Shown here piece by piece: positions 1-64,000 of a DNA stretch of 64,000 bases. Position 1 is the stretch's first letter. Each line of letters begins with the position of its first letter. The notes under the pieces were generated by a model that did not search any database, was not told the DNA's origin, and saw only the letters and a list, made by a program, of their open reading frames with translations. This DNA is from Afipia birgiae 34632 (GTDB lineage: Bacteria > Pseudomonadota > Alphaproteobacteria > Rhizobiales > Xanthobacteraceae). The position numbers and the translations under genes were made by a program. Location of the stretch: assembly GCF_000308295.2 (NCBI RefSeq), contig NZ_HG326654.1, forward strand, positions 764,759 through 828,758, read 5' to 3'.

Positions 1-253
1 GATCGCGCGGCGGTCCATTGGACTGAAGCGCGGCGGCACGACGGGCGGCATCGGCTTCGACCCGGCGCACCGCATCTTCGAGCGCCAGCCGCTCACGGGT
101 GATTTCGGCTTCACTCAATGCGGGCTGCACGCCGCGCAGCTGGGAAATCAGGGCCGTCCGTGCGCGCTCATAGAGCGCACGACGTTGTTCGCCGGGAGCA
201 CTGGGGTCCAGTCCGGCGATGGCACGGGCTATGAGCGGATAGTAATCAGCCAT
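1..253 (-). CDS. Conserved hypothetical protein, N-terminal part (runs off the window)
   Basis: The gene reads leftward out of the window, so only the first 84 residues are visible, beginning MADYYPLIARAIAGLDP. The visible part is rich in Ala, Arg and Glu and looks helical. It contains ERARTALISQLRG followed by a charged stretch (EAEITRERLALEDAVRRVEAD) expected to form an amphipathic or coiled-coil helix. I know similar short proteins from Bradyrhizobium-type genomes, but none with an assigned function. There is no signal peptide or membrane segment in the visible part. It lies downstream of purA on the same strand with about 140 bases between them, so it may have its own promoter. The start is the only ATG that opens this frame. 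Confidence 0.7.
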   Translation of the reverse strand, partial: MADYYPLIARAIAGLDPSAPGEQRRALYERARTALISQLRGVQPALSEAEITRERLALEDAVRRVEADAARRAAALQSNGPPRD

Positions 254-335
254 TCTGGTCCAGTTTGCAGGATTCTCCCCGAACCCTGTACTTAAAAAAC
301 GTCAATCAACAGAACACAGTCAACACGCTACAGGC

Positions 336-402
336 GATCTTTTGCGCAAGCACGGCCCGATCCGAAAACCGGGTCCCACTTTTCGGGGCCACGCTTATGC
401 CT
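336..402. repeat. Rhizobial intergenic palindrome overlapping the purA stop
   Basis: The stretch contains CCGAAAACCGGGTCCCACTTTTCGG, an imperfect hairpin, bordered by TTTTGCGCAAGCACG on one side and CACGCTTATGCCTCA on the other. This layout resembles the abundant RIME-like palindromes of rhizobial genomes. The last codons and stop of purA lie inside its right end, so the repeat may also serve as the transcript end of purA. Assignment to the family is from memory of its consensus, not a search. Confidence 0.55.
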
Positions 403-1687
403 CAAACGGGTTTTGCACGAGGATAGTATCCTCGCGTTCCGGGCTGGTGGAAAGCAGCGCAATCGGGCAGCCGACCAATTCCTCGACCCGGCGAACATAC
501 TTGATGGCTTGCGCCGGCAGATCCGCCCACGACCGGGCGTTGGCCGTCGGCTCTTTCCAGCCTTCGATGGTTTCATAGATCGGCACGACGCGCGCCTGGG
601 CGCCCTCACCGGCCGGCAGATGATCGATCTCCTTGCCGTCGAGCGTATAGCCGACACAGACCTGGATCTCATCGAAGCCGTCGAGGATGTCGAGCTTGGT
701 CAGCGCGAGACCATGAATGCCGCAGGTCCGGGCCGTCTGCCGCACCAGCACGGCATCGAACCAGCCGCAGCGGCGCTTGCGTCCCGTGTTGACGCCGAAT
801 TCCTTGCCGCGCTGGCCGATCAGTTCGCCGATCTCGTTGGTCAGTTCGGTCGGGAACGGGCCTTGCCCGACGCGAGTCGTATAGGCCTTGCAGATGCCGA
901 GCACATAACCGACCGAACTCGGGCCCATGCCGGTGCCGGTCGCGGCCTGCGCCGCCACGGTGTTGGACGAGGTGACGTAGGGATAGGTGCCGTGATCGAC
1001 ATCGAGCAGCGCGCCCTGCGCGCCCTCGAACAGGATGCGCTTGCCTTCGCGGCGCTTGTGGTCGAGCAGGTTCCACACCGAATCCGCGAACGGCAGCACC
1101 TGCGGCGCAACCGCCATCAACTCGGACAGGACGTCTTTGCCATCGATCTCGGGCAGGTTCAGGCCGCGACGCAGCGCGTTGTGATGTGTCAGCAGGCGGT
1201 CGATCTTGTGCGGCAACGTATCGGGGTCGGCGAGATCCATCAGCCGGATCGCCCGGCGGCCGACCTTGTCTTCATAGGCCGGGCCGATGCCGCGCTGGGT
1301 GGTGCCGATGGCGTTAGCCTTGCTGGCGTTCTCCCGCACCGAATCCAGTTCGCGATGCAGCGGCAGGATCAGCGTGACGTTCTCGGCGATGCGCAGATTG
1401 TCGCGCGTGATGGACACGTCCTGGCTGCGGAGCTTGTCGAGTTCGGCGAGAAAGGCTTGCGGGTCGAACACCACGCCGTTGCCGATGACCGACAGCTTCG
1501 ACGGCCGCAGCACGCCCGAGGGGAGCAGCGCGAGCTTGTAGGTCTTGCCGTTGATGACGAGCGTATGGCCGGCATTGTGGCCGCCCTGAAAGCGAACGAC
1601 GATGTCGGCTTGCTCCGACAACCAGTCGACGATCTTGCCTTTCCCTTCGTCGCCCCACTGGGCGCCGACGACAACAACGTTAGCCAT
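395..1687 (-). CDS. purA: Adenylosuccinate synthetase PurA
   Basis: PurA condenses IMP with aspartate using GTP, giving adenylosuccinate, the first committed step from IMP to AMP in the cytosol. The 430-residue product has the family's usual length. The GTP-binding loop GDEGKGK (residues 12-18), with the catalytic Asp next to the loop, and the GGHNAGHT motif with its catalytic His (about residue 41) are both present. Further family signatures follow, including [14 protein letters not shown] and [22 protein letters not shown]. The frame stays open further upstream, but homology starts at [15 protein letters not shown], so I chose the ATG at 1687, which has a GGGAG motif 13 bases upstream. It appears to be monocistronic. 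Confidence 0.97.
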
Positions 1688-2182
1688 TTCCAGACATTCT
1701 CCCGCAACCCGCAAATCCGCTCGAATTCCAGCCGGCAGAATTCCAGCGCCTTGCAGCTTGGGTGGCGCGCTAGCGAGGCATGTCACCGGATAACGGATGC
1801 GCGCAGGGGACGCAAGCGCCAACGGGTATCGATGCTCGCGCCGAATGGGGTGCAAACCATTGATATCCCCAAATAATTCTGGATAGCCCCAGCCATCCTT
1901 GCAAAGTCTCCAATTCGCCACCGACATAAACAGCCTCGCACGGCGTTCTCCCGTCAAACTGCGGAGTTTTCACTCCTGGTTGAGGGGGGAGCGAGGAAGG
2001 CCCACCTGGCCTTCGCTTGACGGCGCCTGTCGGGATTGCTGCTTCGCTCGCAATGGCAAGGCGATGCAGGCAAGCGCCAATTCGCGCGTTGCCCGCATGG
2101 TGCAATGGAGCAATCCGGGATTGGCGGTTGTGACGGTGCGAAATATCGGCACAACTTGACGCACCCTCTTTCCCAAAGCCCC
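1688..2182. other. Intergenic region between divergent purA and EamA gene
   Basis: About 495 bases without a convincing gene, holding the divergent promoters of purA and the permease. At 2033-2055 there is half of the GATTGCTTCGCTCGCAATG palindrome found complete at 12832-12913 and 19764-19846, so a decayed copy of that repeat sits here. The open frames seen on both strands have no recognisable product and no ribosome binding site. Confidence 0.5.
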
Positions 2183-3130
2183 ATGACCGTCGCCGATCCG
2201 CCCTTGCGCAAGCCCTCGCCGGCCAGTTGGCTTTTCAATCAGCCCTATTTGATGCTCAGCCTGATGTCGCTGTTCTGGGCGATGAACATCGTGCTCGGCC
2301 GTTTCGTCGCGGGTCATGTGCCGCCATTCGCCCTCACATTCAGCCGCTGGGCCGGGACATTTCTTGTACTCGTTCCTTTCGCCTGGCCCTACCTCGTGCG
2401 CGACTGGCCGGTGATCCGAAAGAACCTGCCGCTGTTGCTGCTGCTCGCGTTTACCGGCTTCGCGTTCAACAACGCGCTGTCGTACTGGGGCCTGCAACAC
2501 ACCCAGGCCCTGAACGCGCTGCTGATCCAGTCGTCGGGGCCGCTGTTCGTCGCGCTGTGGTCGCTGATGCTGTTCGGCGTGAGGCTGTCATGGATGCAGG
2601 CGGCCGGCATCCTCGTCTCGCTGCTCGGTGTGCTTGTCATCGTCCTGCGCGGAGATCTCGCCGCGCTGGCAGCGATCCAGGTCAACGCCGGCGACATCAG
2701 TTTCGCCGCCGCGCTGTTCGTGTTCGGGCTGTACTCCGCCCTGATGCCGAAACGTCCGAGGATCAATCCGCTGTCGCTGATCGCCTTCACCACCGGCATG
2801 GGCGCGGTGATGCTGGTGCCGCTGGTGGGATGGGAAATCTCCACCGGCGATCATTTGAAATTTGATACGCTCACAATATCGACGGTCGTGTTCGTCGTGC
2901 TGTTTCCCTCGACGCTGGCCTACATCTTCTTCAACCGCGGCATCGAACTGATCGGACCTAACCGCGCCGCGCCGTTCTTCCATCTGGTGCCGGTGTTCGG
3001 CTCGGTGATGGCGATCGTGCTGCTCGGCGAAAAGCCGGAGCTGTTTCATCTGGTGGGCTACGTGCTGGTGCTGGCGGGTATTTTCACCGCATCGCGGCGC
3101 GGATCGGCCGGGAAACGTCCCGCTTCCTAG
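2183..3130 (+). CDS. EamA/DMT-family membrane transporter
   Basis: A 315-residue inner-membrane protein with about ten hydrophobic segments arranged as two EamA (DUF6) repeats, the usual size for the drug/metabolite transporter superfamily. The first repeat begins near YLMLSLMSLFWAMNIVLG and includes NNALSYWGLQ; the second begins near the GDISFAAALFVFGLYSALM segment and ends in a Gly/Ala-rich helix followed by a short basic tail. Members export amino acids, nucleosides or drugs, but the substrate cannot be read from sequence. The frame is open further upstream, but the ATG at 2183 starts at the first conserved region. Its TAG stop lies in the left end of an inverted repeat (3127-3205). Confidence 0.85.
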   Translation: MTVADPPLRKPSPASWLFNQPYLMLSLMSLFWAMNIVLGRFVAGHVPPFALTFSRWAGTFLVLVPFAWPYLVRDWPVIRKNLPLLLLLAFTGFAFNNALSYWGLQHTQALNALLIQSSGPLFVALWSLMLFGVRLSWMQAAGILVSLLGVLVIVLRGDLAALAAIQVNAGDISFAAALFVFGLYSALMPKRPRINPLSLIAFTTGMGAVMLVPLVGWEISTGDHLKFDTLTISTVVFVVLFPSTLAYIFFNRGIELIGPNRAAPFFHLVPVFGSVMAIVLLGEKPELFHLVGYVLVLAGIFTASRRGSAGKRPAS

Positions 3131-3205
3131 TGGAGTGGATTTGACATTCACGCCCCCCCCCGGCAGCGAGTCCTCAAGCGAATGTCAAATCCAAAACTCC
3201 ACTAG
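3127..3205. repeat. Inverted repeat, copy A of the GACATTC family
   Basis: CTAGTGGAGTGGATTTGACATTC on the left pairs with GAATGTCAAATCC...ACTCCACTAG on the right around a C-rich loop. The arms would form a long stem in RNA or a cruciform in DNA. It is related to copies B (3216-3301) and C (51608-51684), which share the central GACATTC/GAATGTC arms. The left end supplies the stop codon of the EamA gene. Confidence 0.75.
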
Positions 3206-3215
3206 AAACTTATAT

Positions 3216-3301
3216 TTGCCAGTGGTCCTTTGATTCTAACATTTGCAGGAATGCCTGCTGAAACGGGGTGCGAATGTTAGAATCGGACCACTGACTGGCA
3301 A
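3216..3301. repeat. Inverted repeat, copy B of the GACATTC family
   Basis: The arms AGTGGTCC...GATTCTAACATTTGC and GCGAATGTTAGAATCGGACCACT pair closely, and an outer TTGCCAGT/ACTGGCAA pairing extends the stem. The loop AGGAATGCCTGCTGAAACGG matches that of copy C at 51608 in part (TGCCTGC). It lies only 10 bases after copy A and upstream of the Bug-protein gene. Confidence 0.75.
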
Positions 3302-3403
3302 TTCGCCAGGACTTCGCGCAATCTCTGCCCCAAGCGAACGGCGCAGGTCACCGATGACCTGACGATCGGCGCATAAAGAATCGACAGGGCGGAGACACCA
3401 TCA

Positions 3404-4396
3404 ATGAACTTTCTGAAATCAACGATTTCGCCAATGGCCGCGGCGCTCGCGGTTGCCGCAGGCGCTCTGGCTGCCGGACCGTCGTCCGCGCAGACGGCCT
3501 GGCCCGCGCCGGGCAAGAACATCACGCTGGTGCTGCCGTTCGCGGCGGGAAGCGGCACCGACAGCACCACGCGCCTGATCTCGAAGGAACTCGCCACCGG
3601 GCTCGGCGCCAACATCGTGATCGATAACAAACCCGGCGCCAACGGTTCGATCGCGGCGAGTTATGTCGCGCGTTCGGAGCCGGACGGCTACACGATTTTC
3701 GTCACGACCAATACGTCGCACTCGGCCAATCCGTATCTCCTGAAGAACATGACGTACGATCCGATCAAGGATTTCACGCCGATCGCGCGCACCGGCGACC
3801 TGCCGTTCATGCTGGTGATCAATCCCGAAATCCCGGCCAAGTCGGTCGCCGAACTGGTCGCGCTCGCCAAGGCGAATCCCGGCAAGTACTCCTACGCCAG
3901 CGGCAGCTCGTCGGCGATTGTCTCCGGCGCGACCTTCGCGACGCTGGCCGGCATCGATCTGCTTCACGTGCCCTACAAGAGTTCGCCGCCGGCGCTGACC
4001 GACGTGATCGCCGGCCGGGTCTCCATGATGTTCGTGGACGTGCCGACCGGCCTGCCGCACGTCAACGCCAATGCACTGAAGGCGCTGGCGGTGACCACGA
4101 TGAAGCGTTCCGCGCTGTTGCCCAATCTTCCCACGATGGACGAAGCCGGCGTGAAGGGCTTCGACATCACGTCATGGCAGGGCTATCTCGGCCCCGCCAA
4201 CATGCCGAAGGATATCGTGACGAAGCTGAATGCGGAGATCCGCAAGGTGATCGAGCGGCCCGACATGCAGAAGGAACTGGCCGGCCGCGGCATGGAGGCA
4301 TTTTCCGGCACGCCCGAGAGCTTCGACAAGTTCCTGAAGGAGCAGCTCGTGGTGTGGGAAAAGCTGATCCGCGAAGCCAAGATCGAGAAGCAGTAG
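3404..4396 (+). CDS. Tripartite tricarboxylate transporter (Bug/TctC) periplasmic binding protein
   Basis: A 330-residue Bug-family solute receptor, exported to the periplasm by an N-terminal signal peptide (about residues 1-30, cleavage after SSAQ). The mature protein starts with the characteristic WPAPGKNITLVLPFAAGSGTD, followed by NKPGANGSIAA and the LLHVPYKSSPPALTDVIAG ligand-loop region. These receptors bind carboxylates or related small acids. No TctA/TctB membrane genes are adjacent, which is common because Bug proteins greatly outnumber their permeases. The start has a GGAG motif about 10 bases upstream. The gene is followed by a paired palindrome (4402-4545) whose first half ends in a T-run and could act as its terminator. 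Confidence 0.93.
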   Translation: MNFLKSTISPMAAALAVAAGALAAGPSSAQTAWPAPGKNITLVLPFAAGSGTDSTTRLISKELATGLGANIVIDNKPGANGSIAASYVARSEPDGYTIFVTTNTSHSANPYLLKNMTYDPIKDFTPIARTGDLPFMLVINPEIPAKSVAELVALAKANPGKYSYASGSSSAIVSGATFATLAGIDLLHVPYKSSPPALTDVIAGRVSMMFVDVPTGLPHVNANALKALAVTTMKRSALLPNLPTMDEAGVKGFDITSWQGYLGPANMPKDIVTKLNAEIRKVIERPDMQKELAGRGMEAFSGTPESFDKFLKEQLVVWEKLIREAKIEKQ

Positions 4397-4401
4397 TTTT
4401 A

Positions 4402-4545
4402 TCCCTCCCCCTTGTGGGGAGGGTGGCTGGCCCAAATCCTTTTATTTGGGCCAGTCGGGTGGGGGATTTTTTAGAAGCACTGGCGGCGCTGGCCCCCCAC
4501 CCTGACCGGCTATGCCGGTCTTCCCTCCCCACAAGGGGGAGGGAG
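4402..4545. repeat. Inverted pair of two-hairpin CCCTCCCC...GGGTGGGG repeats (REPIN-like)
   Basis: The left copy (about 4402-4466) has hairpin CCCTCCCCC TTGT GGGGAGGG, a second hairpin built on TGGCCCAAA/TTTGGGCCA, then GGGTGGGGG and a T-run. The right copy (about 4491-4545) is the same element in inverse orientation: CCCCCCACCC, hairpin GACCGGC/GCCGGTC, then CCCTCCCC ACAA GGGGGAGGG. A spacer of about 25 bases separates them. Because the flanking genes converge, the pair probably also works as a two-way terminator. Confidence 0.85.
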
Positions 4546-4561
4546 AAGACGAACGCGGCCG

Positions 4562-6250
4562 TTAAGCCGCCCGCACCTTGCCGAGGAATTCGTCCACCGC
4601 CGAGCGCAGCATGCCCGATTGCTGGTCGAGATCGCGGGCGCTGGTAAGAACGACCGACGCCGCATTGCCGGTGGCCGAAGCCGCCGCGCTGACGCCGCCG
4701 ATGTGATCGCTGATCTCGGCGGAGCCCGCCGCCACCGACTGAATGTTGCGCGCGATCTCCCGGGTAGCGGCGCCCTGTTCTTCAACGGCGCTGGAGATAT
4801 TCAGCGTGATCTCGCTCATGCGCGCGATCGTCGCGGTGATGCCGCCGATCGACGTCACCGCATCGTTGGTCGTCGCCTGCATCGCTGCGACCTGAGCCGA
4901 AATCTCTTCGGTTGCCTTGGCGGTCTGGGTGGCCAGCGCCTTCACTTCCGATGCGACGACGGCGAAACCGCGCCCCGCCTCACCCGCGCGCGCCGCCTCG
5001 ATGGTGGCGTTGAGCGCAAGCAGATTGGTCTGCGCTGCGATACTGTGAATGAGCTGCACCACCTCGCCGATCTTTTCGGCGCCGCTGGAAAGAACCTGCA
5101 CCGTCGCGTTGGTGCGCTCGGCATCGGCCACGGCCTTGCTCGCGATCTCATTCGACTGATTGACCTGGCGGGAGATTTCCGCGACCGAACTGGACAGTTC
5201 CTCGGCGGCGGCCGCCACCGTACCGACGTCGTTCGATGCCTTCTCCGAAGCCGATCCCACGGTCGCCGCGCGGGCGCTCGCGTCCGTCGCCGAATGGGTC
5301 ATCGATTGCGCTGTGGTCTGCATGCCGGCCGCAGACGATGCCACCGAACGCACGATACCGTTCACGCTGCTCTCGAATTCCAGGGCGATCGCATGCATTG
5401 CGTTCGTGCGTTCCTCCGCCGCCCGCTTCCGCGTCTCGGCGTCGGTGCTTTCAAGGTCACGCATGCGCAGCGCGTTGTCCTTGAACACCTGCACCGTCTC
5501 CGCCATGGCGCCGATCTCGTCGCGCCGGCCGATGCCCGGTATCTCCTCCTCAAGCCGGCCATCAGCCAGCGTCTTCATGCGCGCGCCGAGCTGGCCGAGC
5601 GGACGGGTAATGCTGCGGCCGATGAACCAGGCCACCGCGCCGGAAATCACGCCGATACCAAGGATCGCGGCGCCCAGCGCCATTGCGATCTGCATCAGCT
5701 TGGCGTCGAGGTCGTCGACATATGCGCCGGTGCCGACGAACATATTCCAGCCGGGAATTCCGGCGGCATAGGAGACTTTCGGGGCCAGTTCGGGCTGGCC
5801 CGGCTTCTGCCAAAAGTAATGGATCGTGACGTCGCCCTTGGCGGCAACACCGTCGCGCATTTCACGGGTGGACTTGCGCCCGTTCACCTCATTGTCGAGA
5901 TGGCTGGTGCCGATCTGCTTCGGATTGAGCACCGCAACCGCAATGCCCTCCATTGTGTAGACGAACATGTAGCCCGCGCCGTTGTCGTAAGTCATGTTCT
6001 GGACCCGCTGGACCCACTGCTCGATCGCAGCGTCCTTGGTCAGCTTCCCGGCATCCACCTGCTTCTGGTATCCGATGGCCATGTTCTTGGCAGTATCGAC
6101 GATCGCACGGAGCTGCTCCTTCCGCGCGCTGAACATTTCGTTCTGCATCATGCGGGCGGCAAAAAAGCCTGCGGCACACAGACCAATCAGAGTGACGCAC
6201 ACCAGAACGCCCAGCTTCAGGGCAACGGGCCAGTTATTCAAAAATTTCAC
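4562..6250 (-). CDS. Methyl-accepting chemotaxis protein with single Cache sensor
   Basis: A 562-residue chemoreceptor anchored in the inner membrane. It has a first membrane helix (about residues 9-30), a periplasmic single-Cache sensor ([19 protein letters not shown], then [21 protein letters not shown]), a second membrane helix near residue 200, a HAMP domain ([14 protein letters not shown]) and a cytoplasmic signalling domain. The tip of the signalling domain ([19 protein letters not shown]) would contact CheA and CheW. sCache_2 sensors usually bind small organic acids. I chose the GTG at 6250, which has GGAGAAGC just upstream, over an ATG 57 bases earlier that only adds an Arg-rich leader. 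No che genes are nearby. A truncated paralogue lies directly upstream (6490-6648). Confidence 0.93.
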
Positions 6251-6387
6251 GCGGCTTCTCCGGGAAAATTGGCGCGGACGCGCCACAAGCAAGAAGTAAG
6301 AATTCACTTCCTTTATAGGAAGATTGTTGAATCTTTCTTACCCGTCGTCCGCCTGGCGCCCACGGCTGGCATTCGAGACACTGAGAC

Positions 6388-6420
6388 AAAAAGGCGCGGC
6401 TGCCTTCCAGCAGCCGCGCC
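6388..6420 (-). terminator. Rho-independent terminator on the minus strand
   Basis: An 11-bp perfect GC stem (GGCGCGGCTGC / GCAGCCGCGCC) with the loop CTTCCA is followed on the minus strand by TTTTT. It lies about 70 bases beyond the end of the chemoreceptor remnant and about 230 bases beyond serA, so it probably ends the serC-serA transcript. Confidence 0.85.
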
Positions 6421-6489
6421 TGTTGTGTGTTCGATGGTATTCGATGCTTCCGGATCAGCACCGGAGGATCGCTCTCCTCAGCGGAGAGA

Positions 6490-6648
6490 TTACGCCGCCC
6501 GCACCGCCGTGCCGGTCGCGGCGGCCGCCGCGCTGACGCCGCCGATGTGATCGCTGATCTCGGTCGATCCCGCCGCCACCGACTGGATGTTGCGCGCGAT
6601 CTCCCGCGTAGCGGGCGCCCTGCTTTTCGACGGCGCTGGAGATATTCG
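6490..6648 (-). pseudogene. Decayed C-terminal fragment of a second chemoreceptor gene
   Basis: On the minus strand this stretch encodes NISSAVEKQGA and, after a one-base insertion, [15 protein letters not shown], then [19 protein letters not shown] and finally VRAA and a stop. It matches the last part of the intact chemoreceptor at 4562-6250 almost codon for codon. It has lost about 30 codons between the SAATG-like segment and the terminal VRAA, and everything upstream of NISSAV. The homology stops 3 bases before the serA stop codon, so the 5' part was removed by a deletion that brought the fragment next to serA. It cannot be translated into a working protein. Confidence 0.9.
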
Positions 6649-6651
6649 GCC

Positions 6652-8241
6652 CTAAAAGGTCAGCACCTTGGCCTGCTTGACCTGCGGCAACGCCGCCACC
6701 TTGGCGAGAACATCGGCCGGCACCGCGCCGTCGACTTCGACCAGCGCGATGGCGTCGCCGCCCTGCTCGTTACGGCCGAGATGGAAGGTCGCGATGTTGA
6801 TCTTGGCGTCGCCGAGCAGCGAGGCGAACTTGCCGATGAAACCCGGCTTGTCCTCGTTGGTGATGTAGATCATCGACTTGCCGAACTCCGCATCGACGCG
6901 GATGCCCTTGATGTCCACGAGGCGCGGCTTTCCGTCGTGATAGACCGTGCCGGACACCGACCGCTCCTGCCGTTCGGTCGTAACGGTGACCGTGATCAGG
7001 CTTTCATAGTCGCTCCGTGCGGCACGAGTCACCTCATCCACCACCATGCCGCGCTCCTTCGCCACCACCGGCGCGGAAACGACGTTGACGTCGCCCAGCA
7101 TCGGCCGCAGCAGCCCGGTCAGCGCCGCCGAGGTCAGCGCCTTGATCTTCATGTCCGCGACCACGCCTTCATAGGTGATCGTGACCTTGGCGATGCCGGT
7201 CTCGGTCAGCTGGCCCGCGAATGAGCCGAGCTTTTCGGCCAGTTCAATAAAGGGCTTCAGCTTCGGCGCTTCCTCCGCCGTGATCGAGGGGAAGTTGACG
7301 GCGTTGGAGATCGCGCCAGTCAAAAGGTAATCCGACATCTGTTCGGCGACCTGCAACGCGACGTTTTCCTGCGCTTCCGTAGTGGATGCGCCCAGATGCG
7401 GCGTGCAGATGACGTTGGGATGACCGAACAGCACGTTGGTCTTGGCCGGCTCCTCCACGAACACGTCGAAGGCGGCGCCCGCGACCTGCTTGGAATTCAG
7501 CGCATCGACCAGCGCCTGCTCATCGACCAGACCGCCGCGCGCGCAATTGATGATGCGCACGCCCTTCTTCATCTTGGCGAGCGAGGCCGCATCGATGATG
7601 TTCTTGGTCTTGTCGGTCAGCGGGGTGTGCAGCGTGATGAAGTCGGCGCGCTTGAACAGATCCTCAAGCTCGACCTTCTCGACGCCGATGTCCTTGGCGC
7701 GCTCCGGCGACAGGAACGGATCGAACGCGATGACCTTCATGCGCAGCCCAAGCGCGCGGTCGGCGACGATCGAGCCGATGTTGCCGGCGCCGATCACGCC
7801 GAGGGTCTTGGCGGTGATCTCGACGCCCATAAAGCGGTTCTTTTCCCACTTGCCGGCCTGGGTCGAGGCATCGGCGGCGGGAATTTCGCGGGCCAGCGCC
7901 AGCATCAGCGTGATGGCATGTTCAGCGGTGGTGATCGAATTTCCGAACGGCGTGTTCATCACGATGATGCCCTTGGCCGTGGCGGCCGGGATCTCGACGT
8001 TGTCGACGCCGATGCCGGCGCGGCCGATCACCTTCAACCTTGTCGCCTTCTCGAGGATCTTCGCCGTCGCCTTGGTGGCGGAGCGGATCGCGAGGCCGTC
8101 ATAGTTGCCGATAATCCCGGCGAGCTTGTCCTTGTCCTTGCCGAGATCCGGCTGGAAATCGACCTCGACGCCGCGATCCTTGAAGATCTGCACCGCGGCA
8201 GGAGACAACGCATCGGAAATGAGTACTTTGGGTTTGGACAT
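6652..8241 (-). CDS. serA: D-3-phosphoglycerate dehydrogenase SerA
   Basis: SerA oxidises 3-phosphoglycerate to 3-phosphohydroxypyruvate with NAD, the first step of serine synthesis. The 529-residue product is the long form of the enzyme. It has a catalytic domain split around the NAD-binding fold (GAGNIG at 151-156), a catalytic His in CTPHLGAST (about 282), an intervening domain and a C-terminal ACT domain (about 455-529, containing NEDKPGFIGKFASLLGD). The ACT domain suggests feedback control by serine. The start has GGAG just upstream. It follows serC on the same strand with one small gene between them, so the group can be read as a serine-pathway transcription unit. Confidence 0.97.
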   Translation of the reverse strand: MSKPKVLISDALSPAAVQIFKDRGVEVDFQPDLGKDKDKLAGIIGNYDGLAIRSATKATAKILEKATRLKVIGRAGIGVDNVEIPAATAKGIIVMNTPFGNSITTAEHAITLMLALAREIPAADASTQAGKWEKNRFMGVEITAKTLGVIGAGNIGSIVADRALGLRMKVIAFDPFLSPERAKDIGVEKVELEDLFKRADFITLHTPLTDKTKNIIDAASLAKMKKGVRIINCARGGLVDEQALVDALNSKQVAGAAFDVFVEEPAKTNVLFGHPNVICTPHLGASTTEAQENVALQVAEQMSDYLLTGAISNAVNFPSITAEEAPKLKPFIELAEKLGSFAGQLTETGIAKVTITYEGVVADMKIKALTSAALTGLLRPMLGDVNVVSAPVVAKERGMVVDEVTRAARSDYESLITVTVTTERQERSVSGTVYHDGKPRLVDIKGIRVDAEFGKSMIYITNEDKPGFIGKFASLLGDAKINIATFHLGRNEQGGDAIALVEVDGAVPADVLAKVAALPQVKQAKVLTF

Positions 8242-8252
8242 GGAAGCTCCAA

Positions 8253-8591
8253 TCAGAAATTTGGGGGGCGCGGCCGGTTCTGCCGCGTCTCGATGATTTC
8301 GTAGTGTTGGGATGTCGCGTCGAAGCGCGACAGCACGGCACGCGCCTTGTCAGGCACGACGCCTTCTTCGTAGTTCGGCCCGGCGAAGGCGATCACCGCG
8401 TCGAGCGTCTCGAACGTCATGATGGTGACGAACTCGACCTCCACGCCGGCATCACGCCGCAGAAGCTGAATGTCGTGGAAGCCCGCGACCTTGCGCGCGA
8501 GAATCCCGGGGAAGATTTCCGTCCGCAGCAGACGTTCGTAAACGTCTGCGTTCGCGGGCGTGGTCCAACCATGCCAGATGCGCGAGATCAT
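8253..8591 (-). CDS. Small antibiotic-biosynthesis-monooxygenase-like (ABM) protein
   Basis: A 112-residue single-domain protein beginning MISRIWHGWTTPANADVYE, with the ferredoxin-like layout of the ABM (dimeric alpha-beta barrel) family: an N-terminal strand, a YERLLRTEIFPGI helix, a VEFVTIMTFETLDAVIAF strand-helix unit and a C-terminal strand with YEIIETRQ. Members include quinol monooxygenases and heme-degrading enzymes, but many have no known reaction. The ATG at 8591 has a strong GGAGG close upstream; the longer open frame runs into a repeat (8613-8638) and was rejected. The gene sits between serC and serA, 11 bases before serA, so it is probably co-transcribed with them. A role in serine synthesis is not established. 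Confidence 0.8.
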   Translation of the reverse strand: MISRIWHGWTTPANADVYERLLRTEIFPGILARKVAGFHDIQLLRRDAGVEVEFVTIMTFETLDAVIAFAGPNYEEGVVPDKARAVLSRFDATSQHYEIIETRQNRPRPPNF

Positions 8592-8612
8592 GAGGGCCTC
8601 CGAAGCGGAGAA

Positions 8613-8638
8613 CCCCTCCCCCATTATGGGAGAGGGAG
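8613..8638. repeat. Short CCCTCCCC-type hairpin repeat
   Basis: CCCCTCCCCCATTATGGGAGAGGG forms a single hairpin and resembles the first hairpin of the larger two-hairpin repeats in this window. It lies in the short gap between serC and the ABM-like gene. Confidence 0.6.
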
Positions 8639-8655
8639 ACGTCATCTTTGGAAAA

Positions 8656-9828
8656 TCACGCCGCCTTGGCGAGCGAAGCCTTGGTCTCGGCGAACGCCCA
8701 GTCGATCCACTGCGTCAGGACCTCGACGTCCCTGGCCTCAACCGTCGCGCCGCACCAGATGCGAAGACCCGCAGGCGCATCGCGATAATGCGCGAAGTCG
8801 TAACCGGCGCCTTCTTTCTCGACCGCAGCGACGAGCTTCTTGGCGAAATCCGCCTGCGCATCGGCGGACAGCGCCGTGATCGCCGGATCGACGACCTTCA
8901 TGCACACCGAGGTGTTGGAGCGGATTGCCGGATCGGCCGCGAGGAAATCCACCCACGGCGTCCTGGCCTTCCAGTCCGCCAGCACCTTGGTGCTGGCATC
9001 GGCGCGCGCGATCAGCGCCTTGAGACCGCCAACAGACTTGGCCCAGTTCAACGCATCGAGATAGTCCTCGACGCAGAGCATCGACGGCGTGTTGATGGTT
9101 TCGCCCTCGAAGATGCCGGCATTGAGCTTGCCGCCCTTGGTCATGCGGAAGATCTTCGGCAGCGGCCACGGCGGCGTATAGCTCTCGAGCCGGGCGACAG
9201 CGCGCGGCGACAGGATCAACATGCCGTGCGCAGCCTCGCCGCCCAGCGCCTTCTGCCAGGAGAAGGTCACGACATCGAGCTTCGGCCAGTCGAGCGGCTG
9301 CGCGAACGCGGCGGAGGTAGCGTCGCAGATCGTCAGACCTTCGCGGTCGTCGCGGATCCAGTCGGCGTTCGGAACCCGCACGCCGGAGGTGGTGCCGTTC
9401 CAGGTGAACACGATGTCCGAGTTCTTGTCGGCTTTCGACAGATCCGGAATCTCGCCGTAGCCCGCGTGGAGCTTGACGACGTCCTTGAGCTTCAATTCCT
9501 TGACGATGTCGCTGACCCAGCCTTCGCCGAAGGATTCCCATGCAATGGTGGTGACGGGGCGCGGCCCGAGCAGCGACCACAGCGCCATCTCGACGGCGCC
9601 GGTGTCGGACGCCGGCACGATGCCGATCTTGTAGTCGGCGGGAACTTCAAGCACTTCGCGCGTCAGTTCGATCGCGAGCTTGAGCTTGGCCTTGCCGACC
9701 TTCGCGCGATGCGAACGGCCGAGCGCTGCGTCCTTGAGATTTTGGGGGTTCCAGCCGGGGCGCTTGGCGCAGGGGCCGGACGAAAAATGCGGCACGTTAG
9801 GCCGCGAAGCGGGCTTCGCTACAGTCAT
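8656..9828 (-). CDS. serC: Phosphoserine aminotransferase SerC
   Basis: SerC transfers an amino group from glutamate to 3-phosphohydroxypyruvate, giving phosphoserine; it may also act on 3-hydroxy-2-oxo-4-phosphooxybutanoate in pyridoxal-phosphate synthesis. The 390-residue product is a class V fold-type I PLP enzyme. It has the N-terminal [12 protein letters not shown] motif, [26 protein letters not shown] and the PLP lysine in SWQKALGGE (about K193). This is the alphaproteobacterial form, about 30 residues longer than the E. coli enzyme. The start has GGAAGG upstream, and a hairpin (9852-9869) lies just before it. It is the first gene of the serC - ABM - serA group. Confidence 0.96.
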
Positions 9829-9851
9829 CGTCTATCCTTCCAGATAGTGAG

Positions 9852-9869
9852 CCTCCCGTTGGGGGGAGG
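9852..9869 (-). promoter_or_regulatory. Hairpin in the serC leader
   Basis: On the minus strand CCTCCC CCCAAC GGGAGG forms a hairpin about 24 bases before the serC start codon, just ahead of its GGAAGG ribosome binding site. A structured serC leader motif is known from alphaproteobacteria, and this hairpin lies where such an element would. The match to that motif is inferred from position only; it may instead be another member of the window's CCCTCC-type repeats. Confidence 0.35.
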
Positions 9870-9976
9870 TGTCCCGCCGCCGTCAATATGGGAGCTTCCT
9901 GTTTTCGTCAAGAAACTTCGCCCTTCCCCGTTCACAAGGCTGGGATGCAACGGGACAAGCAGCAGTGACGAAGCGG

Positions 9977-10002
9977 CTCCCTCTCCCCGTAAACGGGCGA
10001 GG
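9977..10002. repeat. Short CCCTCTCCCC-type hairpin repeat
   Basis: CTCCCTCTCCCCGTAAACGGGCGAGG is an imperfect hairpin similar to the element at 41381-41409. It lies just past the end of the GST gene and may help end that transcript, although no T-run follows. Confidence 0.5.
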
Positions 10003-10012
10003 TAATAAAGGA

Positions 10013-10591
10013 TCAAAGCCCCAGCACCTTCTCGGAATCCGCAACCCAGCGCCGCACCGAGGCATAGCCGTCGAGGTGAAAGCCGCCTTCATGGGCGACG
10101 CGGGTATAGGCCAGCAGCGCCACGTCCGCGAGCGACAGCGCGTCGCCGACCAGAAACCGTGTGTCGTGAAGCTGATGCTCCATTCGCGCCAGCGCGAAGT
10201 AACCGCGTTTGACCTTCTCGGGATCAAGGTCGCCCTGCGACTGGCCGAGGTAGAACATCTGGAAGCGGCAAACCGCGAGGTAAGGCTCATGGCTGTACTG
10301 TTCCCAGAACAGCCACTCGTCCATTTTCGCCGCGAGAAAGGCCTCTGCGGGGATCAGATCGGTGCCGCGCGCCAGATAACGGATGATGGCGTTGGATTGC
10401 GCCAGCGTGCGCCCGTCGTCGAGCTCGAGCACAGGCACCTGCCCCGCCCCGTTGAGCTTGAGAAACTCCGGCGTGCGGCTTTCATTCTTCAGGGTATCGA
10501 TCTCGACCCAGGTGTAGCGGCGCGAAAGCCTGTCACACACCCATTTCACCTTCAGGCAATTACCGGATTTCAGGTCACCATAGATTTTCAT
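10013..10591 (-). CDS. Glutathione S-transferase family protein
   Basis: A 192-residue soluble protein with the canonical GST layout. The N-terminal thioredoxin-like domain (MKIYGDLKSGNCLKVKWVCD) has the cis-Pro signature GQVPVLELDDG and the glutathione-contacting QSNAIIRYLA. The all-helical C-terminal domain ends in LVGDALSLADVALLAYTRVAHEGG. The substrate is unknown. The ATG at 10591 was chosen because homology to GSTs starts there; an earlier ATG adds 16 unrelated residues. It belongs to the same group as the GST at 31987, with which it shares ESRTPEFL, GQVP and the DGYPS-like C-terminal region. Confidence 0.9.
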   Translation of the reverse strand: MKIYGDLKSGNCLKVKWVCDRLSRRYTWVEIDTLKNESRTPEFLKLNGAGQVPVLELDDGRTLAQSNAIIRYLARGTDLIPAEAFLAAKMDEWLFWEQYSHEPYLAVCRFQMFYLGQSQGDLDPEKVKRGYFALARMEHQLHDTRFLVGDALSLADVALLAYTRVAHEGGFHLDGYASVRRWVADSEKVLGL

Positions 10592-10712
10592 GACCGCACC
10601 TTCCCGATGGCCGCCGCCTTGAGACGAACGACAGCACAACAGGCGATACGGCCCCTGTCAACGACAGGAACCGCAGGAATTGCGCAAGAAAAAATTGCAG
10701 ACGACGGATCAA

Positions 10713-11528
10713 TCAGAACCGGTAGCCGAGACCGCCGCGCACGGTATTGATGCTGGTATCGATGGGGCCGACGAACTTGAGATACTCCCACTCGCCGCGC
10801 ATGAACAGGCCGCCGGCGAGCATCACATCGACACCGAGACCCGCTGCATAACCGTAGATGAAGCGATTGCTCTGGCCTTCGGTCTGACTGACCGAGAAAG
10901 GAACAACAGTGTTTGGAGGAGCAATTTGCACTTGCGTGCCCGAAACGGTCGCACTCTTAAAGACGTCGGCCCGGCCGAGCGAAACACCGCCGAACGCATA
11001 GGGCAGGAAACTGCCCCAGGCGTATCCGGCGCGCGCGCGGATCGATCCCATGTCCTTGATCGTGAAACTCGACTTGGCGGAATAGTCCACGAAGTTGGTA
11101 GAACCTCCCGCAACGAAGAACCGCGACATCGTGCCTGAATCGCTACCGCCGAAATTGCCATGCATGTAATTGGCTTCAATGCCAAGCACGACGTCATCCC
11201 ACTGCGAGTTGTAGCCGACGAAACCGCCGACGCCATCGCCCCGCTGCGATTTCCTGCCCATGACCGGCCACTCGGAAACCCGGCCAACGTTTTCGATCGC
11301 GGTATTCACCAGAAGTTTGGCTACGATATCCTGCGTCGTGCCGGCGAAATTCATATCCGACGAACCGGTCCCCGCCTGTCCGCCGACGTAGAAGCCCTGC
11401 CATCGCGGGATCACTCCGTCGCGAAAGCCTCCGCGCAGGACCGGGAGATCGGTCAGGTCGGGCAAGTCCGCGGCATGCGCGCCGTGCGCCGCCGTAACCA
11501 GAGCCATCGCCAAAACAATTCGACGCAT
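10713..11528 (-). CDS. Outer-membrane beta-barrel protein (Omp25/RopB-like)
   Basis: A 271-residue secreted protein with a signal peptide (MRRIVLAMALVTAAHGAHA) and a mature N-terminus ADLPDLTDLPVLRGGF. The sequence GFYVGGQAGTG, alternating aromatic/polar strands, Gly-rich turns and a C-terminal YRF ending are the marks of a small outer-membrane barrel. The last aromatic residue is the Bam recognition signal. Such proteins are abundant in Bradyrhizobium-type cells, where they stabilise the outer membrane or form small pores. The start at 11528 has GGAG 8 bases upstream, which is better than the ATG 15 bases earlier. A second barrel gene lies directly upstream in the same direction but has its own terminator. 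Confidence 0.87.
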   Translation of the reverse strand: MRRIVLAMALVTAAHGAHAADLPDLTDLPVLRGGFRDGVIPRWQGFYVGGQAGTGSSDMNFAGTTQDIVAKLLVNTAIENVGRVSEWPVMGRKSQRGDGVGGFVGYNSQWDDVVLGIEANYMHGNFGGSDSGTMSRFFVAGGSTNFVDYSAKSSFTIKDMGSIRARAGYAWGSFLPYAFGGVSLGRADVFKSATVSGTQVQIAPPNTVVPFSVSQTEGQSNRFIYGYAAGLGVDVMLAGGLFMRGEWEYLKFVGPIDTSINTVRGGLGYRF

Positions 11529-11633
11529 CACGAACTCCGTCATAAACGCTTAACTACGTTCGATGATGCCGCGTTAACCTTAATCAATCGTTCCCGCCGC
11601 ACGCTTCGCACAAAAGAAACGGCGCGCCGCGCC

Positions 11634-11667
11634 AAAAAGAAAACGGCGCGGAAAGATCCGCGCCGTT
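11634..11667 (-). terminator. Rho-independent terminator of the 11702-12574 barrel gene
   Basis: The 11-bp perfect stem AACGGCGCGGA / TCCGCGCCGTT with loop AAGA is followed on the minus strand by TTTTCTTTTT. It starts 35 bases past the stop codon of the upstream barrel gene, separating it from the gene at 10713. Confidence 0.9.
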
Positions 11668-11701
11668 GAAGTTGTTCCGGAGGGAAGAAGAAAAATTCCG
11701 A

Positions 11702-12574
11702 TCAGCCCTTGCGCATGAGCGGAGGCATCGGCGGCGCGTAAACCGGAGCCGGATCGAGCGCCCAGCGCACGCCGAACTTCAGATCGTGCGAGGTGATTTC
11801 CTTGAACTGCATGGGAACGCCTCGGGTGAAACCATCATAGGTCGAGACCGCTCCGGTGGTGCCGTCGCCGAGATTCATGTAGCTGTAACCGAGTTCGATG
11901 GTCATCGCCGGATTGACCTTGTAGGCCAGACCAGCGTGAGCGGCCCATGCGAAGTTCCACTTGGATGCAGCAGGCGCGCTGGCATAACTCGCAAACGGGC
12001 CGCCGAAGAAGGGCACACCGCCGGCATAGCCAATATTGATCGCACCGTTATCCGTGTAGTCCGCGATACTGACGCGGGCCATGCCGACGCCGGCGCCGAT
12101 GAACGGCGTCACGCTCCACCAAGTGCCAAGATCGACATAGCCATTGGCCATCACCACCCACTCGGACTTGGTGCCGGTGTAGTTGTTCACGCCGTCGCCA
12201 ATGAGACCGCCGCCCGCAGGGAAGGTTATGAGATCGGTGCCCTTGAAGTTCGAATTGCCACGGTATTGACCGGTGATGTCACCGCGCAGCCAGTTATTGA
12301 ACTGGTAGCCGATGCCGATCTGGTAGATACCCGCGGTATCGAACGAGCCCGTCTGATTGAGTGAGAGAAGGTCCCGCGCGTTGCGGTTGTCGCCCATCTC
12401 GAAGCGCTTCACCTTCTGATTGCTGAATCCGATATCGCCGCGCAGATACCATCCGCCGAAATCTTCGACCGGAGGCGGAATGTAGGGCGGCGGCATCGGG
12501 AGATCGGCAGCGAAGGCCGCCGAGGAAAGCAATGACGCCGCTCCTGCGGCAAGCAAATTCTTCAGAGTACGCAT
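11702..12574 (-). CDS. Outer-membrane beta-barrel protein
   Basis: A 290-residue secreted protein. It has a signal peptide (MRTLKNLLAAGAASLLSSAAFA), a Pro-rich linker (DLPMPPPYIPPPVEDFGG), then a predicted barrel beginning GWYLRGDIGFSNQKV and running through YQIGIGYQFNNWLRGD, ANGYVDLGTWWSVTPFIGAG and LGYSYMNLGDG to the VRWALDP strand. A short Pro-rich tail (APVYAPPMPPLMRKG) follows the last strand. Family members are often immunodominant outer-membrane proteins of unknown role. The ATG at 12574 has an AAAGGA site upstream and starts the signal peptide; an ATG 57 bases earlier was rejected. The upstream 347 bases are AT-richer and should hold its promoter. Confidence 0.87.
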   Translation of the reverse strand: MRTLKNLLAAGAASLLSSAAFAADLPMPPPYIPPPVEDFGGWYLRGDIGFSNQKVKRFEMGDNRNARDLLSLNQTGSFDTAGIYQIGIGYQFNNWLRGDITGQYRGNSNFKGTDLITFPAGGGLIGDGVNNYTGTKSEWVVMANGYVDLGTWWSVTPFIGAGVGMARVSIADYTDNGAINIGYAGGVPFFGGPFASYASAPAASKWNFAWAAHAGLAYKVNPAMTIELGYSYMNLGDGTTGAVSTYDGFTRGVPMQFKEITSHDLKFGVRWALDPAPVYAPPMPPLMRKG

Positions 12575-12831
12575 TGGGTCCGGTCCTTTCGTCCGGTGAG
12601 GCAAACGCAAGTCCTCACTCACAAAACTCATGGCCGGACGATGCCATCAAATGCTTAAGCGGCACTTAACCCTAATTCTTAACCGCGATTTTTAATCTGG
12701 CTTAAGCAAGACGGTAAACGTTTACACAACGCGCGCGGCGGCGCGCGCCACAAATCCTAATGATGTGTTGATGGGTGAGTCAGAGATGCTGACGAAGTGA
12801 CGGCCATGGCCACATGGTCACGACTTGCATT

Positions 12832-12913
12832 CGTCATTGCGAGGAGCACTTGCGACGAAGCAATCCAGAATCTGTGACAAAGACTGGATTGCTTCGCTTC
12901 GCTCGCAATGACG
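12832..12913. repeat. 82-bp palindromic repeat (CGTCATTGCGAG family), copy 1
   Basis: CGTCATTGCGAGGAGC and GCGACGAAGCAATCCAG on the left mirror CTGGATTGCTTCG and CTCGCAATGACG on the right around a short loop. The same element, with matching arms and a different loop, occurs at 19764-19846, and half of it at 2033-2055. Copies of this dispersed palindrome are frequent in Bradyrhizobium-type genomes. Here it lies just past the stop codon of the Fsr-like exporter gene, in the same 348-base gap as the barrel-gene promoter. Confidence 0.85.
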
Positions 12914-12922
12914 AAGCGAGCG

Positions 12923-14167
12923 TCAGAGCTTGCGGCGTTTCATCTGCGGCAGGAAGATTGCGAGCAAACCGATCGCCGGCAGGAATGCGCAGACCTGATA
13001 GACGAAGTTGATGTCCTTCCAGTCCGCGACCTGACCGAGCACCGCGGCGCCGATGCCGCCGAAACCGAACGCCATGCCGTAGAACAGTCCGGAGATCATG
13101 CCGAGGCGGTGCGGCATCAGCTCCTGCGCATAGACGATGATCGCGGGCGTCGCCGACGAGATGATGAAGCCGATCACGATGCTCAGCACCGCATTCCAGT
13201 AGAGATCGACGTAGGGCAGCGCCAGCGTGAACGGCAGCGCACCGATGATCGAAAACCAGATCACGTACTTGCGGCCGAAGCGATCACCGAGCGGACCGCC
13301 GAAGAATACGCCGACCGCGCTCGCGCCCAGAAACAGGAACAGATAAATCTGAGACGCCTGGGTGCTGACACCAAATTTTTGCATCAGAAAGAAGGTGTAA
13401 TAGCTGCCGATGCTCGCGGTGTAGAACGTCTTCGAAAACAGCAGCACCATCAGCACGGTGAGCGCGACCATGGTGCGCGCCGAAGACGGCCCGTCTTCCG
13501 GCAGGGACGTATGAGCGCCCTTGCGCTGCGCGATGCGCGGCTCGTACCAGCGCCCGATCTGCCACAGCACAACGATCGCGAGCGCCGCGACCAGCGAGAA
13601 CCACGCGATGCTGCCCTGCCCGAACGGCACGATGATCAGCGCCGCGAGCACAGGGCCGATCGCCGTGCCCAGATTGCCGCCGACCTGAAACACCGATTGC
13701 GCCATGCCGACGCGGCCGCCAGACGCCATGCGCGCGATGCGTGAGGATTCCGGATGGAAGACGGCGGAGCCGGTGCCGACAAGGCCGGCGGCCAGCAGGA
13801 TCACCCAGTAATGATGCGCGACGCTGAGCAGGATCAATCCCGCAAAGGTGAAGCCCATGCCGAGCGCGAGCGAGAACGGCTTCGGATACTTGTCGGTGTA
13901 GGCGCCGATCACCGGCTGCAACAGCGACGACGTGAACATGAAGGCCAGCGTGATCATGCCGATCTGGCCGAAGTCGAGCGCGTAGTTGTCCTTCAGGATC
14001 GGATAGACCGACGGGATCAGCGACTGCATCAGGTCGTTGAGGAGATGCGAGAAGCTGATGGCGCCGATGACGGCGAAAGCAGGCGCGGCCGGCGCCGGCG
14101 CCGCCGGTGCATCCACGACGATAGGTGCAACAAGGGTGTCTTCAGACAAAATAACGGGCTTGTTCAC
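12923..14167 (-). CDS. Fosmidomycin-resistance (Fsr)-like MFS exporter
   Basis: A 414-residue inner-membrane protein with twelve predicted helices, the length of E. coli Fsr. After a disordered Ala/Pro-rich N-terminus, the first helix region reads FSHLLNDLMQSLIPSVYPILKD, a hallmark of the Fsr subgroup. The typical cytoplasmic loop TDKYPKP, the segment GTGSAVFHPESSRIAR and the second-half loop GDRFGRKYVI follow. Members export fosmidomycin and possibly other compounds; the natural substrate here is unknown. The gene begins with GTG preceded by GGGAAG. A palindromic repeat lies just after its stop, and a CCCGGCGAATGCCGGG pair lies upstream. Confidence 0.88.
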   Translation of the reverse strand: MNKPVILSEDTLVAPIVVDAPAAPAPAAPAFAVIGAISFSHLLNDLMQSLIPSVYPILKDNYALDFGQIGMITLAFMFTSSLLQPVIGAYTDKYPKPFSLALGMGFTFAGLILLSVAHHYWVILLAAGLVGTGSAVFHPESSRIARMASGGRVGMAQSVFQVGGNLGTAIGPVLAALIIVPFGQGSIAWFSLVAALAIVVLWQIGRWYEPRIAQRKGAHTSLPEDGPSSARTMVALTVLMVLLFSKTFYTASIGSYYTFFLMQKFGVSTQASQIYLFLFLGASAVGVFFGGPLGDRFGRKYVIWFSIIGALPFTLALPYVDLYWNAVLSIVIGFIISSATPAIIVYAQELMPHRLGMISGLFYGMAFGFGGIGAAVLGQVADWKDINFVYQVCAFLPAIGLLAIFLPQMKRRKL

Positions 14168-14293
14168 GGCAGCTTCCCGGCAAATTCAAAATCGAATGCA
14201 CCACGAAATACAAATCCAGCGGCAATCCCACCAGTCGCGATTGACCATGGCTGATGTGCCGGATTGGCGAGACTGCGGCGGGAAAAGGCCTGC

Positions 14294-14414
14294 GTCGTCC
14301 CGGCGAATGCCGGGACCCATAACCACGAAGCCCTCAATTGGGCCACGTGATTTGGACATCCTTTCGCAACACAACACCGACAGGGAGTGTGGGTCCCGGC
14401 ATTCGCCGGGACGA
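14294..14414. repeat. Inverted pair of CCCGGCGAATGCCGGG repeats
   Basis: CGTCGTCCCGGCGAATGCCGGGACCCA at the left end is mirrored by TGGGTCCCGGCATTCGCCGGGACGAC at the right end, about 65 bases apart. Each arm is itself a hairpin. A related pair occurs at 59055-59171 and a half copy near 33668. It separates glmM from the Fsr-like gene, both on the minus strand. Confidence 0.85.
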
Positions 14415-14423
14415 CATCGGGTT

Positions 14424-15773
14424 TTACGCCGCCGCCGATGCCGTTCCCAGGGCCGAGACGATCATGTCGACGGCTTCCTCGACGAGGTCGCGGTTGTCGC
14501 CCTCGCCCATCACGCGGATGACCGGCTCGGTCCCGCTTGGGCGGATCAGCAGACGGCCGCAGCCGTTCAGGCGTTTCTCGGCATCGACGATCGCGGACTT
14601 GACCGTCGGATTGTCGAGCGGCTTGCCGTTGCGGTAGCGCACGTTTTTGAGGATCTGCGGCATCGGCTCGAAGCGGTGGCAGACTTCCGAGACCGGACGG
14701 CCCAGGCGCTGGACCACGGCCAGAACCTGAAGCGCTGCAACGAAGCCGTCGCCCGTGGTCGCGAAGTCGGACATAATGATGTGACCCGACGGTTCGCCGC
14801 CGAGGTTGTAGCCACCCTTCAGCATCTGCTCGAGCACGTAACGGTCGCCGACCGGCGTGCGCAGCAGTTCGATGCCCTGCTCCTTCAGATAGCGTTCCAG
14901 ACCGAGATTGGACATCACGGTGGCGACGATGCCGGGCTTGGCCAGCCGTCCATCGTCCTTCCAGCTCTGCGCGATCACCGCGAGAAGCTGGTCGCCATCG
15001 ACCACATGGCCGCGCTCGTCGACGATGATGACGCGATCGGCGTCGCCATCGAGCGCGATGCCGATGTCGGCACGCATCTCGCGCACCTTGCGCGACAGCG
15101 CTTCCGGCGAGGTCGAACCGCAATCCTTGTTGATGTTGAAACCATCCGGCTCGACGCCGATGGAGATAACATCAGCTCCCAATTCCCACAGCGCTTCCGG
15201 CACCACCTTGTAGGCTGCACCGTTGGCGCAATCGACCACGACGCGAAGGCCGTCGAGGCTGAGATCGCGCGGCAGGGTGCGCTTGGCAAATTCGATGTAG
15301 CGGTCATGGACGCCGTCGATGCGGCGGGCGCGGCCGAGACTGGCGCTCTGGGCGAGCCGCTTGTCGAGGTTCTCGTCCATCAACTGTTCGATCTGCGTTT
15401 CGACATCGTCGGACAGCTTGAAACCGGCAGGGCCGAACAGCTTGATGCCGTTGTCGTCGAACAGATTGTGCGACGCTGAAATCATCACGCCGAGATCGGC
15501 GCGCATCGACTTGGTCAGCATAGCGACGGCCGGCGTCGGCATCGGGCCGAGCAGCAGCACGTCCATGCCCACCGAGGTGAAGCCCGCCACCATGGCGTTC
15601 TCGATCATGTAACCCGACAGGCGGGTGTCCTTGCCGATCACCACGCGATGACGATGGTCGCCGCGCTGAAACACCAGCCCGGCCGCCTGCCCGACCTTGA
15701 GAGCCAGCTCAGGCGTGATCAGACCATTGGCGCGGCCACGAATGCCGTCGGTCCCGAAATATTTGCGCACCAT
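14424..15773 (-). CDS. glmM: Phosphoglucosamine mutase GlmM
   Basis: GlmM converts glucosamine-6-phosphate into glucosamine-1-phosphate on the way to UDP-N-acetylglucosamine, needed for peptidoglycan and lipid A. The 449-residue product is standard length. It starts [13 protein letters not shown], has the phosphorylated serine in MISASHN (about residue 101), the metal loop LDGDADR (about 241-247), the sugar-binding EPSGH and the phosphate-binding [12 protein letters not shown] near the C-terminus. The start has a GGGGGA site close upstream. In related genomes it often follows ftsH; the upstream neighbour here is instead an AraC-type regulator gene on the same strand. Confidence 0.97.
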
Positions 15774-15964
15774 GAATTCCCCCGCTCCGCCGCGTCTCCG
15801 GCCAGGTCCCCGTAAAGCACCTGTTTGGCTCTGGCGAACGCCCCATTATAGCGGAGAGCAGATTATAAAGCCTCTGCGGGCGGGAATCCTTCAAATAATA
15901 TGATGAATCATTACCGCCGGGCCAGATACGGAATTCGACGTATCTAATTGATAAGAATAGAGTT

Positions 15965-16963
15965 TTATATTTCCATTCCTTCATGAGAGACAGATGCTCC
16001 CCGGAAAGCGGTGGGCGACATGCCAAAGCGCATACGAAAGCGGCGGGTGAAATAAGCCGCGTCAGTAAACCCGCAGGCACCGGCGATATCCCCAATCCCC
16101 ATCTGCTCGTGCCGGATGTCGGTCAGCATGCGCCGCGCCTTCTGCAACCGCAATTCAGCGACACGCTCGGTGAAACCGCATCCGCTGTCCTGCAGGAGAG
16201 TCTGCACGTAACGGGCTGAAAGCCGCTGCTGTCTCACGATCGAATCCAGCGAAAATTCCGGATCGTCGAAATGGGCCTCGATCTGCGCGAGGATCGTCCG
16301 CAGGCGGGCCGCGCGCAAGCCGCGCATCCGCGCCAATTCGATTCCGTCGCGATTCGGGCCGATCGCCAGAGCGATCAGATCGAGAAGGGAATTGCCGATG
16401 TGTTCGGCCAGAGCCGGATCATCACCAGCAGTCCCCTCTTCGGAAAGAAAACGCGCATAGCGCTGCAAATGCTTCATGGCTTCGCTTTGCGAATCCAGAG
16501 GCATGGCGACCAGATCCTCGACATTGCGCACGAGGGATCGCAGACGATGGCGCTCCACCGTGAACGCCGTCCAGAGATGGTCTTTCCCGTGCCGGCAATC
16601 GCCTGGCTCATAGTAATTCAGGAGAGCCGACGTGCCCGGCTGCACCACAAGCTCGCGGCCGCACTGATGGACTTCAATCGGCGAATGTCCGCAGTTGAAG
16701 AACAGAAACAACTCGTCGCGCGCATCCCGCCGCAGCTCATGCCGCGTCCGGCGCGCGCGTATCAGGGCTCCTTCGAACCATCCGGTCGCCACCGGGCCGA
16801 ACTGGGCAAACTCAAGACGTGCGGTGAAAGGCCGGTCTTCCGCGCGGGTGAAGTCAAGCAAGCCGTATTGCGCCGAGTACAGATCGCGCCACAAACCAAA
16901 GCGCTGGCGGTCATCAAAAGCGGCTGGCAGTTGATCCGACGAAAAAAGCATCTTTCCCGTCAT
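15965..16963 (-). CDS. AraC-family transcriptional regulator
   Basis: A 332-residue regulator with an N-terminal AraC-binding-like (cupin-type) domain of about 200 residues, including LEFAQFGPVATGWFEGALIRA, and a C-terminal AraC/XylS DNA-binding domain of two helix-turn-helix units (about 225-325). The second unit carries the family signature, GIGDIAGACGFTDAAYFTRRFRMRFGMSP. The layout matches the AraC_binding_2 group, often local regulators of catabolic or stress genes. The ATG at 16963 has AAGGA 9 bases upstream; the frame extends 60 codons further but those codons are not family-like. It is divergent from an outer-membrane barrel gene (17269), separated by about 305 bases, so that gene may be a target. 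Confidence 0.9.
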   Translation of the reverse strand: MTGKMLFSSDQLPAAFDDRQRFGLWRDLYSAQYGLLDFTRAEDRPFTARLEFAQFGPVATGWFEGALIRARRTRHELRRDARDELFLFFNCGHSPIEVHQCGRELVVQPGTSALLNYYEPGDCRHGKDHLWTAFTVERHRLRSLVRNVEDLVAMPLDSQSEAMKHLQRYARFLSEEGTAGDDPALAEHIGNSLLDLIALAIGPNRDGIELARMRGLRAARLRTILAQIEAHFDDPEFSLDSIVRQQRLSARYVQTLLQDSGCGFTERVAELRLQKARRMLTDIRHEQMGIGDIAGACGFTDAAYFTRRFRMRFGMSPTAFRGASVSHEGMEI

Positions 16964-17268
16964 GTCGCTCGTTCCTTTTTCGTGACGGGCCCAGAATTGC
17001 CAGACGTTCGCGGAGTTGAAAGCGCAATCTGAAGCAAGCCGCTGTGGCAATTTATCACTGCCGTCCGCCGCTGTTTCGCATGACGCAAGAATCCAACTCG
17101 ATTGCGCAATCGTCCGCATGTACGTGGCGCGGAGGTCACACATACGGGAAACGCGCCGCGTGTGCGCAGCAGTCCGTATCTGTTGCGGCGATGTGCAAGT
17201 GTCCCGGCAATATCCGCCTTAGGGTGCTTCCGACTGCTCCCGTCCGGAGCTCTTCTCAGGAACCGCAA
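16964..17268. other. Divergent intergenic region between AraC regulator and barrel gene
   Basis: About 305 bases between two divergent start codons. It should contain both promoters and any AraC-type operator. I see no gene and no clear repeat here; the longer open frames of the flanking genes run into it without ribosome binding sites. Confidence 0.45.
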
Positions 17269-17961
17269 ATGATTCCACGCACACCACACCCGACGGCGAT
17301 CGCGCTGCTGCTGTCCCTTTCCGGAACGACGCTCGCCAGCGCAGCCGACCTCGCGCCGGTTTACAAGGCTCCGCCGTCTGTACCCTCATGGTCCGGCTTC
17401 TATGCGGGCCTCAATGCAGGTTATGCATTCGGCGATGCCCACACCGCGCTGCCGTTCAACGGTCCCGCAGTGACATCCACCTATGACGGCTTCATCGGCG
17501 GCGGGCAGATCGGATTCAACTGGCAGACAGGCGCGGCAGTTTTCGGACTGGAAGCAGACATCCAATATGCCGACGTCAAGGGAAGCGAAATCCTTCCGGG
17601 CACAACGGTCACCGCTTCGAATACATTGGACTGGTTCGGGACAGCGCGGGCACGCGCCGGTTTCGCATTCAACAGCGTACTGCCTTATGTCACTGGCGGC
17701 TTTGCCTTCGGACGAAACGCCTATCAGTTTACGGATATCACAACAGGGAACGGGGCCGGAGGCACGGCAACACATACCGGATGGGCGATCGGCGGCGGGA
17801 TCGAATTTGCCGTGCGCGAAGCATGGAGCCTAAAGCTCGAATATCTGCACGTCGATCTTGGAAGTCAGAATACCGTTAGAGGCATTCCCTTCGCCAATGA
17901 GGTCACTCCCATCGACCTCAAGTTTGACCTTGTGCGCATGGGCGCGAATTATCGCTTCTGA
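17269..17961 (+). CDS. Outer-membrane beta-barrel protein (Omp25/porin-like)
   Basis: A 230-residue secreted protein with a signal peptide (about 1-25, ending TLASA), then ADLAPVYKAPPSVPSWSGFYAG, a form of the Hyphomicrobiales Omp25/RopB N-terminus (A-D-L-...-W-x-G-F-Y-x-G). Alternating strands follow (GFIGGGQIGFNWQ, FGTARARAGFAFNSVLPYVTGGFAFG, WAIGGGIEFAV, LKLEYLHVDLG) and the protein ends in GANYRF, the terminal aromatic typical of outer-membrane barrels. This eight-strand family is usually structural or a small pore. It is divergent from the AraC-type gene, which may regulate it. A strong terminator follows 18 bases after the stop. Confidence 0.88.
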   Translation: MIPRTPHPTAIALLLSLSGTTLASAADLAPVYKAPPSVPSWSGFYAGLNAGYAFGDAHTALPFNGPAVTSTYDGFIGGGQIGFNWQTGAAVFGLEADIQYADVKGSEILPGTTVTASNTLDWFGTARARAGFAFNSVLPYVTGGFAFGRNAYQFTDITTGNGAGGTATHTGWAIGGGIEFAVREAWSLKLEYLHVDLGSQNTVRGIPFANEVTPIDLKFDLVRMGANYRF

Positions 17962-17979
17962 TGCGACGCATCACACGAA

Positions 17980-18012
17980 AAAGGGCGCTCCGTTCCGCGG
18001 AGCGCCCTTTTC
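17980..18012 (+). terminator. Rho-independent terminator after the 17269 barrel gene
   Basis: The stem AAAGGGCGCTCCG / CGGAGCGCCCTTT with loop TTCCG is followed by TTTT on the plus strand. The A-run before the stem lets it work for the opposite strand as well, where the microprotein gene at 18074 ends nearby. Confidence 0.9.
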
Positions 18013-18073
18013 TGATTCCGATGTCGGACCAGTGACTGCAGCCGATCGGCCATTGCTGGTAATATAATACAGA

Positions 18074-18277
<204 letters not shown>

Positions 18278-18330
18278 TCAAACGTCCGGCGACGACCCAT
18301 GTTCCGGCACAGATCAGCGCGGCTGGCCGC

Positions 18331-18495
18331 TCACTTTTCGGCGTCGGGCTCGACGTGCTGGTCCGGCTGGGTCAGCTTGACCGGGTCGGAGGCGGGGAAG
18401 GTGTCCCTCAAGGCTTCATCCAGCTCTTCGTCCAGCTTGCGCTTTTCGGCTTCAGCCTTTTTGACGGCTTCCGGATCAGCCTTTTTCGTGGTCAT
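18331..18495 (-). CDS. Small FPASDPV microprotein, paralogue of 18074-18250
   Basis: A 54-residue, highly charged protein. It begins MTTKKADPEAVKKAEAEKRK, continues through the helix LDEELDEALRDT, then FPASDPVKLTQPDQHVEP, and ends DAEK. The conserved part (L-D-x-x-L-x-x-x-L-x-x-[ST]-FP-[AG]-SDPV-x-x-TQP) is shared with the gene at 18074, 80 bases downstream on the same strand, so the two are a tandem pair probably made as one transcript. The start has GGGAGATCGTC upstream. It is divergent from the lactate dehydrogenase-like gene at 18588. Confidence 0.72.
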   Translation of the reverse strand: MTTKKADPEAVKKAEAEKRKLDEELDEALRDTFPASDPVKLTQPDQHVEPDAEK

Positions 18496-18587
18496 GACGA
18501 TCTCCCGGGCGGGCGGCTGTTTGCGCGCGCCTCAACCATGATAGATGATCGTCTCAATAATAAATTCAATGACGTGAGGATGCGTCC

Positions 18588-19763
18588 ATGAAGAACATTA
18601 CCTGCATCGAGGACCTGCGGCAGATTCACAAGCGCCGCGTGCCGAAGCCCTTCTTCGACTACGTGGACGGCGGCTCCTATGCGGAAGAAACCCTGCGCGC
18701 CAATATCAGCGACATGCAGAAGTACAAGTTTCGCCAGCGCATCCTTGTGGACGTCTCCAAACGCGAACTGAACACCACTATCCTCGGCGAGCCCGCCGCG
18801 ATGCCGCTGATCCTCGCGCCGGTCGGCTCGACCGGAATGCAGTATGGCGACGGCGAGATCTACGCCTGCCGCGCAGCGCAGGCGCTCGGCATTCCCTACA
18901 CGCTCTCGACCATGTCGATCTGCTCGATCGAGGACGTCGCGGCGAATGTCGACAAGCCGTTCTGGTTTCAGCTTTACGTCATGAAGGATCGCGGCTTCGC
19001 GAAATCACTCATTGAACGCGCCATCGCCGCGAAATGCAGCGCCCTGGTGCTGACCGTCGATCTGCAGGTGCTCGGGCAGCGCCACGCCGACGTCAAGAAC
19101 GGCCTGTCGGTGCCGCCGAAACTGCTGACGCTGAAGAACATCATCGATTTCGCCACCAAACCTGCATGGGTCTCGGGCATCCTCAAAGGCAAGAGCCGGA
19201 ATTTCGGCAACATCGCCGGTCATGTCGCAGGATCGCAGGATCTCGGCTCGGTTTCCGAATGGGTCGCCTCGCAGTTCGACACCACGCTGAACTGGAAGGA
19301 TGTCGAATGGATCCGCAGCATCTGGCCGGGCAAGCTCATCATCAAGGGCATCCTCGACGTCGCGGATGCGCGCGAGGCGGTGAAGACCGGCGCGGAAGCG
19401 ATCGTGGTCTCGAACCACGGCGGCCGCCAGCTCGACGGCGCGCCATCATCGATCTCGGTGCTGCCGGAGATCGTGCAGGACGTCGGCTCGCAAACTGAAA
19501 TCATGTTCGACGGCGGCATCCGGTCCGGTCAGGACGTGATGCGCGCGCTGGCGCTCGGCGCGAAGTCCTGCATGATCGGCCGCGCTTACATCTACGGTCT
19601 CGGAGCCGGCGGACAGGCCGGCGTGACCATGGCGCTCGATCTGATCGGCAAGGAGCTCAACACCACGATGGGCCTGTGCGGCATCAACCGCGTCGACGAA
19701 ATCGATCGCCGCGTGCTGACCGATTACCTGCAGACCAATGCGGTGAGCAGCCCGCGGAATTGA
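18588..19763 (+). CDS. lldD: FMN-dependent L-lactate dehydrogenase / alpha-hydroxy acid dehydrogenase
   Basis: The product oxidises an alpha-hydroxy acid, most likely L-lactate, to the 2-oxo acid using FMN and passes electrons to the respiratory quinone pool. The 391-residue sequence is full length for the LldD/glycolate-oxidase family. It contains FFDYVDGGSYAEETLR at the N-terminus, the FMN-binding LAPVGSTGMQYGDGE, and the active-site SNHGGRQLDGAPSS with the catalytic His (about residue 276), followed by MFDGGIRSGQDVMRALALGA. The start has GAGGA 8 bases upstream. A 83-bp palindrome directly follows its stop. The substrate is inferred from family; mandelate or glycolate cannot be excluded. 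Confidence 0.9.
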   Translation: MKNITCIEDLRQIHKRRVPKPFFDYVDGGSYAEETLRANISDMQKYKFRQRILVDVSKRELNTTILGEPAAMPLILAPVGSTGMQYGDGEIYACRAAQALGIPYTLSTMSICSIEDVAANVDKPFWFQLYVMKDRGFAKSLIERAIAAKCSALVLTVDLQVLGQRHADVKNGLSVPPKLLTLKNIIDFATKPAWVSGILKGKSRNFGNIAGHVAGSQDLGSVSEWVASQFDTTLNWKDVEWIRSIWPGKLIIKGILDVADAREAVKTGAEAIVVSNHGGRQLDGAPSSISVLPEIVQDVGSQTEIMFDGGIRSGQDVMRALALGAKSCMIGRAYIYGLGAGGQAGVTMALDLIGKELNTTMGLCGINRVDEIDRRVLTDYLQTNAVSSPRN

Positions 19764-19846
19764 CGTCATTGCGAGCGAAGCGAAGCAATCCAGAGCAGCA
19801 CATAATAAGACTGGATTGCTTCGTCGCTACGCTCCTCGCAATGACG
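19764..19846. repeat. 83-bp palindromic repeat (CGTCATTGCGAG family), copy 2
   Basis: CGTCATTGCGAGCGAAGCG AAGCAATCCAG on the left mirrors CTGGATTGCTTCG and CTCGCAATGACG on the right, around a short A/T-rich loop. It starts directly after the stop codon of the lactate dehydrogenase-like gene and ends 23 bases before the next gene's stop on the other strand. A transcript across it would form a long stem that could end or protect mRNA. Confidence 0.87.
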
Positions 19847-19869
19847 ACTCGCAACGAAGCTTGCACGTC

Positions 19870-20175
19870 TTACTGACAGCTCCAGGACGTGGTCACCTTG
19901 TCCTCGGCCATCGTCGCCGTGCAGGCCTTCTGCTGAATCTCGTCAGAGCCTTGCGCCTTCAGCTTCACCGAACCGACCAGTTCGCGCGGGCCGCGACGAA
20001 GCATCGTGATTTCGGTCGCCGTGATGTTTTTCGCGGCGTAGTCCGCGCGCATCCGCTCCTTCAGATTATCGATCGACGCCGGATTGAAACCCTGCGTACC
20101 CTGATAGACGGTCCAGGCGCTGTAGAGCACAAGCGCGAGCGCCGCGAGGACAATGAATTTTCCGGTTCTGTTCAC
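19870..20175 (-). CDS. Small membrane-anchored conserved hypothetical protein
   Basis: A 101-residue protein with one N-terminal hydrophobic segment (GKFIVLAALALVLYSAW), which serves as signal anchor or signal peptide, and a periplasmic domain of about 75 residues. The domain includes LKERMRADYAAKNITATEITMLRRGPRELVGSVKL and ends TTSWSCQ, with two Cys (KACTA and SWSCQ) that could form a disulfide. The layout resembles small periplasmic DUF4333-like proteins, but the assignment is a guess. The start codon is GTG. It lies 75 bases upstream of aroE on the same strand and may be co-transcribed with it. Confidence 0.65.
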   Translation of the reverse strand: MNRTGKFIVLAALALVLYSAWTVYQGTQGFNPASIDNLKERMRADYAAKNITATEITMLRRGPRELVGSVKLKAQGSDEIQQKACTATMAEDKVTTSWSCQ

Positions 20176-20250
20176 ATCAATTCCCGTATTGAGGATGCCG
20201 CTTTAACTTCGCGCCCGGCGAAGCTGAAGGGCGCGTTTCGACGCAGCCAA

Positions 20251-21087
20251 TCAGCTTTTGGCGACCAGATCCGCCTCGACCAGCGCCCGCAGTTCCGCCG
20301 TCACTGCGGGGCGCCTGCCGAACCACAACTCGAACCCGCGTACCGCCTGATGCAGCAGCATGCCGAGGCCGTCGGCGGTTTTCAGGCCACGCGCCCTGGC
20401 CGTCTTCAGCAGATCGGTTTCCAATGGCACATACACCAGATCGGCGACGGTCGCACCTGACGGAAGCGCACCGACATCGATATCGAGCGGCGGCTGTCCC
20501 TTCATGCCGAGCGACGTGGTGTTCACCAGCAGTTTCGCGCGCGGCAGCACATTGTTGACGGCGTCCCATGCCAGCGGCTGCACCTGCGCGCCGAACTGGT
20601 CCGCCAGCAATTGCGTCCGCGACGCGGTGCGGTTCGCAAGATGCACGCGCTTGATGCCGCGTTCGATCAATCCGAAGATCACTGCGCGCGACGATCCGCC
20701 CGCACCCAGCACCAGCACCTCGTCCGCGCTGTCCCATCCCGGTGCGCTGGCGTCGAGATTGCCGATGAAGCCTTCGACATCAGTGTTGGTCGATTGCAAT
20801 GCGCCGTTGTTGAAATAGAGCGTGTTGGCAGCGCCCACCGCCTTCGCCCGCGCATCGGGGGACGACAGAGCAAGCGCCTGCTCCTTGTGCGGGATGGTGA
20901 CGTTCGCGCCCTTGTAACCGCGCGCCGCAAGATTTCCGATGAAATCCGCGAATGCAGCCGGCTCCACCGCTTCGATACGATAATCGCCGTCGATGCCGAA
21001 GGACGTCAGCCAGTATTTGTGGATCAGCGGCGAGCGCGAATGCGCCGCGGGCCAGCCGATCAGACATGCCGCTGGGATGACGCTCAT
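20251..21087 (-). CDS. aroE: Shikimate dehydrogenase AroE
   Basis: AroE reduces 3-dehydroshikimate to shikimate with NADPH, in the pathway to chorismate and aromatic amino acids. The 278-residue product has the standard length. The shikimate-binding residues lie in AAHSRSPLIHKYW (SRSP 17-20) and NVTIPHKE (catalytic Lys, about 68). The NADP-binding loop is GAGGSSRAVIFGL, followed by the NRTASRTQLLADQFG region that recognises the 2'-phosphate. The ATG at 21087 has GGAG 7 bases upstream; an ATG 45 bases earlier has no support. The gene lies between a small membrane protein gene and a SulP gene, all on the minus strand. Many relatives have aroE beside coaE and dnaQ, which is not so here. Confidence 0.95.
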   Translation of the reverse strand: MSVIPAACLIGWPAAHSRSPLIHKYWLTSFGIDGDYRIEAVEPAAFADFIGNLAARGYKGANVTIPHKEQALALSSPDARAKAVGAANTLYFNNGALQSTNTDVEGFIGNLDASAPGWDSADEVLVLGAGGSSRAVIFGLIERGIKRVHLANRTASRTQLLADQFGAQVQPLAWDAVNNVLPRAKLLVNTTSLGMKGQPPLDIDVGALPSGATVADLVYVPLETDLLKTARARGLKTADGLGMLLHQAVRGFELWFGRRPAVTAELRALVEADLVAKS

Positions 21088-21146
21088 AGGAGACTCCGGT
21101 TCGACCTGATCGGCAATATGCCAGAATGGCATATTGCCGGGTCAAA

Positions 21147-22868
21147 TCACGCGCCCCCCGGCGCTGTCAATCGCTTGATCTCGGAGACGGCGCTCGCGAT
21201 GTCGGAGCGGTATTTCGCCTGCGGCGGCCGCGCGCCATAGGACAGCAGCGTTCGCCGTACACCTGGCGATGCGCCAGTGATGAACACCCGCACGCCCTGA
21301 CGCCGCGCCTTGGCCGCGATCTGCGCGATGGCATTCGCCGCGGTGGAATCCAGGAGCGGTACCGCCTTGAAGTCAATCACCAGCGCCTTGTAGCCGGACA
21401 GGCGATCGAGCACCGATGCGACGGCAGCCACCGCGCCGAAGAAGAATGCGCCGCTGATGCGATAGACCATGATGTCGCGGTCCGCAGCGAGGGCGGGATC
21501 GTAGCGTTCGCGGTCGCCGTTTGACCTGTCGGCCTTGTCGTCGACGGTGAGCGGCGCATAAGTGTCGATGCCGGTGATCTGCGACATGCGATGGATGAAC
21601 AGCAACGCGCCAAGCGCGAAACCGACCACGATGCCTTCGGTGAGATCGCGGAACACCGTGAGCAGGAATGTCGCGAGCAACACGACGGCATCGCCCCATG
21701 ACGAGCGAATGAGTGTCGCGAACTCGTGTTTCTCCGCCATGTTCCACGCCACCACGGCGAGCACCCCCGCTAGCGTCGCCAGCGGAATGTAGCTCGCCAA
21801 AGGCGCAGCCAGCAGCATGAACGCCAGCAGGAACACCGAATGCAGCATGCCCGCCACCGGCCCGCGTGCGCCGGCGCGAACATTGGTGGCGGTGCGCGCG
21901 ATGGTGCCTGTGACGCAGATACCGCCGAAGACAGCCGAGCCGATATTGGCGAAGCCCTGCGCCACCAGTTCAGAGTTGGAGCGATGGCGGCGGCCGGTCA
22001 TGCCGTCGGCGACTACAGCGGACAACAGCGACTCGATGGCGCCGAGCAGCGCGAAAGCCATCGCGTCGGGCAGGACAGCCTGAATCTTCGCCAGCGTGAT
22101 AACGGGAAGCGACGGAGCCGGAAACGATTGCGGAATGCCGCCAAAGCGCGTGCCGATGGTTTCCACCGGCAGTGCCAGCAGCGCCGCCGCTACACCGGTA
22201 ACGACGACCGCGATCAGCATGCCGGGCCAGGTCGGACGCAGTTTCCGCAAACCGGAGATGATCGCGATGGTCGCGACCGAGATCGCCACCGCCGCAACAT
22301 TCGTGGTGCCGATGGCGCGTCCCAGTGTTTCAAGCTTCGGAATCAGTTCGCCGGGTTCCTGGCCCGCAAGCGTGAGGCCGAGCAGATCGCGAATCTGGCT
22401 GGCAAAGATGATGACGGCAATCCCTGCGGTGAAGCCCACCGTCACCGGATAGGGAATGAACTTGATGTAGGTGCCGAGCCGCAGGAATCCGGCAGCGACC
22501 AGAATCAGTCCGGCGATCATCGTCGCCAGCAGCACGCCGTCGATTCCGTGACGCGCCATCGATGCCGCAACCAGCACGATAAACGCGCCGGCGGGGCCGC
22601 CGATCTGAAACCGGCTTCCGCCGAGCAACGAGACAAGGAAGCCGCCGAAGATTGCTGCGTAAAGTCCGCGGTCAGGCGTAGTGCCGGAGGCGATCGCAAT
22701 GGCCATCGACAACGGCAGCGCGACGATGGCGACGGTCAGACCCGCGGCCACGTCGGCGCGAAGTACATCAAGGCTGTAGCCTTCCCGCAGGACCGTGACG
22801 AATTTCGGCGTGTAAAGTTCGGCGAATGTCGGCTGCGGCTGGCTCGACTGTGAACTCGATGCGTCCAT
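21147..22868 (-). CDS. SulP-family anion transporter with STAS domain
   Basis: A 573-residue inner-membrane protein with the SulP (SLC26-like) fold: about twelve to fourteen hydrophobic helices, starting LRADVAAGLTVAIVALPLSMAIAIASG, with the family motif GGSRFQIGGPAGAFIVL and GFTAGIAVIIF in the core. A cytoplasmic STAS domain occupies the last 130 residues (RISGAFFFGAVAAVASVL, then VIDFKAVPLLDSTAANAIAQIA). SulP proteins move sulfate, bicarbonate, nitrate or C4-acids, and the substrate here is not determined. The gene follows the HTH regulator at 22924 by 55 bases on the same strand; the pair shares a promoter region with a 41-bp palindrome and is probably autoregulated. Confidence 0.9.
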   Translation of the reverse strand: MDASSSQSSQPQPTFAELYTPKFVTVLREGYSLDVLRADVAAGLTVAIVALPLSMAIAIASGTTPDRGLYAAIFGGFLVSLLGGSRFQIGGPAGAFIVLVAASMARHGIDGVLLATMIAGLILVAAGFLRLGTYIKFIPYPVTVGFTAGIAVIIFASQIRDLLGLTLAGQEPGELIPKLETLGRAIGTTNVAAVAISVATIAIISGLRKLRPTWPGMLIAVVVTGVAAALLALPVETIGTRFGGIPQSFPAPSLPVITLAKIQAVLPDAMAFALLGAIESLLSAVVADGMTGRRHRSNSELVAQGFANIGSAVFGGICVTGTIARTATNVRAGARGPVAGMLHSVFLLAFMLLAAPLASYIPLATLAGVLAVVAWNMAEKHEFATLIRSSWGDAVVLLATFLLTVFRDLTEGIVVGFALGALLFIHRMSQITGIDTYAPLTVDDKADRSNGDRERYDPALAADRDIMVYRISGAFFFGAVAAVASVLDRLSGYKALVIDFKAVPLLDSTAANAIAQIAAKARRQGVRVFITGASPGVRRTLLSYGARPPQAKYRSDIASAVSEIKRLTAPGGA

Positions 22869-22923
22869 GTGTCCTGCGCCTCACACGGCGTTGCCGCGCT
22901 TTATCGCCGGCGCATGGCCGGCC

Positions 22924-23178
22924 CTAACTTTGTTCGATCCGCACCGGCGCGGGTTCCTTCAACCGCACGCCGCGTCCACCGCTTTCGCTGCGCGCGTTGT
23001 CGCCGATCAGGTCGATGCCCGCGCGGTTCAGCGCATCGACGACCTTGGTCAGCGAATCCACAATGCCCCGCACATTGCCGCCGCTGGCTTCCATCCGCTG
23101 GATGGTCGGAAGCGACACGCCGGACAATGCCGCGAGAGTCTTTTGGTCGATGCCCAGAAGTGCCCGCGCAGCCCGCAT
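22924..23178 (-). CDS. XRE-type helix-turn-helix regulator, probably of the SulP gene
   Basis: An 84-residue DNA-binding protein starting MRAARALLGIDQKTLAALSG. The XRE-type helix-turn-helix spans about residues 1-45, with the recognition helix in VSLPTIQRMEA. It continues with NVRGIVDSLTKVVDALNRAGI and ends in a charged tail. Small HTH proteins of this pattern often stand directly before SulP genes in alphaproteobacteria. The ATG at 23178 is the conservative start. The frame extends through the palindrome to 23265, and a start a few codons upstream (ITSSQMRAAR) is also possible. It lies 55 bases before sulP, and the palindrome at 23236-23276 is its likely operator. Confidence 0.75.
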   Translation of the reverse strand: MRAARALLGIDQKTLAALSGVSLPTIQRMEASGGNVRGIVDSLTKVVDALNRAGIDLIGDNARSESGGRGVRLKEPAPVRIEQS

Positions 23179-23235
23179 TTGCGATGACGTGATCAATGCC
23201 AGAATTCCATGTTGGGAGACCAGAATGCAAGTATA

Positions 23236-23276
23236 AAGCGGCTTAAGTGATGTATTATACATCACTTAAGCCGCTT
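23236..23276. promoter_or_regulatory. 41-bp perfect palindrome in front of the HTH-SulP operon
   Basis: The arms AAGCGGCTTAAGTGATGTA and TACATCACTTAAGCCGCTT (19 bases each) are exact inverse copies around TTA. On the minus strand the centre reads TATAAT, a possible -10 box inside the palindrome. A repressor dimer bound here would block the promoter, so it is a strong operator candidate for the XRE-type protein encoded 58 bases downstream. GTAT flanks both ends, leaving a mobile inverted repeat as an alternative. Confidence 0.65.
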
Positions 23277-23326
23277 GTATCCTTCAACTTTGCGCGATCT
23301 GACCACCACCACCACCGGCAACCCCT

Positions 23327-23352
23327 CACCTCTCCACGCGCGGGGAGAGGTG
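23327..23352. repeat. Short hairpin CACCTCTCC / GGAGAGGTG
   Basis: A 9-bp stem with an ACGCGCGG loop between the EF-G paralogue's stop codon and the SulP operon promoter. It could end the HTH/SulP-opposed transcript on either side, but there is no T-run. It resembles the other CCTCTCC hairpin repeats in the window. Confidence 0.5.
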
Positions 23353-23377
23353 AAGACTGCGGGCTTTCTCGTCCGGC

Positions 23378-25429
23378 CTACGCAGCCGCGCGATGCGCGG
23401 CGATGATCTGATCCGCCGCGCGGCCGGTTACTTCCGACATGTGGTCGAACTGCCGGGTGAAGCCGCCCGCGCCGGCCGTGGCGGATCGCACCTCCACGAT
23501 CAGATCGCCGATCTCCGCTTCAGGCATCATCGCCCGCACCAGATCCCAGCCGGTCCAGCCTTCGCGGGTATCGAAGCCGAGAATTTGGCCGCGCCGCCCG
23601 GACAGGATGGAGTTGATCTTCGCAGTCGCGTCGGTCGGGCAAACGATCTCGACCACATGGATCGGCTCGAGCAGCACCGGCGCGCATTGCGGCAGGGCTT
23701 CGGTAACGCCGATCCTCGCCGCAGTCCGGAACGCCTGATCGGACGAGTCGACGCTGTGATAGGAGCCGTCCGTCAACGTCACCTCGATGTCGATCACCGG
23801 GAAGCCGAGCGGCCCGCGCGCAAGACCATCGCCTGCGCCCTCCTCGACCGCGCCGATATAGTTCTTCGGCACCGCGCCCCCGACGATCTTCTCGATGAAC
23901 ACGAAGCCGCTGCCGCGTGGCAGCGGCTTGATGGCCAGCACCACATCGCCGAACTGGCCGTGGCCGCCGGATTGCTTCTTGTGGCGTCCGCGCTGGGTGA
24001 TCGTCTTGCGGATGGTCTCCTGATAGCCTACCGGCGGTGCGTGTTGCTTCACGCTGACGCCAAAGCGGTCTTGCAGGCGCTCGACCGCGACGCGCAGATG
24101 CATTTCGCCCTGCCCCCACAGCACCATCTGGTGGGTGAGCGGATTGTGGACGACGCTCAGCGACGGATCTTCCTCGACAAGGCGCGTCAGGGCTTGGCCG
24201 AGTTTGACGTCGTCCTTGCGATCCGTTGCTGCGAGCGCCGTTGCCAGCACGGGCGCGGTCGGCACGACGTCCACCAGCGTTTCAGGCGCGGTCTTGCCCG
24301 TCGTCAGCGTATCGCCGGTCTTCACCGCATCCAGCTTGCCGAGCGAAACGGTGTCACCCGCAACGGCTGATACACGCTTGGTGTCACTGCCGACATTCGG
24401 CGCAACAATTCCCGAGATGCGGCCAGCGCTGCCGCCTGAGGACTGCACGGTGTCGCCGTCGGCGACGTGGCCGCGCAGAATCCGCGTCAGCGACAGCTTG
24501 CCGCCATGCTGGAGGTGCGTGGTCTTCATGACGTAAGCGAGCGCCGTCTTCTCGTCGGAAGCGCCGAGCCGTTCGGCGGTTACCGTGACACCGGGCGCTT
24601 CGTGCCGCAGCGCCTTCATCAAACGCAGCACGCCGTTCTCGCGCGTCGCGCAGCCGAGCAGCACCGGGCATATCTGCCCTTCGCGCAGTTCGCTGGCGAG
24701 ATCGTCGAACACCGCGTCGCGCGGCGGCGGAATGTCTTCCAGCAACTGTTCGAGCAGCCGGTCGTCATGATCGGCGAGCTTCTCCAGCATCGTAAGCCGG
24801 GCTTCCTTTTCGCGATCGAGATCGCCGGGTTCGAGATCGATCACCTCGGAGGGCATGTGCTCGCGATAGACGAAGGCGCGCTCCAGCGCGAGATCGACAA
24901 AACCGGCGATCAGATCGCCCTTCCAGATCGGAATCTGCCGCAACACCAGCGGCGTGCGCGACGCCGGCTGCAAGGTTGCCAGCGTTTCGCGGATGCGCTT
25001 GTTCGCCTTGTCGATCTTGTTCAGAAACAGGAAGCGCGGAATGCCGAGATCTTCCAGCTCGCGCATGATGAGTTGCAACTGCGGCAGCTTGCGCTCGTCG
25101 GCTTCGCACACAATCACTGCGGCATCGACCGCCGGCAGCGCCGCACGCATGTCATGGGCGAATTCGACCGAACCCGGACAATCGATAAAGGTGTAGCTGT
25201 CGCCCATGAACGTCGTGGTCGCAGCAGTCAGGCCAACGCTCATGCGATGGTGCCGCGCCTGCGGAGATGAATCCCCGATAGTGTTACACGCCTCGATGGT
25301 GCCTGCTTTGGGAATGGCCCCGGTCCGGGCCAGGATCGCTTCAAGTAACGTGGTCTTGCCACTCTGAAATGGGCCCACCAGCGCAATGCACCGGGGACCA
25401 CGGGGACTTCTCAGGTTGTCTTGTCCCAT
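23378..25429 (-). CDS. EF-G paralogue (translation-factor GTPase) with altered G3 motif
   Basis: A 683-residue cytosolic GTPase with the domain order of elongation factor G. The GTP-binding domain has G1 GPFQSGKT (19-26) and G4 NKID (137-140). It is followed by a domain II barrel (GHVADGDTVQSSGG), domain III, domain IV (GGAVPKNYIGAVEEG) and the EF-G C-terminal domain V. The G3 motif is FIDCPGSVEF (about 81-90). In canonical EF-G this reads DTPGHVDF, where the His activates water for GTP hydrolysis; here it is Ser. It is therefore a specialised paralogue, not the housekeeping fusA, which normally lies in the str operon. The ATG at 25429 has GGAG 9 bases upstream. Confidence 0.88.
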   Translation of the reverse strand: MGQDNLRSPRGPRCIALVGPFQSGKTTLLEAILARTGAIPKAGTIEACNTIGDSSPQARHHRMSVGLTAATTTFMGDSYTFIDCPGSVEFAHDMRAALPAVDAAVIVCEADERKLPQLQLIMRELEDLGIPRFLFLNKIDKANKRIRETLATLQPASRTPLVLRQIPIWKGDLIAGFVDLALERAFVYREHMPSEVIDLEPGDLDREKEARLTMLEKLADHDDRLLEQLLEDIPPPRDAVFDDLASELREGQICPVLLGCATRENGVLRLMKALRHEAPGVTVTAERLGASDEKTALAYVMKTTHLQHGGKLSLTRILRGHVADGDTVQSSGGSAGRISGIVAPNVGSDTKRVSAVAGDTVSLGKLDAVKTGDTLTTGKTAPETLVDVVPTAPVLATALAATDRKDDVKLGQALTRLVEEDPSLSVVHNPLTHQMVLWGQGEMHLRVAVERLQDRFGVSVKQHAPPVGYQETIRKTITQRGRHKKQSGGHGQFGDVVLAIKPLPRGSGFVFIEKIVGGAVPKNYIGAVEEGAGDGLARGPLGFPVIDIEVTLTDGSYHSVDSSDQAFRTAARIGVTEALPQCAPVLLEPIHVVEIVCPTDATAKINSILSGRRGQILGFDTREGWTGWDLVRAMMPEAEIGDLIVEVRSATAGAGGFTRQFDHMSEVTGRAADQIIAAHRAAA

Positions 25430-25718
25430 CTGCCGTCTCCTGTCTGGAGCACGGCCCGCATCGAGCGAGTTCCGGCGAAGCATGTCCCTGGGCAAGCGCT
25501 ATGGGCCTGACCCGAGGATGGAATCCGGTCGCCGCCGGAACACTCTTACTTCAATGTTGCGCGCATTCCGCTCGCGCCAATCCCACTTCTGCTGAATGCG
25601 CTCACGCGGGTCGGCAACAGGATCGTCTCAAGGCGCGGCGGGGTTGGCAAGCGGGAAACATACCGCTGCGCACCATCGACCGATCACCTAAAGTTGCTGT
25701 CCTGTTGCAGACATTATC

Positions 25719-25751
25719 GAAAACAAAAGGCCCGCCGTCGCGGCGGGCCTT
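25719..25751 (-). terminator. Rho-independent terminator of the first DUF992 gene
   Basis: The stem AAGGCCCGCCG / CGGCGGGCCTT with loop TCG is followed on the minus strand by TTTTGTTTT. It starts 23 bases after the stop codon of the gene at 25774. The plus-strand side ends with CGCAAAAAA, so it acts on the minus strand only. Confidence 0.9.
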
Positions 25752-25773
25752 CGCAAAAAAATAAATGTGGAGC

Positions 25774-26256
25774 TTAGAAGCGGCCGGGACGCAGTTCCAG
25801 GCTCTGCACGCCGCCAGCCACGCTCAATCCGGTCTGGCCCTGCACGCTGAGCGGCTGCAAGGCGAACGAGTTCTGCGAGCCGCCGATCAGCGCGTTGGCG
25901 CCGAGGCCGACACCAACCGCGGCGCTGGCGGTGACGCCGGCATAGTTGCCGGACAGATCGCCGGGGCCGACCTGAACGGTCGGCGCGAACACGGCCCATG
26001 ACAGCGCTGTCTCGGTGGTGATGCCGATATCGACGCCGAGCTTGGTGATGCGCGCGGTATAGAGATCGTCCGGACGGCCCTGCGAACGCAGGACGCAGCC
26101 GAGATTGGAGACCGAGCCGACGATCATGCCGACATTCGGACCGCCGCGGCATTCAAGCACGCCGACCTGGGTGCGCCCCGACTGCGCATGAACAAGAACA
26201 GCCGACGCAACGAGGGCGGCCGAGGCAACGGACAGGAAGGTCGAAAGACGGCGCAT
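25774..26256 (-). CDS. DUF992 secreted protein (copy 1)
   Basis: A 160-residue secreted protein with a signal peptide (MRRLSTFLSVASAALVASAVLVHA) and one DUF992 domain. The domain has the conserved core VGVLECRGGPNVGMIVGSV, then LGCVLRSQGRPDDLYTARITKLGVDIGIT, ETALSWAVFAP and the C-terminal GGSQNSFALQPLSVQGQTGL. Both Cys (CRGG and GCVL) are kept and could pair. The family is confined mainly to Hyphomicrobiales; the function is unknown, but the protein is presumably periplasmic or at the outer membrane. The copy at 26613-27134, upstream on the same strand, is a paralogue. A terminator lies between the two, so they are separate transcripts. Confidence 0.88.
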   Translation of the reverse strand: MRRLSTFLSVASAALVASAVLVHAQSGRTQVGVLECRGGPNVGMIVGSVSNLGCVLRSQGRPDDLYTARITKLGVDIGITTETALSWAVFAPTVQVGPGDLSGNYAGVTASAAVGVGLGANALIGGSQNSFALQPLSVQGQTGLSVAGGVQSLELRPGRF

Positions 26257-26494
26257 GGGATATCTCCGGCTGAATGGCGCGAACAGAACTGACGATTTGA
26301 AAAGAATACAGGGAGTTCGCGCATCTAGTCATAGCAATGTGGTGGTTCGCAAGTCCGCATCATTCTGGGGCAGTAAATTCCTTTTCGGACTTGTGAACCA
26401 AAACCACACGGGCCGCAAAACGAGGCGAACTCCGGATTTAGGACACTGGCGCAGCAATGTTCAATTGCCTTCTGACAACAACACTTAAAGAGTA

Positions 26495-26523
26495 ACAAAA
26501 AAGGCCCGCATCAGCGGGCCTTT
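26495..26523 (-). terminator. Rho-independent terminator of the second DUF992 gene
   Basis: The stem AAAGGCCCGC / GCGGGCCTTT with loop ATCA is followed on the minus strand by TTTTTTG. It lies about 90 bases past the stop codon of the gene at 26613. Confidence 0.85.
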
Positions 26524-26552
26524 CTCATTCCGTTTTGTTAACTCAAACGCCT

Positions 26553-26598
26553 GAAGCGTTTTCCGGCGAAGTGGACACCGGTTCGCCGCAGAAAACGC
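26553..26598. repeat. Rhizobial GCGTTTTC...GAAAACGC intergenic repeat
   Basis: GCGTTTTC at 26556-26563 and GAAAACGC at 26591-26598 bracket CGGCGAAGTGGACACCGG and TTCGCCGCA. This matches my memory of a very common Hyphomicrobiales intergenic palindrome. It lies just after the stop codon of the second DUF992 gene and before its terminator. Confidence 0.65.
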
Positions 26599-26612
26599 AA
26601 CCAACAGGACTT

Positions 26613-27134
26613 TTAGTGATGGTGGCGATGCTGACGCTTCTTCTTGTAGGCGCGCTTGAAGGTGACGGGTTCAAGCTGGAGGCCGACGATGCCGCCGGTT
26701 ACGTTCATGCCGGTCTGGCCCTGCAGGCTGAGCGGCTGAAGCGCGAAGGAATTCTGCGAACCGCCCCACAGCAGGTTGCCGCCGCCGCCGAGGAAGAACG
26801 AGGCGTTGCCGCCCACACCGCCGTAGCTGCCGGCGAGATCGCCAGGGCCAACGCGCCGGGTTGGCGCATGCACGGCCCACGCAAGGCCGGTGTTCTCGGT
26901 GATGCCCAGATCGACGCCGAAGCGGCTGACATGCGCCAGGTAAGGCTCGGGACGGCGGCCTTCGCTGCGGAAGGCGCATTCGAGCGTGGTCGCGGATGTG
27001 ATCACCATGCCGACGTTCTGGCCGCCGCGGCATTCAAGCACGCCGACGCGCACGCCCTGCTGCTGTGCGTTCGCCGTGGCGACCGAGGCGACGAGTGCCG
27101 CGAACGCGACACCGAGGAGGGATGAAAGACGCAT
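26613..27134 (-). CDS. DUF992 secreted protein (copy 2)
   Basis: A 173-residue secreted paralogue of the gene at 25774. It has a signal peptide (MRLSSLLGVAFAALVASVATANA) and the same DUF992 core (VGVLECRGGQNVGMVITSA, CAFRSEGRRPEPYLAHVSRFGVDLGIT, GGSQNSFALQPLSLQGQTGM). Two differences stand out: a Gly-rich stretch FFLGGGGNLLWGG in the middle, and a basic tail FKRAYKKKRQHRHHH absent from copy 1. The His/Lys-rich tail might bind metal or membrane surfaces; this is only a guess. The two genes lie in the same direction 356 bases apart and arose by tandem duplication. Confidence 0.86.
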   Translation of the reverse strand: MRLSSLLGVAFAALVASVATANAQQQGVRVGVLECRGGQNVGMVITSATTLECAFRSEGRRPEPYLAHVSRFGVDLGITENTGLAWAVHAPTRRVGPGDLAGSYGGVGGNASFFLGGGGNLLWGGSQNSFALQPLSLQGQTGMNVTGGIVGLQLEPVTFKRAYKKKRQHRHHH

Positions 27135-27323
27135 GAATTAGAACTCCAGATTGCATGTTTTGGTTAGCGGCCGGACAAAAGGGAAGCGCCGTGTCAAAAA
27201 CATGGCGCTTCGCCCATTTGCTATCAAAATGTCGGCATAATTCGCAAAATGCCAGCATAATTCACAAGTGTTGCCTTATCGCAAATTACCGCAGAGCACC
27301 GGGTGCGTTTGCAGGCCGGACGA

Positions 27324-28016
27324 TCATGTCGTCGCGGCGGCGGCTTCCTCAATAAGCGCCGCAACCTCGCGCGGCATTGATGCGAGGGAGGCGTGGCTTG
27401 CCTTCAGGGTAATTATCTTCTTGGCTCCAAGCCGCGCGGACATCCATTCCTGATTTGCCGGGGCGATCATCCGGTCCTCACTGGATATCTGATACCAGGA
27501 AGGCTTCTTCTTCCATGCCGGCGCGGAGATTTCGTCCGCAAACGTACTGGCGAGGGGCGCCTTCTGGGTCACGCCCATGACCAGCCCTTCCTCCGGGGCC
27601 AGATCCTGACAAAAGCTTTCGTGATATTTGTCCGGCTTGACCCAGAGATAGCCATCACTGTCAGGCGCAAGATTGGCGGCGCCAGCCGGCGGATGCTTTG
27701 CGGTAATGCCACCCGGGCTTTCGCCGGCATCGGGAGCAAATGCCGCGATGTACACCAGACCAACCACATTCGGCTGGTTGCCTGCCTGCGTGATAACGGC
27801 GCCGCCATACGAGTGACCGACCAGCAGGACCGGCCCAGCCTGCTGCGCAATCATCTTTCGGGTCCGCTCGGCATCATCGGCCAGCGAGGTCAAAGGCATT
27901 TCAACGGCATGGAGAGACGTGTGACCGCGTCGCGCAAGTTCGACGATAACCTTGCTCCAGTGCGCGGCACCGCCCCAGAATCCATGCACCAGAATGATCG
28001 AAGGCTTGTCAGTCAT
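27324..28016 (-). CDS. Alpha/beta hydrolase (esterase-like)
   Basis: A 230-residue cytosolic alpha/beta hydrolase of the small salicylate-binding/methylesterase-like group. It starts SIILVHGFWGGAAHWSKVI, with the nucleophile elbow GHSYGG (Ser about 69). The family's acid residue is expected near the SSEDRMIAP segment and the catalytic His in ASHASL (about 211). Some relatives are annotated as plant-type esterases or hydroxynitrile lyases. The substrate is unknown. It is monocistronic on the minus strand, with intergenic sequence of about 115 bases before the aspartate aminotransferase gene. Confidence 0.88.
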   Translation of the reverse strand: MTDKPSIILVHGFWGGAAHWSKVIVELARRGHTSLHAVEMPLTSLADDAERTRKMIAQQAGPVLLVGHSYGGAVITQAGNQPNVVGLVYIAAFAPDAGESPGGITAKHPPAGAANLAPDSDGYLWVKPDKYHESFCQDLAPEEGLVMGVTQKAPLASTFADEISAPAWKKKPSWYQISSEDRMIAPANQEWMSARLGAKKIITLKASHASLASMPREVAALIEEAAAATT

Positions 28017-28131
28017 GACTGTCCTCCCGAGGTTTGGTCCTGGCCCCTTACCTCACGGTACATCGAAAGGCCCACCCTGTCGAAACAAGGTGGGCCGGAA
28101 GACACCGCCGCAAAGACTTGGCAGTTACCTA

Positions 28132-29343
<1,212 letters not shown>

Positions 29344-29545
29344 CTAAGGATGCTGATGGTCGCGAAGGCCCGGATTCGCGGATTTTTGCGGGCGGGGCAC
29401 CCTAAAACGGGCGACGCTGCATCGCAAGAAACTTTGCCGGAAACACACGAAATTGGTTGAGGGACTAAGGAAACCTTAAAGCGCCCCGCCTAGGGTCGGT
29501 GCGCTCAAAGCGAACCCTGCAACATTCGTAAATTCTGGCGAGAAA

Positions 29546-30775
29546 ATGAGCCATATCTGGCAAGATCTACGGACCGGAAGCTGGCTCACGCCAGGCCGTA
29601 TCCGCGGCTATGCCCTGCTGGTGCTCGCCATCTCGCTGGCCGGCCTGATCGGCCTGCTTGCGACCTCAAGCCACTTGATCGACCGCAACGGCAAACCGAT
29701 CGGGACAGACTTCTCGAACGTCTACGCTGCCGGTGCCCTGACGCTGTCTGGCAAAGCGCCCGACGCCTACGATCCGGAACTTCAGCATGCCGCCGAGATC
29801 GCGGTGTTCGAAGGCCGCGACGTACCATTCTTCGGCTGGCACTATCCGCCGTTCTTTCTGATGGTCGCCGCACTGCTCGCGCTGATGCCCTACGCGCTCG
29901 CGCTCGCATGCTGGCTCGCGGTCTCGCTCCCCGCTTTCATGGCGGCGGTCTATGCCATTGTGCCACGGCGCGAGACGCTGTTGGCGACGGCGGCGTTTCC
30001 CGCCGTATTCGTCAATGCCGGTCACGGCCAGAATGCGTTTTTCACCGCGGCCCTGCTCGGCGGATTCCTCACTCTGCTTGATCGTCGGCCTGTGCTGGCC
30101 GGGATATTGCTCGGCCTGCTGTCGTACAAGCCGCAATTCGGAATCCTGATTCCGCTCGTGCTGCTCGTGACCGGACGCTGGACCACGATCCTGAGCGCCA
30201 CCGCCACCGTGGCGGCGCTGATCGTCGCATCGACACTGCTGTTCGGCATGAGCGTCTGGCACGCCTTCGCCGAGTCCGCGACTTTCACGCGGACGGTGGT
30301 GCTGGAAGCCGGCGGCACCGGCTGGGAGAAAATCCAGTCGCTGTTCTCGGCGGTGCGGATGTGGGGTGGGAGCATCGATGTAGCCTATGCCGCGCAGGGC
30401 GCGCTGGCGCTGGCGCTCGCCGCCTCCATCGTCTGGCTATGGCGCTCGCAGGCCGCGTTCGAACTCAAGGCCGCGGCGCTCGCGGTCGCCAGTCTCCTCG
30501 TGACACCCTATGTGCTGGACTACGACATGGTGGTGCTGGGCATTGCCATCGCATTCCTCGTCCGTCACGGATTCGCACGCGGCTTTCATTCTTACGAAGT
30601 GTCGCTGCTGGCGCTGGCCTGGGCCGCGCCGTTCCTCACCCGCAGCATCGCGGGACTGAGCGGCATTCCGCTCGGCCTCATCGTCATGCTCGCGCTTTAC
30701 GCCATGACGCTGCGGCGCGCGGCGAGCGACCTCGGCATTCATGCAATCGGGAGCAGCCGCCTTGTCAAAGCTTGA
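29546..30775 (+). CDS. Polytopic membrane glycosyltransferase (GT87/DUF2029 family)
   Basis: A 409-residue inner-membrane protein with about ten hydrophobic helices. Its periplasmic loop carries the GTDFSNVYAAG motif near residue 52, with Asp as the probable catalytic acid/base of GT-C enzymes. The middle has NAGHGQNAFFTAALLGGFL, and the SYKPQFGILIPLVLL helix is typical of DUF2029 (GT87). GT87 enzymes use polyprenyl-phosphate sugars, such as mannose or arabinose carriers. It overlaps by 35 bases the following polyprenol-type GT2 gene, which could make that lipid-linked donor. The start has GGCGAGAAA upstream. Confidence 0.85.
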   Translation: MSHIWQDLRTGSWLTPGRIRGYALLVLAISLAGLIGLLATSSHLIDRNGKPIGTDFSNVYAAGALTLSGKAPDAYDPELQHAAEIAVFEGRDVPFFGWHYPPFFLMVAALLALMPYALALACWLAVSLPAFMAAVYAIVPRRETLLATAAFPAVFVNAGHGQNAFFTAALLGGFLTLLDRRPVLAGILLGLLSYKPQFGILIPLVLLVTGRWTTILSATATVAALIVASTLLFGMSVWHAFAESATFTRTVVLEAGGTGWEKIQSLFSAVRMWGGSIDVAYAAQGALALALAASIVWLWRSQAAFELKAAALAVASLLVTPYVLDYDMVVLGIAIAFLVRHGFARGFHSYEVSLLALAWAAPFLTRSIAGLSGIPLGLIVMLALYAMTLRRAASDLGIHAIGSSRLVKA

Positions 30776-31751
30776 CCGCGTCCGCGACGAAATCGATGAC
30801 CTGTTTCCGCACAGTGCGATGGTGCGCAATCGTTCCATCGCGGTGCTGCTGCCGTGTTACAACGAGGAAGCCGCGATCGGCACCGTGATCGACGGCTTCA
30901 AGCGCGCGCTGCCCGGCGCGCGGATCTACGTCTACGACAACAATTCCACCGACGGCACCTATGAGGCCGCCGTCGCAGCCGGCGCCATCGTCCGGCGTGA
31001 AATGCTTCAGGGCAAAGGCAACGTGGTCCGCCGCATGCTGGCCGACATCGATGCCGACATCTACATCCTCGCCGACGGCGATGCGACCTACGATCCGAGC
31101 GCCGCAGGCGCGCTGATCGAGGCGCTGGTGACGCGCAATCTCGACATGATGGTCGGCACCCGCAACGGCGGCGACGGCGCATTTCCGCGCGGACACCGTT
31201 TCGGCAACCACCTCTTCAACCGCATCCTCGCGCACATGTTCGGCGACGGATTCACCGATATTCTCTCGGGCTACCGCGTGCTGTCGCGGCGCTTCGCGAA
31301 ATCGTTTCCGGTCACGTCGAGCGGTTTCGAAATCGAGGCGGAGCTTTCGGTGCACGCGCTCGATCTCAAGATCGCCACCGGCGAGATGCCGCTGCCTTAT
31401 GCGACACGGCCTGAAGGATCGCAAAGCAAATTGCGGACGTATCGCGACGGCACCCGCATCCTGCTGACGCTGATCAAGCTCTACAAGGAGACGCGGCCGC
31501 TGCGCTTCTTCAGCGCGATCGGCGCGATGCTGCTGCTGATCTGTCTTGGTCTCGGTGCGCCGCTGATCGTCACCTATCTGGAGACTGGCCTCGTACCGCG
31601 TTTTCCGACCGCGATTCTCGCCGCCGCCATCGCGCAACTCGGCTTCCTCAGTTTCGCCATCGGCTTGGTGCTGGAAGCCATCGCGCAGGGCCGCCGCGAA
31701 GCGAAGCGCATGCGCTATCTCGATCTTGACGCAGTTGCGAACAAATCCTGA
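30741..31751 (+). CDS. Family 2 glycosyltransferase with C-terminal membrane helices
   Basis: A 336-residue protein with a cytosolic GT-A domain (about 30-240): IAVLLPCYNEEAAIG, the nucleotide-binding YVYDNNSTDGT, a metal-binding ADGDATYDP (D112/D114), and the acceptor region GYRVLSRRFAKSFP. Two membrane helices follow (about 252-275 and 285-315). The layout resembles dolichyl/polyprenyl-phosphate glycosyltransferases that make lipid-linked sugar donors. The first ATG overlaps the end of the GT87 gene by 35 bases. A TTG at 30762 has GGGAG about 9 bases upstream and may be the true start, so the two genes are translationally linked. Together they probably glycosylate an extracytoplasmic lipid, glycan or protein. 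Confidence 0.87.
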   Translation: MQSGAAALSKLDRVRDEIDDLFPHSAMVRNRSIAVLLPCYNEEAAIGTVIDGFKRALPGARIYVYDNNSTDGTYEAAVAAGAIVRREMLQGKGNVVRRMLADIDADIYILADGDATYDPSAAGALIEALVTRNLDMMVGTRNGGDGAFPRGHRFGNHLFNRILAHMFGDGFTDILSGYRVLSRRFAKSFPVTSSGFEIEAELSVHALDLKIATGEMPLPYATRPEGSQSKLRTYRDGTRILLTLIKLYKETRPLRFFSAIGAMLLLICLGLGAPLIVTYLETGLVPRFPTAILAAAIAQLGFLSFAIGLVLEAIAQGRREAKRMRYLDLDAVANKS

Positions 31752-31986
31752 CGATCACGGATTGCAGATCATTCCTTCACGCCGATTTGCGTGAAATTGA
31801 CGCGCGAGACCCCGTTCCGCAGCATAAAATCGTGGTCACGCGCATGGCTGTGAGCGATTTGACTTTTTCTAACGTGAAGGCCTTGCGGCACGCGGCCCGG
31901 AACCTCATTGTACATCGGCCGAGGGTCGGGCCGGACAGCACTCCGCTCGCGCCGCTGGTCACAGACGGTATTTTTCGAAGGCCCGC

Positions 31987-32658
31987 ATGTATAAACTTTA
32001 CTCGATGCAACGTTCCGGCAACAGCTACAAGGTCCGCCTTGCGCTGTCGCTGTTGAACGCGCCCTACAAGGCGATCGAGGTCGACATTCTGCGCGGCGAA
32101 AGCCGCACACCGGAATTTCTTGCGCGCAATCCCTCAGGACAGGTGCCGCTGCTCGAAGTCGCCGACGGCCGTTACCTTGCGGAGTCCAACGCGATCCTCT
32201 GGTACGTCGCCATCGGCACGTCGCTCGCGCCGGAAGATCGCATCGATCGCGCGCAGGCGCTGCAATGGATGTTCTTCGAACAGCATGCGCTGGAGCCGAG
32301 CGTCGGCGCCGCGTATTTCTGGCTGGTGCTGGTGCGCGGCGGCCGCGACCTGCAGACCCATTCGCTGGAAGACTGGATGGAGCGGGGCTACGCCGCGCTG
32401 CGGGTGATGGAAAATCACCTCAAGACCCACGACTATTTCGCGGCGGGTCATCTCACCGTCGCGGACATCGCGATGTACGGTTACACCCACGTCGCCAACC
32501 AGTGCGACTTCGACCTCTCCGGCTATCCGTCGGTGCGCGCCTGGCTGAAGCGGATTGAACAAGAGCCGCGCTTCGTCTCGATGGCGTGGAAACCCGCCGA
32601 GGTGGCGGCCCCCGAAACCGCTCCGGGGACCGAGACCGGCCTGAGGGCCGAGGCCTGA
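31987..32658 (+). CDS. Glutathione S-transferase family protein
   Basis: A 223-residue GST. The N-terminal thioredoxin-like domain runs MYKLYSMQRSGNSYKVRLALSL, with ESRTPEFLARNPSGQVPLLEV (cis-Pro in GQVP) and AESNAILWYVA. The helical C-terminal domain has the capping motif HLTVADIAMYGYTHVANQCDFDLSGYPSV. A Pro/Glu/Thr-rich tail (about the last 20 residues) is low complexity and probably disordered. Its closest relative in this window is the GST at 10013. The start has AAGGCC upstream. The 235 bases before it hold no recognised gene. Confidence 0.9.
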   Translation: MYKLYSMQRSGNSYKVRLALSLLNAPYKAIEVDILRGESRTPEFLARNPSGQVPLLEVADGRYLAESNAILWYVAIGTSLAPEDRIDRAQALQWMFFEQHALEPSVGAAYFWLVLVRGGRDLQTHSLEDWMERGYAALRVMENHLKTHDYFAAGHLTVADIAMYGYTHVANQCDFDLSGYPSVRAWLKRIEQEPRFVSMAWKPAEVAAPETAPGTETGLRAEA

Positions 32659-32819
32659 AGCGCGCCGGTTCCAGCCGGGATATCGGGCATAACCCGCTGA
32701 TTTTGCTCACGTCGCCTCGCTTCCGCCACGTTTAGCGCCCCCGCGCCGCAATATTGACAGCGATTCCTGAGAAATTCCGGTCAGCGGTGATTCGCCGCCC
32801 GATTTGAGGATTCACGACC

Positions 32820-32999
32820 ATGATCCGGTCGCCGGTTTCAGGAATTGGTTTCGGACTGCGATCCGCGCGTATTGCATCGGCCCGATTGTCGAACGCCCTC
32901 GCCGCGTCGCTCGCGGTGGCGTCGCTGTCGGTATGCCTGCTCGTCACTGTCACGGCGCTGTCGATCAAGGTCGTGGCCGCCATGCCGATTGCCGGCTGA
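32820..32999 (+). CDS. Small single-helix membrane protein
   Basis: A 59-residue protein. It starts MIRSPVSGIGFGLRSARIASARL, basic on the cytosolic side, and carries one hydrophobic segment (ALAASLAVASLSVCLLVTVTALS) before a short KVVAAMPIAG end. The ATG has GAGGA 9 bases upstream, which supports a real gene. Similar short basic membrane proteins are common in Bradyrhizobium-type genomes without a known role. It precedes another small secreted or membrane protein gene (33070) by 70 bases on the same strand. Confidence 0.55.
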   Translation: MIRSPVSGIGFGLRSARIASARLSNALAASLAVASLSVCLLVTVTALSIKVVAAMPIAG

Positions 33000-33069
33000 G
33001 GCCACTTACTCCCTGCGCACCAAAATGACCCCGCGGCCTCGCTTTGACGTGCGCGGTGGAGAGACACGG

Positions 33070-33222
33070 ATGAAAACACCGCTTGTCGTGGTTTCAGCGA
33101 CTCTGACGCTGGCGATCGTCCTCCTTGCAGGATTTCTGATCGCGACGCAGGCGCTTGGCCAAAGCCCGGCGCAGCCGCTGGACTGCGTCGCGACGCGACT
33201 CACGACCATTTGTGGAAAATGA
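33070..33222 (+). CDS. Small exported protein with two cysteines
   Basis: A 50-residue protein with an N-terminal hydrophobic segment (TPLVVVSATLTLAIVLLAGFLIATQA, probably a signal peptide with cleavage near ALGQ) and a short mature part ending PLDCVATRLTTICGK. The two Cys could form a disulfide. GGAGA lies about 8 bases upstream of the ATG. Its last 23 bases overlap the 3' end of the DUF486 gene on the other strand, an unusual convergent overlap. Confidence 0.55.
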   Translation: MKTPLVVVSATLTLAIVLLAGFLIATQALGQSPAQPLDCVATRLTTICGK

Positions 33223-33556
33223 AAAACGCGCCGGCGGCGATGAACGCGAAGCCGAGGGCGTGATTCCAGCCCAGCGGCTCCTTCAGGTACAGCACCGAGA
33301 AACCAGCGAACACCACCAGCGTGATGACTTCCTGCATGGTCTTGAGCTGCGCCGCCGAATAGACCGCGCTGCCCCAGCGGTTGGCCGGCACGGCGATGCA
33401 GTATTCGAAGAAGGCGATGCCCCAGCTCACCATGATGACCAGCGGCAGCGAGTGTTCCTTGTATTTCAGATGCCCGTACCAGGCGAAGGTCATGAAGACA
33501 TTGGACACGAGGAGCAGCAGGAACGGCTGAAGCCCGGGAGAGATGGCAATGGGCAT
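33200..33556 (-). CDS. DUF486 small membrane protein (DMT-like)
   Basis: A 118-residue inner-membrane protein with four predicted helices: FLLLLVSNVFMTFAWYGHL, LVIMVSWGIAFFEYCIAVP, VITLVVFAGFSVLYL and ALGFAFIAAGAFFIF. The conserved YCIAVPANRWGS and the EPLGWNHALGF loop are hallmarks of DUF486, a four-helix group related to small multidrug transporters; the function is not proved. The ATG at 33556 fits this family length of about 115; the longer open frame begins inside unrelated sequence. It converges on and overlaps by 23 bases the small exported gene at 33070. Confidence 0.82.
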   Translation of the reverse strand: MPIAISPGLQPFLLLLVSNVFMTFAWYGHLKYKEHSLPLVIMVSWGIAFFEYCIAVPANRWGSAVYSAAQLKTMQEVITLVVFAGFSVLYLKEPLGWNHALGFAFIAAGAFFIFHKWS

Positions 33557-33907
33557 GGAGATCCTTTCGAGAGGGAAGGCAATTTGGCGGATTCTGGATC
33601 GGGACTTTGAGGGCAACAGGAGACGGCTGAAGTTTGCGATGAATCCCAGCGGCGCAACCAATCCGATGTCATCCCGGCGAAAGCGGGACGGCGCAAGAAT
33701 TCTCATTCGGCATATCATCGCAGATTGAGGCGCCCTGTGGACAATTTGCCCTGTCATGGCCCTGTAATACTCAACCTCTAGCCTGACGACGGCGCGCGAT
33801 CCCGCCCCCGTCATCGATCGCGCGTTTCGGCGGCCCCCGGCCGCGTAAATCCCCTCTGCGCTGCATCCGGCCGGGGCCGCATTTTTTCGGGAGAGTCAGC
33901 GGGAGAT

Positions 33908-34288
33908 TCATGCCGCGACGTGACGGTAAACAAGCCAGCCCGCAAGCACAGCAGACGCAATCCAGACACAAACGATTGCAAATGCAGCGATGCGGCTCAC
34001 TGGGCGATCCTGCTGCGCCAGCGCCAACGCGCGATGTTCGGCCATGATCGATGGCGGGATCAGCTTCAGAACCAGCACGATTCCCAGCGGCACAAGAATG
34101 ATGTCGTCCAGATAACCGAGGATCGGAATGAAATCGGGAATGAGATCAATCGGAGAAAGAGCATATCCCGCCACCGCCACGGCCAATGCTTTCGCGTACC
34201 ACGGCACGCGCGGATCGCGGCTGGCGAGGTAGACCGCATGAACATCGCGCTTGAGAGCACGCGCCCAATCTCTCAGCTTTCCACTCAT
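33908..34288 (-). CDS. YkvA-family (DUF1232) membrane protein
   Basis: A 126-residue membrane protein. It starts with an amphipathic N-terminus (LRDWARALKRDVHAVYLASRDPRVPWYAK) followed by the DUF1232 signature LAVAVAGYALSPIDLIPDFIPILGYLDDIILVPLGI in the first membrane region. A second helix lies at the C-terminus (IAAFAIVCVWIASAVLAGWLVY). The function of YkvA proteins is unknown. It is divergent from the acyltransferase gene at 34390. Confidence 0.88.
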   Translation of the reverse strand: MSGKLRDWARALKRDVHAVYLASRDPRVPWYAKALAVAVAGYALSPIDLIPDFIPILGYLDDIILVPLGIVLVLKLIPPSIMAEHRALALAQQDRPVSRIAAFAIVCVWIASAVLAGWLVYRHVAA

Positions 34289-34389
34289 GCCTCGACCTTA
34301 CCCGCTTTTGCCAGCCGCGCACGACCCGCTATAATCGGTCTGCAGGTTCCCCGCAGCCGCGCGCTTTTTCACTCTCACGACACGTCATC

Positions 34390-35235
34390 ATGATCCGCTG
34401 TATCTACGTGACCATCGTCATGGTCTTTATCGCCCTGCTGCTGTTGCCGTTTCAAGCCGCTGGCATTCTGTTCAATTCCCGACTCCAGCGTATCGTGCCG
34501 AACCTGTTTCATCGCGCCGCCTGCGCCGTGATCGGCATCCGGATTACGCAAATCGGCGAACGCACCCGCGAAAGTCCGGCGCTGATCCTGTCCAACCATG
34601 CATCCTGGCTCGACATCATCGTGCTTGGCGCGATCGCGCCGGTGGTGTTTGTCGCCAAGTCCGAGGTCGCGGACTGGCCGCTGTTCGGCCAATTGGCGAA
34701 ACTGCAGCGCACGGTGTTCGTCGAGCGCGAGCGCCGCCACAAGACCGGCGACGCGGCCCGCGCGATGGGCGACCGCTTGCTCGGCGGCGACGCCGTCGTG
34801 CTGTTTCCCGAAGGCACCTCGAGCGACGGCATCCGCATCCTGCCGTTTCGCTCCGCGCTGATCGGTTCGGTGCATCACGCCATCGGCGATTCCACCCATC
34901 ATGAACGCGTCACCGTGCAGCCGGTGTCGCTGGCCTATGTGCGTTATGGCGGCGTTCCGGTCGGCCGCGCGCTCCGCGACAAGGTGGCGTGGTACGGCGA
35001 CGTCGATCTGATCCCGCACCTGCTCGGCGTGTTCTCGTCGGGCGCCGTCGACGTCACGGTGAGTTGGGGCGAGCCCATCGGCTACGGCATGACCGCGAAC
35101 CGCAAGGAGATCGCGCGGGACGCCGAAAACGCCGTGCGGCGCATGACGGCGCGCGCTTTGCGCTCGCCTGCGGCGCGGCCGTCAGGTACGCATGAGGCGG
35201 CGGCATCGGCCGTTCCCGCATTCGACCAAACCTGA
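34390..35235 (+). CDS. Lysophospholipid acyltransferase-like (PlsC family)
   Basis: A 281-residue membrane-associated acyltransferase. It has one N-terminal helix (VTIVMVFIALLLLPFQAAGIL) and the PlsC domain with catalytic NHASWLD (His 70, Asp 75; HX4D), KSEVADWPLFGQLAKLQRTVFV and FPEGTSSDG (about 139-147). It transfers an acyl chain to a lysophospholipid or ornithine-lipid precursor. Relatives annotated OlsA, PlsC or NlpC-like all share these motifs, so the substrate is not settled. The C-terminus is Ala/Pro-rich and probably disordered. The aldo/keto reductase gene follows after 11 bases, and the two look co-transcribed. Confidence 0.87.
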   Translation: MIRCIYVTIVMVFIALLLLPFQAAGILFNSRLQRIVPNLFHRAACAVIGIRITQIGERTRESPALILSNHASWLDIIVLGAIAPVVFVAKSEVADWPLFGQLAKLQRTVFVERERRHKTGDAARAMGDRLLGGDAVVLFPEGTSSDGIRILPFRSALIGSVHHAIGDSTHHERVTVQPVSLAYVRYGGVPVGRALRDKVAWYGDVDLIPHLLGVFSSGAVDVTVSWGEPIGYGMTANRKEIARDAENAVRRMTARALRSPAARPSGTHEAAASAVPAFDQT

Positions 35236-35246
35236 CAGGAAAGATC

Positions 35247-36188
35247 ATGGAAATCAGAAATCTGGGGAGCTCCGGCCTTCGTGTGTCCGCCGTCGGCATC
35301 GGCTGCAACAACTTCGGCCAGCGCAGCGATCTCGAAACCTCGCGCAAGATCATTCACAAGGCCATCGATCTCGGTATCACACTGTTCGACACCGCCGACA
35401 TCTATGCCGGGCGCGGCGGCTCGGAAACCGTTCTCGGGCAGGTGCTCGGCGACCGCCGCAAGGACATCGTGCTCGCGACGAAATATTCCAAGGCGATGAG
35501 CGATGACGGCACCAAGCAGGGTGCATCGCGCCGCTACATCATGAATGCGGTGGAAGACAGCCTGCGCCGGCTGAAGACCGACTACATCGATCTCTACCAG
35601 CAGCACGATTTCGATCCGCTGACGCCGATCGAGGAAACGCTGCGTGCGCTGGAAGACCTCATCACCCAGGGCAAGGTGCGCTACATCGGCTGCTCGAATT
35701 TTCCGGCATGGCGCATCGCCGAAGCGCAATTCACCGCGCGCGGCATCAACACCCATGCCTTCGTGTCGTGCCAGGACGAATACAGCCTGATCGTGCGCGG
35801 TATCGAAACGGATCTGCTGCCGGCCGCGCAGGCCTACAATCTCGGACTGTTGCCGTTCTTTCCGCTGGCCAGCAGCCTGCTGACCGGAAAATACAGGCGC
35901 GGCGAGAAACCATCCGCCGACTCACGCTTCGGCAAGGTAGCGTCTCTCGGCGAGCGCTACATGACGGACAAAAACTTCGACATCGTGGCGAAGCTTCAGG
36001 ACTTTGCCAACGCGCATGGCAAGACGATGATCGAACTGGCGTTCTCATGGCTGGCTGCGCGGCCGCAGGTCTCAAGCGTGATCGCCGGCGCATCCAGCGC
36101 CGAACAGATCGAGCAGAACGCCAAGGCCATCAACTGGAAGCTGACGGCGGACGAGATGGCGCAGATCGACGCCATCACCAAGGGCTGA
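35247..36188 (+). CDS. Aldo/keto reductase
   Basis: A 313-residue NADPH-dependent (alpha/beta)8 barrel. The catalytic tetrad is readable: Asp in LFDTADIY (about 48), Tyr 53, Lys in VLATKYS (about 79) and His in LYQQHDFDPLTPIEETL. The C-terminal cofactor loop reads VSSVIAGASSAEQIEQNAKAINWKLTADE. Members reduce aldehydes or ketones; the physiological substrate is unknown. It starts 11 bases after the acyltransferase stop. A copy of its last 39 codons, decayed, lies at 36813-36929. Confidence 0.93.
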   Translation: MEIRNLGSSGLRVSAVGIGCNNFGQRSDLETSRKIIHKAIDLGITLFDTADIYAGRGGSETVLGQVLGDRRKDIVLATKYSKAMSDDGTKQGASRRYIMNAVEDSLRRLKTDYIDLYQQHDFDPLTPIEETLRALEDLITQGKVRYIGCSNFPAWRIAEAQFTARGINTHAFVSCQDEYSLIVRGIETDLLPAAQAYNLGLLPFFPLASSLLTGKYRRGEKPSADSRFGKVASLGERYMTDKNFDIVAKLQDFANAHGKTMIELAFSWLAARPQVSSVIAGASSAEQIEQNAKAINWKLTADEMAQIDAITKG

Positions 36189-36392
36189 CGTCATCGTCGT
36201 CCGCCGCAAGCGGGGCAACCCGGCAATGAAATCATAGGGTTGCGATGCCAGAACGGACCATTGTCCGGGATCGCATCAGCCCCGCGGCTCATCGCCAGCA
36301 CTGGCCCACCTTTCCGAAATTCACTTGGTGCAAGGGAGCAGGTAACTCTAGACTATCCAGGTTAGCTCGCTTCATCTCCGGGAGTTCGCAAA

Positions 36393-36692
36393 ATGAGGTT
36401 ATGGATTGGCGTGACAGCTCTGGCGGCAGCTTTCCTTGGCGCTCCTTTTCTCGTGGAACGTGCCTCTGCAACACCGGTGGAAGCATCACATCGTTACGAT
36501 GCGCATTTGGGTGCGGACCGGGTAACCGATATCAGCGCGCGTCATCGCTATCGCCACCATTCATATTATCATCGTCACGGCTATGCGCGGCGTTATCGCG
36601 CTGCACTTCCGTATGACGGCTATCGTCCCTATTACCCTCAACCATATTGCGACCGGACCTATTCGCTGCCGTTCTTCGGCCGAGGTTGGTAG
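36393..36692 (+). CDS. Secreted His/Tyr/Arg-rich small protein
   Basis: A 99-residue protein with a signal peptide (MRLWIGVTALAAAFLGAPFLVERASA) and a mature part that is very rich in His, Tyr and Arg: ARHRYRHHSYYHRHGYARRYRAALPYDGYRPYYPQPYC, then RTYSLPFFGRGW. Such compositions occur in small envelope proteins of Hyphomicrobiales, often with an RHY/GY repeat that may bind metal or polyanions. No enzymatic motif is present. A suitable SD lies upstream (CTCCGGGAGTTCGCAAAATG: GGGAG). It lies just upstream of the gene-fragment cluster at 36.7 kb. Confidence 0.65.
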   Translation: MRLWIGVTALAAAFLGAPFLVERASATPVEASHRYDAHLGADRVTDISARHRYRHHSYYHRHGYARRYRAALPYDGYRPYYPQPYCDRTYSLPFFGRGW

Positions 36693-36727
36693 TTTCGAAG
36701 CGTATCTGGCGGCGATCGGCGCCTTGA

Positions 36728-36812
36728 TCAGACGACCAATCCCTGAATCGCCTTCACAGCACCGCTGTCGGGAAACACGGTTTCGGCGAGCACGCGGTCG
36801 CGCGTATCGAAC
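36728..36812 (-). pseudogene. Fragment of a second DUF1501 gene, C-terminus
   Basis: On the minus strand the fragment reads DTRDRVLAETVFPDSG, AVKAIQGLVV and stop. It aligns with the last 24 residues of the intact DUF1501 gene at 37416 (LGDRVLADAVFPDSGAVR, GVQGLVV), with several substitutions. It has no upstream part. It lies head-to-tail with the aldo/keto reductase fragment at 36813 across a precise join. Confidence 0.85.
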
Positions 36813-36929
36813 GTAATTGCCGGCGCATCCAGCACCGAACAGATCGAGCAGAACGCCAAGGCCATCAACTGGAAGCTGACGGCGGACGAGATGACGCAGA
36901 TCGACGGAATTACGAAGAGTTTGAGTTAA
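36813..36929 (+). pseudogene. Fragment of a second aldo/keto reductase gene, C-terminus
   Basis: On the plus strand this reads VIAGASSTEQIEQNAKAINW, KLTADEMTQIDGITKSLS and stop. It differs from the aldo/keto reductase tail at 35247 by only a few residues (S for A, T for A, G for A, SLS for G). The fragment starts abruptly after the DUF1501 fragment at 36812, so both are scars of one rearrangement. Confidence 0.9.
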
Positions 36930-36951
36930 GTTATGATTGAACCGCAGTGCA

Positions 36952-37001
36952 TCCCTCCCCTGAATGGGGAGGGTGGCTGACCGTAGGTCAGCCGGGTGGG
37001 G
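36952..37001. repeat. Two-hairpin repeat left of the DUF559 gene
   Basis: The order is CCCTCCCC TGAAT GGGGAGGG, then hairpin GGCTGACC GTA GGTCAGCC, then GGGTGGGG. The same element, inverted, lies at the other side of the DUF559 gene (37343-37395). Each half is a perfect or near-perfect stem. Confidence 0.88.
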
Positions 37002-37013
37002 TGATCGAGATCG

Positions 37014-37415
37014 ATGCAGAATGCGCGAGCCAGAGAACTCCGAAAGCGGTTGACGCCGCAAGAAGTGAAACTTTGGGTCAAGCTCCGCGATTTAAGGACG
37101 TTGGGTTATCACTTCCGCAGACAAGCACCAATTGGTCCCTTCATCGCCGACTTCGTTTGCTTCAAACACCATTTGATCATTGAAGCAGACGGCGGACAGC
37201 ACGGTATGAATCCGCATATTTTAAGAGACATGCGCCGCAATGATTTTTTGAGATCGCAAGGCTTTCGCGTTCTCAGATTCTGGAATTCTGACATCGATCA
37301 TTATCTTGATGGAGTTGTCGAGACGATTGTTGCTGAGCTAAAGCCCCCACCCCGACCGGCTGACGCCGGTCGACCCTCCCCACAAGGGGGAGGGATAAGA
37401 AAGCCAACCGTGTGA
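37014..37415 (+). CDS. DUF559 endonuclease-like protein flanked by repeats
   Basis: A 133-residue protein of the DUF559/COG2852 group, which has the Vsr/restriction-endonuclease fold. It begins MQNARARELRKRLTPQEVKLWVKLRD, then HFRRQAPIGPFIADFVCFKHHLIIEADGGQH with Asp and Glu at the PD-(D/E)XK-like positions (ADFVC and IEADGGQH), and ends NDFLRSQGFRVLRFWNSDI. From about residue 110 the protein is encoded by the flanking repeat (KPPPRPADAGRPSPQGGG). Its neighbours are inverted copies of a two-hairpin repeat. Many DUF559 genes lie in such surroundings. It could act in DNA repair, phage defence or mobilisation of the repeat; none is shown. Confidence 0.78.
   Translation: MQNARARELRKRLTPQEVKLWVKLRDLRTLGYHFRRQAPIGPFIADFVCFKHHLIIEADGGQHGMNPHILRDMRRNDFLRSQGFRVLRFWNSDIDHYLDGVVETIVAELKPPPRPADAGRPSPQGGGIRKPTV
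37343..37395. repeat. Two-hairpin repeat right of the DUF559 gene (inverse copy)
   Basis: Read on the minus strand it is CCCTCCCCC TTGT GGGGAGGG, then hairpin CGACCGGCG TCA GCCGGTCG, then GGGTGGGGG. It overlaps the 3' end of the DUF559 gene and encodes that protein's Pro/Gly-rich tail. Confidence 0.88.
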
Positions 37416-38663
37416 CTACACAACCAGCCCCTGCACCCCTCTAACAGCACCGCTGTCGGGAAACACCGCATCCGCCAGCACGCGGTCGCCGAGCCCGAGG
37501 TGATCGCGCAGCACGCCCTTGATGACGCCGCGCAGATCGGTGGTCGGCTTGAGATCGCGGCCTTCATAAAGACTGGCGGCTTTCAATCCCGGCCAATCCG
37601 AGATCACGCGTCCGCCGTTGACCGCACCACCCGCAAGCAACGCGACCGTGCCGGTGCCGTGGTCGGTGCCCTCGGTGCCGTTGATCCGCGCGGTGCGGCC
37701 GAACTCGGTGGCGACCACGATCACGGTATCGCGCCAGCGCTCGCCGAGGCCGCTCTCGAATTCCCCCAGCGCGCCGTCGAGGCCAGACAGCAATTGTGCC
37801 AGGCGGCCGACAGGCCCGCCTTCATTGGCGTGGGTGTCCCAGCCGTCGAATGCCAAGGCCGCGATGCGCGGCCCGTCATCGGCCGCCATCAACCGCGCTG
37901 CACCCTTGGCCGCAAGCCGCATCCCGGCCGCGCCGTTCATGCCGGACTTCGGCTTCATGCTATCGTCGCGCGCCGCGATCTTGTCGATCTGCAAGCCCTG
38001 CGACAACGCCGCTGCCAGTGCGGGATCACGATGGTTGTAGAGATTAACCAGCCGCATCGCGGTGTCGTCGGCAGCTTGCGGAATATAGGGCGGTGCCCAG
38101 CCGACCGTCGGAGCGGCGCCGCGCAGCACCAGCGGTGTGGTGGGCCCGACGGCGAGGCCGCTCATCACGCGCTCGCCGCGCGGCAGCGCTTCCAGGGCGC
38201 GGTTGAGCCAGCCGCTTTGCACGCGGCCCGGCCCGCCAAAGCCGCTTTCCAGCACATCCTGCCCGTCGAAATGCGAGCGCTCGCGATATGGCGTCGCCAC
38301 GGCATGGACGACGGCGGCCTTCTTGTCCTTATACATGCGCGAAAATTCCGGCATCGACGGATGCAGCGCGAAAAATGAATCGAGCGCGGTCGCCGCGTGC
38401 GCGCCGTCGAGCGACAGCGCGATCGATCCATGCAGCCCGGCGTAATCGGGATCGCCGACCGGTGCGACGGTGGCAAGACCGTCCAGCGCGCCGCGCAGGA
38501 TAATGGTGACAAAGCGCGGATCGCGGCCATCTTTCGCGCGCACGAATTTCGGCAGGTAGGCCCAGGCCGCAAAGGTCGCCGATCCGAGCAGCAATGCGCG
38601 CCGCGTCAACCCGCGCGCGGTATGGCTTTCGCAGCAATCGGCCGAAATGCTGGACATGCTCAT
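37416..38663 (-). CDS. DUF1501 secreted protein (Tat-exported)
   Basis: A 415-residue protein with a twin-arginine-like leader (RGLTRRALLLGSATFAAWAYLP), so it is probably folded in the cytosol and exported by Tat. The body belongs to DUF1501, a sulfatase-like/alkaline-phosphatase fold group: FVTIILRGALDGLATVAPVGDPDY, the conserved RSHFDGQDVLESG, GWDTHANEG and the C-terminal VVATEFGRTARINGTEGTDHGTGTVALL that carries metal-ligand residues. Its function is unknown. It overlaps by 4 bases (ATGA) the DUF1800 gene upstream, so the two are translationally coupled, as in many genomes. A copy of its last residues is found at 36728. Confidence 0.9.
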   Translation of the reverse strand: MSMSSISADCCESHTARGLTRRALLLGSATFAAWAYLPKFVRAKDGRDPRFVTIILRGALDGLATVAPVGDPDYAGLHGSIALSLDGAHAATALDSFFALHPSMPEFSRMYKDKKAAVVHAVATPYRERSHFDGQDVLESGFGGPGRVQSGWLNRALEALPRGERVMSGLAVGPTTPLVLRGAAPTVGWAPPYIPQAADDTAMRLVNLYNHRDPALAAALSQGLQIDKIAARDDSMKPKSGMNGAAGMRLAAKGAARLMAADDGPRIAALAFDGWDTHANEGGPVGRLAQLLSGLDGALGEFESGLGERWRDTVIVVATEFGRTARINGTEGTDHGTGTVALLAGGAVNGGRVISDWPGLKAASLYEGRDLKPTTDLRGVIKGVLRDHLGLGDRVLADAVFPDSGAVRGVQGLVV

Positions 38664-40195
38664 CTCCTCTGGAATTCCGGCGACATCAGCAGCAGCGCGA
38701 AGGCCTGCTGCCGCGACTCCGCGCGTTCAACAGTTTGCCGCGTCTCCACCGAGGCGGCCTCCCCCGCCACCACGTCAAGCAGCGCGCGCGGATCGATGCT
38801 GTCGGCAATGCGCGACGAAATCTGCGACGCGATATCGAGGCGAAGCTTCAAGCCTTCCGGCGCGGCCCAGGCCGCGTTCGTATCGGCAAATCCATTCGGG
38901 CCTGCGGGCGCCCACAACGGCTGGCCAAGCACATTGAGCCCGCCGAGATAGCGCTGCGGATCTTCGGGAATGCGGCCCATCATCCGCCCCGCAGCCACCA
39001 GATATTCATACGGCATCCGGATTTTGGTCATCGGCGCGCGCCATGCCTCGTCCGCATCGGCCAGCGCCAGCGTCATCGCGCGCAGATCGCCACCGGTCTT
39101 CTTGAACGTGCTTTCGAGCTTCGCCACCAGCGCGGGCGGCGGATCGTCAGCCACGAAGTGACGCACGAATTTCGTGGCGATGAACTTTGCCGTCGCCGGA
39201 TGCCGCGCGATATCGGCCAGCGCCGCCTCGCCCTGCGCGAGGCCGGTGTCTTCATAGACCTTGCCGAGCAGCTTTTGCGGCCCCGGCTCATGCGCATTGG
39301 CGAAGAAGGCGAAGGTGCCGGGTGGCGCGATCTTCCCGTCGCGCCCGGCGAAGGTCCAGCCGGTGATAATGCGCGCCAGCGAGGTCACGTCGTCCTGGGT
39401 GTAGCCGCCGTTCACGCCGAGCGTATGCAACTCCATGATCTCGCGCGCGAGGTTCTCGTTGAGACCTCGCTTGCGGTTCTGCCCGGCGCGTGACAGCGGA
39501 CCGAACGAGCGCTGGTTGTCGAGGAAGAACAGCATTGCCGGATGCTGCTCGACCGCGCGCAACATGTCGCTGAAATTGCCCAGCACATGCGGCCGGATCG
39601 CTTCGCGCTCGAACGCGCCGGACCACATCCGCGCCAGTTCGCCCTTGCTGGCGGAGGTGCAGAAATGATTCGACCAGAACGTCACCAGCCGTTCGACGAA
39701 GCCACTCTCTGCCATGGTGGCACGTTGCAGCCGCGCCAGCGCCTCGGCGCGGAATGTCTTCTGGATGATGTTGAGCGGCTTCGGCGGCTCCTTGCGCGGC
39801 GGCGTATTCGGCTGCATCGCATCGGGCGACGTCATCGACGTTGCAGCGTCGGGCTTCATCTCGAGCCCGGGCTCTGGCGCCAGTTCCTTCGGCAAGTCCT
39901 TCCGCATGCCCTTGGTTAGGTCGTCAGCAACAGCTGCCATCGCCTGCGCAGTTTTCGCGGCGGCTTCGCGCTGCTGCTTGATGTCGTGCTGATAGTCGAA
40001 CACGGCCTGCGCCAGCGCGGGGGATGGCTGCAAACCCGGCGCATCGAGCAGCGCGGCATTGGGCCGGCCCAGTTCCGCCTTGACGAATCCGCGCGGATCG
40101 GAGGCCGCACTGGAAAAATCGCTGGCTGCGCCGCCGCGCGCGCCAAACCCGAACCGGTTGAGTGCGATGTGAGCGCCCTGCGGGTCACGCGCCAT
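38660..40195 (-). CDS. DUF1800 protein, partner of the DUF1501 gene
   Basis: A 511-residue DUF1800 protein. The N-terminus (ARDPQGAHIALNRFGFGARGG) and the following helices are conserved. The body includes FWSNHFCTSASKGELARMWSG, EHQHPAM-like EQHPAMLFFLDNQRS, LNENLAREIMELHTLGVNGGYTQDDV and the C-terminal IPEDPQRYLGGLNVLGQPLW, all standard for the family. It has no clear signal peptide, and residues 100-145 are Pro/Lys-rich. Its function is unknown, but it is nearly always coupled to DUF1501, suggesting a joint extracytoplasmic process. Its stop overlaps the DUF1501 start. Confidence 0.9.
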   Translation of the reverse strand: MARDPQGAHIALNRFGFGARGGAASDFSSAASDPRGFVKAELGRPNAALLDAPGLQPSPALAQAVFDYQHDIKQQREAAAKTAQAMAAVADDLTKGMRKDLPKELAPEPGLEMKPDAATSMTSPDAMQPNTPPRKEPPKPLNIIQKTFRAEALARLQRATMAESGFVERLVTFWSNHFCTSASKGELARMWSGAFEREAIRPHVLGNFSDMLRAVEQHPAMLFFLDNQRSFGPLSRAGQNRKRGLNENLAREIMELHTLGVNGGYTQDDVTSLARIITGWTFAGRDGKIAPPGTFAFFANAHEPGPQKLLGKVYEDTGLAQGEAALADIARHPATAKFIATKFVRHFVADDPPPALVAKLESTFKKTGGDLRAMTLALADADEAWRAPMTKIRMPYEYLVAAGRMMGRIPEDPQRYLGGLNVLGQPLWAPAGPNGFADTNAAWAAPEGLKLRLDIASQISSRIADSIDPRALLDVVAGEAASVETRQTVERAESRQQAFALLLMSPEFQRR

Positions 40196-40303
40196 AGCTG
40201 GAACTCACGATTGATCTCGCCGACGGAGTAGCCGAATATGAATCGGGTGCGTAAATTATGCGCTTCCGGCGCATGAACGTCACATGAAGGATTCGACAAA
40301 ATC

Positions 40304-40522
40304 GTGAACGGCATTGTGACAAGGCCTCCAACAAATCCCGCAATGCAGCGCGCCCTGAGCTGCTCGCGTTGCGGAACGGCCTTCACTTGCGACCTGTCCG
40401 GGCATTGCTGGTGCATGAATGAGCCCGCCAAGCTGCCGATGCCTGCTGAGGGTGAGGATTGCCTGTGTCCGGCGTGCCTCCGGGCGGCGGCCGAGAAAAT
40501 CACAGCCGGCGAAACAAAGTAG
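40304..40522 (+). CDS. Cysteine-rich CWC-family small protein
   Basis: A 72-residue protein with the Cys pattern of the CWC family: CSRCGTAFTC, then GHCWCMNEP and, near the C-terminus, CLCPACLRAA. The paired Cys would bind zinc or another metal. The CWC family is known from proteobacteria without a described function. The start codon at 40304 precedes a short linker (MNGIVTRPPTNPAMQRALS). A palindromic repeat begins 3 bases after the stop. Confidence 0.85.
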   Translation: MNGIVTRPPTNPAMQRALSCSRCGTAFTCDLSGHCWCMNEPAKLPMPAEGEDCLCPACLRAAAEKITAGETK

Positions 40523-40525
40523 TCC

Positions 40526-40637
40526 GTCATCCTGAGGTGCGAGCCCGCTTGGGCGAGCCTCGAAGGATGACAGGACAGCACCGGCGGCCATCCTTCGAGG
40601 CGCGCAAGAAAAAGCGCGCACCTCAGGATGACGACAT
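40526..40637. repeat. Inverted CATCCTGAGGTGC repeat
   Basis: CGTCATCCTGAGGTGCGAGC with CTCGAAGGATG on the left mirrors CATCCTTCGAGGCGC and GCGCACCTCAGGATGACG on the right, around ACAGGACAGCACCGGCGGC. It follows directly the stop of the CWC gene and can form a long cruciform. It is the only clear copy of this family in the window. Confidence 0.85.
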
Positions 40638-40656
40638 TTCGCGCAGCAGACCTTCC

Positions 40657-41352
40657 CTACACCGCGTAGCCCGGCGAATTCCGCGCCATCCCGCCGAACG
40701 CATCGAGCAACTTCTCGCGCCAGGCGTAGATCGGATCGTCTTCTTTCAGCAACTTGAACGGGCTGATCGCACGCGCCCACTGGAACGGGCCGAACGCAAT
40801 ATAGTCGGCGTAGTTTGGCGACGCGCCGCCGAGCCAGGGCTGTGTCTTCAGCGTCAGCCGCATCGGGGTGAGGCTTTGGCGAAACACTTCGACGGCCTCG
40901 TCGCGATTGGCAGCCGCCTGCTCCAGCGTCTTGCCGAGACGCGCCTCACGGGTCTTGCGGAAATACGCCTGATCGGCCGGCCGCAAATGGCCGTGAATAT
41001 CGGCAGCGATCATCGGAAAGATGCCGCCAAGCACGACCGTATCGCCCCACCAGTTCAGCATCCGGCCCATGGCGCGTCCGCCCTCGCCGCCGAACAGCGA
41101 GGGACGATCGGGATAGGTGTCTTCCAGATAGTTCGCGATGGCCCACGAGTCGGCGACCGATGTCTCGCCATCAATGAACACCGGCACCTTGTTCGACTGA
41201 TGCGGCGCGATGGCGTCTCTTTCACTGAAGCGCCAGGGGATCGTTTCGGCCTTGATATCCTTGTGCGCCAGCGCCATGCGCGTGCGCCAGCAAAACGGGC
41301 TGAACACACGCTCGGTCTCAATCCCGCAGAGTTCGAAGAGTTTTCGTGTCAT
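40657..41352 (-). CDS. Glutathione S-transferase, LigE/beta-etherase-like
   Basis: A 231-residue GST. The thioredoxin-like domain reads KLFELCGIETERVFSPFCWRTRMALAHKDI, with the cis-Pro motif NKVPVFIDGETSVADSWAIANYLE. The sequence ERVFSPFCWRTRMALAHK is typical of the LigE/LigP group of beta-etherase GSTs. The C-terminal domain is helical and ends SPGYAV. LigE-type enzymes break lignin-dimer ether bonds, but most relatives have other, unknown substrates. It lies 66 bases from the GST at 41418, the two probably forming a local pair. Confidence 0.85.
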   Translation of the reverse strand: MTRKLFELCGIETERVFSPFCWRTRMALAHKDIKAETIPWRFSERDAIAPHQSNKVPVFIDGETSVADSWAIANYLEDTYPDRPSLFGGEGGRAMGRMLNWWGDTVVLGGIFPMIAADIHGHLRPADQAYFRKTREARLGKTLEQAAANRDEAVEVFRQSLTPMRLTLKTQPWLGGASPNYADYIAFGPFQWARAISPFKLLKEDDPIYAWREKLLDAFGGMARNSPGYAV

Positions 41353-41380
41353 CGCTCACCTTGCATCTTGCCTGCTTAGC

Positions 41381-41409
41381 TCCCTCTCCCCATAAACGGG
41401 GAGAGGTGA
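41381..41409. repeat. Short CCCTCTCCCC hairpin repeat
   Basis: TCCCTCTCCCCATAAACGGGGAGAGG forms a clean hairpin between the two GST genes and is nearly the same as the element at 9977-10002. It may end the upstream transcript. Confidence 0.6.
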
Positions 41410-41417
41410 ACGCCGTC

Positions 41418-42122
41418 TCAGCCCTTCACGACGGCGGCGGTCTGCCCGAACAGCACCTTCTTCTGCTCGCCGGTGAATGTCTTGCCCACATTCGAATTGA
41501 CCCTGGGTCCGAGTTCGTAGGCGCGCACCGTCGCGGGCTTTGCCCTGATGGTCTCGAACCAGCGCTTGAGATGCGGGAAGTCCTCAAGCTTCTGGCCCTG
41601 CCGCTCATACGGCACGATCCACGGATAGGCCGCCATGTCGGCGATGGAATAGTCGCCGGCGACGTACTCGCGATCCGCGAGACGCTTGTTCAGCACGCCA
41701 TAAAGCCGGTTGGTCTCGTTGATGTAGCGGTCGATCGCGTAAGGGAGTTTTTCCGGCGCGTAGACATTGAAGTGATGGTTCTGTCCGGCCATCGGGCCAA
41801 GGCCGCCCATCTGCCACATCAGCCACTGGATCACATCGAAGCGCTTGCGCAGATCGGACGGCATGAACTTGCCGGTCTTCTCCGCGAGATAGATCAGGAT
41901 CGCACCGGATTCGAAGATCTTCACCGGCGCGCCGCCGTCGGCCGGCGCCCGATCGATCATTGCGGGCATGCGGTTGTTCGGCGAGAACGCCAGAAATTCG
42001 GGTTTGAACTGGTCGCCGGCGCCGATGTTAACCGGATGAATCTTGTACGCGAGGCCGGTTTCTTCGAGGAACATCGTGATCTTGTGACCGTTCGGCGTCG
42101 GCCAGTAATAGAGATCGATCAT
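41418..42122 (-). CDS. Glutathione S-transferase, YfcG/YghU-like
   Basis: A 234-residue GST starting MIDLYYWPTPNGHKITMFLEE. That N-terminus, with PTPNGHKI, is the mark of the nu-class YfcG/YghU group, which reduces disulfide bonds of glutathione and binds two glutathione molecules. The domain boundary and helical C-terminus (QWLMWQMGGLGPMAGQNHHF, then YSIADMAAYPWIVPYERQGQ) fit the family. The ATG at 42122 has AGGA 9 bases upstream. Its actual role, such as hydroperoxide or disulfide reduction, is inferred from the family. Confidence 0.9.
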   Translation of the reverse strand: MIDLYYWPTPNGHKITMFLEETGLAYKIHPVNIGAGDQFKPEFLAFSPNNRMPAMIDRAPADGGAPVKIFESGAILIYLAEKTGKFMPSDLRKRFDVIQWLMWQMGGLGPMAGQNHHFNVYAPEKLPYAIDRYINETNRLYGVLNKRLADREYVAGDYSIADMAAYPWIVPYERQGQKLEDFPHLKRWFETIRAKPATVRAYELGPRVNSNVGKTFTGEQKKVLFGQTAAVVKG

Positions 42123-42363
42123 CTTGCTATCCTTGGAATGAGGAGCGTCAAGCAGGCAGCGCAAAGTCAATGCGATTGCATGAAATTTGCGCTTCGCGCC
42201 TGCGAAGTCAATGCCGCGCTGCGCATATCAAGTATATCTCATTGCTCCCAGCCCGTGCGCGTGAAACATTTTCGTCGCTTCACTCCAACCAAGAAACAGT
42301 CCCTCTCGCGTCCTGACGATAGAGTTCCGCCAAATCCAGACTCGGGGTCAAGAAAGGCCGACA

Positions 42364-42528
42364 ATGACAAAGGAATTCGCACGGCGTGATTTTCTGAAAC
42401 TCTCCACCGCAATGGGGCTGGCCGCGACCGGCGGCTTTTCCTGCGTCAGCATCGCCAGCGCGGCGCCGATCCAGGTGCCGACCATCGACAAGCTGTCGAT
42501 CCGGGTGCTGGTAGAGGCAGCACCGTGA
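42364..42528 (+). pseudogene. 5' fragment of a Tat-exported MBL-fold hydrolase gene
   Basis: The frame starts MTKEFARRDFLKLSTAMGL with a twin-arginine motif (RRDFLK) and a hydrophobic core, then IASAAPIQVPTIDKLSIRVLV and a stop after EAAP. I recognise this as the leader and first residues of an MBL-fold metallohydrolase whose catalytic part is missing. The rest has been replaced by a SCO1-like fragment in another frame. Confidence 0.65.
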
Positions 42529-42671
42529 ATGGCGTCGTTCGCGAAGGCCCGGCCTTCATCTATCTCGTCGACCGCGACGGAAAGTATCTCGGCTTCTTCC
42601 CACCGGGAACTGACGCGCCAAGACTTGTCGAGATGATCAGGCCGCATTTGAAGGGCGGCGCGGAGCGGTAA
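42528..42671 (+). pseudogene. 3' fragment of a SCO1/SenC-family gene
   Basis: This frame reads NGVVREGPAFIYLVDRDGKY, LGFFPPGTDAPRLVEMIRPH, LKGGAER and stop. It is the C-terminal end of a SCO1/SenC copper-chaperone protein, where a conserved His normally sits just upstream of the FIYLVDRDGKYLGFF strand. The N-terminal thioredoxin-like part with the CxxxC copper site is absent. It is joined to the MBL fragment with a shift of frame. Confidence 0.7.
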
Positions 42672-42714
42672 TCGCGCCGTGTCTTGCCACTACACTATCC
42701 ACTCGCTCAAAGAT

Positions 42715-42853
42715 CACCCCACCCGACCGGCCCAAGCTTGGGCCGGTCACCCTCCCCCATTCAGGGGAGGGACAAAAATGCGGCGTTCACAGAAGACCTG
42801 TCTTCTCCCTCCCCCTTGTGGGGAGGGTGGCGCGAAGCGCCGGGTGGGGGTGA
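42715..42853. repeat. Inverted pair of two-hairpin repeats, outward arrangement
   Basis: The left copy (about 42715-42772) starts CACCCCACCC, then hairpin GACCGGCCC AAGC TTGGGCCGGTC and CCCTCCCCCATTCAGGGGAGGG. The right copy (about 42805-42853) is CCCTCCCCCTTGTGGGGAGGG, then GGCGCGAAGCGCC and GGGTGGGGG. Here the GGGTGGGG ends face outward, the reverse of the arrangement at 4402-4545 and around DUF559. It lies between the SCO1 fragment and the alkylsulfatase stop. Confidence 0.87.
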
Positions 42854-42865
42854 TCCGCCTGCGTC

Positions 42866-44851
42866 TTACTCCACCGCCACCTTCCTCGGCTCCACGATCT
42901 CGAAACCGGTGGAGAATTCATCGAACATCCCGAACAGTTCACGCAGCTTGAGCGGATTGCCGCCGATCGAGACGTCACCGGTCAGCACGCTGCCAAGGAA
43001 TGTCCGCTGCTTCAGCGTAATCGCATCAAGCGCCGCGCGGGTCAGCGTGACGCTGGCGTCGGCCTTGTCGGAAAGCTTGCCCGATGTGTGCGTCAGCGCG
43101 GAATTCTCCAGATTCATCACGTAGGTCTCATTGAGATCGGTGAAGGTCCAGTTGATCACGATAGTCTTGCCCTCCGCCTTGGCCGCATTAAGCCGCACGC
43201 CGAGGAAATCGAACGCAAGATCAATCGAGATGCCTTTCAGCAGTTCCGCATTCACCAGCGCCGGCGGCTGCGGGCCGACGCCGCCACGCAATTCCAGCGC
43301 GCCGAGCAGGTAGGCGTTGCGCCAGGTCGCTGCCTCGCTCTGGTAGCCGAGCTGTTCGAGCGCGTCAGCGCCAAGTTCTCGCGCCGCCTTGTTGGCGGGA
43401 TCGGCGAACACCACCTTGCTCATCACGCTGGCGACCCACCGATACTGCCCGGCCTTGTAGTCCTCGCGCGCGCGTTTGATCGTCGCTTCTGCCCCGCCCA
43501 TGTATTCGACCTGCTTCTTCGCCTCCTCCGCGCGCGGCAGCGGATTGAGATCGGCGGGATTGGCGTCATACCAGCCAAGATAGAATTGATAGACCGCCTT
43601 GGCGTTGTGACTGAGCGTGCCGTAATAGCCGCGCGCAGCCCAGTCGCTGGCCAGCGATGGCGGCAGCTTGAGCTGCTCGGCGATCTCCGTCGATGTCAGG
43701 CCGTGATTGAGCAGCCGCACGCTTTGGTCGTGGATGAACTTGTAGAGGTCGCGCTGCTTCTTCAGAAAAGCGACGACGCGCGCATTGTCCCAGATCGGCC
43801 AGTGATGCTGCGCGATCACGATGTCGGTCCTGTCGCCGTAGCGCGCGATCGCGTCATTGATGTAGCGCGACCACAACCGGCCGTCGCGGATTTCCGCGCC
43901 GCGAATGGTGTAGAGATTGTGCATGTTGTGGGTGGCGTCTTCCGCCATGTTCAGCAATTTGAACTGGGGGAAGTACATGATCATCTCGGAAGGCGCTTCC
44001 GAGCCCGGCACCAGATGAAACTCGATGTCGACGCCATCGACGGTGCGCTTTTCGGAAGGTTGCTTGATCACATCGTTGGGCGGGATCAGCGAGATCGAGC
44101 CGCGCGCGAGCGCTTTGCCCAATCCCGTGTCGATCTGCGCCCGGTCTCCGACCGGCAACGCGCTGCCGAACTGATACTGCGCGCGGCGTGACATCGCGTT
44201 GCCGGCGATGACGTTCTCGGCCACCGCATGCTCCATGAAGCCATCCGGCGCGATCACCTTGACCTTGCCCTGCCTGGCGTCGTCCTCGCTGATCACGCCT
44301 TTGGCGCCGCCGAAATGATCGGCATGGCTGTGGGTGTAGATCACAGCAGCGACGGGCCTCAAAGGCCGGTTCTTGAGATAAAGGTCGAGTGCGGCCTTCG
44401 CGGTCTCGTTGGACAGCAGCGGATCGATCAGGATCAGGCCGCTGTCCCCCTCAATGATAGTGAGATTGGCGATGTCGAGCCCGCGGACCTGATAGACGCG
44501 CTCGGTGACCTTGAAGAGACCATTGATGGCGTTGAGCTGCGCCTGCCGCCACAGGCTGGGATTCACCGTCGGCGGCACCTGCTCGCTGTTCAGAAAATCG
44601 TATTGCTTGGTATCAAACGCCGGTTTGCCCGCAGGACCGGGAATGATGCCGTCGGGCAGCGTGGCGATGAAGCCGCGCCGGGCGTCCTCGAAATCCGCGC
44701 GGTCACCGAACGGCAGCGTCTTGAGGAAAGCGTCGTTGACTGCGCGGCTGGCAGGTTCTGCGTCCTTCGATTGAGCGTGCGACGGCGATGGATGAAGGTT
44801 GAGGCCAAACAGGACGGCGGCCAGCAGGCTGGCGAGGCGCAATAACGACAT
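42866..44851 (-). CDS. Linear primary alkylsulfatase (SdsA-type)
   Basis: A 661-residue secreted enzyme of the SdsA1/YjcS type, which hydrolyses linear alkyl sulfates such as SDS to alcohol and sulfate. It has a signal peptide (about 1-26) and an N-terminal metallo-beta-lactamase fold with zinc motif THSHADHFGG (173-182). Further conserved motifs are GPAGKPAFDTKQYDFL, APSEMIMYFPQFKLLNMAED, HHWPIWDN and an alkylsulfatase dimerisation domain. The C-terminal SCP2-like domain spans about 540-661 (VTLTRAALDAITLKQRTFL). The ATG at 44851 is the true start; an earlier open frame is unsupported. It supplies sulfate and carbon, and is divergent from uvrB. Confidence 0.93.
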   Translation of the reverse strand: MSLLRLASLLAAVLFGLNLHPSPSHAQSKDAEPASRAVNDAFLKTLPFGDRADFEDARRGFIATLPDGIIPGPAGKPAFDTKQYDFLNSEQVPPTVNPSLWRQAQLNAINGLFKVTERVYQVRGLDIANLTIIEGDSGLILIDPLLSNETAKAALDLYLKNRPLRPVAAVIYTHSHADHFGGAKGVISEDDARQGKVKVIAPDGFMEHAVAENVIAGNAMSRRAQYQFGSALPVGDRAQIDTGLGKALARGSISLIPPNDVIKQPSEKRTVDGVDIEFHLVPGSEAPSEMIMYFPQFKLLNMAEDATHNMHNLYTIRGAEIRDGRLWSRYINDAIARYGDRTDIVIAQHHWPIWDNARVVAFLKKQRDLYKFIHDQSVRLLNHGLTSTEIAEQLKLPPSLASDWAARGYYGTLSHNAKAVYQFYLGWYDANPADLNPLPRAEEAKKQVEYMGGAEATIKRAREDYKAGQYRWVASVMSKVVFADPANKAARELGADALEQLGYQSEAATWRNAYLLGALELRGGVGPQPPALVNAELLKGISIDLAFDFLGVRLNAAKAEGKTIVINWTFTDLNETYVMNLENSALTHTSGKLSDKADASVTLTRAALDAITLKQRTFLGSVLTGDVSIGGNPLKLRELFGMFDEFSTGFEIVEPRKVAVE

Positions 44852-45004
44852 GGGACACTCCCGGACTGTGGCGTGGTCCTCGGCATGGACCACGCGTTGG
44901 TTCCAGCCTATCAGGGGAAATGCGTAAGTTTCATCGCAAAGTTCGTTGCAGGCAGCGAAGAAAATGCCCTTTTCTCTCCGCGCTTCGCATCCCATATTCC
45001 GCCC

Positions 45005-45253
45005 ATGGCGAAGAACCCCGATTCCTCGAAGAAGTCCCCCAAAACCCCGAAGTCGAAAGCACATCGTCCCGATGTGCAGCCGATCGGGCCCGCGCTGGCG
45101 GAGCTTTTGAACCCGGCGATCAACCGCGGCGATGCGGGCATGGGGTCGGGCACCGGCTTGCAGCCGCCGCCGGACAATTCAAGGGACCGGCGCTCTGGCG
45201 GCGAGGCCGCGATCCATCGTGCACGGAAATCGACGCCGAAGGATTTTAACGAA
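45005..45253 (+). pseudogene. Original 5' end of uvrB, now out of frame
   Basis: The frame starting at ATG 45005 reads MAKNPDSSKKSPKTPK, then [51 protein letters not shown]. This is the disordered Lys/Pro-rich N-terminal extension of UvrB in this bacterial group, which should continue with an EAPQANYG segment. Instead the sequence runs into a 172-bp insertion, after which that segment resumes in another frame. The part is therefore cut off from the UvrB core unless translated by an unusual event. Confidence 0.75.
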
Positions 45254-45350
45254 GGCAAGACGCACACTTCGACGAAACCTTCTGCAAGTTTTCCCCCCAC
45301 CCCCGACTCCTCCCCACCACTCGCTTCGCTCGCGGAGGGAGGGGAGGAAA

Positions 45351-47966
<2,616 letters not shown>

Positions 47967-48011
47967 GGGATAAGCTTCCTACAGAGGGCGGTTCATTGAG
48001 CCGTTTAATCA

Positions 48012-49265
48012 TTGAAGTTACCCACTGAGTTCACAAGAACCAGCGCAGAGAATTCTTGGAAAGAATTTATCGAATGGATTGGCTTTTCGACGCTTCGTGA
48101 GTCGCTGAATAGAAAGCATAAATCTCTAGAAGATTGGGCTGCATTTAAAGACATGGCTCCCCGACTCTTCTCTATCGAATACGGCTTACAGTCGGTTTTG
48201 AGAAAATGGAGGTCGACCCGAAAACTTTGGTACCCCAAAGAAAAGCCGGTATATGACGCCTACGCATTTGTCAGTTCGTGCATAGAGATAAAAAAGCACC
48301 TCACTCACGAACAAGCACGGGTATTTCGCCGCAGGATCATCTCGGAGATCCTCCCCAATGGTCGACTGTGCCATCTAGATCACGAATTTCGAACAGCTCA
48401 GAGTTTGACCGAGTTTGGATGGAACATCACACACTTCGGCTTCTGTGGTGATCCCGGTCCAGACTTCGTTGCTAAACGCGGAGAGATTGAGGTGGAGATC
48501 GAAAGCAAATGCCTCTCACCGGAGATCGGGCTAGGTGTATCTTACGACTTCGCGGCCCGCTTAATGGCACGTTTAAATCGAGAATTGCAGTCTCGTCACA
48601 CTAACAGTTTTACTACGATCCGGATAAAAATTAATGGATCGTCACAGCCAGGTGGAGGAATTGACGGAGTCAAAAGCCAAATATTGGAAACCTATAAAGC
48701 CGGTCATCATTTCTCTTCAGAGACACTCTCAATTGAGATCGAAACGACCCCACTCGAAGAGTTTTTTGCTCGTTTTCCGAATTTTCAAAGCGAGGATTGG
48801 TTGCAGCGCACCTTTAGCGAAATTCGCACTCAGAAAGGCGATTTTGGATACTTTATCCGACGAAGCGAAGAGTTGATATTCTGCAATCTCGTGTCCATGA
48901 GAACTAACCAGCAAGCGAAAAAGATTATGAAGCTCGTTAGCACCACGTGCGAGCGCCAATTCAGCAAGCGGCGCCCCGCTTTACTTTGGCTTCACTTACA
49001 GGGCTTGGCCCCCGGCCAAATCGACAGCAACCCCGAATGGGCGTCAGCGTTCTTTCAAATGCTTGCGCGTCACGCTTTCACGAACAACCGTCGAGATCAT
49101 CTTGCTTCGCTTGTATTTACAAGCGATGCTGACCTAGACCATCAATCTGTATTGTATCGCGGAAGGGATCGAAGACGCGCGAGTGCTGCTGGCCACCTTA
49201 AGGGCTACGACAATAAACGCTGCCGCTTCGGGACAGTCCAGGTTTTGTCGCCAACGCTTTCATGA
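48012..49265 (+). CDS. Uncharacterised ORF with PD-(D/E)XK-like nuclease motif
   Basis: A 417-residue protein that I do not recognise. Residues 147-170 read DPGPDFVAKRGEIEVEIESKC, with Pro-Asp 150-151 followed about 11 residues later by Glu-Ser-Lys 164-166, a good PD-(D/E)XK nuclease pattern. The N-terminal part is helical (SAENSWKEFIEWIGFSTLRES) and the later part carries basic segments. Codons are visibly richer in A and T than in the neighbours, and repeats or phage genes are absent, so the gene looks acquired. The start is TTG at 48012, the first after an in-frame stop; an internal ATG is possible. It follows uvrB by 45 bases on the same strand. A defence or DNA-processing role is possible. 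Confidence 0.55.
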   Translation: MKLPTEFTRTSAENSWKEFIEWIGFSTLRESLNRKHKSLEDWAAFKDMAPRLFSIEYGLQSVLRKWRSTRKLWYPKEKPVYDAYAFVSSCIEIKKHLTHEQARVFRRRIISEILPNGRLCHLDHEFRTAQSLTEFGWNITHFGFCGDPGPDFVAKRGEIEVEIESKCLSPEIGLGVSYDFAARLMARLNRELQSRHTNSFTTIRIKINGSSQPGGGIDGVKSQILETYKAGHHFSSETLSIEIETTPLEEFFARFPNFQSEDWLQRTFSEIRTQKGDFGYFIRRSEELIFCNLVSMRTNQQAKKIMKLVSTTCERQFSKRRPALLWLHLQGLAPGQIDSNPEWASAFFQMLARHAFTNNRRDHLASLVFTSDADLDHQSVLYRGRDRRRASAAGHLKGYDNKRCRFGTVQVLSPTLS

Positions 49266-49398
49266 AACGATACAAGCTCCTAAGAAGCCTCGCTAGTGCG
49301 ACAATTTCTGGTACTTCGTCATCCCGCCTATTTGCAATCCCCCCTCAGCCCCTGCTAGGTCATCATCCAGGTTTTCTGCATGTGACTTGGGGGACTAA

Positions 49399-49761
49399 AT
49401 GGCCGACGCCGATCTCGATGCGCTCATCCGGCAGCTTGCAAAGCAACAGAACAAGGCCCTGACGGCTGCCGTGAAGAAACGGCGGGACCGCGCCATAGCG
49501 CTCGCCGCCAAGGCGAAGGATGCCGGGAGCAAGCAGCGCCAGCGGCAGCTCGCGAAAGACATTCTTGAGATCGGCACGGCGACCGTGAAGCGGCTGCAGA
49601 TGTCCGCCGACAACGCCGCCTACAGCTACGCCCGGTCGGTTCGGCAGGCAACTGACGCCGCTGCCGCCCAGAAGACGGTCGCATCCGCCAAGCCGGAGAA
49701 AAAGTCTGCGAAGAAATCCACCAAGAAGGCGACTAAGGTGGCTAAAAAAGCCAAGGGCTAG
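49399..49761 (+). CDS. Small Lys/Ala-rich protein with basic tail
   Basis: A 120-residue protein. The first two thirds form a probable helical, coiled-coil region (DLDALIRQLAKQQNKALTAAVKKRRDRA, then KQRQRQLAKDILEIGTATVKRLQM). The C-terminus is an unstructured Lys/Ala tail (KKSAKKSTKKATKVAKKAKG) like that of histone H1-type nucleoid proteins, so it may bind DNA. The start has GGGGGA 6 bases upstream. I cannot name a family. It lies downstream of the PD-(D/E)XK-like ORF, inside the same AT-richer patch of uneven composition. Confidence 0.6.
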   Translation: MADADLDALIRQLAKQQNKALTAAVKKRRDRAIALAAKAKDAGSKQRQRQLAKDILEIGTATVKRLQMSADNAAYSYARSVRQATDAAAAQKTVASAKPEKKSAKKSTKKATKVAKKAKG

Positions 49762-50143
49762 TCGCTGATGGAGCCCGGGCGGACATCACAAATTACGCCG
49801 CCGACGTTCCGTCGCCACGTTAGTAATCTGCGTCTTCCGTTCGCGCCGCGTCATCGCGGGCTCTCCGAGAAACCTCGGTGCGCCGGACTGGACGTATTGA
49901 AGTGATCATGCTGTCGCTGCGTAAGGACAGCAGTCCTTCGTCCCGTCGGGAGCGAAAATATACTAGCACCGGAAGCAATTCTGTCTATCCCCGAACATCG
50001 ATGTCGTCCCGAATAGGCCGGACGACCTTGCTCCTGTGAACTCGCTCATCTAGACAACAAGATGTTGTAGCGAGGCAGGAATGTTTCTTCTGCCGCGTTG
50101 AAGATATAGATGCACCACGTCCGGCAGTGCACGAACGCGATCG
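49762..50143. other. Intergenic stretch before csaA
   Basis: About 380 bases where I see no convincing gene, repeat or terminator. Small open frames exist on both strands but have no recognisable product. The base composition is mixed, with CTAGACAACAAGATGTTG and similar AT-containing words, consistent with degraded DNA between the island and csaA. Confidence 0.4.
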
Positions 50144-50506
50144 ATGAATGTGACCTCCGCCCCCATCACCTATGACGACTTCGCCAAGGTTGACCTTCGC
50201 GTCGGACGCGTTCTCGAGGTGCAGCCGTTTCCGAAGGCCCGCAACCCGTCGTGGAAAGTGCGCGTCGATCTCGGCGGCCTCGGCGAGAAATGGTCGAGCG
50301 CACAGATCACCAACTACACGGCAGAACAGCTCGTCGGCTCGGTGGTGGTCTGCGTCTGCAATTTTCCGCCGCGCAACATCGCAGGCTTCATGTCCGAGGT
50401 GCTGATTCTTGGCGCGCCGGACGCCGATGGAAAAGTCATCCTGCTGTCGCCGCGCAAGGATGACGCCGACCGCGATATCGTCGCGCCCGGCGCGAAAGTC
50501 TACTGA
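50144..50506 (+). CDS. csaA: CsaA-like tRNA-binding-domain protein
   Basis: A 120-residue protein made of one tRNA-binding (OB-fold, EMAP-II-like) domain. The signature ITYDDFAKVDLRVGRVLEVQPFPKARNPSWKVRVDLG is followed by SSAQITNYTAEQLVGSVVVCVCNFPPRNIAGFMSEVLILGA, as in CsaA. In Bacillus CsaA is a chaperone-like protein that can bind export-type polypeptides and tRNA; here the role is unconfirmed. The length and lack of any extra domain match the family. It faces the pfkA gene, which ends 41 bases away on the other strand. Confidence 0.9.
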   Translation: MNVTSAPITYDDFAKVDLRVGRVLEVQPFPKARNPSWKVRVDLGGLGEKWSSAQITNYTAEQLVGSVVVCVCNFPPRNIAGFMSEVLILGAPDADGKVILLSPRKDDADRDIVAPGAKVY

Positions 50507-50547
50507 CGCGCCGGCTCTCTCCGCAACGCCACTGATTTGAAATCGGC

Positions 50548-51519
50548 CTACTGCGCCAGAACGCGCGCGAGTTCGATCAGATTGGTCGAGATCGGCTTGG
50601 TGCGTCCCGCGATCTCGGCCAGCGGCGTGCGGGTAATCTCCCCGCGCTGCTCGCCGACCAGAACTCCCGAGACACCCTCCGCCAGTGAGGTGAGCGCGGC
50701 GACGCCCAGCCGTGTCGCAAGCAACCGGTCGAACGCCGTCGGCGGCGCGCCGCGCACCACGTGGCCCAGCACTGTGGCGCGCAGTTCGAACCCGACCATG
50801 TCCCGGTCCTTCTCGAAGTGAGCCAGAATACGCGCGGCGTTCTCCGTGACGCCCTCGGCGATCACCACGATCGCATGGGTCTTGCCGCGGTCGTAGGCCG
50901 CGCGCAGCCGCTCGGCAATTTCAAAGGCCGACACTTCAAACTCAGGCGTTGAAATGACCTCGGCGCCTCCGGCAAGACCGGCCATCATGGCGAGATAGCC
51001 GCAATTGCGTCCCATGGTCTCGACCAGAAACGCCCGCGTGTGCGACGAGCCGGTGGTGCGCAGGTTGTCGATGGCCTCCAGCGTCACGTTGATGGCGGTA
51101 TCGCAGCCGATGGTGACGTCGGTGCCGTAAAGATCGTTGTCGATGGTCGAGGCGATTCCAACGACGGGAAAGCCGAGGCTATGCAGCGCGGCGGAGCCGG
51201 TCTGCGAGCCGTTGCCGCCGATCACCACCAGAGCGTCGATGCCGCGCGTCGCCAGATTGCGCAGCGCCTTCGAGCGCCCGCTTTCCTCGCGGAATTCCTG
51301 CGAGCGCGCACTGCCGAGAAACGTCCCGCCGATCTGGATAATGCCGCCGACGTCACGCGCATTGAGCCTCGTCATGCGATCGTCGATCAGGCCCTGCCAG
51401 CCTTCGCGCACGCCAAATACCGCGATATCGCGGTTGAGTGCGCTGCGCGTGACCGCACGGATGGCGGCGTTCATTCCGGGGGCATCGCCGCCGCTGGTCA
51501 GGATCGCAATGGCTTTCAT
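50548..51519 (-). CDS. pfkA: ATP-dependent 6-phosphofructokinase-like protein
   Basis: A 323-residue phosphofructokinase. The N-terminal ATP site GGDAPGMNAAIR (10-21) and the substrate region STIDNDLYGTD are present; Asp 127, the catalytic base of E. coli PfkA, is kept in TIDND. ATP rather than PPi use is suggested by Gly 104. The magnesium-binding Asp 103 of E. coli PfkA is Asn here (VVIGGNGSQTG). The allosteric sites cannot be judged. Fructose-6-phosphate phosphorylation would be its glycolytic step, although many Bradyrhizobium-type bacteria use the Entner-Doudoroff route, so it may be minor. The gene converges on csaA. An inverted repeat (51608) lies upstream. Confidence 0.88.
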   Translation of the reverse strand: MKAIAILTSGGDAPGMNAAIRAVTRSALNRDIAVFGVREGWQGLIDDRMTRLNARDVGGIIQIGGTFLGSARSQEFREESGRSKALRNLATRGIDALVVIGGNGSQTGSAALHSLGFPVVGIASTIDNDLYGTDVTIGCDTAINVTLEAIDNLRTTGSSHTRAFLVETMGRNCGYLAMMAGLAGGAEVISTPEFEVSAFEIAERLRAAYDRGKTHAIVVIAEGVTENAARILAHFEKDRDMVGFELRATVLGHVVRGAPPTAFDRLLATRLGVAALTSLAEGVSGVLVGEQRGEITRTPLAEIAGRTKPISTNLIELARVLAQ

Positions 51520-51607
51520 GCTGGTGTCCCGTATCCGACGTTCGCTTCACTCTGCGGCGTCTCCCGGGCGAACGTCGGATACGAAAGGACACTCGCCAAT
51601 TATGACT

Positions 51608-51684
51608 CTGGTGATCCTTTGGTTCTGACATTCGTAAAAGTGCCTGCGAAGAGGATGATACGAATGTCAGAACCGGATCACCAG
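51608..51684. repeat. Inverted repeat, copy C of the GACATTC family
   Basis: The arms CTGGTGATCC...GGTTCTGACATTCG and CGAATGTCAGAACCGGATCACCAG pair across almost their whole length. The loop TAAAAGTGCCTGCGAAGAGGATGATA shares TGCCTGC with copy B (3216-3301). Substitutions relative to A and B fall in both arms together, so pairing is kept. Confidence 0.8.
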
Positions 51685-51759
51685 AACTTTATGACGCCAT
51701 CGGCGGGACGTCCATCCATGGGGCAATGGACGTGTAATCACGCGCCGCATTTCTTGCCC

Positions 51760-51939
51760 TCATCCGGACCTGCGGTTGCTGGTGTTCTGCTTCATGTTTG
51801 CGTGGTCGCCCTGCTCGTCGATGTTCTGTTTTTCATCGTCACGGTGGCCCTTGGTGTTGTCGGTTGTCACCTTCGGCGTGCCGCCGGGGCCCTTGGCGCT
51901 GCGGTTGTCTTCCGGGACAGGCGGGATGGTCCTGGTCAT
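51760..51939 (-). CDS. Small hydrophilic conserved protein
   Basis: A 59-residue protein, MTRTIPPVPEDNRSAKGPGG, then TPKVTTDNTKGHRDDEKQNI, DEQGDHANMKQNTSNRRSG. It is almost entirely polar and likely disordered. I recognise the pattern from Bradyrhizobium-type genomes, where similar short proteins also start TIPPVPEDNRS and end with a QGDxxNxKQNT region, but no function is known. The start ATG at 51939 has AGGAG (GGAGGACTGC) upstream. It is divergent from the secreted protein at 52058. Confidence 0.65.
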   Translation of the reverse strand: MTRTIPPVPEDNRSAKGPGGTPKVTTDNTKGHRDDEKQNIDEQGDHANMKQNTSNRRSG

Positions 51940-52057
51940 GCAGTCCTCCTGTATACGAGGAGACAATGCGCATAATGGACAGCCGTTCCTCGCGACCTTG
52001 CAACAAAATGTAGTAGGATGGCGTCACAAATTCAGGCGACACATCGCGGACCGAGCT

Positions 52058-52738
52058 ATGACATACATAAAGGCCTTGTCCGGCGCCCTGCTGATCTCCG
52101 CTTTCGCACTGAGCGGCGCCGATGCAGCGAAGAAGGCCGCCAAACCGGCCGAGCCGATGGCGCAGGATACCTCGCTCAACAATCTCAAGGACGCGCCGAA
52201 GGCTCCGCCTCTCACCTGCGAAGGGCCGTTTGCGAAAGACACCACGCACGAGAGACTGGCCGCTGAATTCGGCGCGAAGAACGTGGTGTTCAAGGACGTC
52301 GATGTCTCAAGCAACGTGCTGACCAAGGCCACCGTGGTTTTCGACACCGATCCGACCCGGCGTCTGGTGGTCTTCTGGAAAGACGAGAAGACCCGAACCA
52401 AACCCTTGTCCATCGCTATCGACACACCTTCGACCTGGACCGGCCCCGGCGGCGTGCGCAACGGCCTGACGCTGAAGGATCTCGAGAAGCTCAACGGCGG
52501 AGGCTTCAGCATCACCGGTTTCGGCGGCATTGGTGGTGGCGAGGCCTCGAAGCTCGGCGGTCCGTTTGTCGATCTGCCCGGTGACTGCACTTTAAAAATC
52601 CGATTCGACCCCGGCATCGCTAATCCGTTACCGCCGCGCTTCGCATCGGTGACGGGCGACGTGCTGATCGCATCGACGAATCTTGTGTTACGCCGCGTGC
52701 GTCCACAAATCGTGCAATGGAGCATTAACTACCGTTGA
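52058..52738 (+). CDS. Secreted hypothetical protein
   Basis: A 226-residue protein with a signal peptide (MTYIKALSGALLISAFALSGADA) followed by a Lys/Ala/Pro-rich linker (KKAAKPAEPMAQDTS). The rest (about 60-226) contains CEGPFAKDTTHERLAAEFGAKNVVFKDVDV, then VFDTDPTRRLVVFWKDEKTRTKPLSI, a GGGFSITGFGGIGGGEASKLGG stretch and a C-terminal strand SINYR. Two Cys (CEGP and DCTL) could pair. I cannot match it to a named family with certainty. It is probably periplasmic. Its start has a GAGC upstream and an open frame before it is not needed. Confidence 0.7.
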   Translation: MTYIKALSGALLISAFALSGADAAKKAAKPAEPMAQDTSLNNLKDAPKAPPLTCEGPFAKDTTHERLAAEFGAKNVVFKDVDVSSNVLTKATVVFDTDPTRRLVVFWKDEKTRTKPLSIAIDTPSTWTGPGGVRNGLTLKDLEKLNGGGFSITGFGGIGGGEASKLGGPFVDLPGDCTLKIRFDPGIANPLPPRFASVTGDVLIASTNLVLRRVRPQIVQWSINYR

Positions 52739-52889
52739 AATTTGCATCCGAAATGGCGTGCGCCCACCGAGAACCGGCGCGGACAATCATCAACAAATTG
52801 GAGAGACTTCGTTAAACCTCGCATTGCATGCGGCTTGATCCTCAATCGGTTCCCAACTACGGAACCGGCCAGGCGGGGGAGACGACGCA

Positions 52890-53345
52890 ATGAACAATCC
52901 ACAGTCCGAAAAGTGTGTGCGGACGTTTATCGAATCCTATTATTCCGGTGACATCGCGCGCATGGAGCAGTGCTGCGACGACGCATTTTTTTCAATCACC
53001 TATGCCCCCGTTGAAATCTTTCCGCATCTCGGCATCCAGCAGAGCAAGGCGTGGATCGCGCAGGCAATCCAGATCCAGCAGGAGCGCTATTCCGACCGGC
53101 GCGTTACGATCGATTTTGTGATCGCGGATGACACCCAAGCCGCGACATTGGTGCAGGCGACCCTGACCAAGCGCAGTGACCAGCGCGTCATCACACTCAG
53201 TGTCGGAGAATTCTTCACCCTGCGTAACGGCCGCATCGTGGAGCACCGCTCGCTGTTCGATACCTTCGATCTGCTGCAGCAATTGCTCGGGAGCGATCTG
53301 ACCGACGAATTCGCCGCCCGCCTGAAGAACGCGATGCGGCGATAG
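52890..53345 (+). CDS. SnoaL-like (NTF2-fold) protein, copy 1
   Basis: A 151-residue protein with the NTF2/SnoaL-like cone fold. It starts VRTFIESYYSGDIARMEQCCDDAFFSITYAP, has central strands with RVTIDFVIADDTQAATLVQATLTKRSDQR and ends with EFFTLRNGRIVEHRSLFDTFDLLQQLL. The 'F-x-x-x-x-G-R-I' and 'D-T-F-D' positions match SnoaL domains. Such proteins include dehydratases, isomerases and stress proteins. The gene at 55288 is a diverged paralogue, sharing its DTFDLxxQxLG end. It lies 9 bases from the stop of the frameshifted serine hydrolase on the opposite strand. Confidence 0.82.
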   Translation: MNNPQSEKCVRTFIESYYSGDIARMEQCCDDAFFSITYAPVEIFPHLGIQQSKAWIAQAIQIQQERYSDRRVTIDFVIADDTQAATLVQATLTKRSDQRVITLSVGEFFTLRNGRIVEHRSLFDTFDLLQQLLGSDLTDEFAARLKNAMRR

Positions 53346-53354
53346 CCGCCGAAC

Positions 53355-54639
53355 CTAACGCGCGGCCGATACGCCAAGCTCCCGCACCAGCCCGAACCAC
53401 AGCGCGGTCAGTTCGCGCGCAGCGGGGTCCTTGCTCGGCTTCAGCCGGACCGCGGTGTGCACCAGCACGAGCTTCGAGACCGGATCGACGAAGATCGCCT
53501 GCCCGTTGGTGCCAAGCATCGCGAACATGCGGCGCTTCGCCGGCATGATCCAGGTCTGGTAGCCGTATCCATAGAACGGCGTCGCCACGCGCGGCGAACG
53601 GAATGATCCCTCGGGAGCGGTGGTCGCCTCGATCACCCATGATTCCGGAATGATTCCGCCGCCGTCCCGGGCGAGCAGAAGGCCAAAACGCGCATAGTCC
53701 CGCAGCCGCGCAGCGAGACAGCAATAGGCCTGCTCCTGATTGTGGCCATCGACAGTCCAGCTTGCTTCATCCTCCGCGCCCATCGGCTTCCAGATCTTCT
53801 CGGACAGATAGTCCGACAGGCGCTTGCCGGTCGCGGCCATCAGCACAAGCCCGAGGGTTTCGGTCTGCGATCCGGCATAGGCGAATTTCGTTTCCGCCGG
53901 CGCAAACCGGGTGCTGTAGCGGCGAAGCAGATTGGCGGCGCTCGGCAAATCTGAGCGGCGCAGATCGCGGCTGAAGGCAAAAGCATCGTCCTTGCCATCA
54001 TAGACTTCGGAAAACTCAATGCCTGCGCTCATGGTCAGCAGCGCGCAGCGATGTCTGGCCGTAGGCGCTGCCCTTCATCTCCGGCACATAATCCTGCGCC
54101 AGATCTCCGATCGAGCGGATCTTGCCCTCCTTGATGGCGATGCCGACCAGCATCGCAACCATGGTTTTCACCATCGAGTTGGAGAGCAGACGGTCGGTGT
54201 CGCGGCGTCCGTACTGATAACGCTCGAACAGAATGGTCGAATCCCTCGCGATCAGCAGTCCCGTCGCGGGATGCCGCGCCAGATACTGGTCGATGGTGCG
54301 GCGCGCGCCATCGAAATCATAGTGCCAGCCGGCGCGGCCGCAATCGCGCGCCAGCGGGGATGGCTCAGCGGGAGGAAGCACCGCATGTGCGGGCAGCAGC
54401 CTGTCGAAATTGCTGAACGTCGCGACCATGTAATCCTGACGCGTCCGGTCGGCGATGGTGCCGAGCGGGTAATTCCGGCCGGCGCCGTAAGCCTCGGCAT
54501 CCGGTCCCGAATTGGAAAACGACGGCGCGCATGTCGGCATCGCAGGCGCCTCCTCCGCCCTCGCCGTGCCGCCGCCAAACAGCAGGGCGCAAAGACATGC
54601 TGCCGCGCGCAACCGGTTCAGGGCGGACAAAAATGTCAT
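53355..54639 (-). pseudogene. Serine hydrolase (beta-lactamase-like) gene broken by a frameshift
   Basis: Two overlapping frames on the minus strand together encode a full-length class C beta-lactamase-related serine hydrolase. The first (54016-54639, 207 codons) has a signal peptide and the catalytic SMVK box (Ser 155, Lys 158). It ends in TSLRAADHERRH and a stop. The second (53355-54032) carries MSAGIEFSEVY, then KFAYAGSQTETLGLVLM (YxS position of the YxN motif) and the C-terminal domain. One missing base in the GCGCGCTGCTGAC stretch at about 54030 would restore TSLRALLTMSAGIEF. It is either a recent pseudogene or an assembly error. Confidence 0.85.
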
Positions 54640-54803
54640 CGGAGATTCCCGGTGTCCTCAATCCGAAGTTCGTTTCATTCAATTCCCCCCGAGGATGGCG
54701 CGGGACAGTATCGCGTTCAAGCCAGGCCGGGCGATGAACCAGCCTGCGCTGCCGCCCGACAAACCTGTGTCCGGGAACATAACCCCGGATCACGGGGGAT
54801 AGA

Positions 54804-55049
54804 ATGAAAGCAGTCGTTCTCGCGGCTCTTGGGACCGTCGTCGGTCTCATTCTTGGAGTGGCGCTGGGCATCCTGGCGGGAATCGCCTGGGTCAGCATTT
54901 TCAACACCACTGATTTCGAAGGTTACAGCGCGATGCTGGTGTTCTTCACCTTCGCGCCCGCCGGCGCCGTTCTCGGCGGGCTCATCGGCGCGATATGGGC
55001 CGCTTACGCCGCCTCACGCGCGCGCATCCGCGTGGAAAGCGACGCCTGA
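54804..55049 (+). CDS. Small two-helix membrane protein
   Basis: An 81-residue protein with two hydrophobic helices: VVLAALGTVVGLILGVALGILAGIAWVSIF (Gly-rich, zipper-like) and FFTFAPAGAVLGGLIGAIWAAYAA. The Gly-x-x-x-Gly spacing suggests tight helix packing. It ends in a basic-acidic tail ASRARIRVESDA. The start has GGGGG upstream. I cannot name a family. It lies between the serine hydrolase fragment and the second SnoaL-like gene. Confidence 0.6.
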   Translation: MKAVVLAALGTVVGLILGVALGILAGIAWVSIFNTTDFEGYSAMLVFFTFAPAGAVLGGLIGAIWAAYAASRARIRVESDA

Positions 55050-55287
55050 CGCCCATTCAGCGCCGCCGGGCTGCCGCCGTTTGCGCCACCACACGTTCTG
55101 ATTGAATGTTGAGCGCCAAACCCGCGTTTCGCACAATTGTGCATTGCAATATCGTGCATTGCCATCCGGGTTAAATTTGATACTTCCACTGTCATCAATT
55201 TGGAATTCCAGCATCCAGGCCCGGCGTCATCGGCGACGCCACATGGGCAGTTTGCTGCGTGGCTAAGTGACATTTCAGGACCTCAAA

Positions 55288-55719
55288 ATGACAGAGCAGA
55301 GCCTCTGGCGTTTCTCGCGCGCGTTTCATCGTGCACTGAACGAGCGCCAGACCGATCACCTTGAATCGATCCTCGACGATAACGTCGACTGGGCGATTTA
55401 CGGTCCGATCGACATGTTCGCCTTTCTGGGCCCCCGCCACGGCAAGCGCGCCGTGATCGACGTCGTTCGCGAAATCTCCGGGATCGTCAGTCTCCACCGT
55501 TTCGACCGGGAATCGATCATGATCGGCGAGGATTCCACGGCGTCGCTGATGCGGTACTCGCTGACGTCGACAACCTCGGGCACGCCGATCAGTGTCCGGA
55601 TCGCGATCTTCGCGAAGTTCAAGGCCGGCCGCCTGATCAGCCTTCGCGCTATCATCGACACGTTCGATCTGGTCGAGCAGGCGCTGGGCCGTCAGATTCA
55701 CCTCCCCAAGATCGCGTAA
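55288..55719 (+). CDS. SnoaL-like (NTF2-fold) protein, copy 2
   Basis: A 143-residue NTF2-fold protein, MTEQSLWRFSRAFHRALNER, then LESILDDNVDWAIYGPIDMFAFLGPRHGK, strands SLMRYSLTSTTSGTPISVRIAIFAKFKAGR and LRAIIDTFDLVEQALG. It is a diverged paralogue of the gene at 52890. The start was set at MTEQSLW (55288) because earlier Met residues add unrelated sequence. A terminator-like hairpin follows 30 bases after the stop. No reaction can be assigned. Confidence 0.8.
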   Translation: MTEQSLWRFSRAFHRALNERQTDHLESILDDNVDWAIYGPIDMFAFLGPRHGKRAVIDVVREISGIVSLHRFDRESIMIGEDSTASLMRYSLTSTTSGTPISVRIAIFAKFKAGRLISLRAIIDTFDLVEQALGRQIHLPKIA

Positions 55720-55748
55720 GGCAAGCCCCGGATTCCTTCGGCAACACG

Positions 55749-55775
55749 AGCGGCCCCGATGCGGGGCCGCTTGTG
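55749..55775 (+). terminator. Terminator-like hairpin after the second SnoaL-like gene
   Basis: The stem AGCGGCCCC / GGGGCCGCT with loop GATGC is followed by TTGTGT. The T-run is weak, so termination may need help or be Rho-dependent. Confidence 0.6.
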
Positions 55776-55954
55776 TATGCAGCGTCTCACAAGGTTCATG
55801 CGCCTGAACCCGCCGAGACACAATTGCGACAAACACAATTGAGACAACATCGCTGCGACCAGCGACGATGGCGTCGAAAGACGATATTAACCTGCTTGAT
55901 AACTTGATGGCTCCTGATCAGCCATAACGACCCGCGAATGCCGGACGCAATGCA

Positions 55955-56851
55955 ATGACGCCGCGAATGCCGCACCTCACGCCATCACGAAGCTGGATCA
56001 CAATCGCGCTGGCCGCGGCGTGCAGCTTGTCTGTCGCCACCGCCGATGTCGCGCTGGCAGAGGATGGCGCGGGACCGGAAGCGGTTGAAGTCACCGAAAC
56101 CGCAACGCCGGAATTCATCGAGCCTGCGGACATCGACTGGAGCATCCTCAACACCGATCCCTCATCGGTTTATGAATCGCCCTCCGCGATCGACCGCAAG
56201 GTCCGCGCCGCAATCGATGACCCGTGGTCATGGAGCCGCAACGACAGGCCGGACGGATCGTCCGCCGTCACCATCAAGCAGCCCATCACGCCGTTCTGGG
56301 ATACCCGCGTCGGCGCCGACCTGAACGTCGCAACGCAGACGCCGACGACCTCGTCGGAGGTTCTGGCGCAGAAGATCGCTCACGACAATCAGCTCACGCA
56401 ATCGTCGGGCAGCGCATGGGCGGCGATGACCGCGCCCGGCCTCGGCTCGATCTGGGACAAGACCGCCATCGAGGCGCGTACCGATCCCGCGCAGGACCAG
56501 AGCAAGCTCGCAACCTCGCTGACCAAATCCTTGCCGTTCGGCGGCGATCAATACTCGCTCACGCTTCAGAACGGTTACAACGTCACGCAGCAAACGCTGG
56601 TGCCGGTGTTCGGCCTCGGCGCGTCGTCGCGGATTTACGAAGTCGATCAGTCGGCCAGACTGGGTATCGTTGAAACCGGCACCAGTTTCATCGCGGGCCA
56701 GACCCATTCGACCGCCGACGATAAATGGCTGCGCCGAATCGGCGCGGAACAGAAACTGTTCGGCGGCGTCACCGTCACTGGATCGATCAGCGAGACGCCG
56801 GACGGAAGCGCCAACCGCAGCCTGACCGCGGGCTTCAAGACCCGCTGGTAA
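55955..56851 (+). CDS. Secreted hypothetical protein with repetitive strands
   Basis: A 298-residue protein with a signal peptide (about 1-35, ending VALA) and an acidic N-terminal segment (EDGAGPEAVEVTETATPEFIE). The rest has alternating strands, such as TRVGADLNVATQTPTT, SLTKSLPFGGDQYSLTLQNGYNVTQQT, RRIGAEQKLFGGVTVTGSISETPDGSANRSLTAGFKTRW, suggestive of an outer-membrane beta-barrel. The C-terminal Trp agrees with this. It resembles conserved Bradyrhizobium-type proteins without function. The start at 55955 has no strong Shine-Dalgarno site; a later start within the signal region is possible. Confidence 0.65.
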   Translation: MTPRMPHLTPSRSWITIALAAACSLSVATADVALAEDGAGPEAVEVTETATPEFIEPADIDWSILNTDPSSVYESPSAIDRKVRAAIDDPWSWSRNDRPDGSSAVTIKQPITPFWDTRVGADLNVATQTPTTSSEVLAQKIAHDNQLTQSSGSAWAAMTAPGLGSIWDKTAIEARTDPAQDQSKLATSLTKSLPFGGDQYSLTLQNGYNVTQQTLVPVFGLGASSRIYEVDQSARLGIVETGTSFIAGQTHSTADDKWLRRIGAEQKLFGGVTVTGSISETPDGSANRSLTAGFKTRW

Positions 56852-57025
56852 GTTCCGCTTAACCGAATGGCTACCATCCCGCAGTTTCTCGTTTTGTCCA
56901 CGGTATGAATAGGCCTTCGCCGCATCCCCGCCGCGTTTCGGTCACGATCGGCTGGACTGATGTACCTCTATTCGTCGTGCGGGGGACATCCGCGCTCGCT
57001 CAACTCGCGAAACAAGGAACAGCCG

Positions 57026-57439
57026 ATGAACGCTCTTCAGGCAGAAAAGTCCGAAATCACTGATGAGGACAAGAACCTCGCCGCCGTCACCGAAGTCGAA
57101 GCCGGGATTCGAGATTTCGTCCGCAAGGACGTCGCCTATCTCCGCCGCAACCCGGCATCACCGGCCACCGACGCACCGGCAGATACATCCGCCGAAGCGG
57201 CGGTCTCAAGCGTCAACACGCTGATCCACCGCGTCGCGGGCGCATCGCTCGGCGAAATCGAAAATCTGATCGCGGAGCTCGAAGGACTGCGCACGCTGAT
57301 GCACAACGAAGGCCAGCGCATCCAGCGCGAACTCGCCGGCTACGCCCAGCTCGGCCAGACCGCGATGAAATCGACACGCATGATCGCCGACAATCTGGCG
57401 CAGTGGAAGCGAACCGCTCCCGAACCGCGCCAGGACTAA
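57026..57439 (+). CDS. Small conserved hypothetical protein with helical C-terminus
   Basis: A 137-residue soluble protein. After a charged N-terminus (MNALQAEKSEITDEDKNLAAV) it has a Pro/Ala-rich linker (RRNPASPATDAPADTSAEA) and a helical region (SVNTLIHRVAGASLGEIENLIAELEGLRTLMHNEGQRIQRELAGYAQ). The last segment (QTAMKSTRMIADNLAQWK) is amphipathic. The coiled-coil-like part could mediate oligomers. No family is known to me beyond Bradyrhizobium-type relatives. The ATG at 57026 is the likely start. Confidence 0.65.
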   Translation: MNALQAEKSEITDEDKNLAAVTEVEAGIRDFVRKDVAYLRRNPASPATDAPADTSAEAAVSSVNTLIHRVAGASLGEIENLIAELEGLRTLMHNEGQRIQRELAGYAQLGQTAMKSTRMIADNLAQWKRTAPEPRQD

Positions 57440-57571
57440 CCAAGGACTGAACTCTATTTGTCGGGCATGATCTTTCAGGATGACGCCTAGGCAAATTCTC
57501 CCTGAGACTTGTCGCCGCCCCTCCATGACACGAGCGGGCGGCGCTTTTTCCTTGTCGCATGCCTGAGACGT

Positions 57572-58051
57572 CTAGGCGGCGGGCCGCCTCGGCGCGAACA
57601 CCGAGCCCATGAACGAGAACGCCAGTTCGCCGCGCTGGTTGACGCCGGTGTTGTAGAAGCCGACGAAACCAAATTGCGGACGCGACTCCAGCGGACGCAT
57701 CGAGGTGACCTCCGACGCATAGGTCAGCGTATCGCCGGCCAGCACCGGCTTAATCCATTTCAGTTCGCGAAAGCCCGGCGAGGGACCTGTCGCGACCGGC
57801 TTTTCGCCGCGCGCGATCAACTCCGCCGCCTCGCGCTGGAAGCTCGCGACCGTCAGCTTCATATAGACCGCGGCGACGTGCCATCCCGATGCGGCGAGAC
57901 CGCCGAACACAGACTTGCGGCCCGCCTCCTCGTCGAGATGAAAGGGCTGCGGATCGAACTTCGTGGCGAAGGCCTTGATGTTCTCCGGCGTAAACGTGAA
58001 CGATCCCAGTTCGCGGCGATCGCCGATCTTGATGTCGTCGAAATACGGCAT
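57572..58051 (-). CDS. MaoC-like dehydratase, first of a pair
   Basis: A 159-residue hotdog-fold protein of the MaoC/R-hydratase group. FATKFDPQPFHLDEE contains the catalytic Asp-His pair of R-specific enoyl-CoA hydratases (about D33 and H38), followed by GGLAASGWHVAAVYM. It would hydrate trans-2-enoyl-CoA or dehydrate the 3-hydroxyacyl-CoA. The acyl chain length is not predictable. It starts 9 bases after the stop of a second MaoC-like gene (58061-58522) on the same strand, so the two may make a heterodimer, as some two-subunit MaoC enzymes do. Confidence 0.87.
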   Translation of the reverse strand: MPYFDDIKIGDRRELGSFTFTPENIKAFATKFDPQPFHLDEEAGRKSVFGGLAASGWHVAAVYMKLTVASFQREAAELIARGEKPVATGPSPGFRELKWIKPVLAGDTLTYASEVTSMRPLESRPQFGFVGFYNTGVNQRGELAFSFMGSVFAPRRPAA

Positions 58052-58060
58052 TGCGGAACC

Positions 58061-58522
58061 TTACGTCGCTTCCACGGCATGTCGCCGCAGGACCATAATC
58101 TTAATCGTACTGAACATGAGAACCTGCCCGGATGCGTTTCGCATCTCCTGCTTGAGATGGACAAATCCGATGTCCGGCATGCTCTTCGATTCACGCGTGT
58201 CGAGGACCTCGACATCAAGCATGAGATCGTCTCCCGGCCGCAGCGGCGAGACCCACTTGACCTCCTCGACCCCCGGAGCGCCCATTGAAGCGATGCCGCT
58301 GATGAAACCGTCCCATGCCATGCGCATCCAGAGTGCGCACATATGCCAGCCGGAGCCCGACAGGCCTTTCAGAATCGTGCGGCTGGCGGCTTCCTCATCG
58401 AGATGCATGGGCTGTGGATCGAACTCGGTGGCAAATTCAATAATGTCCTCGCGGGAAACATGATGCGGGCCGAATGTACCAAGATGACCGGGCTTAAAGT
58501 CTTCGAATGTGAGTTTCATCAT
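58061..58522 (-). CDS. MaoC-like dehydratase, second of a pair
   Basis: A 153-residue hotdog-fold protein with EFATEFDPQPMHLDEEAAS (catalytic Asp about 35 and His about 40) and GLSGSGWHMCALWMRM. It shares this core with the neighbour at 57572, though the N-termini differ (MMKLTFEDFKPGHLGTFGPH here). It starts at the first of two adjacent ATG codons at 58522; a longer open frame upstream is not supported. The pair is probably one operon. Substrate and chain length remain unknown. Confidence 0.87.
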   Translation of the reverse strand: MMKLTFEDFKPGHLGTFGPHHVSREDIIEFATEFDPQPMHLDEEAASRTILKGLSGSGWHMCALWMRMAWDGFISGIASMGAPGVEEVKWVSPLRPGDDLMLDVEVLDTRESKSMPDIGFVHLKQEMRNASGQVLMFSTIKIMVLRRHAVEAT

Positions 58523-58738
58523 TTCAATCGCGTTGTGGATAGGCGCAGTTTGGCCGTTATTTGGAGACACCTCAAGTGAGGCGTTTCGCCGTCGCCTTCC
58601 GTCCTTTTCGGCGATATGCGACAACCCTCAGCATCCGGAGCGAGTCAGTCGGCCGCTGATTCGCTCAATCGCCTGACGGCTCCGGGCGCCCGTTCGCCTG
58701 CCGTCGCTCATCTCTGCGGTTTATCTGGAGACAAACCC

Positions 58739-59044
58739 ATGTTTCAGTTTCAGGATCTTTTCCAGTGGGACAGGTTCATCACGCCCACCATCATCAAGGT
58801 ATTCTACTGGCTGGTGATCGCGCTGATCATCCTGTTCGGCATCGCGGGTATATTCTCAGCGCTGACCCTGATGGCGATCAGCCCGTTCGGCGGGTTCATC
58901 CAGTTGCTGTCGGCACTGGCGGGCATCGTCGTCGGAATCATTTTCTCGCGCATCAGCGCCGAACTGATTCTGATCGTATTCCGGATCAACGAACATCTCG
59001 GCGCGATCCGCGATCAGGGCCGCGACCACGAGCGGCAGGTTTAG
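58739..59044 (+). CDS. DUF4282 small membrane protein
   Basis: A 101-residue membrane protein. MFQFQDLFQWDRFITPTIIK is the conserved DUF4282 N-terminus, followed by a helix (VFYWLVIALIILFGIAGIFSAL) and a second (GGFIQLLSALAGIVVGIIFSRISAELIL). A short tail IVFRINEHLGAIRDQGRDHERQV ends the protein. The function is unknown. The ATG at 58739 has TGGAG about 12 bases upstream. A palindromic pair follows at 59055. Confidence 0.88.
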   Translation: MFQFQDLFQWDRFITPTIIKVFYWLVIALIILFGIAGIFSALTLMAISPFGGFIQLLSALAGIVVGIIFSRISAELILIVFRINEHLGAIRDQGRDHERQV

Positions 59045-59054
59045 ATCTCTTTCT

Positions 59055-59171
59055 GGTCATCCCGGCGAAAGCCGGGATCCATACTCCCTGAGAGACGATT
59101 GGGTTCGTGGAAGTTGATCCCTTCACAATCGCGGGACAGTGGTTATGGGTCCCGGCCTTCGCCGGGACGAC
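59055..59171. repeat. Inverted pair of CCCGGCGAAAGCCGGG repeats
   Basis: GTCATCCCGGCGAAAGCCGGGATCCA on the left mirrors TGGGTCCCGGCCTTCGCCGGGACGAC on the right, about 65 bases apart. It belongs to the same family as the pair at 14294-14414. It lies between the convergent DUF4282 and ychF genes. Confidence 0.83.
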
Positions 59172-59193
59172 TCGGAGAGTGTGTCCCGGTCGA

Positions 59194-60291
59194 CTACGTA
59201 TTAAACCGGAAATGCATCACGTCGCCGTCGGCGACAACGTATTCCTTGCCTTCCAGCCGCAGCTTGCCGGTGTCGCGCGCACCGGCCTCGCCGCCATTCG
59301 CGATGTAGTCGTCATAGGCGATGGTTTCGGCGCGGATGAAGCCCTTTTCGAAATCGGTATGGATCACGCCGGCCGCCGCGGGCGCCTTGGTGCCCTTGGT
59401 GATGGTCCAGGCGCGGGCTTCCTTGGGGCCGACCGTGAAGTAGGTGATGAGATGAAGCAGCTCATAACCGGCACGGATCAGGCGATCGAGGCCGGCTTCT
59501 TCCAGCCCGAGCGTATCGAGGAAATCGGCGCGCTCCTCGCGCGACAGCGTCGCGATCTCGGATTCGATCTTGGCTGAAATCGCCACCGCAACCGCGCCTT
59601 CTTTCTTGGCGTGTTCGAACACGGCTTGCGAGAATGCGTTGCCGGTGGCGGCAGCGCCTTCCTCGACGTTGCAGACGTACAGCACGGGCTTCGACGTCAA
59701 CAGACCAAGCATGCGGAATGCACGCTCCTCCTCTGCCTTGCGTTCAAGAAAACGCGCCGGCTTGCCGTCGCGCAGCAGCTTCAGCGCGCGCTCGACCAGT
59801 TCGAGCTGCTCCTTGGCGTCCTTGTCGTTGCCCTTGGCCTTCTTGGAGAGATTGTCGACGCGCTTCTCGAGGCTGTCGAGGTCGGCCAGCATCAGTTCGG
59901 TTTCAATGGTTTCGATATCGGCCAGCGGCGCGATCTTGCCTTCGACATGGGTGATGTCGGAATCCTCAAAGCAGCGCACCACATGCGCCACCGCATCGAC
60001 TTCGCGGATGGTGGCGAGAAACTGGTTGCCGAGGCCCTCGCCCTTGGACGCACCGCGCACGAGGCCTGCGATGTCCACGAACGTCAGTTGCGTCGGGATG
60101 ATCTGCTGCGACTTCGCAATCTCCGACAACTTGTCGAGCCGCGGGTCCGGCACAGCAACCGCGCCGACATTCGGCTCGATGGTGCAGAACGGATAATTCG
60201 CTGCCTGCGCCGCCGCCGTTTCCGTCAGCGCGTTGAACAGAGTGGACTTGCCGACGTTGGGCAGTCCGACGATGCCGCATTTGAAACCCAT
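59194..60291 (-). CDS. ychF: Ribosome-associated ATPase YchF
   Basis: YchF (OLA1 family) is a ribosome-associated P-loop NTPase that prefers ATP and is linked to stress and redox control. The 365-residue product is standard length. G1 is [12 protein letters not shown] (7-18), G3 is [16 protein letters not shown] and the C-terminal TGS-like domain is [36 protein letters not shown]. The gene is the last of a block with pth and rplY, on the same strand. Start and end are as expected for the family. Confidence 0.97.
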
Positions 60292-60334
60292 GATTTTCTT
60301 TCGACTATGTCACGTCTGATCGATTGAATTCTGT

Positions 60335-60410
60335 CCGTCATACGCGGGCCCGACCCGCGTATCCATCTTCTTTGAAAAGATGGATGGCCGGGTCAAGGCC
60401 GGCCATGACA
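60335..60410. repeat. Three-hairpin intergenic repeat between pth and ychF
   Basis: Three stems lie in a row: ATACGCGGG CCCG CCCGCGTAT, then CCATCTTCTTTGAAAAGATGG, then ATGGCCGGGTCAAGGCCGGCCAT. Repeats of this three-stem form are frequent in Bradyrhizobium-type genomes. It lies in the 156-base gap between pth and ychF and could attenuate or stabilise the shared message. Confidence 0.7.
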
Positions 60411-60448
60411 GCATTGTTGTTCGTCAAGCATCGGCGAGAAACCCAGTG

Positions 60449-61057
60449 CTACTTGCCGCCGCCGTTGTCTTCGTTGGAGCCAAAGCCCTTGGCCTGCATT
60501 GCCAAGTGCACCTTGTTCTGAAACGTCGAGTCCTTGCCGGCCGCGAGCAATTCCGCGTTCTCGGCGATGATGTCGCACAACGCCTCGACCCACGGCCGCT
60601 CGGCCTTGGCGAAATCGTTGAGCACGTGGGCATGCACCAGTTCCTTGACGCCGGGATGGCCGACGCCGAGACGAACGCGGCGATAATCGTTGCCGACATG
60701 CGCGGAGATCGAGCGCAGTCCGTTGTGTCCGGCGATGCCGCCGCCGGTCTTCACGCGCACCTTCGCAGGCGGCAGTTCGATTTCGTCGTGCAGCACCACG
60801 ATGTCCGGCAGATCGATCTTGAAGAACTGCGCGGCTTCTCCGACGGAGCGGCCCGACTCGTTCATGAACGTCGCAGGCTTCAGAAGAACGACGCGCTCGC
60901 GCTCCAGCGTGCCTTCGGAGGTTTCGCCCTGAAAGCGACGGCGCCATGGTGCGAAACCATGACGCCGCGCGATCTCGTCGACAGCCATGAACCCGATATT
61001 GTGCCGGTTGCCCTGATACTTCGTGCCGGGGTTGCCCAGTCCGACGAACAGGCGCAT
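60449..61057 (-). CDS. pth: Peptidyl-tRNA hydrolase Pth
   Basis: Pth cleaves the ester bond of peptidyl-tRNA released from stalled ribosomes, recycling tRNA in the cytosol. The 202-residue product is normal length. The N-terminal motif [27 protein letters not shown] holds the catalytic His 19, [12 protein letters not shown] and [16 protein letters not shown] hold the conserved Asn and Asp, and [13 protein letters not shown] the substrate-binding Asn. The C-terminal tail is basic and flexible. It stands between rplY and ychF, on the same strand, in the order rplY-pth-ychF. The spacing to rplY is 32 bases, so they are co-transcribed. Confidence 0.97.
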
Positions 61058-61089
61058 GGCGCGGGTTCTCTTGCTTTACGTCCTGGCCG

Positions 61090-61818
61090 CTATTTCTTCT
61101 TGTCGGCAGGTGCCTTGGCAGCCGCAGCCGCAGCCGCAGGCGCCTTGGCAGCACCGGCCGCAGGAGCCGCAGCACCGGCCGCAGGAGCAGCACCGGCCGC
61201 GGGAGCTGCGCCACCGGCAGCAGCCGCAGCAGCAGCCTTCAGTTCTTCGTTGTAGCCCGATGGCGGAACGATGGTGACCAGCGTTGCGTCGTCACGCGTC
61301 AGGAGCTTGACGTTCGCAGGCAGCTTGATGTCGGTGATGTGCAGCGAGTTCGAAATGTCGAGCTTGCCGACGTCGGCTTCGAGGTACTGCGGAATGTTGT
61401 CCGCCGGCACTTCGAGTTCGATGGTGTGGGTCACGATGTTGACCGTGCCGCCGCGCTTCACGCCCGGCGCGGTTTCGGCGTTCAGAACGTGCAGCGGAAC
61501 GCTGACGCGGATCTTGGCGCCTTCGCCGAGGCGGAGGAAATCCACATGCAGCGGGAAGTCGCGCACCGGATCGAGGCTGAAGTCGCGCGGAATCACGCGG
61601 TGCTTCTTGCCGTCGAGTTCGATGTCGTGGACCGTGGTGAGAAAACGTCCCGCATTGATGCGCAGACGCAGTTCCGCGTCGTCGAGCGAGATGGTGAGCG
61701 GGGGCTGGTTGTTGCCATAGATCACTGCCGGGATACGGCCAGCGCGACGTTCAGCCCGAGCGGCCCCCTTGCCGGCCTTCGGACGAGCGGTCGCCTTCAA
61801 TTCCTTGACGGTCGCCAT
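61090..61818 (-). CDS. rplY: Ribosomal protein L25 / general stress protein Ctc
   Basis: L25 binds 5S rRNA in the large ribosomal subunit. The 242-residue product is the long (Ctc) form. It starts VKELKATARPKAGKGAARAERRAGRIPAVIYG (the RNA-binding barrel), has RFLTTVHDIELDGKKHRVIPRD, and a C-terminal Ctc domain (about 95-190). The last 55 residues are Ala/Pro low complexity (repeats of AAPAAGA) ending KAPADKKK, which is usual for alphaproteobacterial L25. The length of the repeat varies between strains. A hairpin (61849-61865) lies about 30 bases before the start. Confidence 0.96.
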   Translation of the reverse strand: MATVKELKATARPKAGKGAARAERRAGRIPAVIYGNNQPPLTISLDDAELRLRINAGRFLTTVHDIELDGKKHRVIPRDFSLDPVRDFPLHVDFLRLGEGAKIRVSVPLHVLNAETAPGVKRGGTVNIVTHTIELEVPADNIPQYLEADVGKLDISNSLHITDIKLPANVKLLTRDDATLVTIVPPSGYNEELKAAAAAAAGGAAPAAGAAPAAGAAAPAAGAAKAPAAAAAAAKAPADKKK

Positions 61819-61848
61819 TGTTCAGTTCCTTGAGTCTTGAAAAGTGAA

Positions 61849-61865
61849 GGGCCGCTAAGCGGCCC
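61849..61865 (-). promoter_or_regulatory. Hairpin in the rplY leader
   Basis: On the minus strand GGGCCGC TTA GCGGCCC forms a 7-bp stem about 30 bases upstream of the rplY start. It may serve in leader-based control or as the end of an upstream transcript, but no T-run follows. I see no match to a known L25 leader. Confidence 0.35.
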
Positions 61866-62023
61866 GGTTTCACGCCGCGACAAGCCTCCAGGGGTGCGGG
61901 GGCCGCGAACGTGGCGGGTTCTTAGCCCCAAACCGCCAGAAAGACAAGGAAATCAGGGGATTTTATCGGTAATTTCGGCGGCAAAAGTGCACGCCGAAGG
62001 GGCAACTGGGGACCAGATAGCGC

Positions 62024-62254
62024 CTATTCAGCGGCCTGGGCGGGCTTAACGGCCAATCGATCGGGTTTGTTTGCCGGGTTGGAACCCGATACCGACGGCA
62101 ATCCCGCCAGCCAGTCTTCCGAGTCTGCCAAGGCGCGAAGCGCCTCGCATTTCCGCAACAGGCTCGCCCGCTCCTTCGCGTCGGTTGTCGAGGCGGCCAT
62201 CTCTTCGCAACGGGCGGCCCATTCGCGAAGCTCGACGGAATTGGTGTTGATCAT
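62024..62254 (-). CDS. Small helical conserved hypothetical protein
   Basis: A 76-residue protein: NSVELREWAARCEEMAASTTDAKERASLLRKCEALRALADSEDW, then a Pro/Asn-rich end LPSVSGSNPANKPDRLAVK. The first part should be one or two helices with heptad-like Leu and Ala. Similar short proteins, with an LRxWAxxCEEMA start, are common in Bradyrhizobium-type genomes without a known role. It lies upstream of rplY on the same strand, with about 205 bases between. Confidence 0.6.
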   Translation of the reverse strand: MINTNSVELREWAARCEEMAASTTDAKERASLLRKCEALRALADSEDWLAGLPSVSGSNPANKPDRLAVKPAQAAE

Positions 62255-62403
62255 CGGAACATCCTTACGGGAAAGGTGAGTTGCTCCCCCCTAGCCCAAA
62301 GATACCTATCCGCGCCCCAATACAAGTCATAACTATTTGATATTAAAGAGTTTTATACTCAATCGGCGACTCATCATAGAAATTGGGAACTTCCTCAGAA
62401 TGA

Positions 62404-62425
62404 GTGAGTTGAGTAATTTACTCAC
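62404..62425. promoter_or_regulatory. Operator-like palindrome upstream of the RHH gene
   Basis: GAGTAA T TTACTC (62411-62423) is a perfect palindrome, and GTGAGT to its left mirrors ACTCAC to its right. It lies in an AT-rich region about 52 bases before the ribbon-helix-helix gene. A dimer of the RHH protein could bind here to repress its own gene; this is inferred from position and symmetry. Confidence 0.5.
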
Positions 62426-62476
62426 GCTGCAACATGACGTCCGGTTGCGCTCCGGACGATCACACAGGAGGGAAAA

Positions 62477-62722
62477 ATGAACGATTTGCGCGGGGAGCGC
62501 CTGCAGATCATGCTTTCACCCGAGGAACTGTCGGCGATCGACGATTTCCGCTTCAAGCACCGGATGCCGACGCGCGCTGCGGCTGTGCGGGAACTCCTCA
62601 AGTTCGGTCTTGCGTCTGCCAGCATCGAGACGGGCGACGGTACCAAATCCAGCGACTACGGCGTTCTGCGCCGCGGGCCAACAACTGGCCGCGAAGGCGA
62701 CAGCAGCGAGGGCGCGGAATAG
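62477..62722 (+). CDS. Ribbon-helix-helix (CopG-like) small DNA-binding protein
   Basis: An 81-residue protein. Residues about 8-42 (RLQIMLSPEELSAIDDFRFK, then PTRAAAVRELLKFGL) match the ribbon-helix-helix pattern of strand, two helices and a conserved turn found in CopG/Arc-type regulators and antitoxins. The rest is polar and disordered. The ATG has GGAGGGAAAA 6-8 bases upstream, a strong site. No toxin gene is next to it: the next gene is an acyltransferase on the other strand, 3 bases beyond the stop. A palindrome upstream suggests autoregulation. Confidence 0.8.
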   Translation: MNDLRGERLQIMLSPEELSAIDDFRFKHRMPTRAAAVRELLKFGLASASIETGDGTKSSDYGVLRRGPTTGREGDSSEGAE

Positions 62723-62725
62723 CTT

Positions 62726-63787
62726 TCAGATGGTTCGGTGCGCGGCAATTGGCGGCGCTCGCCGAACCATAGTCGCCAGCGTCCTGCAAGCCGCGAGAAG
62801 CGGCTTCTCGATCAGATAATACGCACCCACCCCGGCCGCGATGCTCGCGGCGCATCCGGCAAAAATGAAAATGACGGACATCAAAGGCTGCGTCCCCAAC
62901 AACATGACCGCGCTCTTCACCGCAGAGAGCACGATACCATGGGTGAGATAGATCGAATACGACGCATCGCCGAGCAGCATCGGCAACCGCCATTCCTTCA
63001 GCTTCGATTCAAGAGCAAGCGCGGCGGTCACAATCAGGAACGACGGCAGTCCCCAATGGAAGAAGCGCGCGGCCGTGATGTTCGCCGCTGACAACCCGCT
63101 GGATGTCAGCAACAGACCGCATCCGATGACAAGCAGGAACACCGCGACACCCGGACGGGGCAGCGCCCTGCGCTCATACATAACCCCGAGCAGACACCCG
63201 GCCATGAATTCGATCAGCAGCGGACTGGTATAGGTCAGCGCCACCGGCCCAGAAGGTGAGACAAACAGCGGCGATGCCACCAGCGCTGCAAGGATCGTGC
63301 AGACGAACAATGCGCGATGACGCCGCGCAATCAGCAGCCCGCAGGCGAACACGGCGTAAAAGAACATCTCGAAATTCAGCGTCCATCCGGCAATCAGCAG
63401 CGGCTGGATCTCTCCGGTGCGCGGCGAGACAAACGGGATGAACAGCAGCGACCGCACCAGATTCCACAGCGACGGCAGCGTCGCCGGGTCGCGGAAAATC
63501 AGCCAGCCGCCATAGAGCAGCAGCGTCATCGCCCAATACAGCGGAACGATGCGGATGATCCGGTTCACGGCGAACGATGCCGGCGTGATCCGCTCCGACG
63601 CGGTCGTGATCCACATGATGAAACCGCTGATCACGAAGAAGATATCGACGCCGGCCGCGCCGAACGACAATCCGGTAAAATTGAAATATTCCTGCGCCAT
63701 GCCGTCGGCATGGAAAAACACCACCATCAGGGCAGCGGCGGCGCGCAGGTATTGAATCGACAGGATCTTCGGCATGCCTTTGTGCAC
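62726..63787 (-). CDS. Acyltransferase 3 family membrane protein
   Basis: A 353-residue inner-membrane acyltransferase of the AT3 group with about ten helices. The N-terminus KILSIQYLRAAAALMVVFFHADGM carries the conserved RxxAxxxVxxxH motif with His about residue 26. FGAAGVDIFFVISGFIMW and RIIRIVPLYW follow, all typical for OafA/NodX-like enzymes that O-acetylate sugars of surface glycans. The acceptor is unknown. The start is the ATG at 63787, with a second Met four codons later. It lies against the RHH gene, 3 bases apart at the 3' ends, so both must be terminated by sequence inside the partner. Confidence 0.88.
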   Translation of the reverse strand: MHKGMPKILSIQYLRAAAALMVVFFHADGMAQEYFNFTGLSFGAAGVDIFFVISGFIMWITTASERITPASFAVNRIIRIVPLYWAMTLLLYGGWLIFRDPATLPSLWNLVRSLLFIPFVSPRTGEIQPLLIAGWTLNFEMFFYAVFACGLLIARRHRALFVCTILAALVASPLFVSPSGPVALTYTSPLLIEFMAGCLLGVMYERRALPRPGVAVFLLVIGCGLLLTSSGLSAANITAARFFHWGLPSFLIVTAALALESKLKEWRLPMLLGDASYSIYLTHGIVLSAVKSAVMLLGTQPLMSVIFIFAGCAASIAAGVGAYYLIEKPLLAACRTLATMVRRAPPIAAHRTI

Positions 63788-63974
63788 TTTACTCTATCGT
63801 TACCATCGCGACGGGACGCCGGATTTGATCCAACTTTCATAAAGGTAAGACGAGCGAAAGCCACGGTGATCGGCATAGCCATTTACTGTTAAGGATAACT
63901 GTTAAGGGTCGAGAACCGGTTTTTCGCTACACCTGTGGAGTACATAACCACCGAACGCCCCGCAGAGGACGGAC

Positions 63975-64000
63975 ATGGCAGCTTTGGCAAAACTTCCGGC
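63975..64000 (+). CDS. Start of an unidentified gene, cut by the window end
   Basis: An ATG at 63975 follows AGAGGAC, a reasonable ribosome binding site. The visible codons encode MAALAKLP. Only 26 bases are inside the window, so nothing about the product can be said. The 187 bases before it hold the divergent promoter of the acyltransferase gene. Confidence 0.4.

Follow-up and report, generated by a model that had tools for sequence, protein, structure and literature searches.

Repeats of the BoxC/PIT/TM type, an intrastrand-triplex class with a G/C-rich motif, have been recorded in more than 260 prokaryotes and occur in Escherichia coli as inverted pairs; the E. coli motif folds as a triplex in vitro, and in vivo a DMS footprint did not bear out a stable one (Holder et al. 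2015; PMC4666352). In the sections of that report available to us, the repeats are described as abundant and linked to genome instability, and the authors state that their surroundings never yielded a remnant of a transposase or integrase, nor any gene that could move them; a word search of its text returned neither "DUF559" nor "endonuclease" nor "Vsr". REP repeats carry a GTAG or CGTC tag at the foot of the hairpin (PMC3733652). Other repeats of the genera considered here have been described by Di Nocera 2013 (PMC3733652) and Hahn 2016 (PMC5082802), with no enzyme of the DUF559 kind in the available parts of either paper.

DUF559 is a Pfam family of unknown function. Its E. coli member YcjD had been assigned to the PD-(D/E)XK superfamily by 2005 (PMC1189080), and Caulobacter VsrA, a protein with a DUF559 domain that is reported to be inducible by DNA damage, has been interpreted as probably a repair enzyme of the Vsr type, with TG mismatches proposed (PMC12907096, available in part); the terms "palindrom" and "inverted repeat" are absent from the text of that paper in a word search. 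The PMC literature searched, as far as its accessible text goes, yielded no published link between DUF559 and triplex repeats. Such a link would explain both the family and the repeats. Based on the analysis of one bracketed DUF559 gene and its relatives, we propose as quite likely that DUF559 is the dedicated nuclease of an autonomous mobile unit with triplex-type ends and that it spreads the dispersed repeats, the cutting and the movement being the steps that we infer.

A DUF559 gene between matched, inverted ends

The window, that is the whole stretch of 64,000 nucleotides analysed here, contains the unit and its neighbours as follows.

35247–36188, + strand: aldo/keto reductase gene, left of the site
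36953–37394, + strand: whole unit, outermost hairpin to outermost hairpin, 442 bp
36953–37001, + strand: left end, with hairpin 1 at 36953–36973, hairpin 2 at 36975–36993 and the tail GGGTGGGG at 36994–37001
37014–37415, + strand: DUF559 (PF04480) gene, 133 aa, Vsr/EDxHD-type nuclease fold, its tail encoded by the right end
37344–37394, − strand: right end, inverted and of the same architecture, with the tail at 37344–37353, hairpin 2 at 37353–37372 and hairpin 1 at 37374–37394
37416–38663, − strand: DUF1501 gene, right of the site

A preliminary description of this DNA had placed a DUF559 gene between two inverse two-hairpin elements with G-rich ends facing inward, the right copy overlapping the gene and encoding its tail, and the sequence is as described. 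The gene is assigned to PF04480 with an E value of 6.2e-35 in a Pfam scan, the tails of both ends are directed inward, each end gives a two-hairpin fold (z −4.7 to −5.2; equalled by 0 of 200 shuffles), and the final ~24 codons lie within the right end or just past it. Hairpin 1 has seven exact copies in the window; 100 shuffles gave 0.00 on average. The median length of 118 units measured in the same way as the 442 bp of the window unit is 450 bp, and in 75 of them the DUF559 frame reaches into or beyond the right hairpin. To the left of the unit, a fragment of the DUF1501 3′ end (36725–36801, 78% to 37413–37489) is followed by one of the aldo/keto reductase 3′ end (about 36810–36929); the two apparently reflect a tandem duplication of the site and subsequent loss.

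How general is this arrangement? Bracketing was scored by aligning the 200 bases upstream of a gene with the reverse complement of the 200 bases downstream, a score of at least 16, a threshold picked after the scores were known, counting as a pass. The window genome has five PF04480 genes: the four canonical ones are bracketed by inverted ends of three stem types, and the divergent fifth has no ends. Across the genus, PF04480 is present in 28 of 29 genomes, with 79 matches that divide into 49 canonical (at least 113 bits), 27 divergent and 3 partial ones. An enrichment of inverted repeats around DUF559 genes, which the preliminary description had named as a check, is indeed found: 48 of the 49 canonical genes are bracketed, whereas none of 845 positions drawn at random from these loci is, and the one gene that fails (L064) is located at the edge of a contig. 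None of the 9 divergent genes scored, out of the genus's 27, passes.

Beyond the genus, PF04480 occurs in 145 of the 398 genomes of a phylum sample. Here 45 of 70 DUF559 loci pass, compared with 4 of 808 control positions; 30 of these loci were taken as output and 40 were hand-picked among the matches listed, one per genome and blind to the flanks, and one misplaced locus on a short contig (L149) figures as a miss in this count and as a 25-bp outlier among the 118 measured units. Named loci were represented by the best 80 of 570; after removal of 3 at edges, the test is passed by 60 of 77, or by 59 of 76 once L235, an artefact of N letters, is excluded, against 7 of 1,007 control positions. 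Those passing include loci from Gastranaerophilales, from SAR202 and Dehalococcoidia (Chloroflexi), and from Nitrospira, Desulfobacteraceae and Rhodopseudomonas; a cyanobacterial locus (L287) and one from Mesorhizobium (L268) are among those failing. Failures amount to 25 of 70 and 17 of 76 in the two wider samples. One named locus is identical to a genus locus (L286 and L051), and further overlap between the samples is possible. The bracketed DUF559 arrangement is thus far more general than one locus, the triplex repeat layout itself being already known.

The two ends of a unit are more alike than ends taken across loci (median 29.5 versus 11.0; n = 100 loci already past the threshold), and stem sequences vary between DUF559 subfamilies. 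A Mantel value of 0.16 in the wide set was reached by 0 of 999 permutations; the genus value of 0.49 was discarded as proof, being inflated by shared (orthologous) sites. At a Neisseria gonorrhoeae DUF559 locus (L322), triplex-type repeats stand on both sides in direct order, not inverted. Relatives of DUF559 were found in 3 of 50,697 phage records and 45 of 72,556 plasmid records. The phage count led us to set aside a reading as phage cargo, and a reading as a defence gene was likewise dropped, its sole match being a weak partial one to DpdF.

Triplex layout of the ends and fold of the enzyme

Reading inward, each end consists of a C arm, a loop, a G arm, either hairpin 2 or 2–3 nt, and a G tail. 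The tail is the G arm written backwards, with A facing A or T, as in the arm/tail pairs GGGGAGGG/GGGTGGGG, GGGGAGAGG/GGTGAGGGG and GGGGGAAGG/GGGATGGGGG. Of 394 ends, 298 showed recognisable hairpins, 285 of these ends being distinct and 246 distinct with asymmetric arms; in these 246, with the direct register serving as control, the mirror register outscores it in 131, falls below it in 4 and equals it in 111. Perfect mirrors number 120 of the 246, against 43 perfect direct matches, and the remaining 126 mirrors are imperfect. That the tail might stand in for the G arm in pairing with the C arm, which would call for the direct register, was rejected on this comparison (4 versus 131). At the window's left end the inward G tail mirrors the G arm of hairpin 1 in 8 of 8 positions, against 6 in the direct register; the right end scores 8 of 8 in the mirror register and 8 in the direct one too, so that taken alone it is not decisive on register.

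In a three-block test (pyrimidine, purine, purine, with the third block in antiparallel or mirror register) the DUF559 ends fit. As judged from sequence, then, the ends of DUF559 units are laid out like a purine-motif intrastrand triplex and may well fold accordingly. Many of them have a 2–3 nt loop, within the 1–6 nt definition; in the window ends, 20–21 nt occupied by hairpin 2 separate G arm and tail, outside that definition. The four G runs may alternatively form a G-quadruplex, a reading that does not predict the mirrored spacing.

The AlphaFold model of the window protein (pLDDT 87.5) matches a putative Neisseria endonuclease (3hrl, E 2.4e-7), I-Bth0305I (E 5.9e-5) and Vsr (1vsr, E 4.7e-3) in Foldseek searches, and I-Bth0305I is also matched by a sequence profile (hmmsearch, E 0.0017). 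Among 22 aligned sequences of the genus, D46, E57, D59, H63 and D72 are invariant, the first four being the putative catalytic residues. A Pfam scan of the protein gave PF04480 and, below the cut-off, PF18741, and nothing else; a full-length match to the Vsr family is lacking, TIGR00632 covering 24 residues at 19.4 bits against a cut-off of 97.85.

The Vsr-like fold, together with the published view of VsrA as damage inducible and likely Vsr-type (PMC12907096, as far as available) and the co-occurrence of motif and enzyme described below, could speak for host repair: DUF559 would handle mishaps at triplex repeats or TG mismatches and be kept because the repeats are present, the flanking copies regulating or insulating its gene. 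We regard this as rather improbable. Repair gives no account of ends that are matched within units and differ between subfamilies, nor of empty sites and turnover at a single site, and genomes carry several copies, with up to 10 PF04480 matches in one. A role as the nuclease dedicated to a mobile unit would, if correct for DUF559, be a second way to read Vsr-like proteins, Caulobacter VsrA among them.

E. coli K-12 carries both a DUF559 member and triplex repeats, which makes the link testable at the bench. The member, YcjD (b1289), is encoded between sapF and fabI in K-12 and is found in 3,365 of 5,426 complete genomes; in other lineages eefRABCD occupies the place of ycjD (PMC12817139, in its accessible part). 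The YcjD of strain KE47 shares 47% identity with the window protein. Triplex-type repeats lie downstream of ycjD only, i.e., on one side, and a side-by-side reading shows the K-12 repeat adjoining ycjD to be partly deleted relative to strain KE47. The locus looks like a decayed unit.

Occupied sites, empty sites and dispersed repeats

Units and empty sites alternate among close relatives at conserved gene junctions. Across the 29 genomes, the gap between pheS and pheT holds a unit in 8, is empty in 20 and is without a call in 1; at the empty sites the gap is 0, and in the four inspected the stop and start codons overlap. The gap between glyQ and glyS holds a unit in 11, is empty in 17 (1–6 bp) and is without a call in 1, and occupied gaps span 499–566 bp in the 9 measured of 11. 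Two genomes at contig edges, G014 for pheS|pheT and G019 for glyQ|glyS, were scored from positions; of the neighbouring genes, PheS, GlyQ, GlyS, DnaN and TrpA were clear by Pfam, and PheT, RecF and TrpB were taken from partial or weak matches. The trpB|trpA and dnaN|recF gaps hold further units. Residents of the glyQ|glyS gap belong to three DUF559 subfamilies (identity 66–96% within and 45–61% between them), and a single subfamily occupies several sites within one genome, G006 (L059, L066 and L072). The glyQ|glyS units of G018 and G025 are preceded by what is left of a repeat of another type, so that a new unit seems to have landed beside an old one.

These sites bear directly on homing as an explanation. 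A free-standing EDxHD-type endonuclease would cut the empty allele, for instance the glyQ|glyS or pheS|pheT junction, recombination would copy the gene in, and the ends would stall forks or mark borders, the dispersed repeats not being the work of DUF559. The relation of fold and sequence to I-Bth0305I fits this scheme, as do the existence of empty alleles and the occupation of identical conserved junctions across several species. Several subfamilies per site and one subfamily at several sites are unlike one enzyme per target, however, and dispersed repeats that track the enzyme would be left unexplained; we therefore hold homing to be unlikely. A mobile unit that carries its own ends, moving perhaps by transposition and perhaps by homing, is the reading we prefer for these sites.

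At the window site, the DUF1501 neighbour was found in 19 genomes and the reductase end was recognised in 7 of these. Among the seven, the window genome and G018 have the unit, and G005 is empty, the reductase stop and the match to the convergent DUF1501 gene being 6 bp apart. The preliminary description had also raised the matter of empty sites in relatives, and such sites are present at this locus in G005 as well as at the pheS|pheT (20 of 29) and glyQ|glyS (17 of 29) junctions. G008 too has a unit at the window site (L054); G006 and G017 retain a right end, solitary or degenerate, next to a different palindromic pair, and G024 and G011 have other palindromic pairs. In these last four genomes, in the order given (L302, L308, L305 and L309), the pairs look like GTCGTCCCCGCG...CCCA / CGTCATTGCGAG...CCA. 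The gap seems to be a landing place for several repeat families, as read from its occupants. CGTC-type REPs were considered as the same family as the window repeats and rejected, as their sequence differs; pairs of that appearance are the ones that fill the site in G006, G017, G024 and G011.

Three of the 49 canonical genes of the genus have an in-frame stop, and these copies are decaying. One such gene, in a decaying unit of G006 (L072), stands next to a left end with an extra stretch between hairpin 1 and tail. Outside the ends of the 118 units there is no clear excess indicative of a target-site duplication (direct repeats of at least 7 nt in 6.8%, 3.5% expected). Inverted matches of at least 7 nt are in excess at the same positions, 16% versus 4%, and the ends may thus extend a few bases outward. 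Inserts comprise roughly 10 to 60 bp beyond the hairpins that are missing from the empty site, which leaves the borders of the unit undefined.

Ends also occur without the gene, in the window at three places.

4403–4543: dispersed pair of ends without gene, tails inward
42717–42850: dispersed pair of ends, tails outward, with hairpins at 42750–42771 and 42807–42827
45364–45400, + strand: solo end, hairpin plus G tail

In the whole genome of 5.33 Mb there are 48 exact copies of hairpin 1, 30 of them paired at distances below 250 bp (15 pairs). Eight pairs were read: five have their tails inward (105–178 bp between starts) and three outward (56–57 bp). The outward pairs, all in the window genome (L006, L016 and window positions 42717–42850), keep the 56–57 bp spacing with a different inner sequence each time. 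Inside one repeat pair (L012, on contig C1 of the window genome, shortly after 1894121), a loxP-like sequence directly precedes a run of N, which we take to be probably a mate-pair library leftover.

The abundance of these repeats follows the enzyme. With subfamilies and stem types per genome sorted by eye, the four genomes with the window's subfamily hold 48, 48, 31 and 34 copies of the window hairpin, the top four counts, against 0–25 in the 25 others (Mann–Whitney p 8e-4 across the genus, uncorrected for kinship). Hairpins with the CCCTCTCCC stem number 17–51 in the 11 genomes with units of that stem and have a median of 3 in the 18 others (p 5e-5, likewise across the genus and uncorrected for kinship), with G006 (32), G021 (23) and G018 (20) as exceptions. 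Crossed controls in the genus gave p values of 0.049, which is borderline, and 0.21. None of the literature full-text matches listed for the CCCTCTCCC stem deals with bacterial repeats, judging by title.

In the 398-genome survey, the full triplex motif is present in 60 of the 104 genomes with a canonical DUF559 (best E below 1e-20, 104 of the 145) and in 17 of the 294 without. Stratified by GTDB family, the presence test gives an odds ratio of 21 (p 4e-12; 227 genomes in the 17 families having both kinds), with motif presence scored so as to include the units' own ends; the window's own family runs opposite to the trend, with the motif in 6 of 10 genomes with a canonical DUF559 and in 2 of 2 without. 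As the ends of the units themselves contribute to the motif counts, these were examined at thresholds of 5, 10 and 20. At least 10 matches, summed over both strands for a pattern that represents one motif variant, are found in 26 of 104 genomes with a canonical DUF559 and 8 of 294 without (p 1.6e-10, unstratified); since the contrast persists at this level, it does not merely reflect the units' own ends. The motif reaches high strand-summed copy numbers without a canonical DUF559 in G168 (123), G189 (82) and G328 (79), the latter two having weak PF04480 matches.

Dispersal without a gene, as in the 48 exact hairpins and 15 close pairs of the window genome, would be expected if the repeats spread by other means and land beside a dispensable gene, or shield its mRNA as hairpins. 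We consider such a passive role very improbable: the arrangement is absent from all 845 control positions and from the 9 divergent DUF559 genes scored, and co-occurrence holds within families. The suggestion in the preliminary description of a passive gene that tolerates repeat insertions has lost ground in view of the enrichment, the empty sites and the genome-level co-occurrence.

A proposed mobile unit and its relation to known systems

We propose the following model for a mobile unit served by DUF559. In each end, the inward G-rich tail would fold back onto the C-rich/G-rich hairpin and supply the third strand, giving an intrastrand DNA triplex. The nuclease would recognise the folded end on one strand, e.g., at a replication fork or after damage, and nick or cut there, whereupon copying of the unit would begin. 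Acting in trans, the same nuclease could have gene-less pairs of ends copied into new intergenic places. Units often lie in the gaps of conserved operons, where expression is perhaps spared; this placement may arise because the frame crosses the right end and stops near the start of the next gene.

What would such a unit mean? If the model is correct, non-B DNA can form the end of a mobile element, and repeat families served by their own nuclease have more than one origin, RAYT and DUF559 being unrelated enzymes. On the whole it appears probable that the units constitute a widespread class of mobile elements whose ends act as triplexes and whose sole enzyme is the Vsr/EDxHD-type DUF559, with BoxC/PIT/TM repeats as their ends and gene-less offspring.

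DUF559 units resemble DNA transposons and MITEs in the terminal inverted repeats around a gene, and differ from them in wanting a clear target-site duplication (118 units). With I-Bth0305I (3r3p), DUF559 shares the fold of the catalytic domain, a detectable sequence relation and the character of a selfish nuclease gene; I-Bth0305I carries the PDB name "Mobile intron protein", whereas the window gene is framed by ends of triplex layout, with no intron recognised. Vsr and Caulobacter VsrA, the latter with a DUF559 domain (PMC12907096, available in part), are like the window protein in fold; unlike Vsr nucleases, the window gene has an aldo/keto reductase and a DUF1501 gene as neighbours and not a methylase. 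YcjD of E. coli is a DUF559 protein with triplex-type repeats as in the window unit, but on one side only.

The likeness to REP/REPIN repeats and their RAYT (TnpA-REP) lies in the inverted palindromic pairs, the repeat-flanked nuclease gene and the many gene-less pairs. The RAYT enzyme is a tyrosine (Y1) transposase and the DUF559 enzyme is Vsr-like; the ends of DUF559 units have a triplex layout, unlike the repeats of the REP/RAYT system. No GTAG or CGTC tag stands at the hairpin foot of either window end, GTAG being present inside hairpin 2 of the left end and not at its foot. Since neither enzyme nor repeat is common to both, the DUF559 unit is not a member of the REP/RAYT system. The earlier idea of a REP-like system with a different enzyme therefore survives in part: the enrichment and the empty sites agree with it, and the repeats, untagged in the REP manner and of triplex layout, do not.

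Closest in their repeats are BoxC/PIT/TM elements, which share with DUF559 ends the hairpin followed by a G-rich third block in purine-motif register, and which are likewise dispersed, intergenic and partly arranged as inverted pairs. The window ends differ in having a second hairpin inside the second loop, which exceeds the 1–6 nt of the search in PMC4666352 as described in its accessible sections. That paper, in the same sections, reports no mobility gene near the repeats, whereas DUF559 units frame a nuclease gene.
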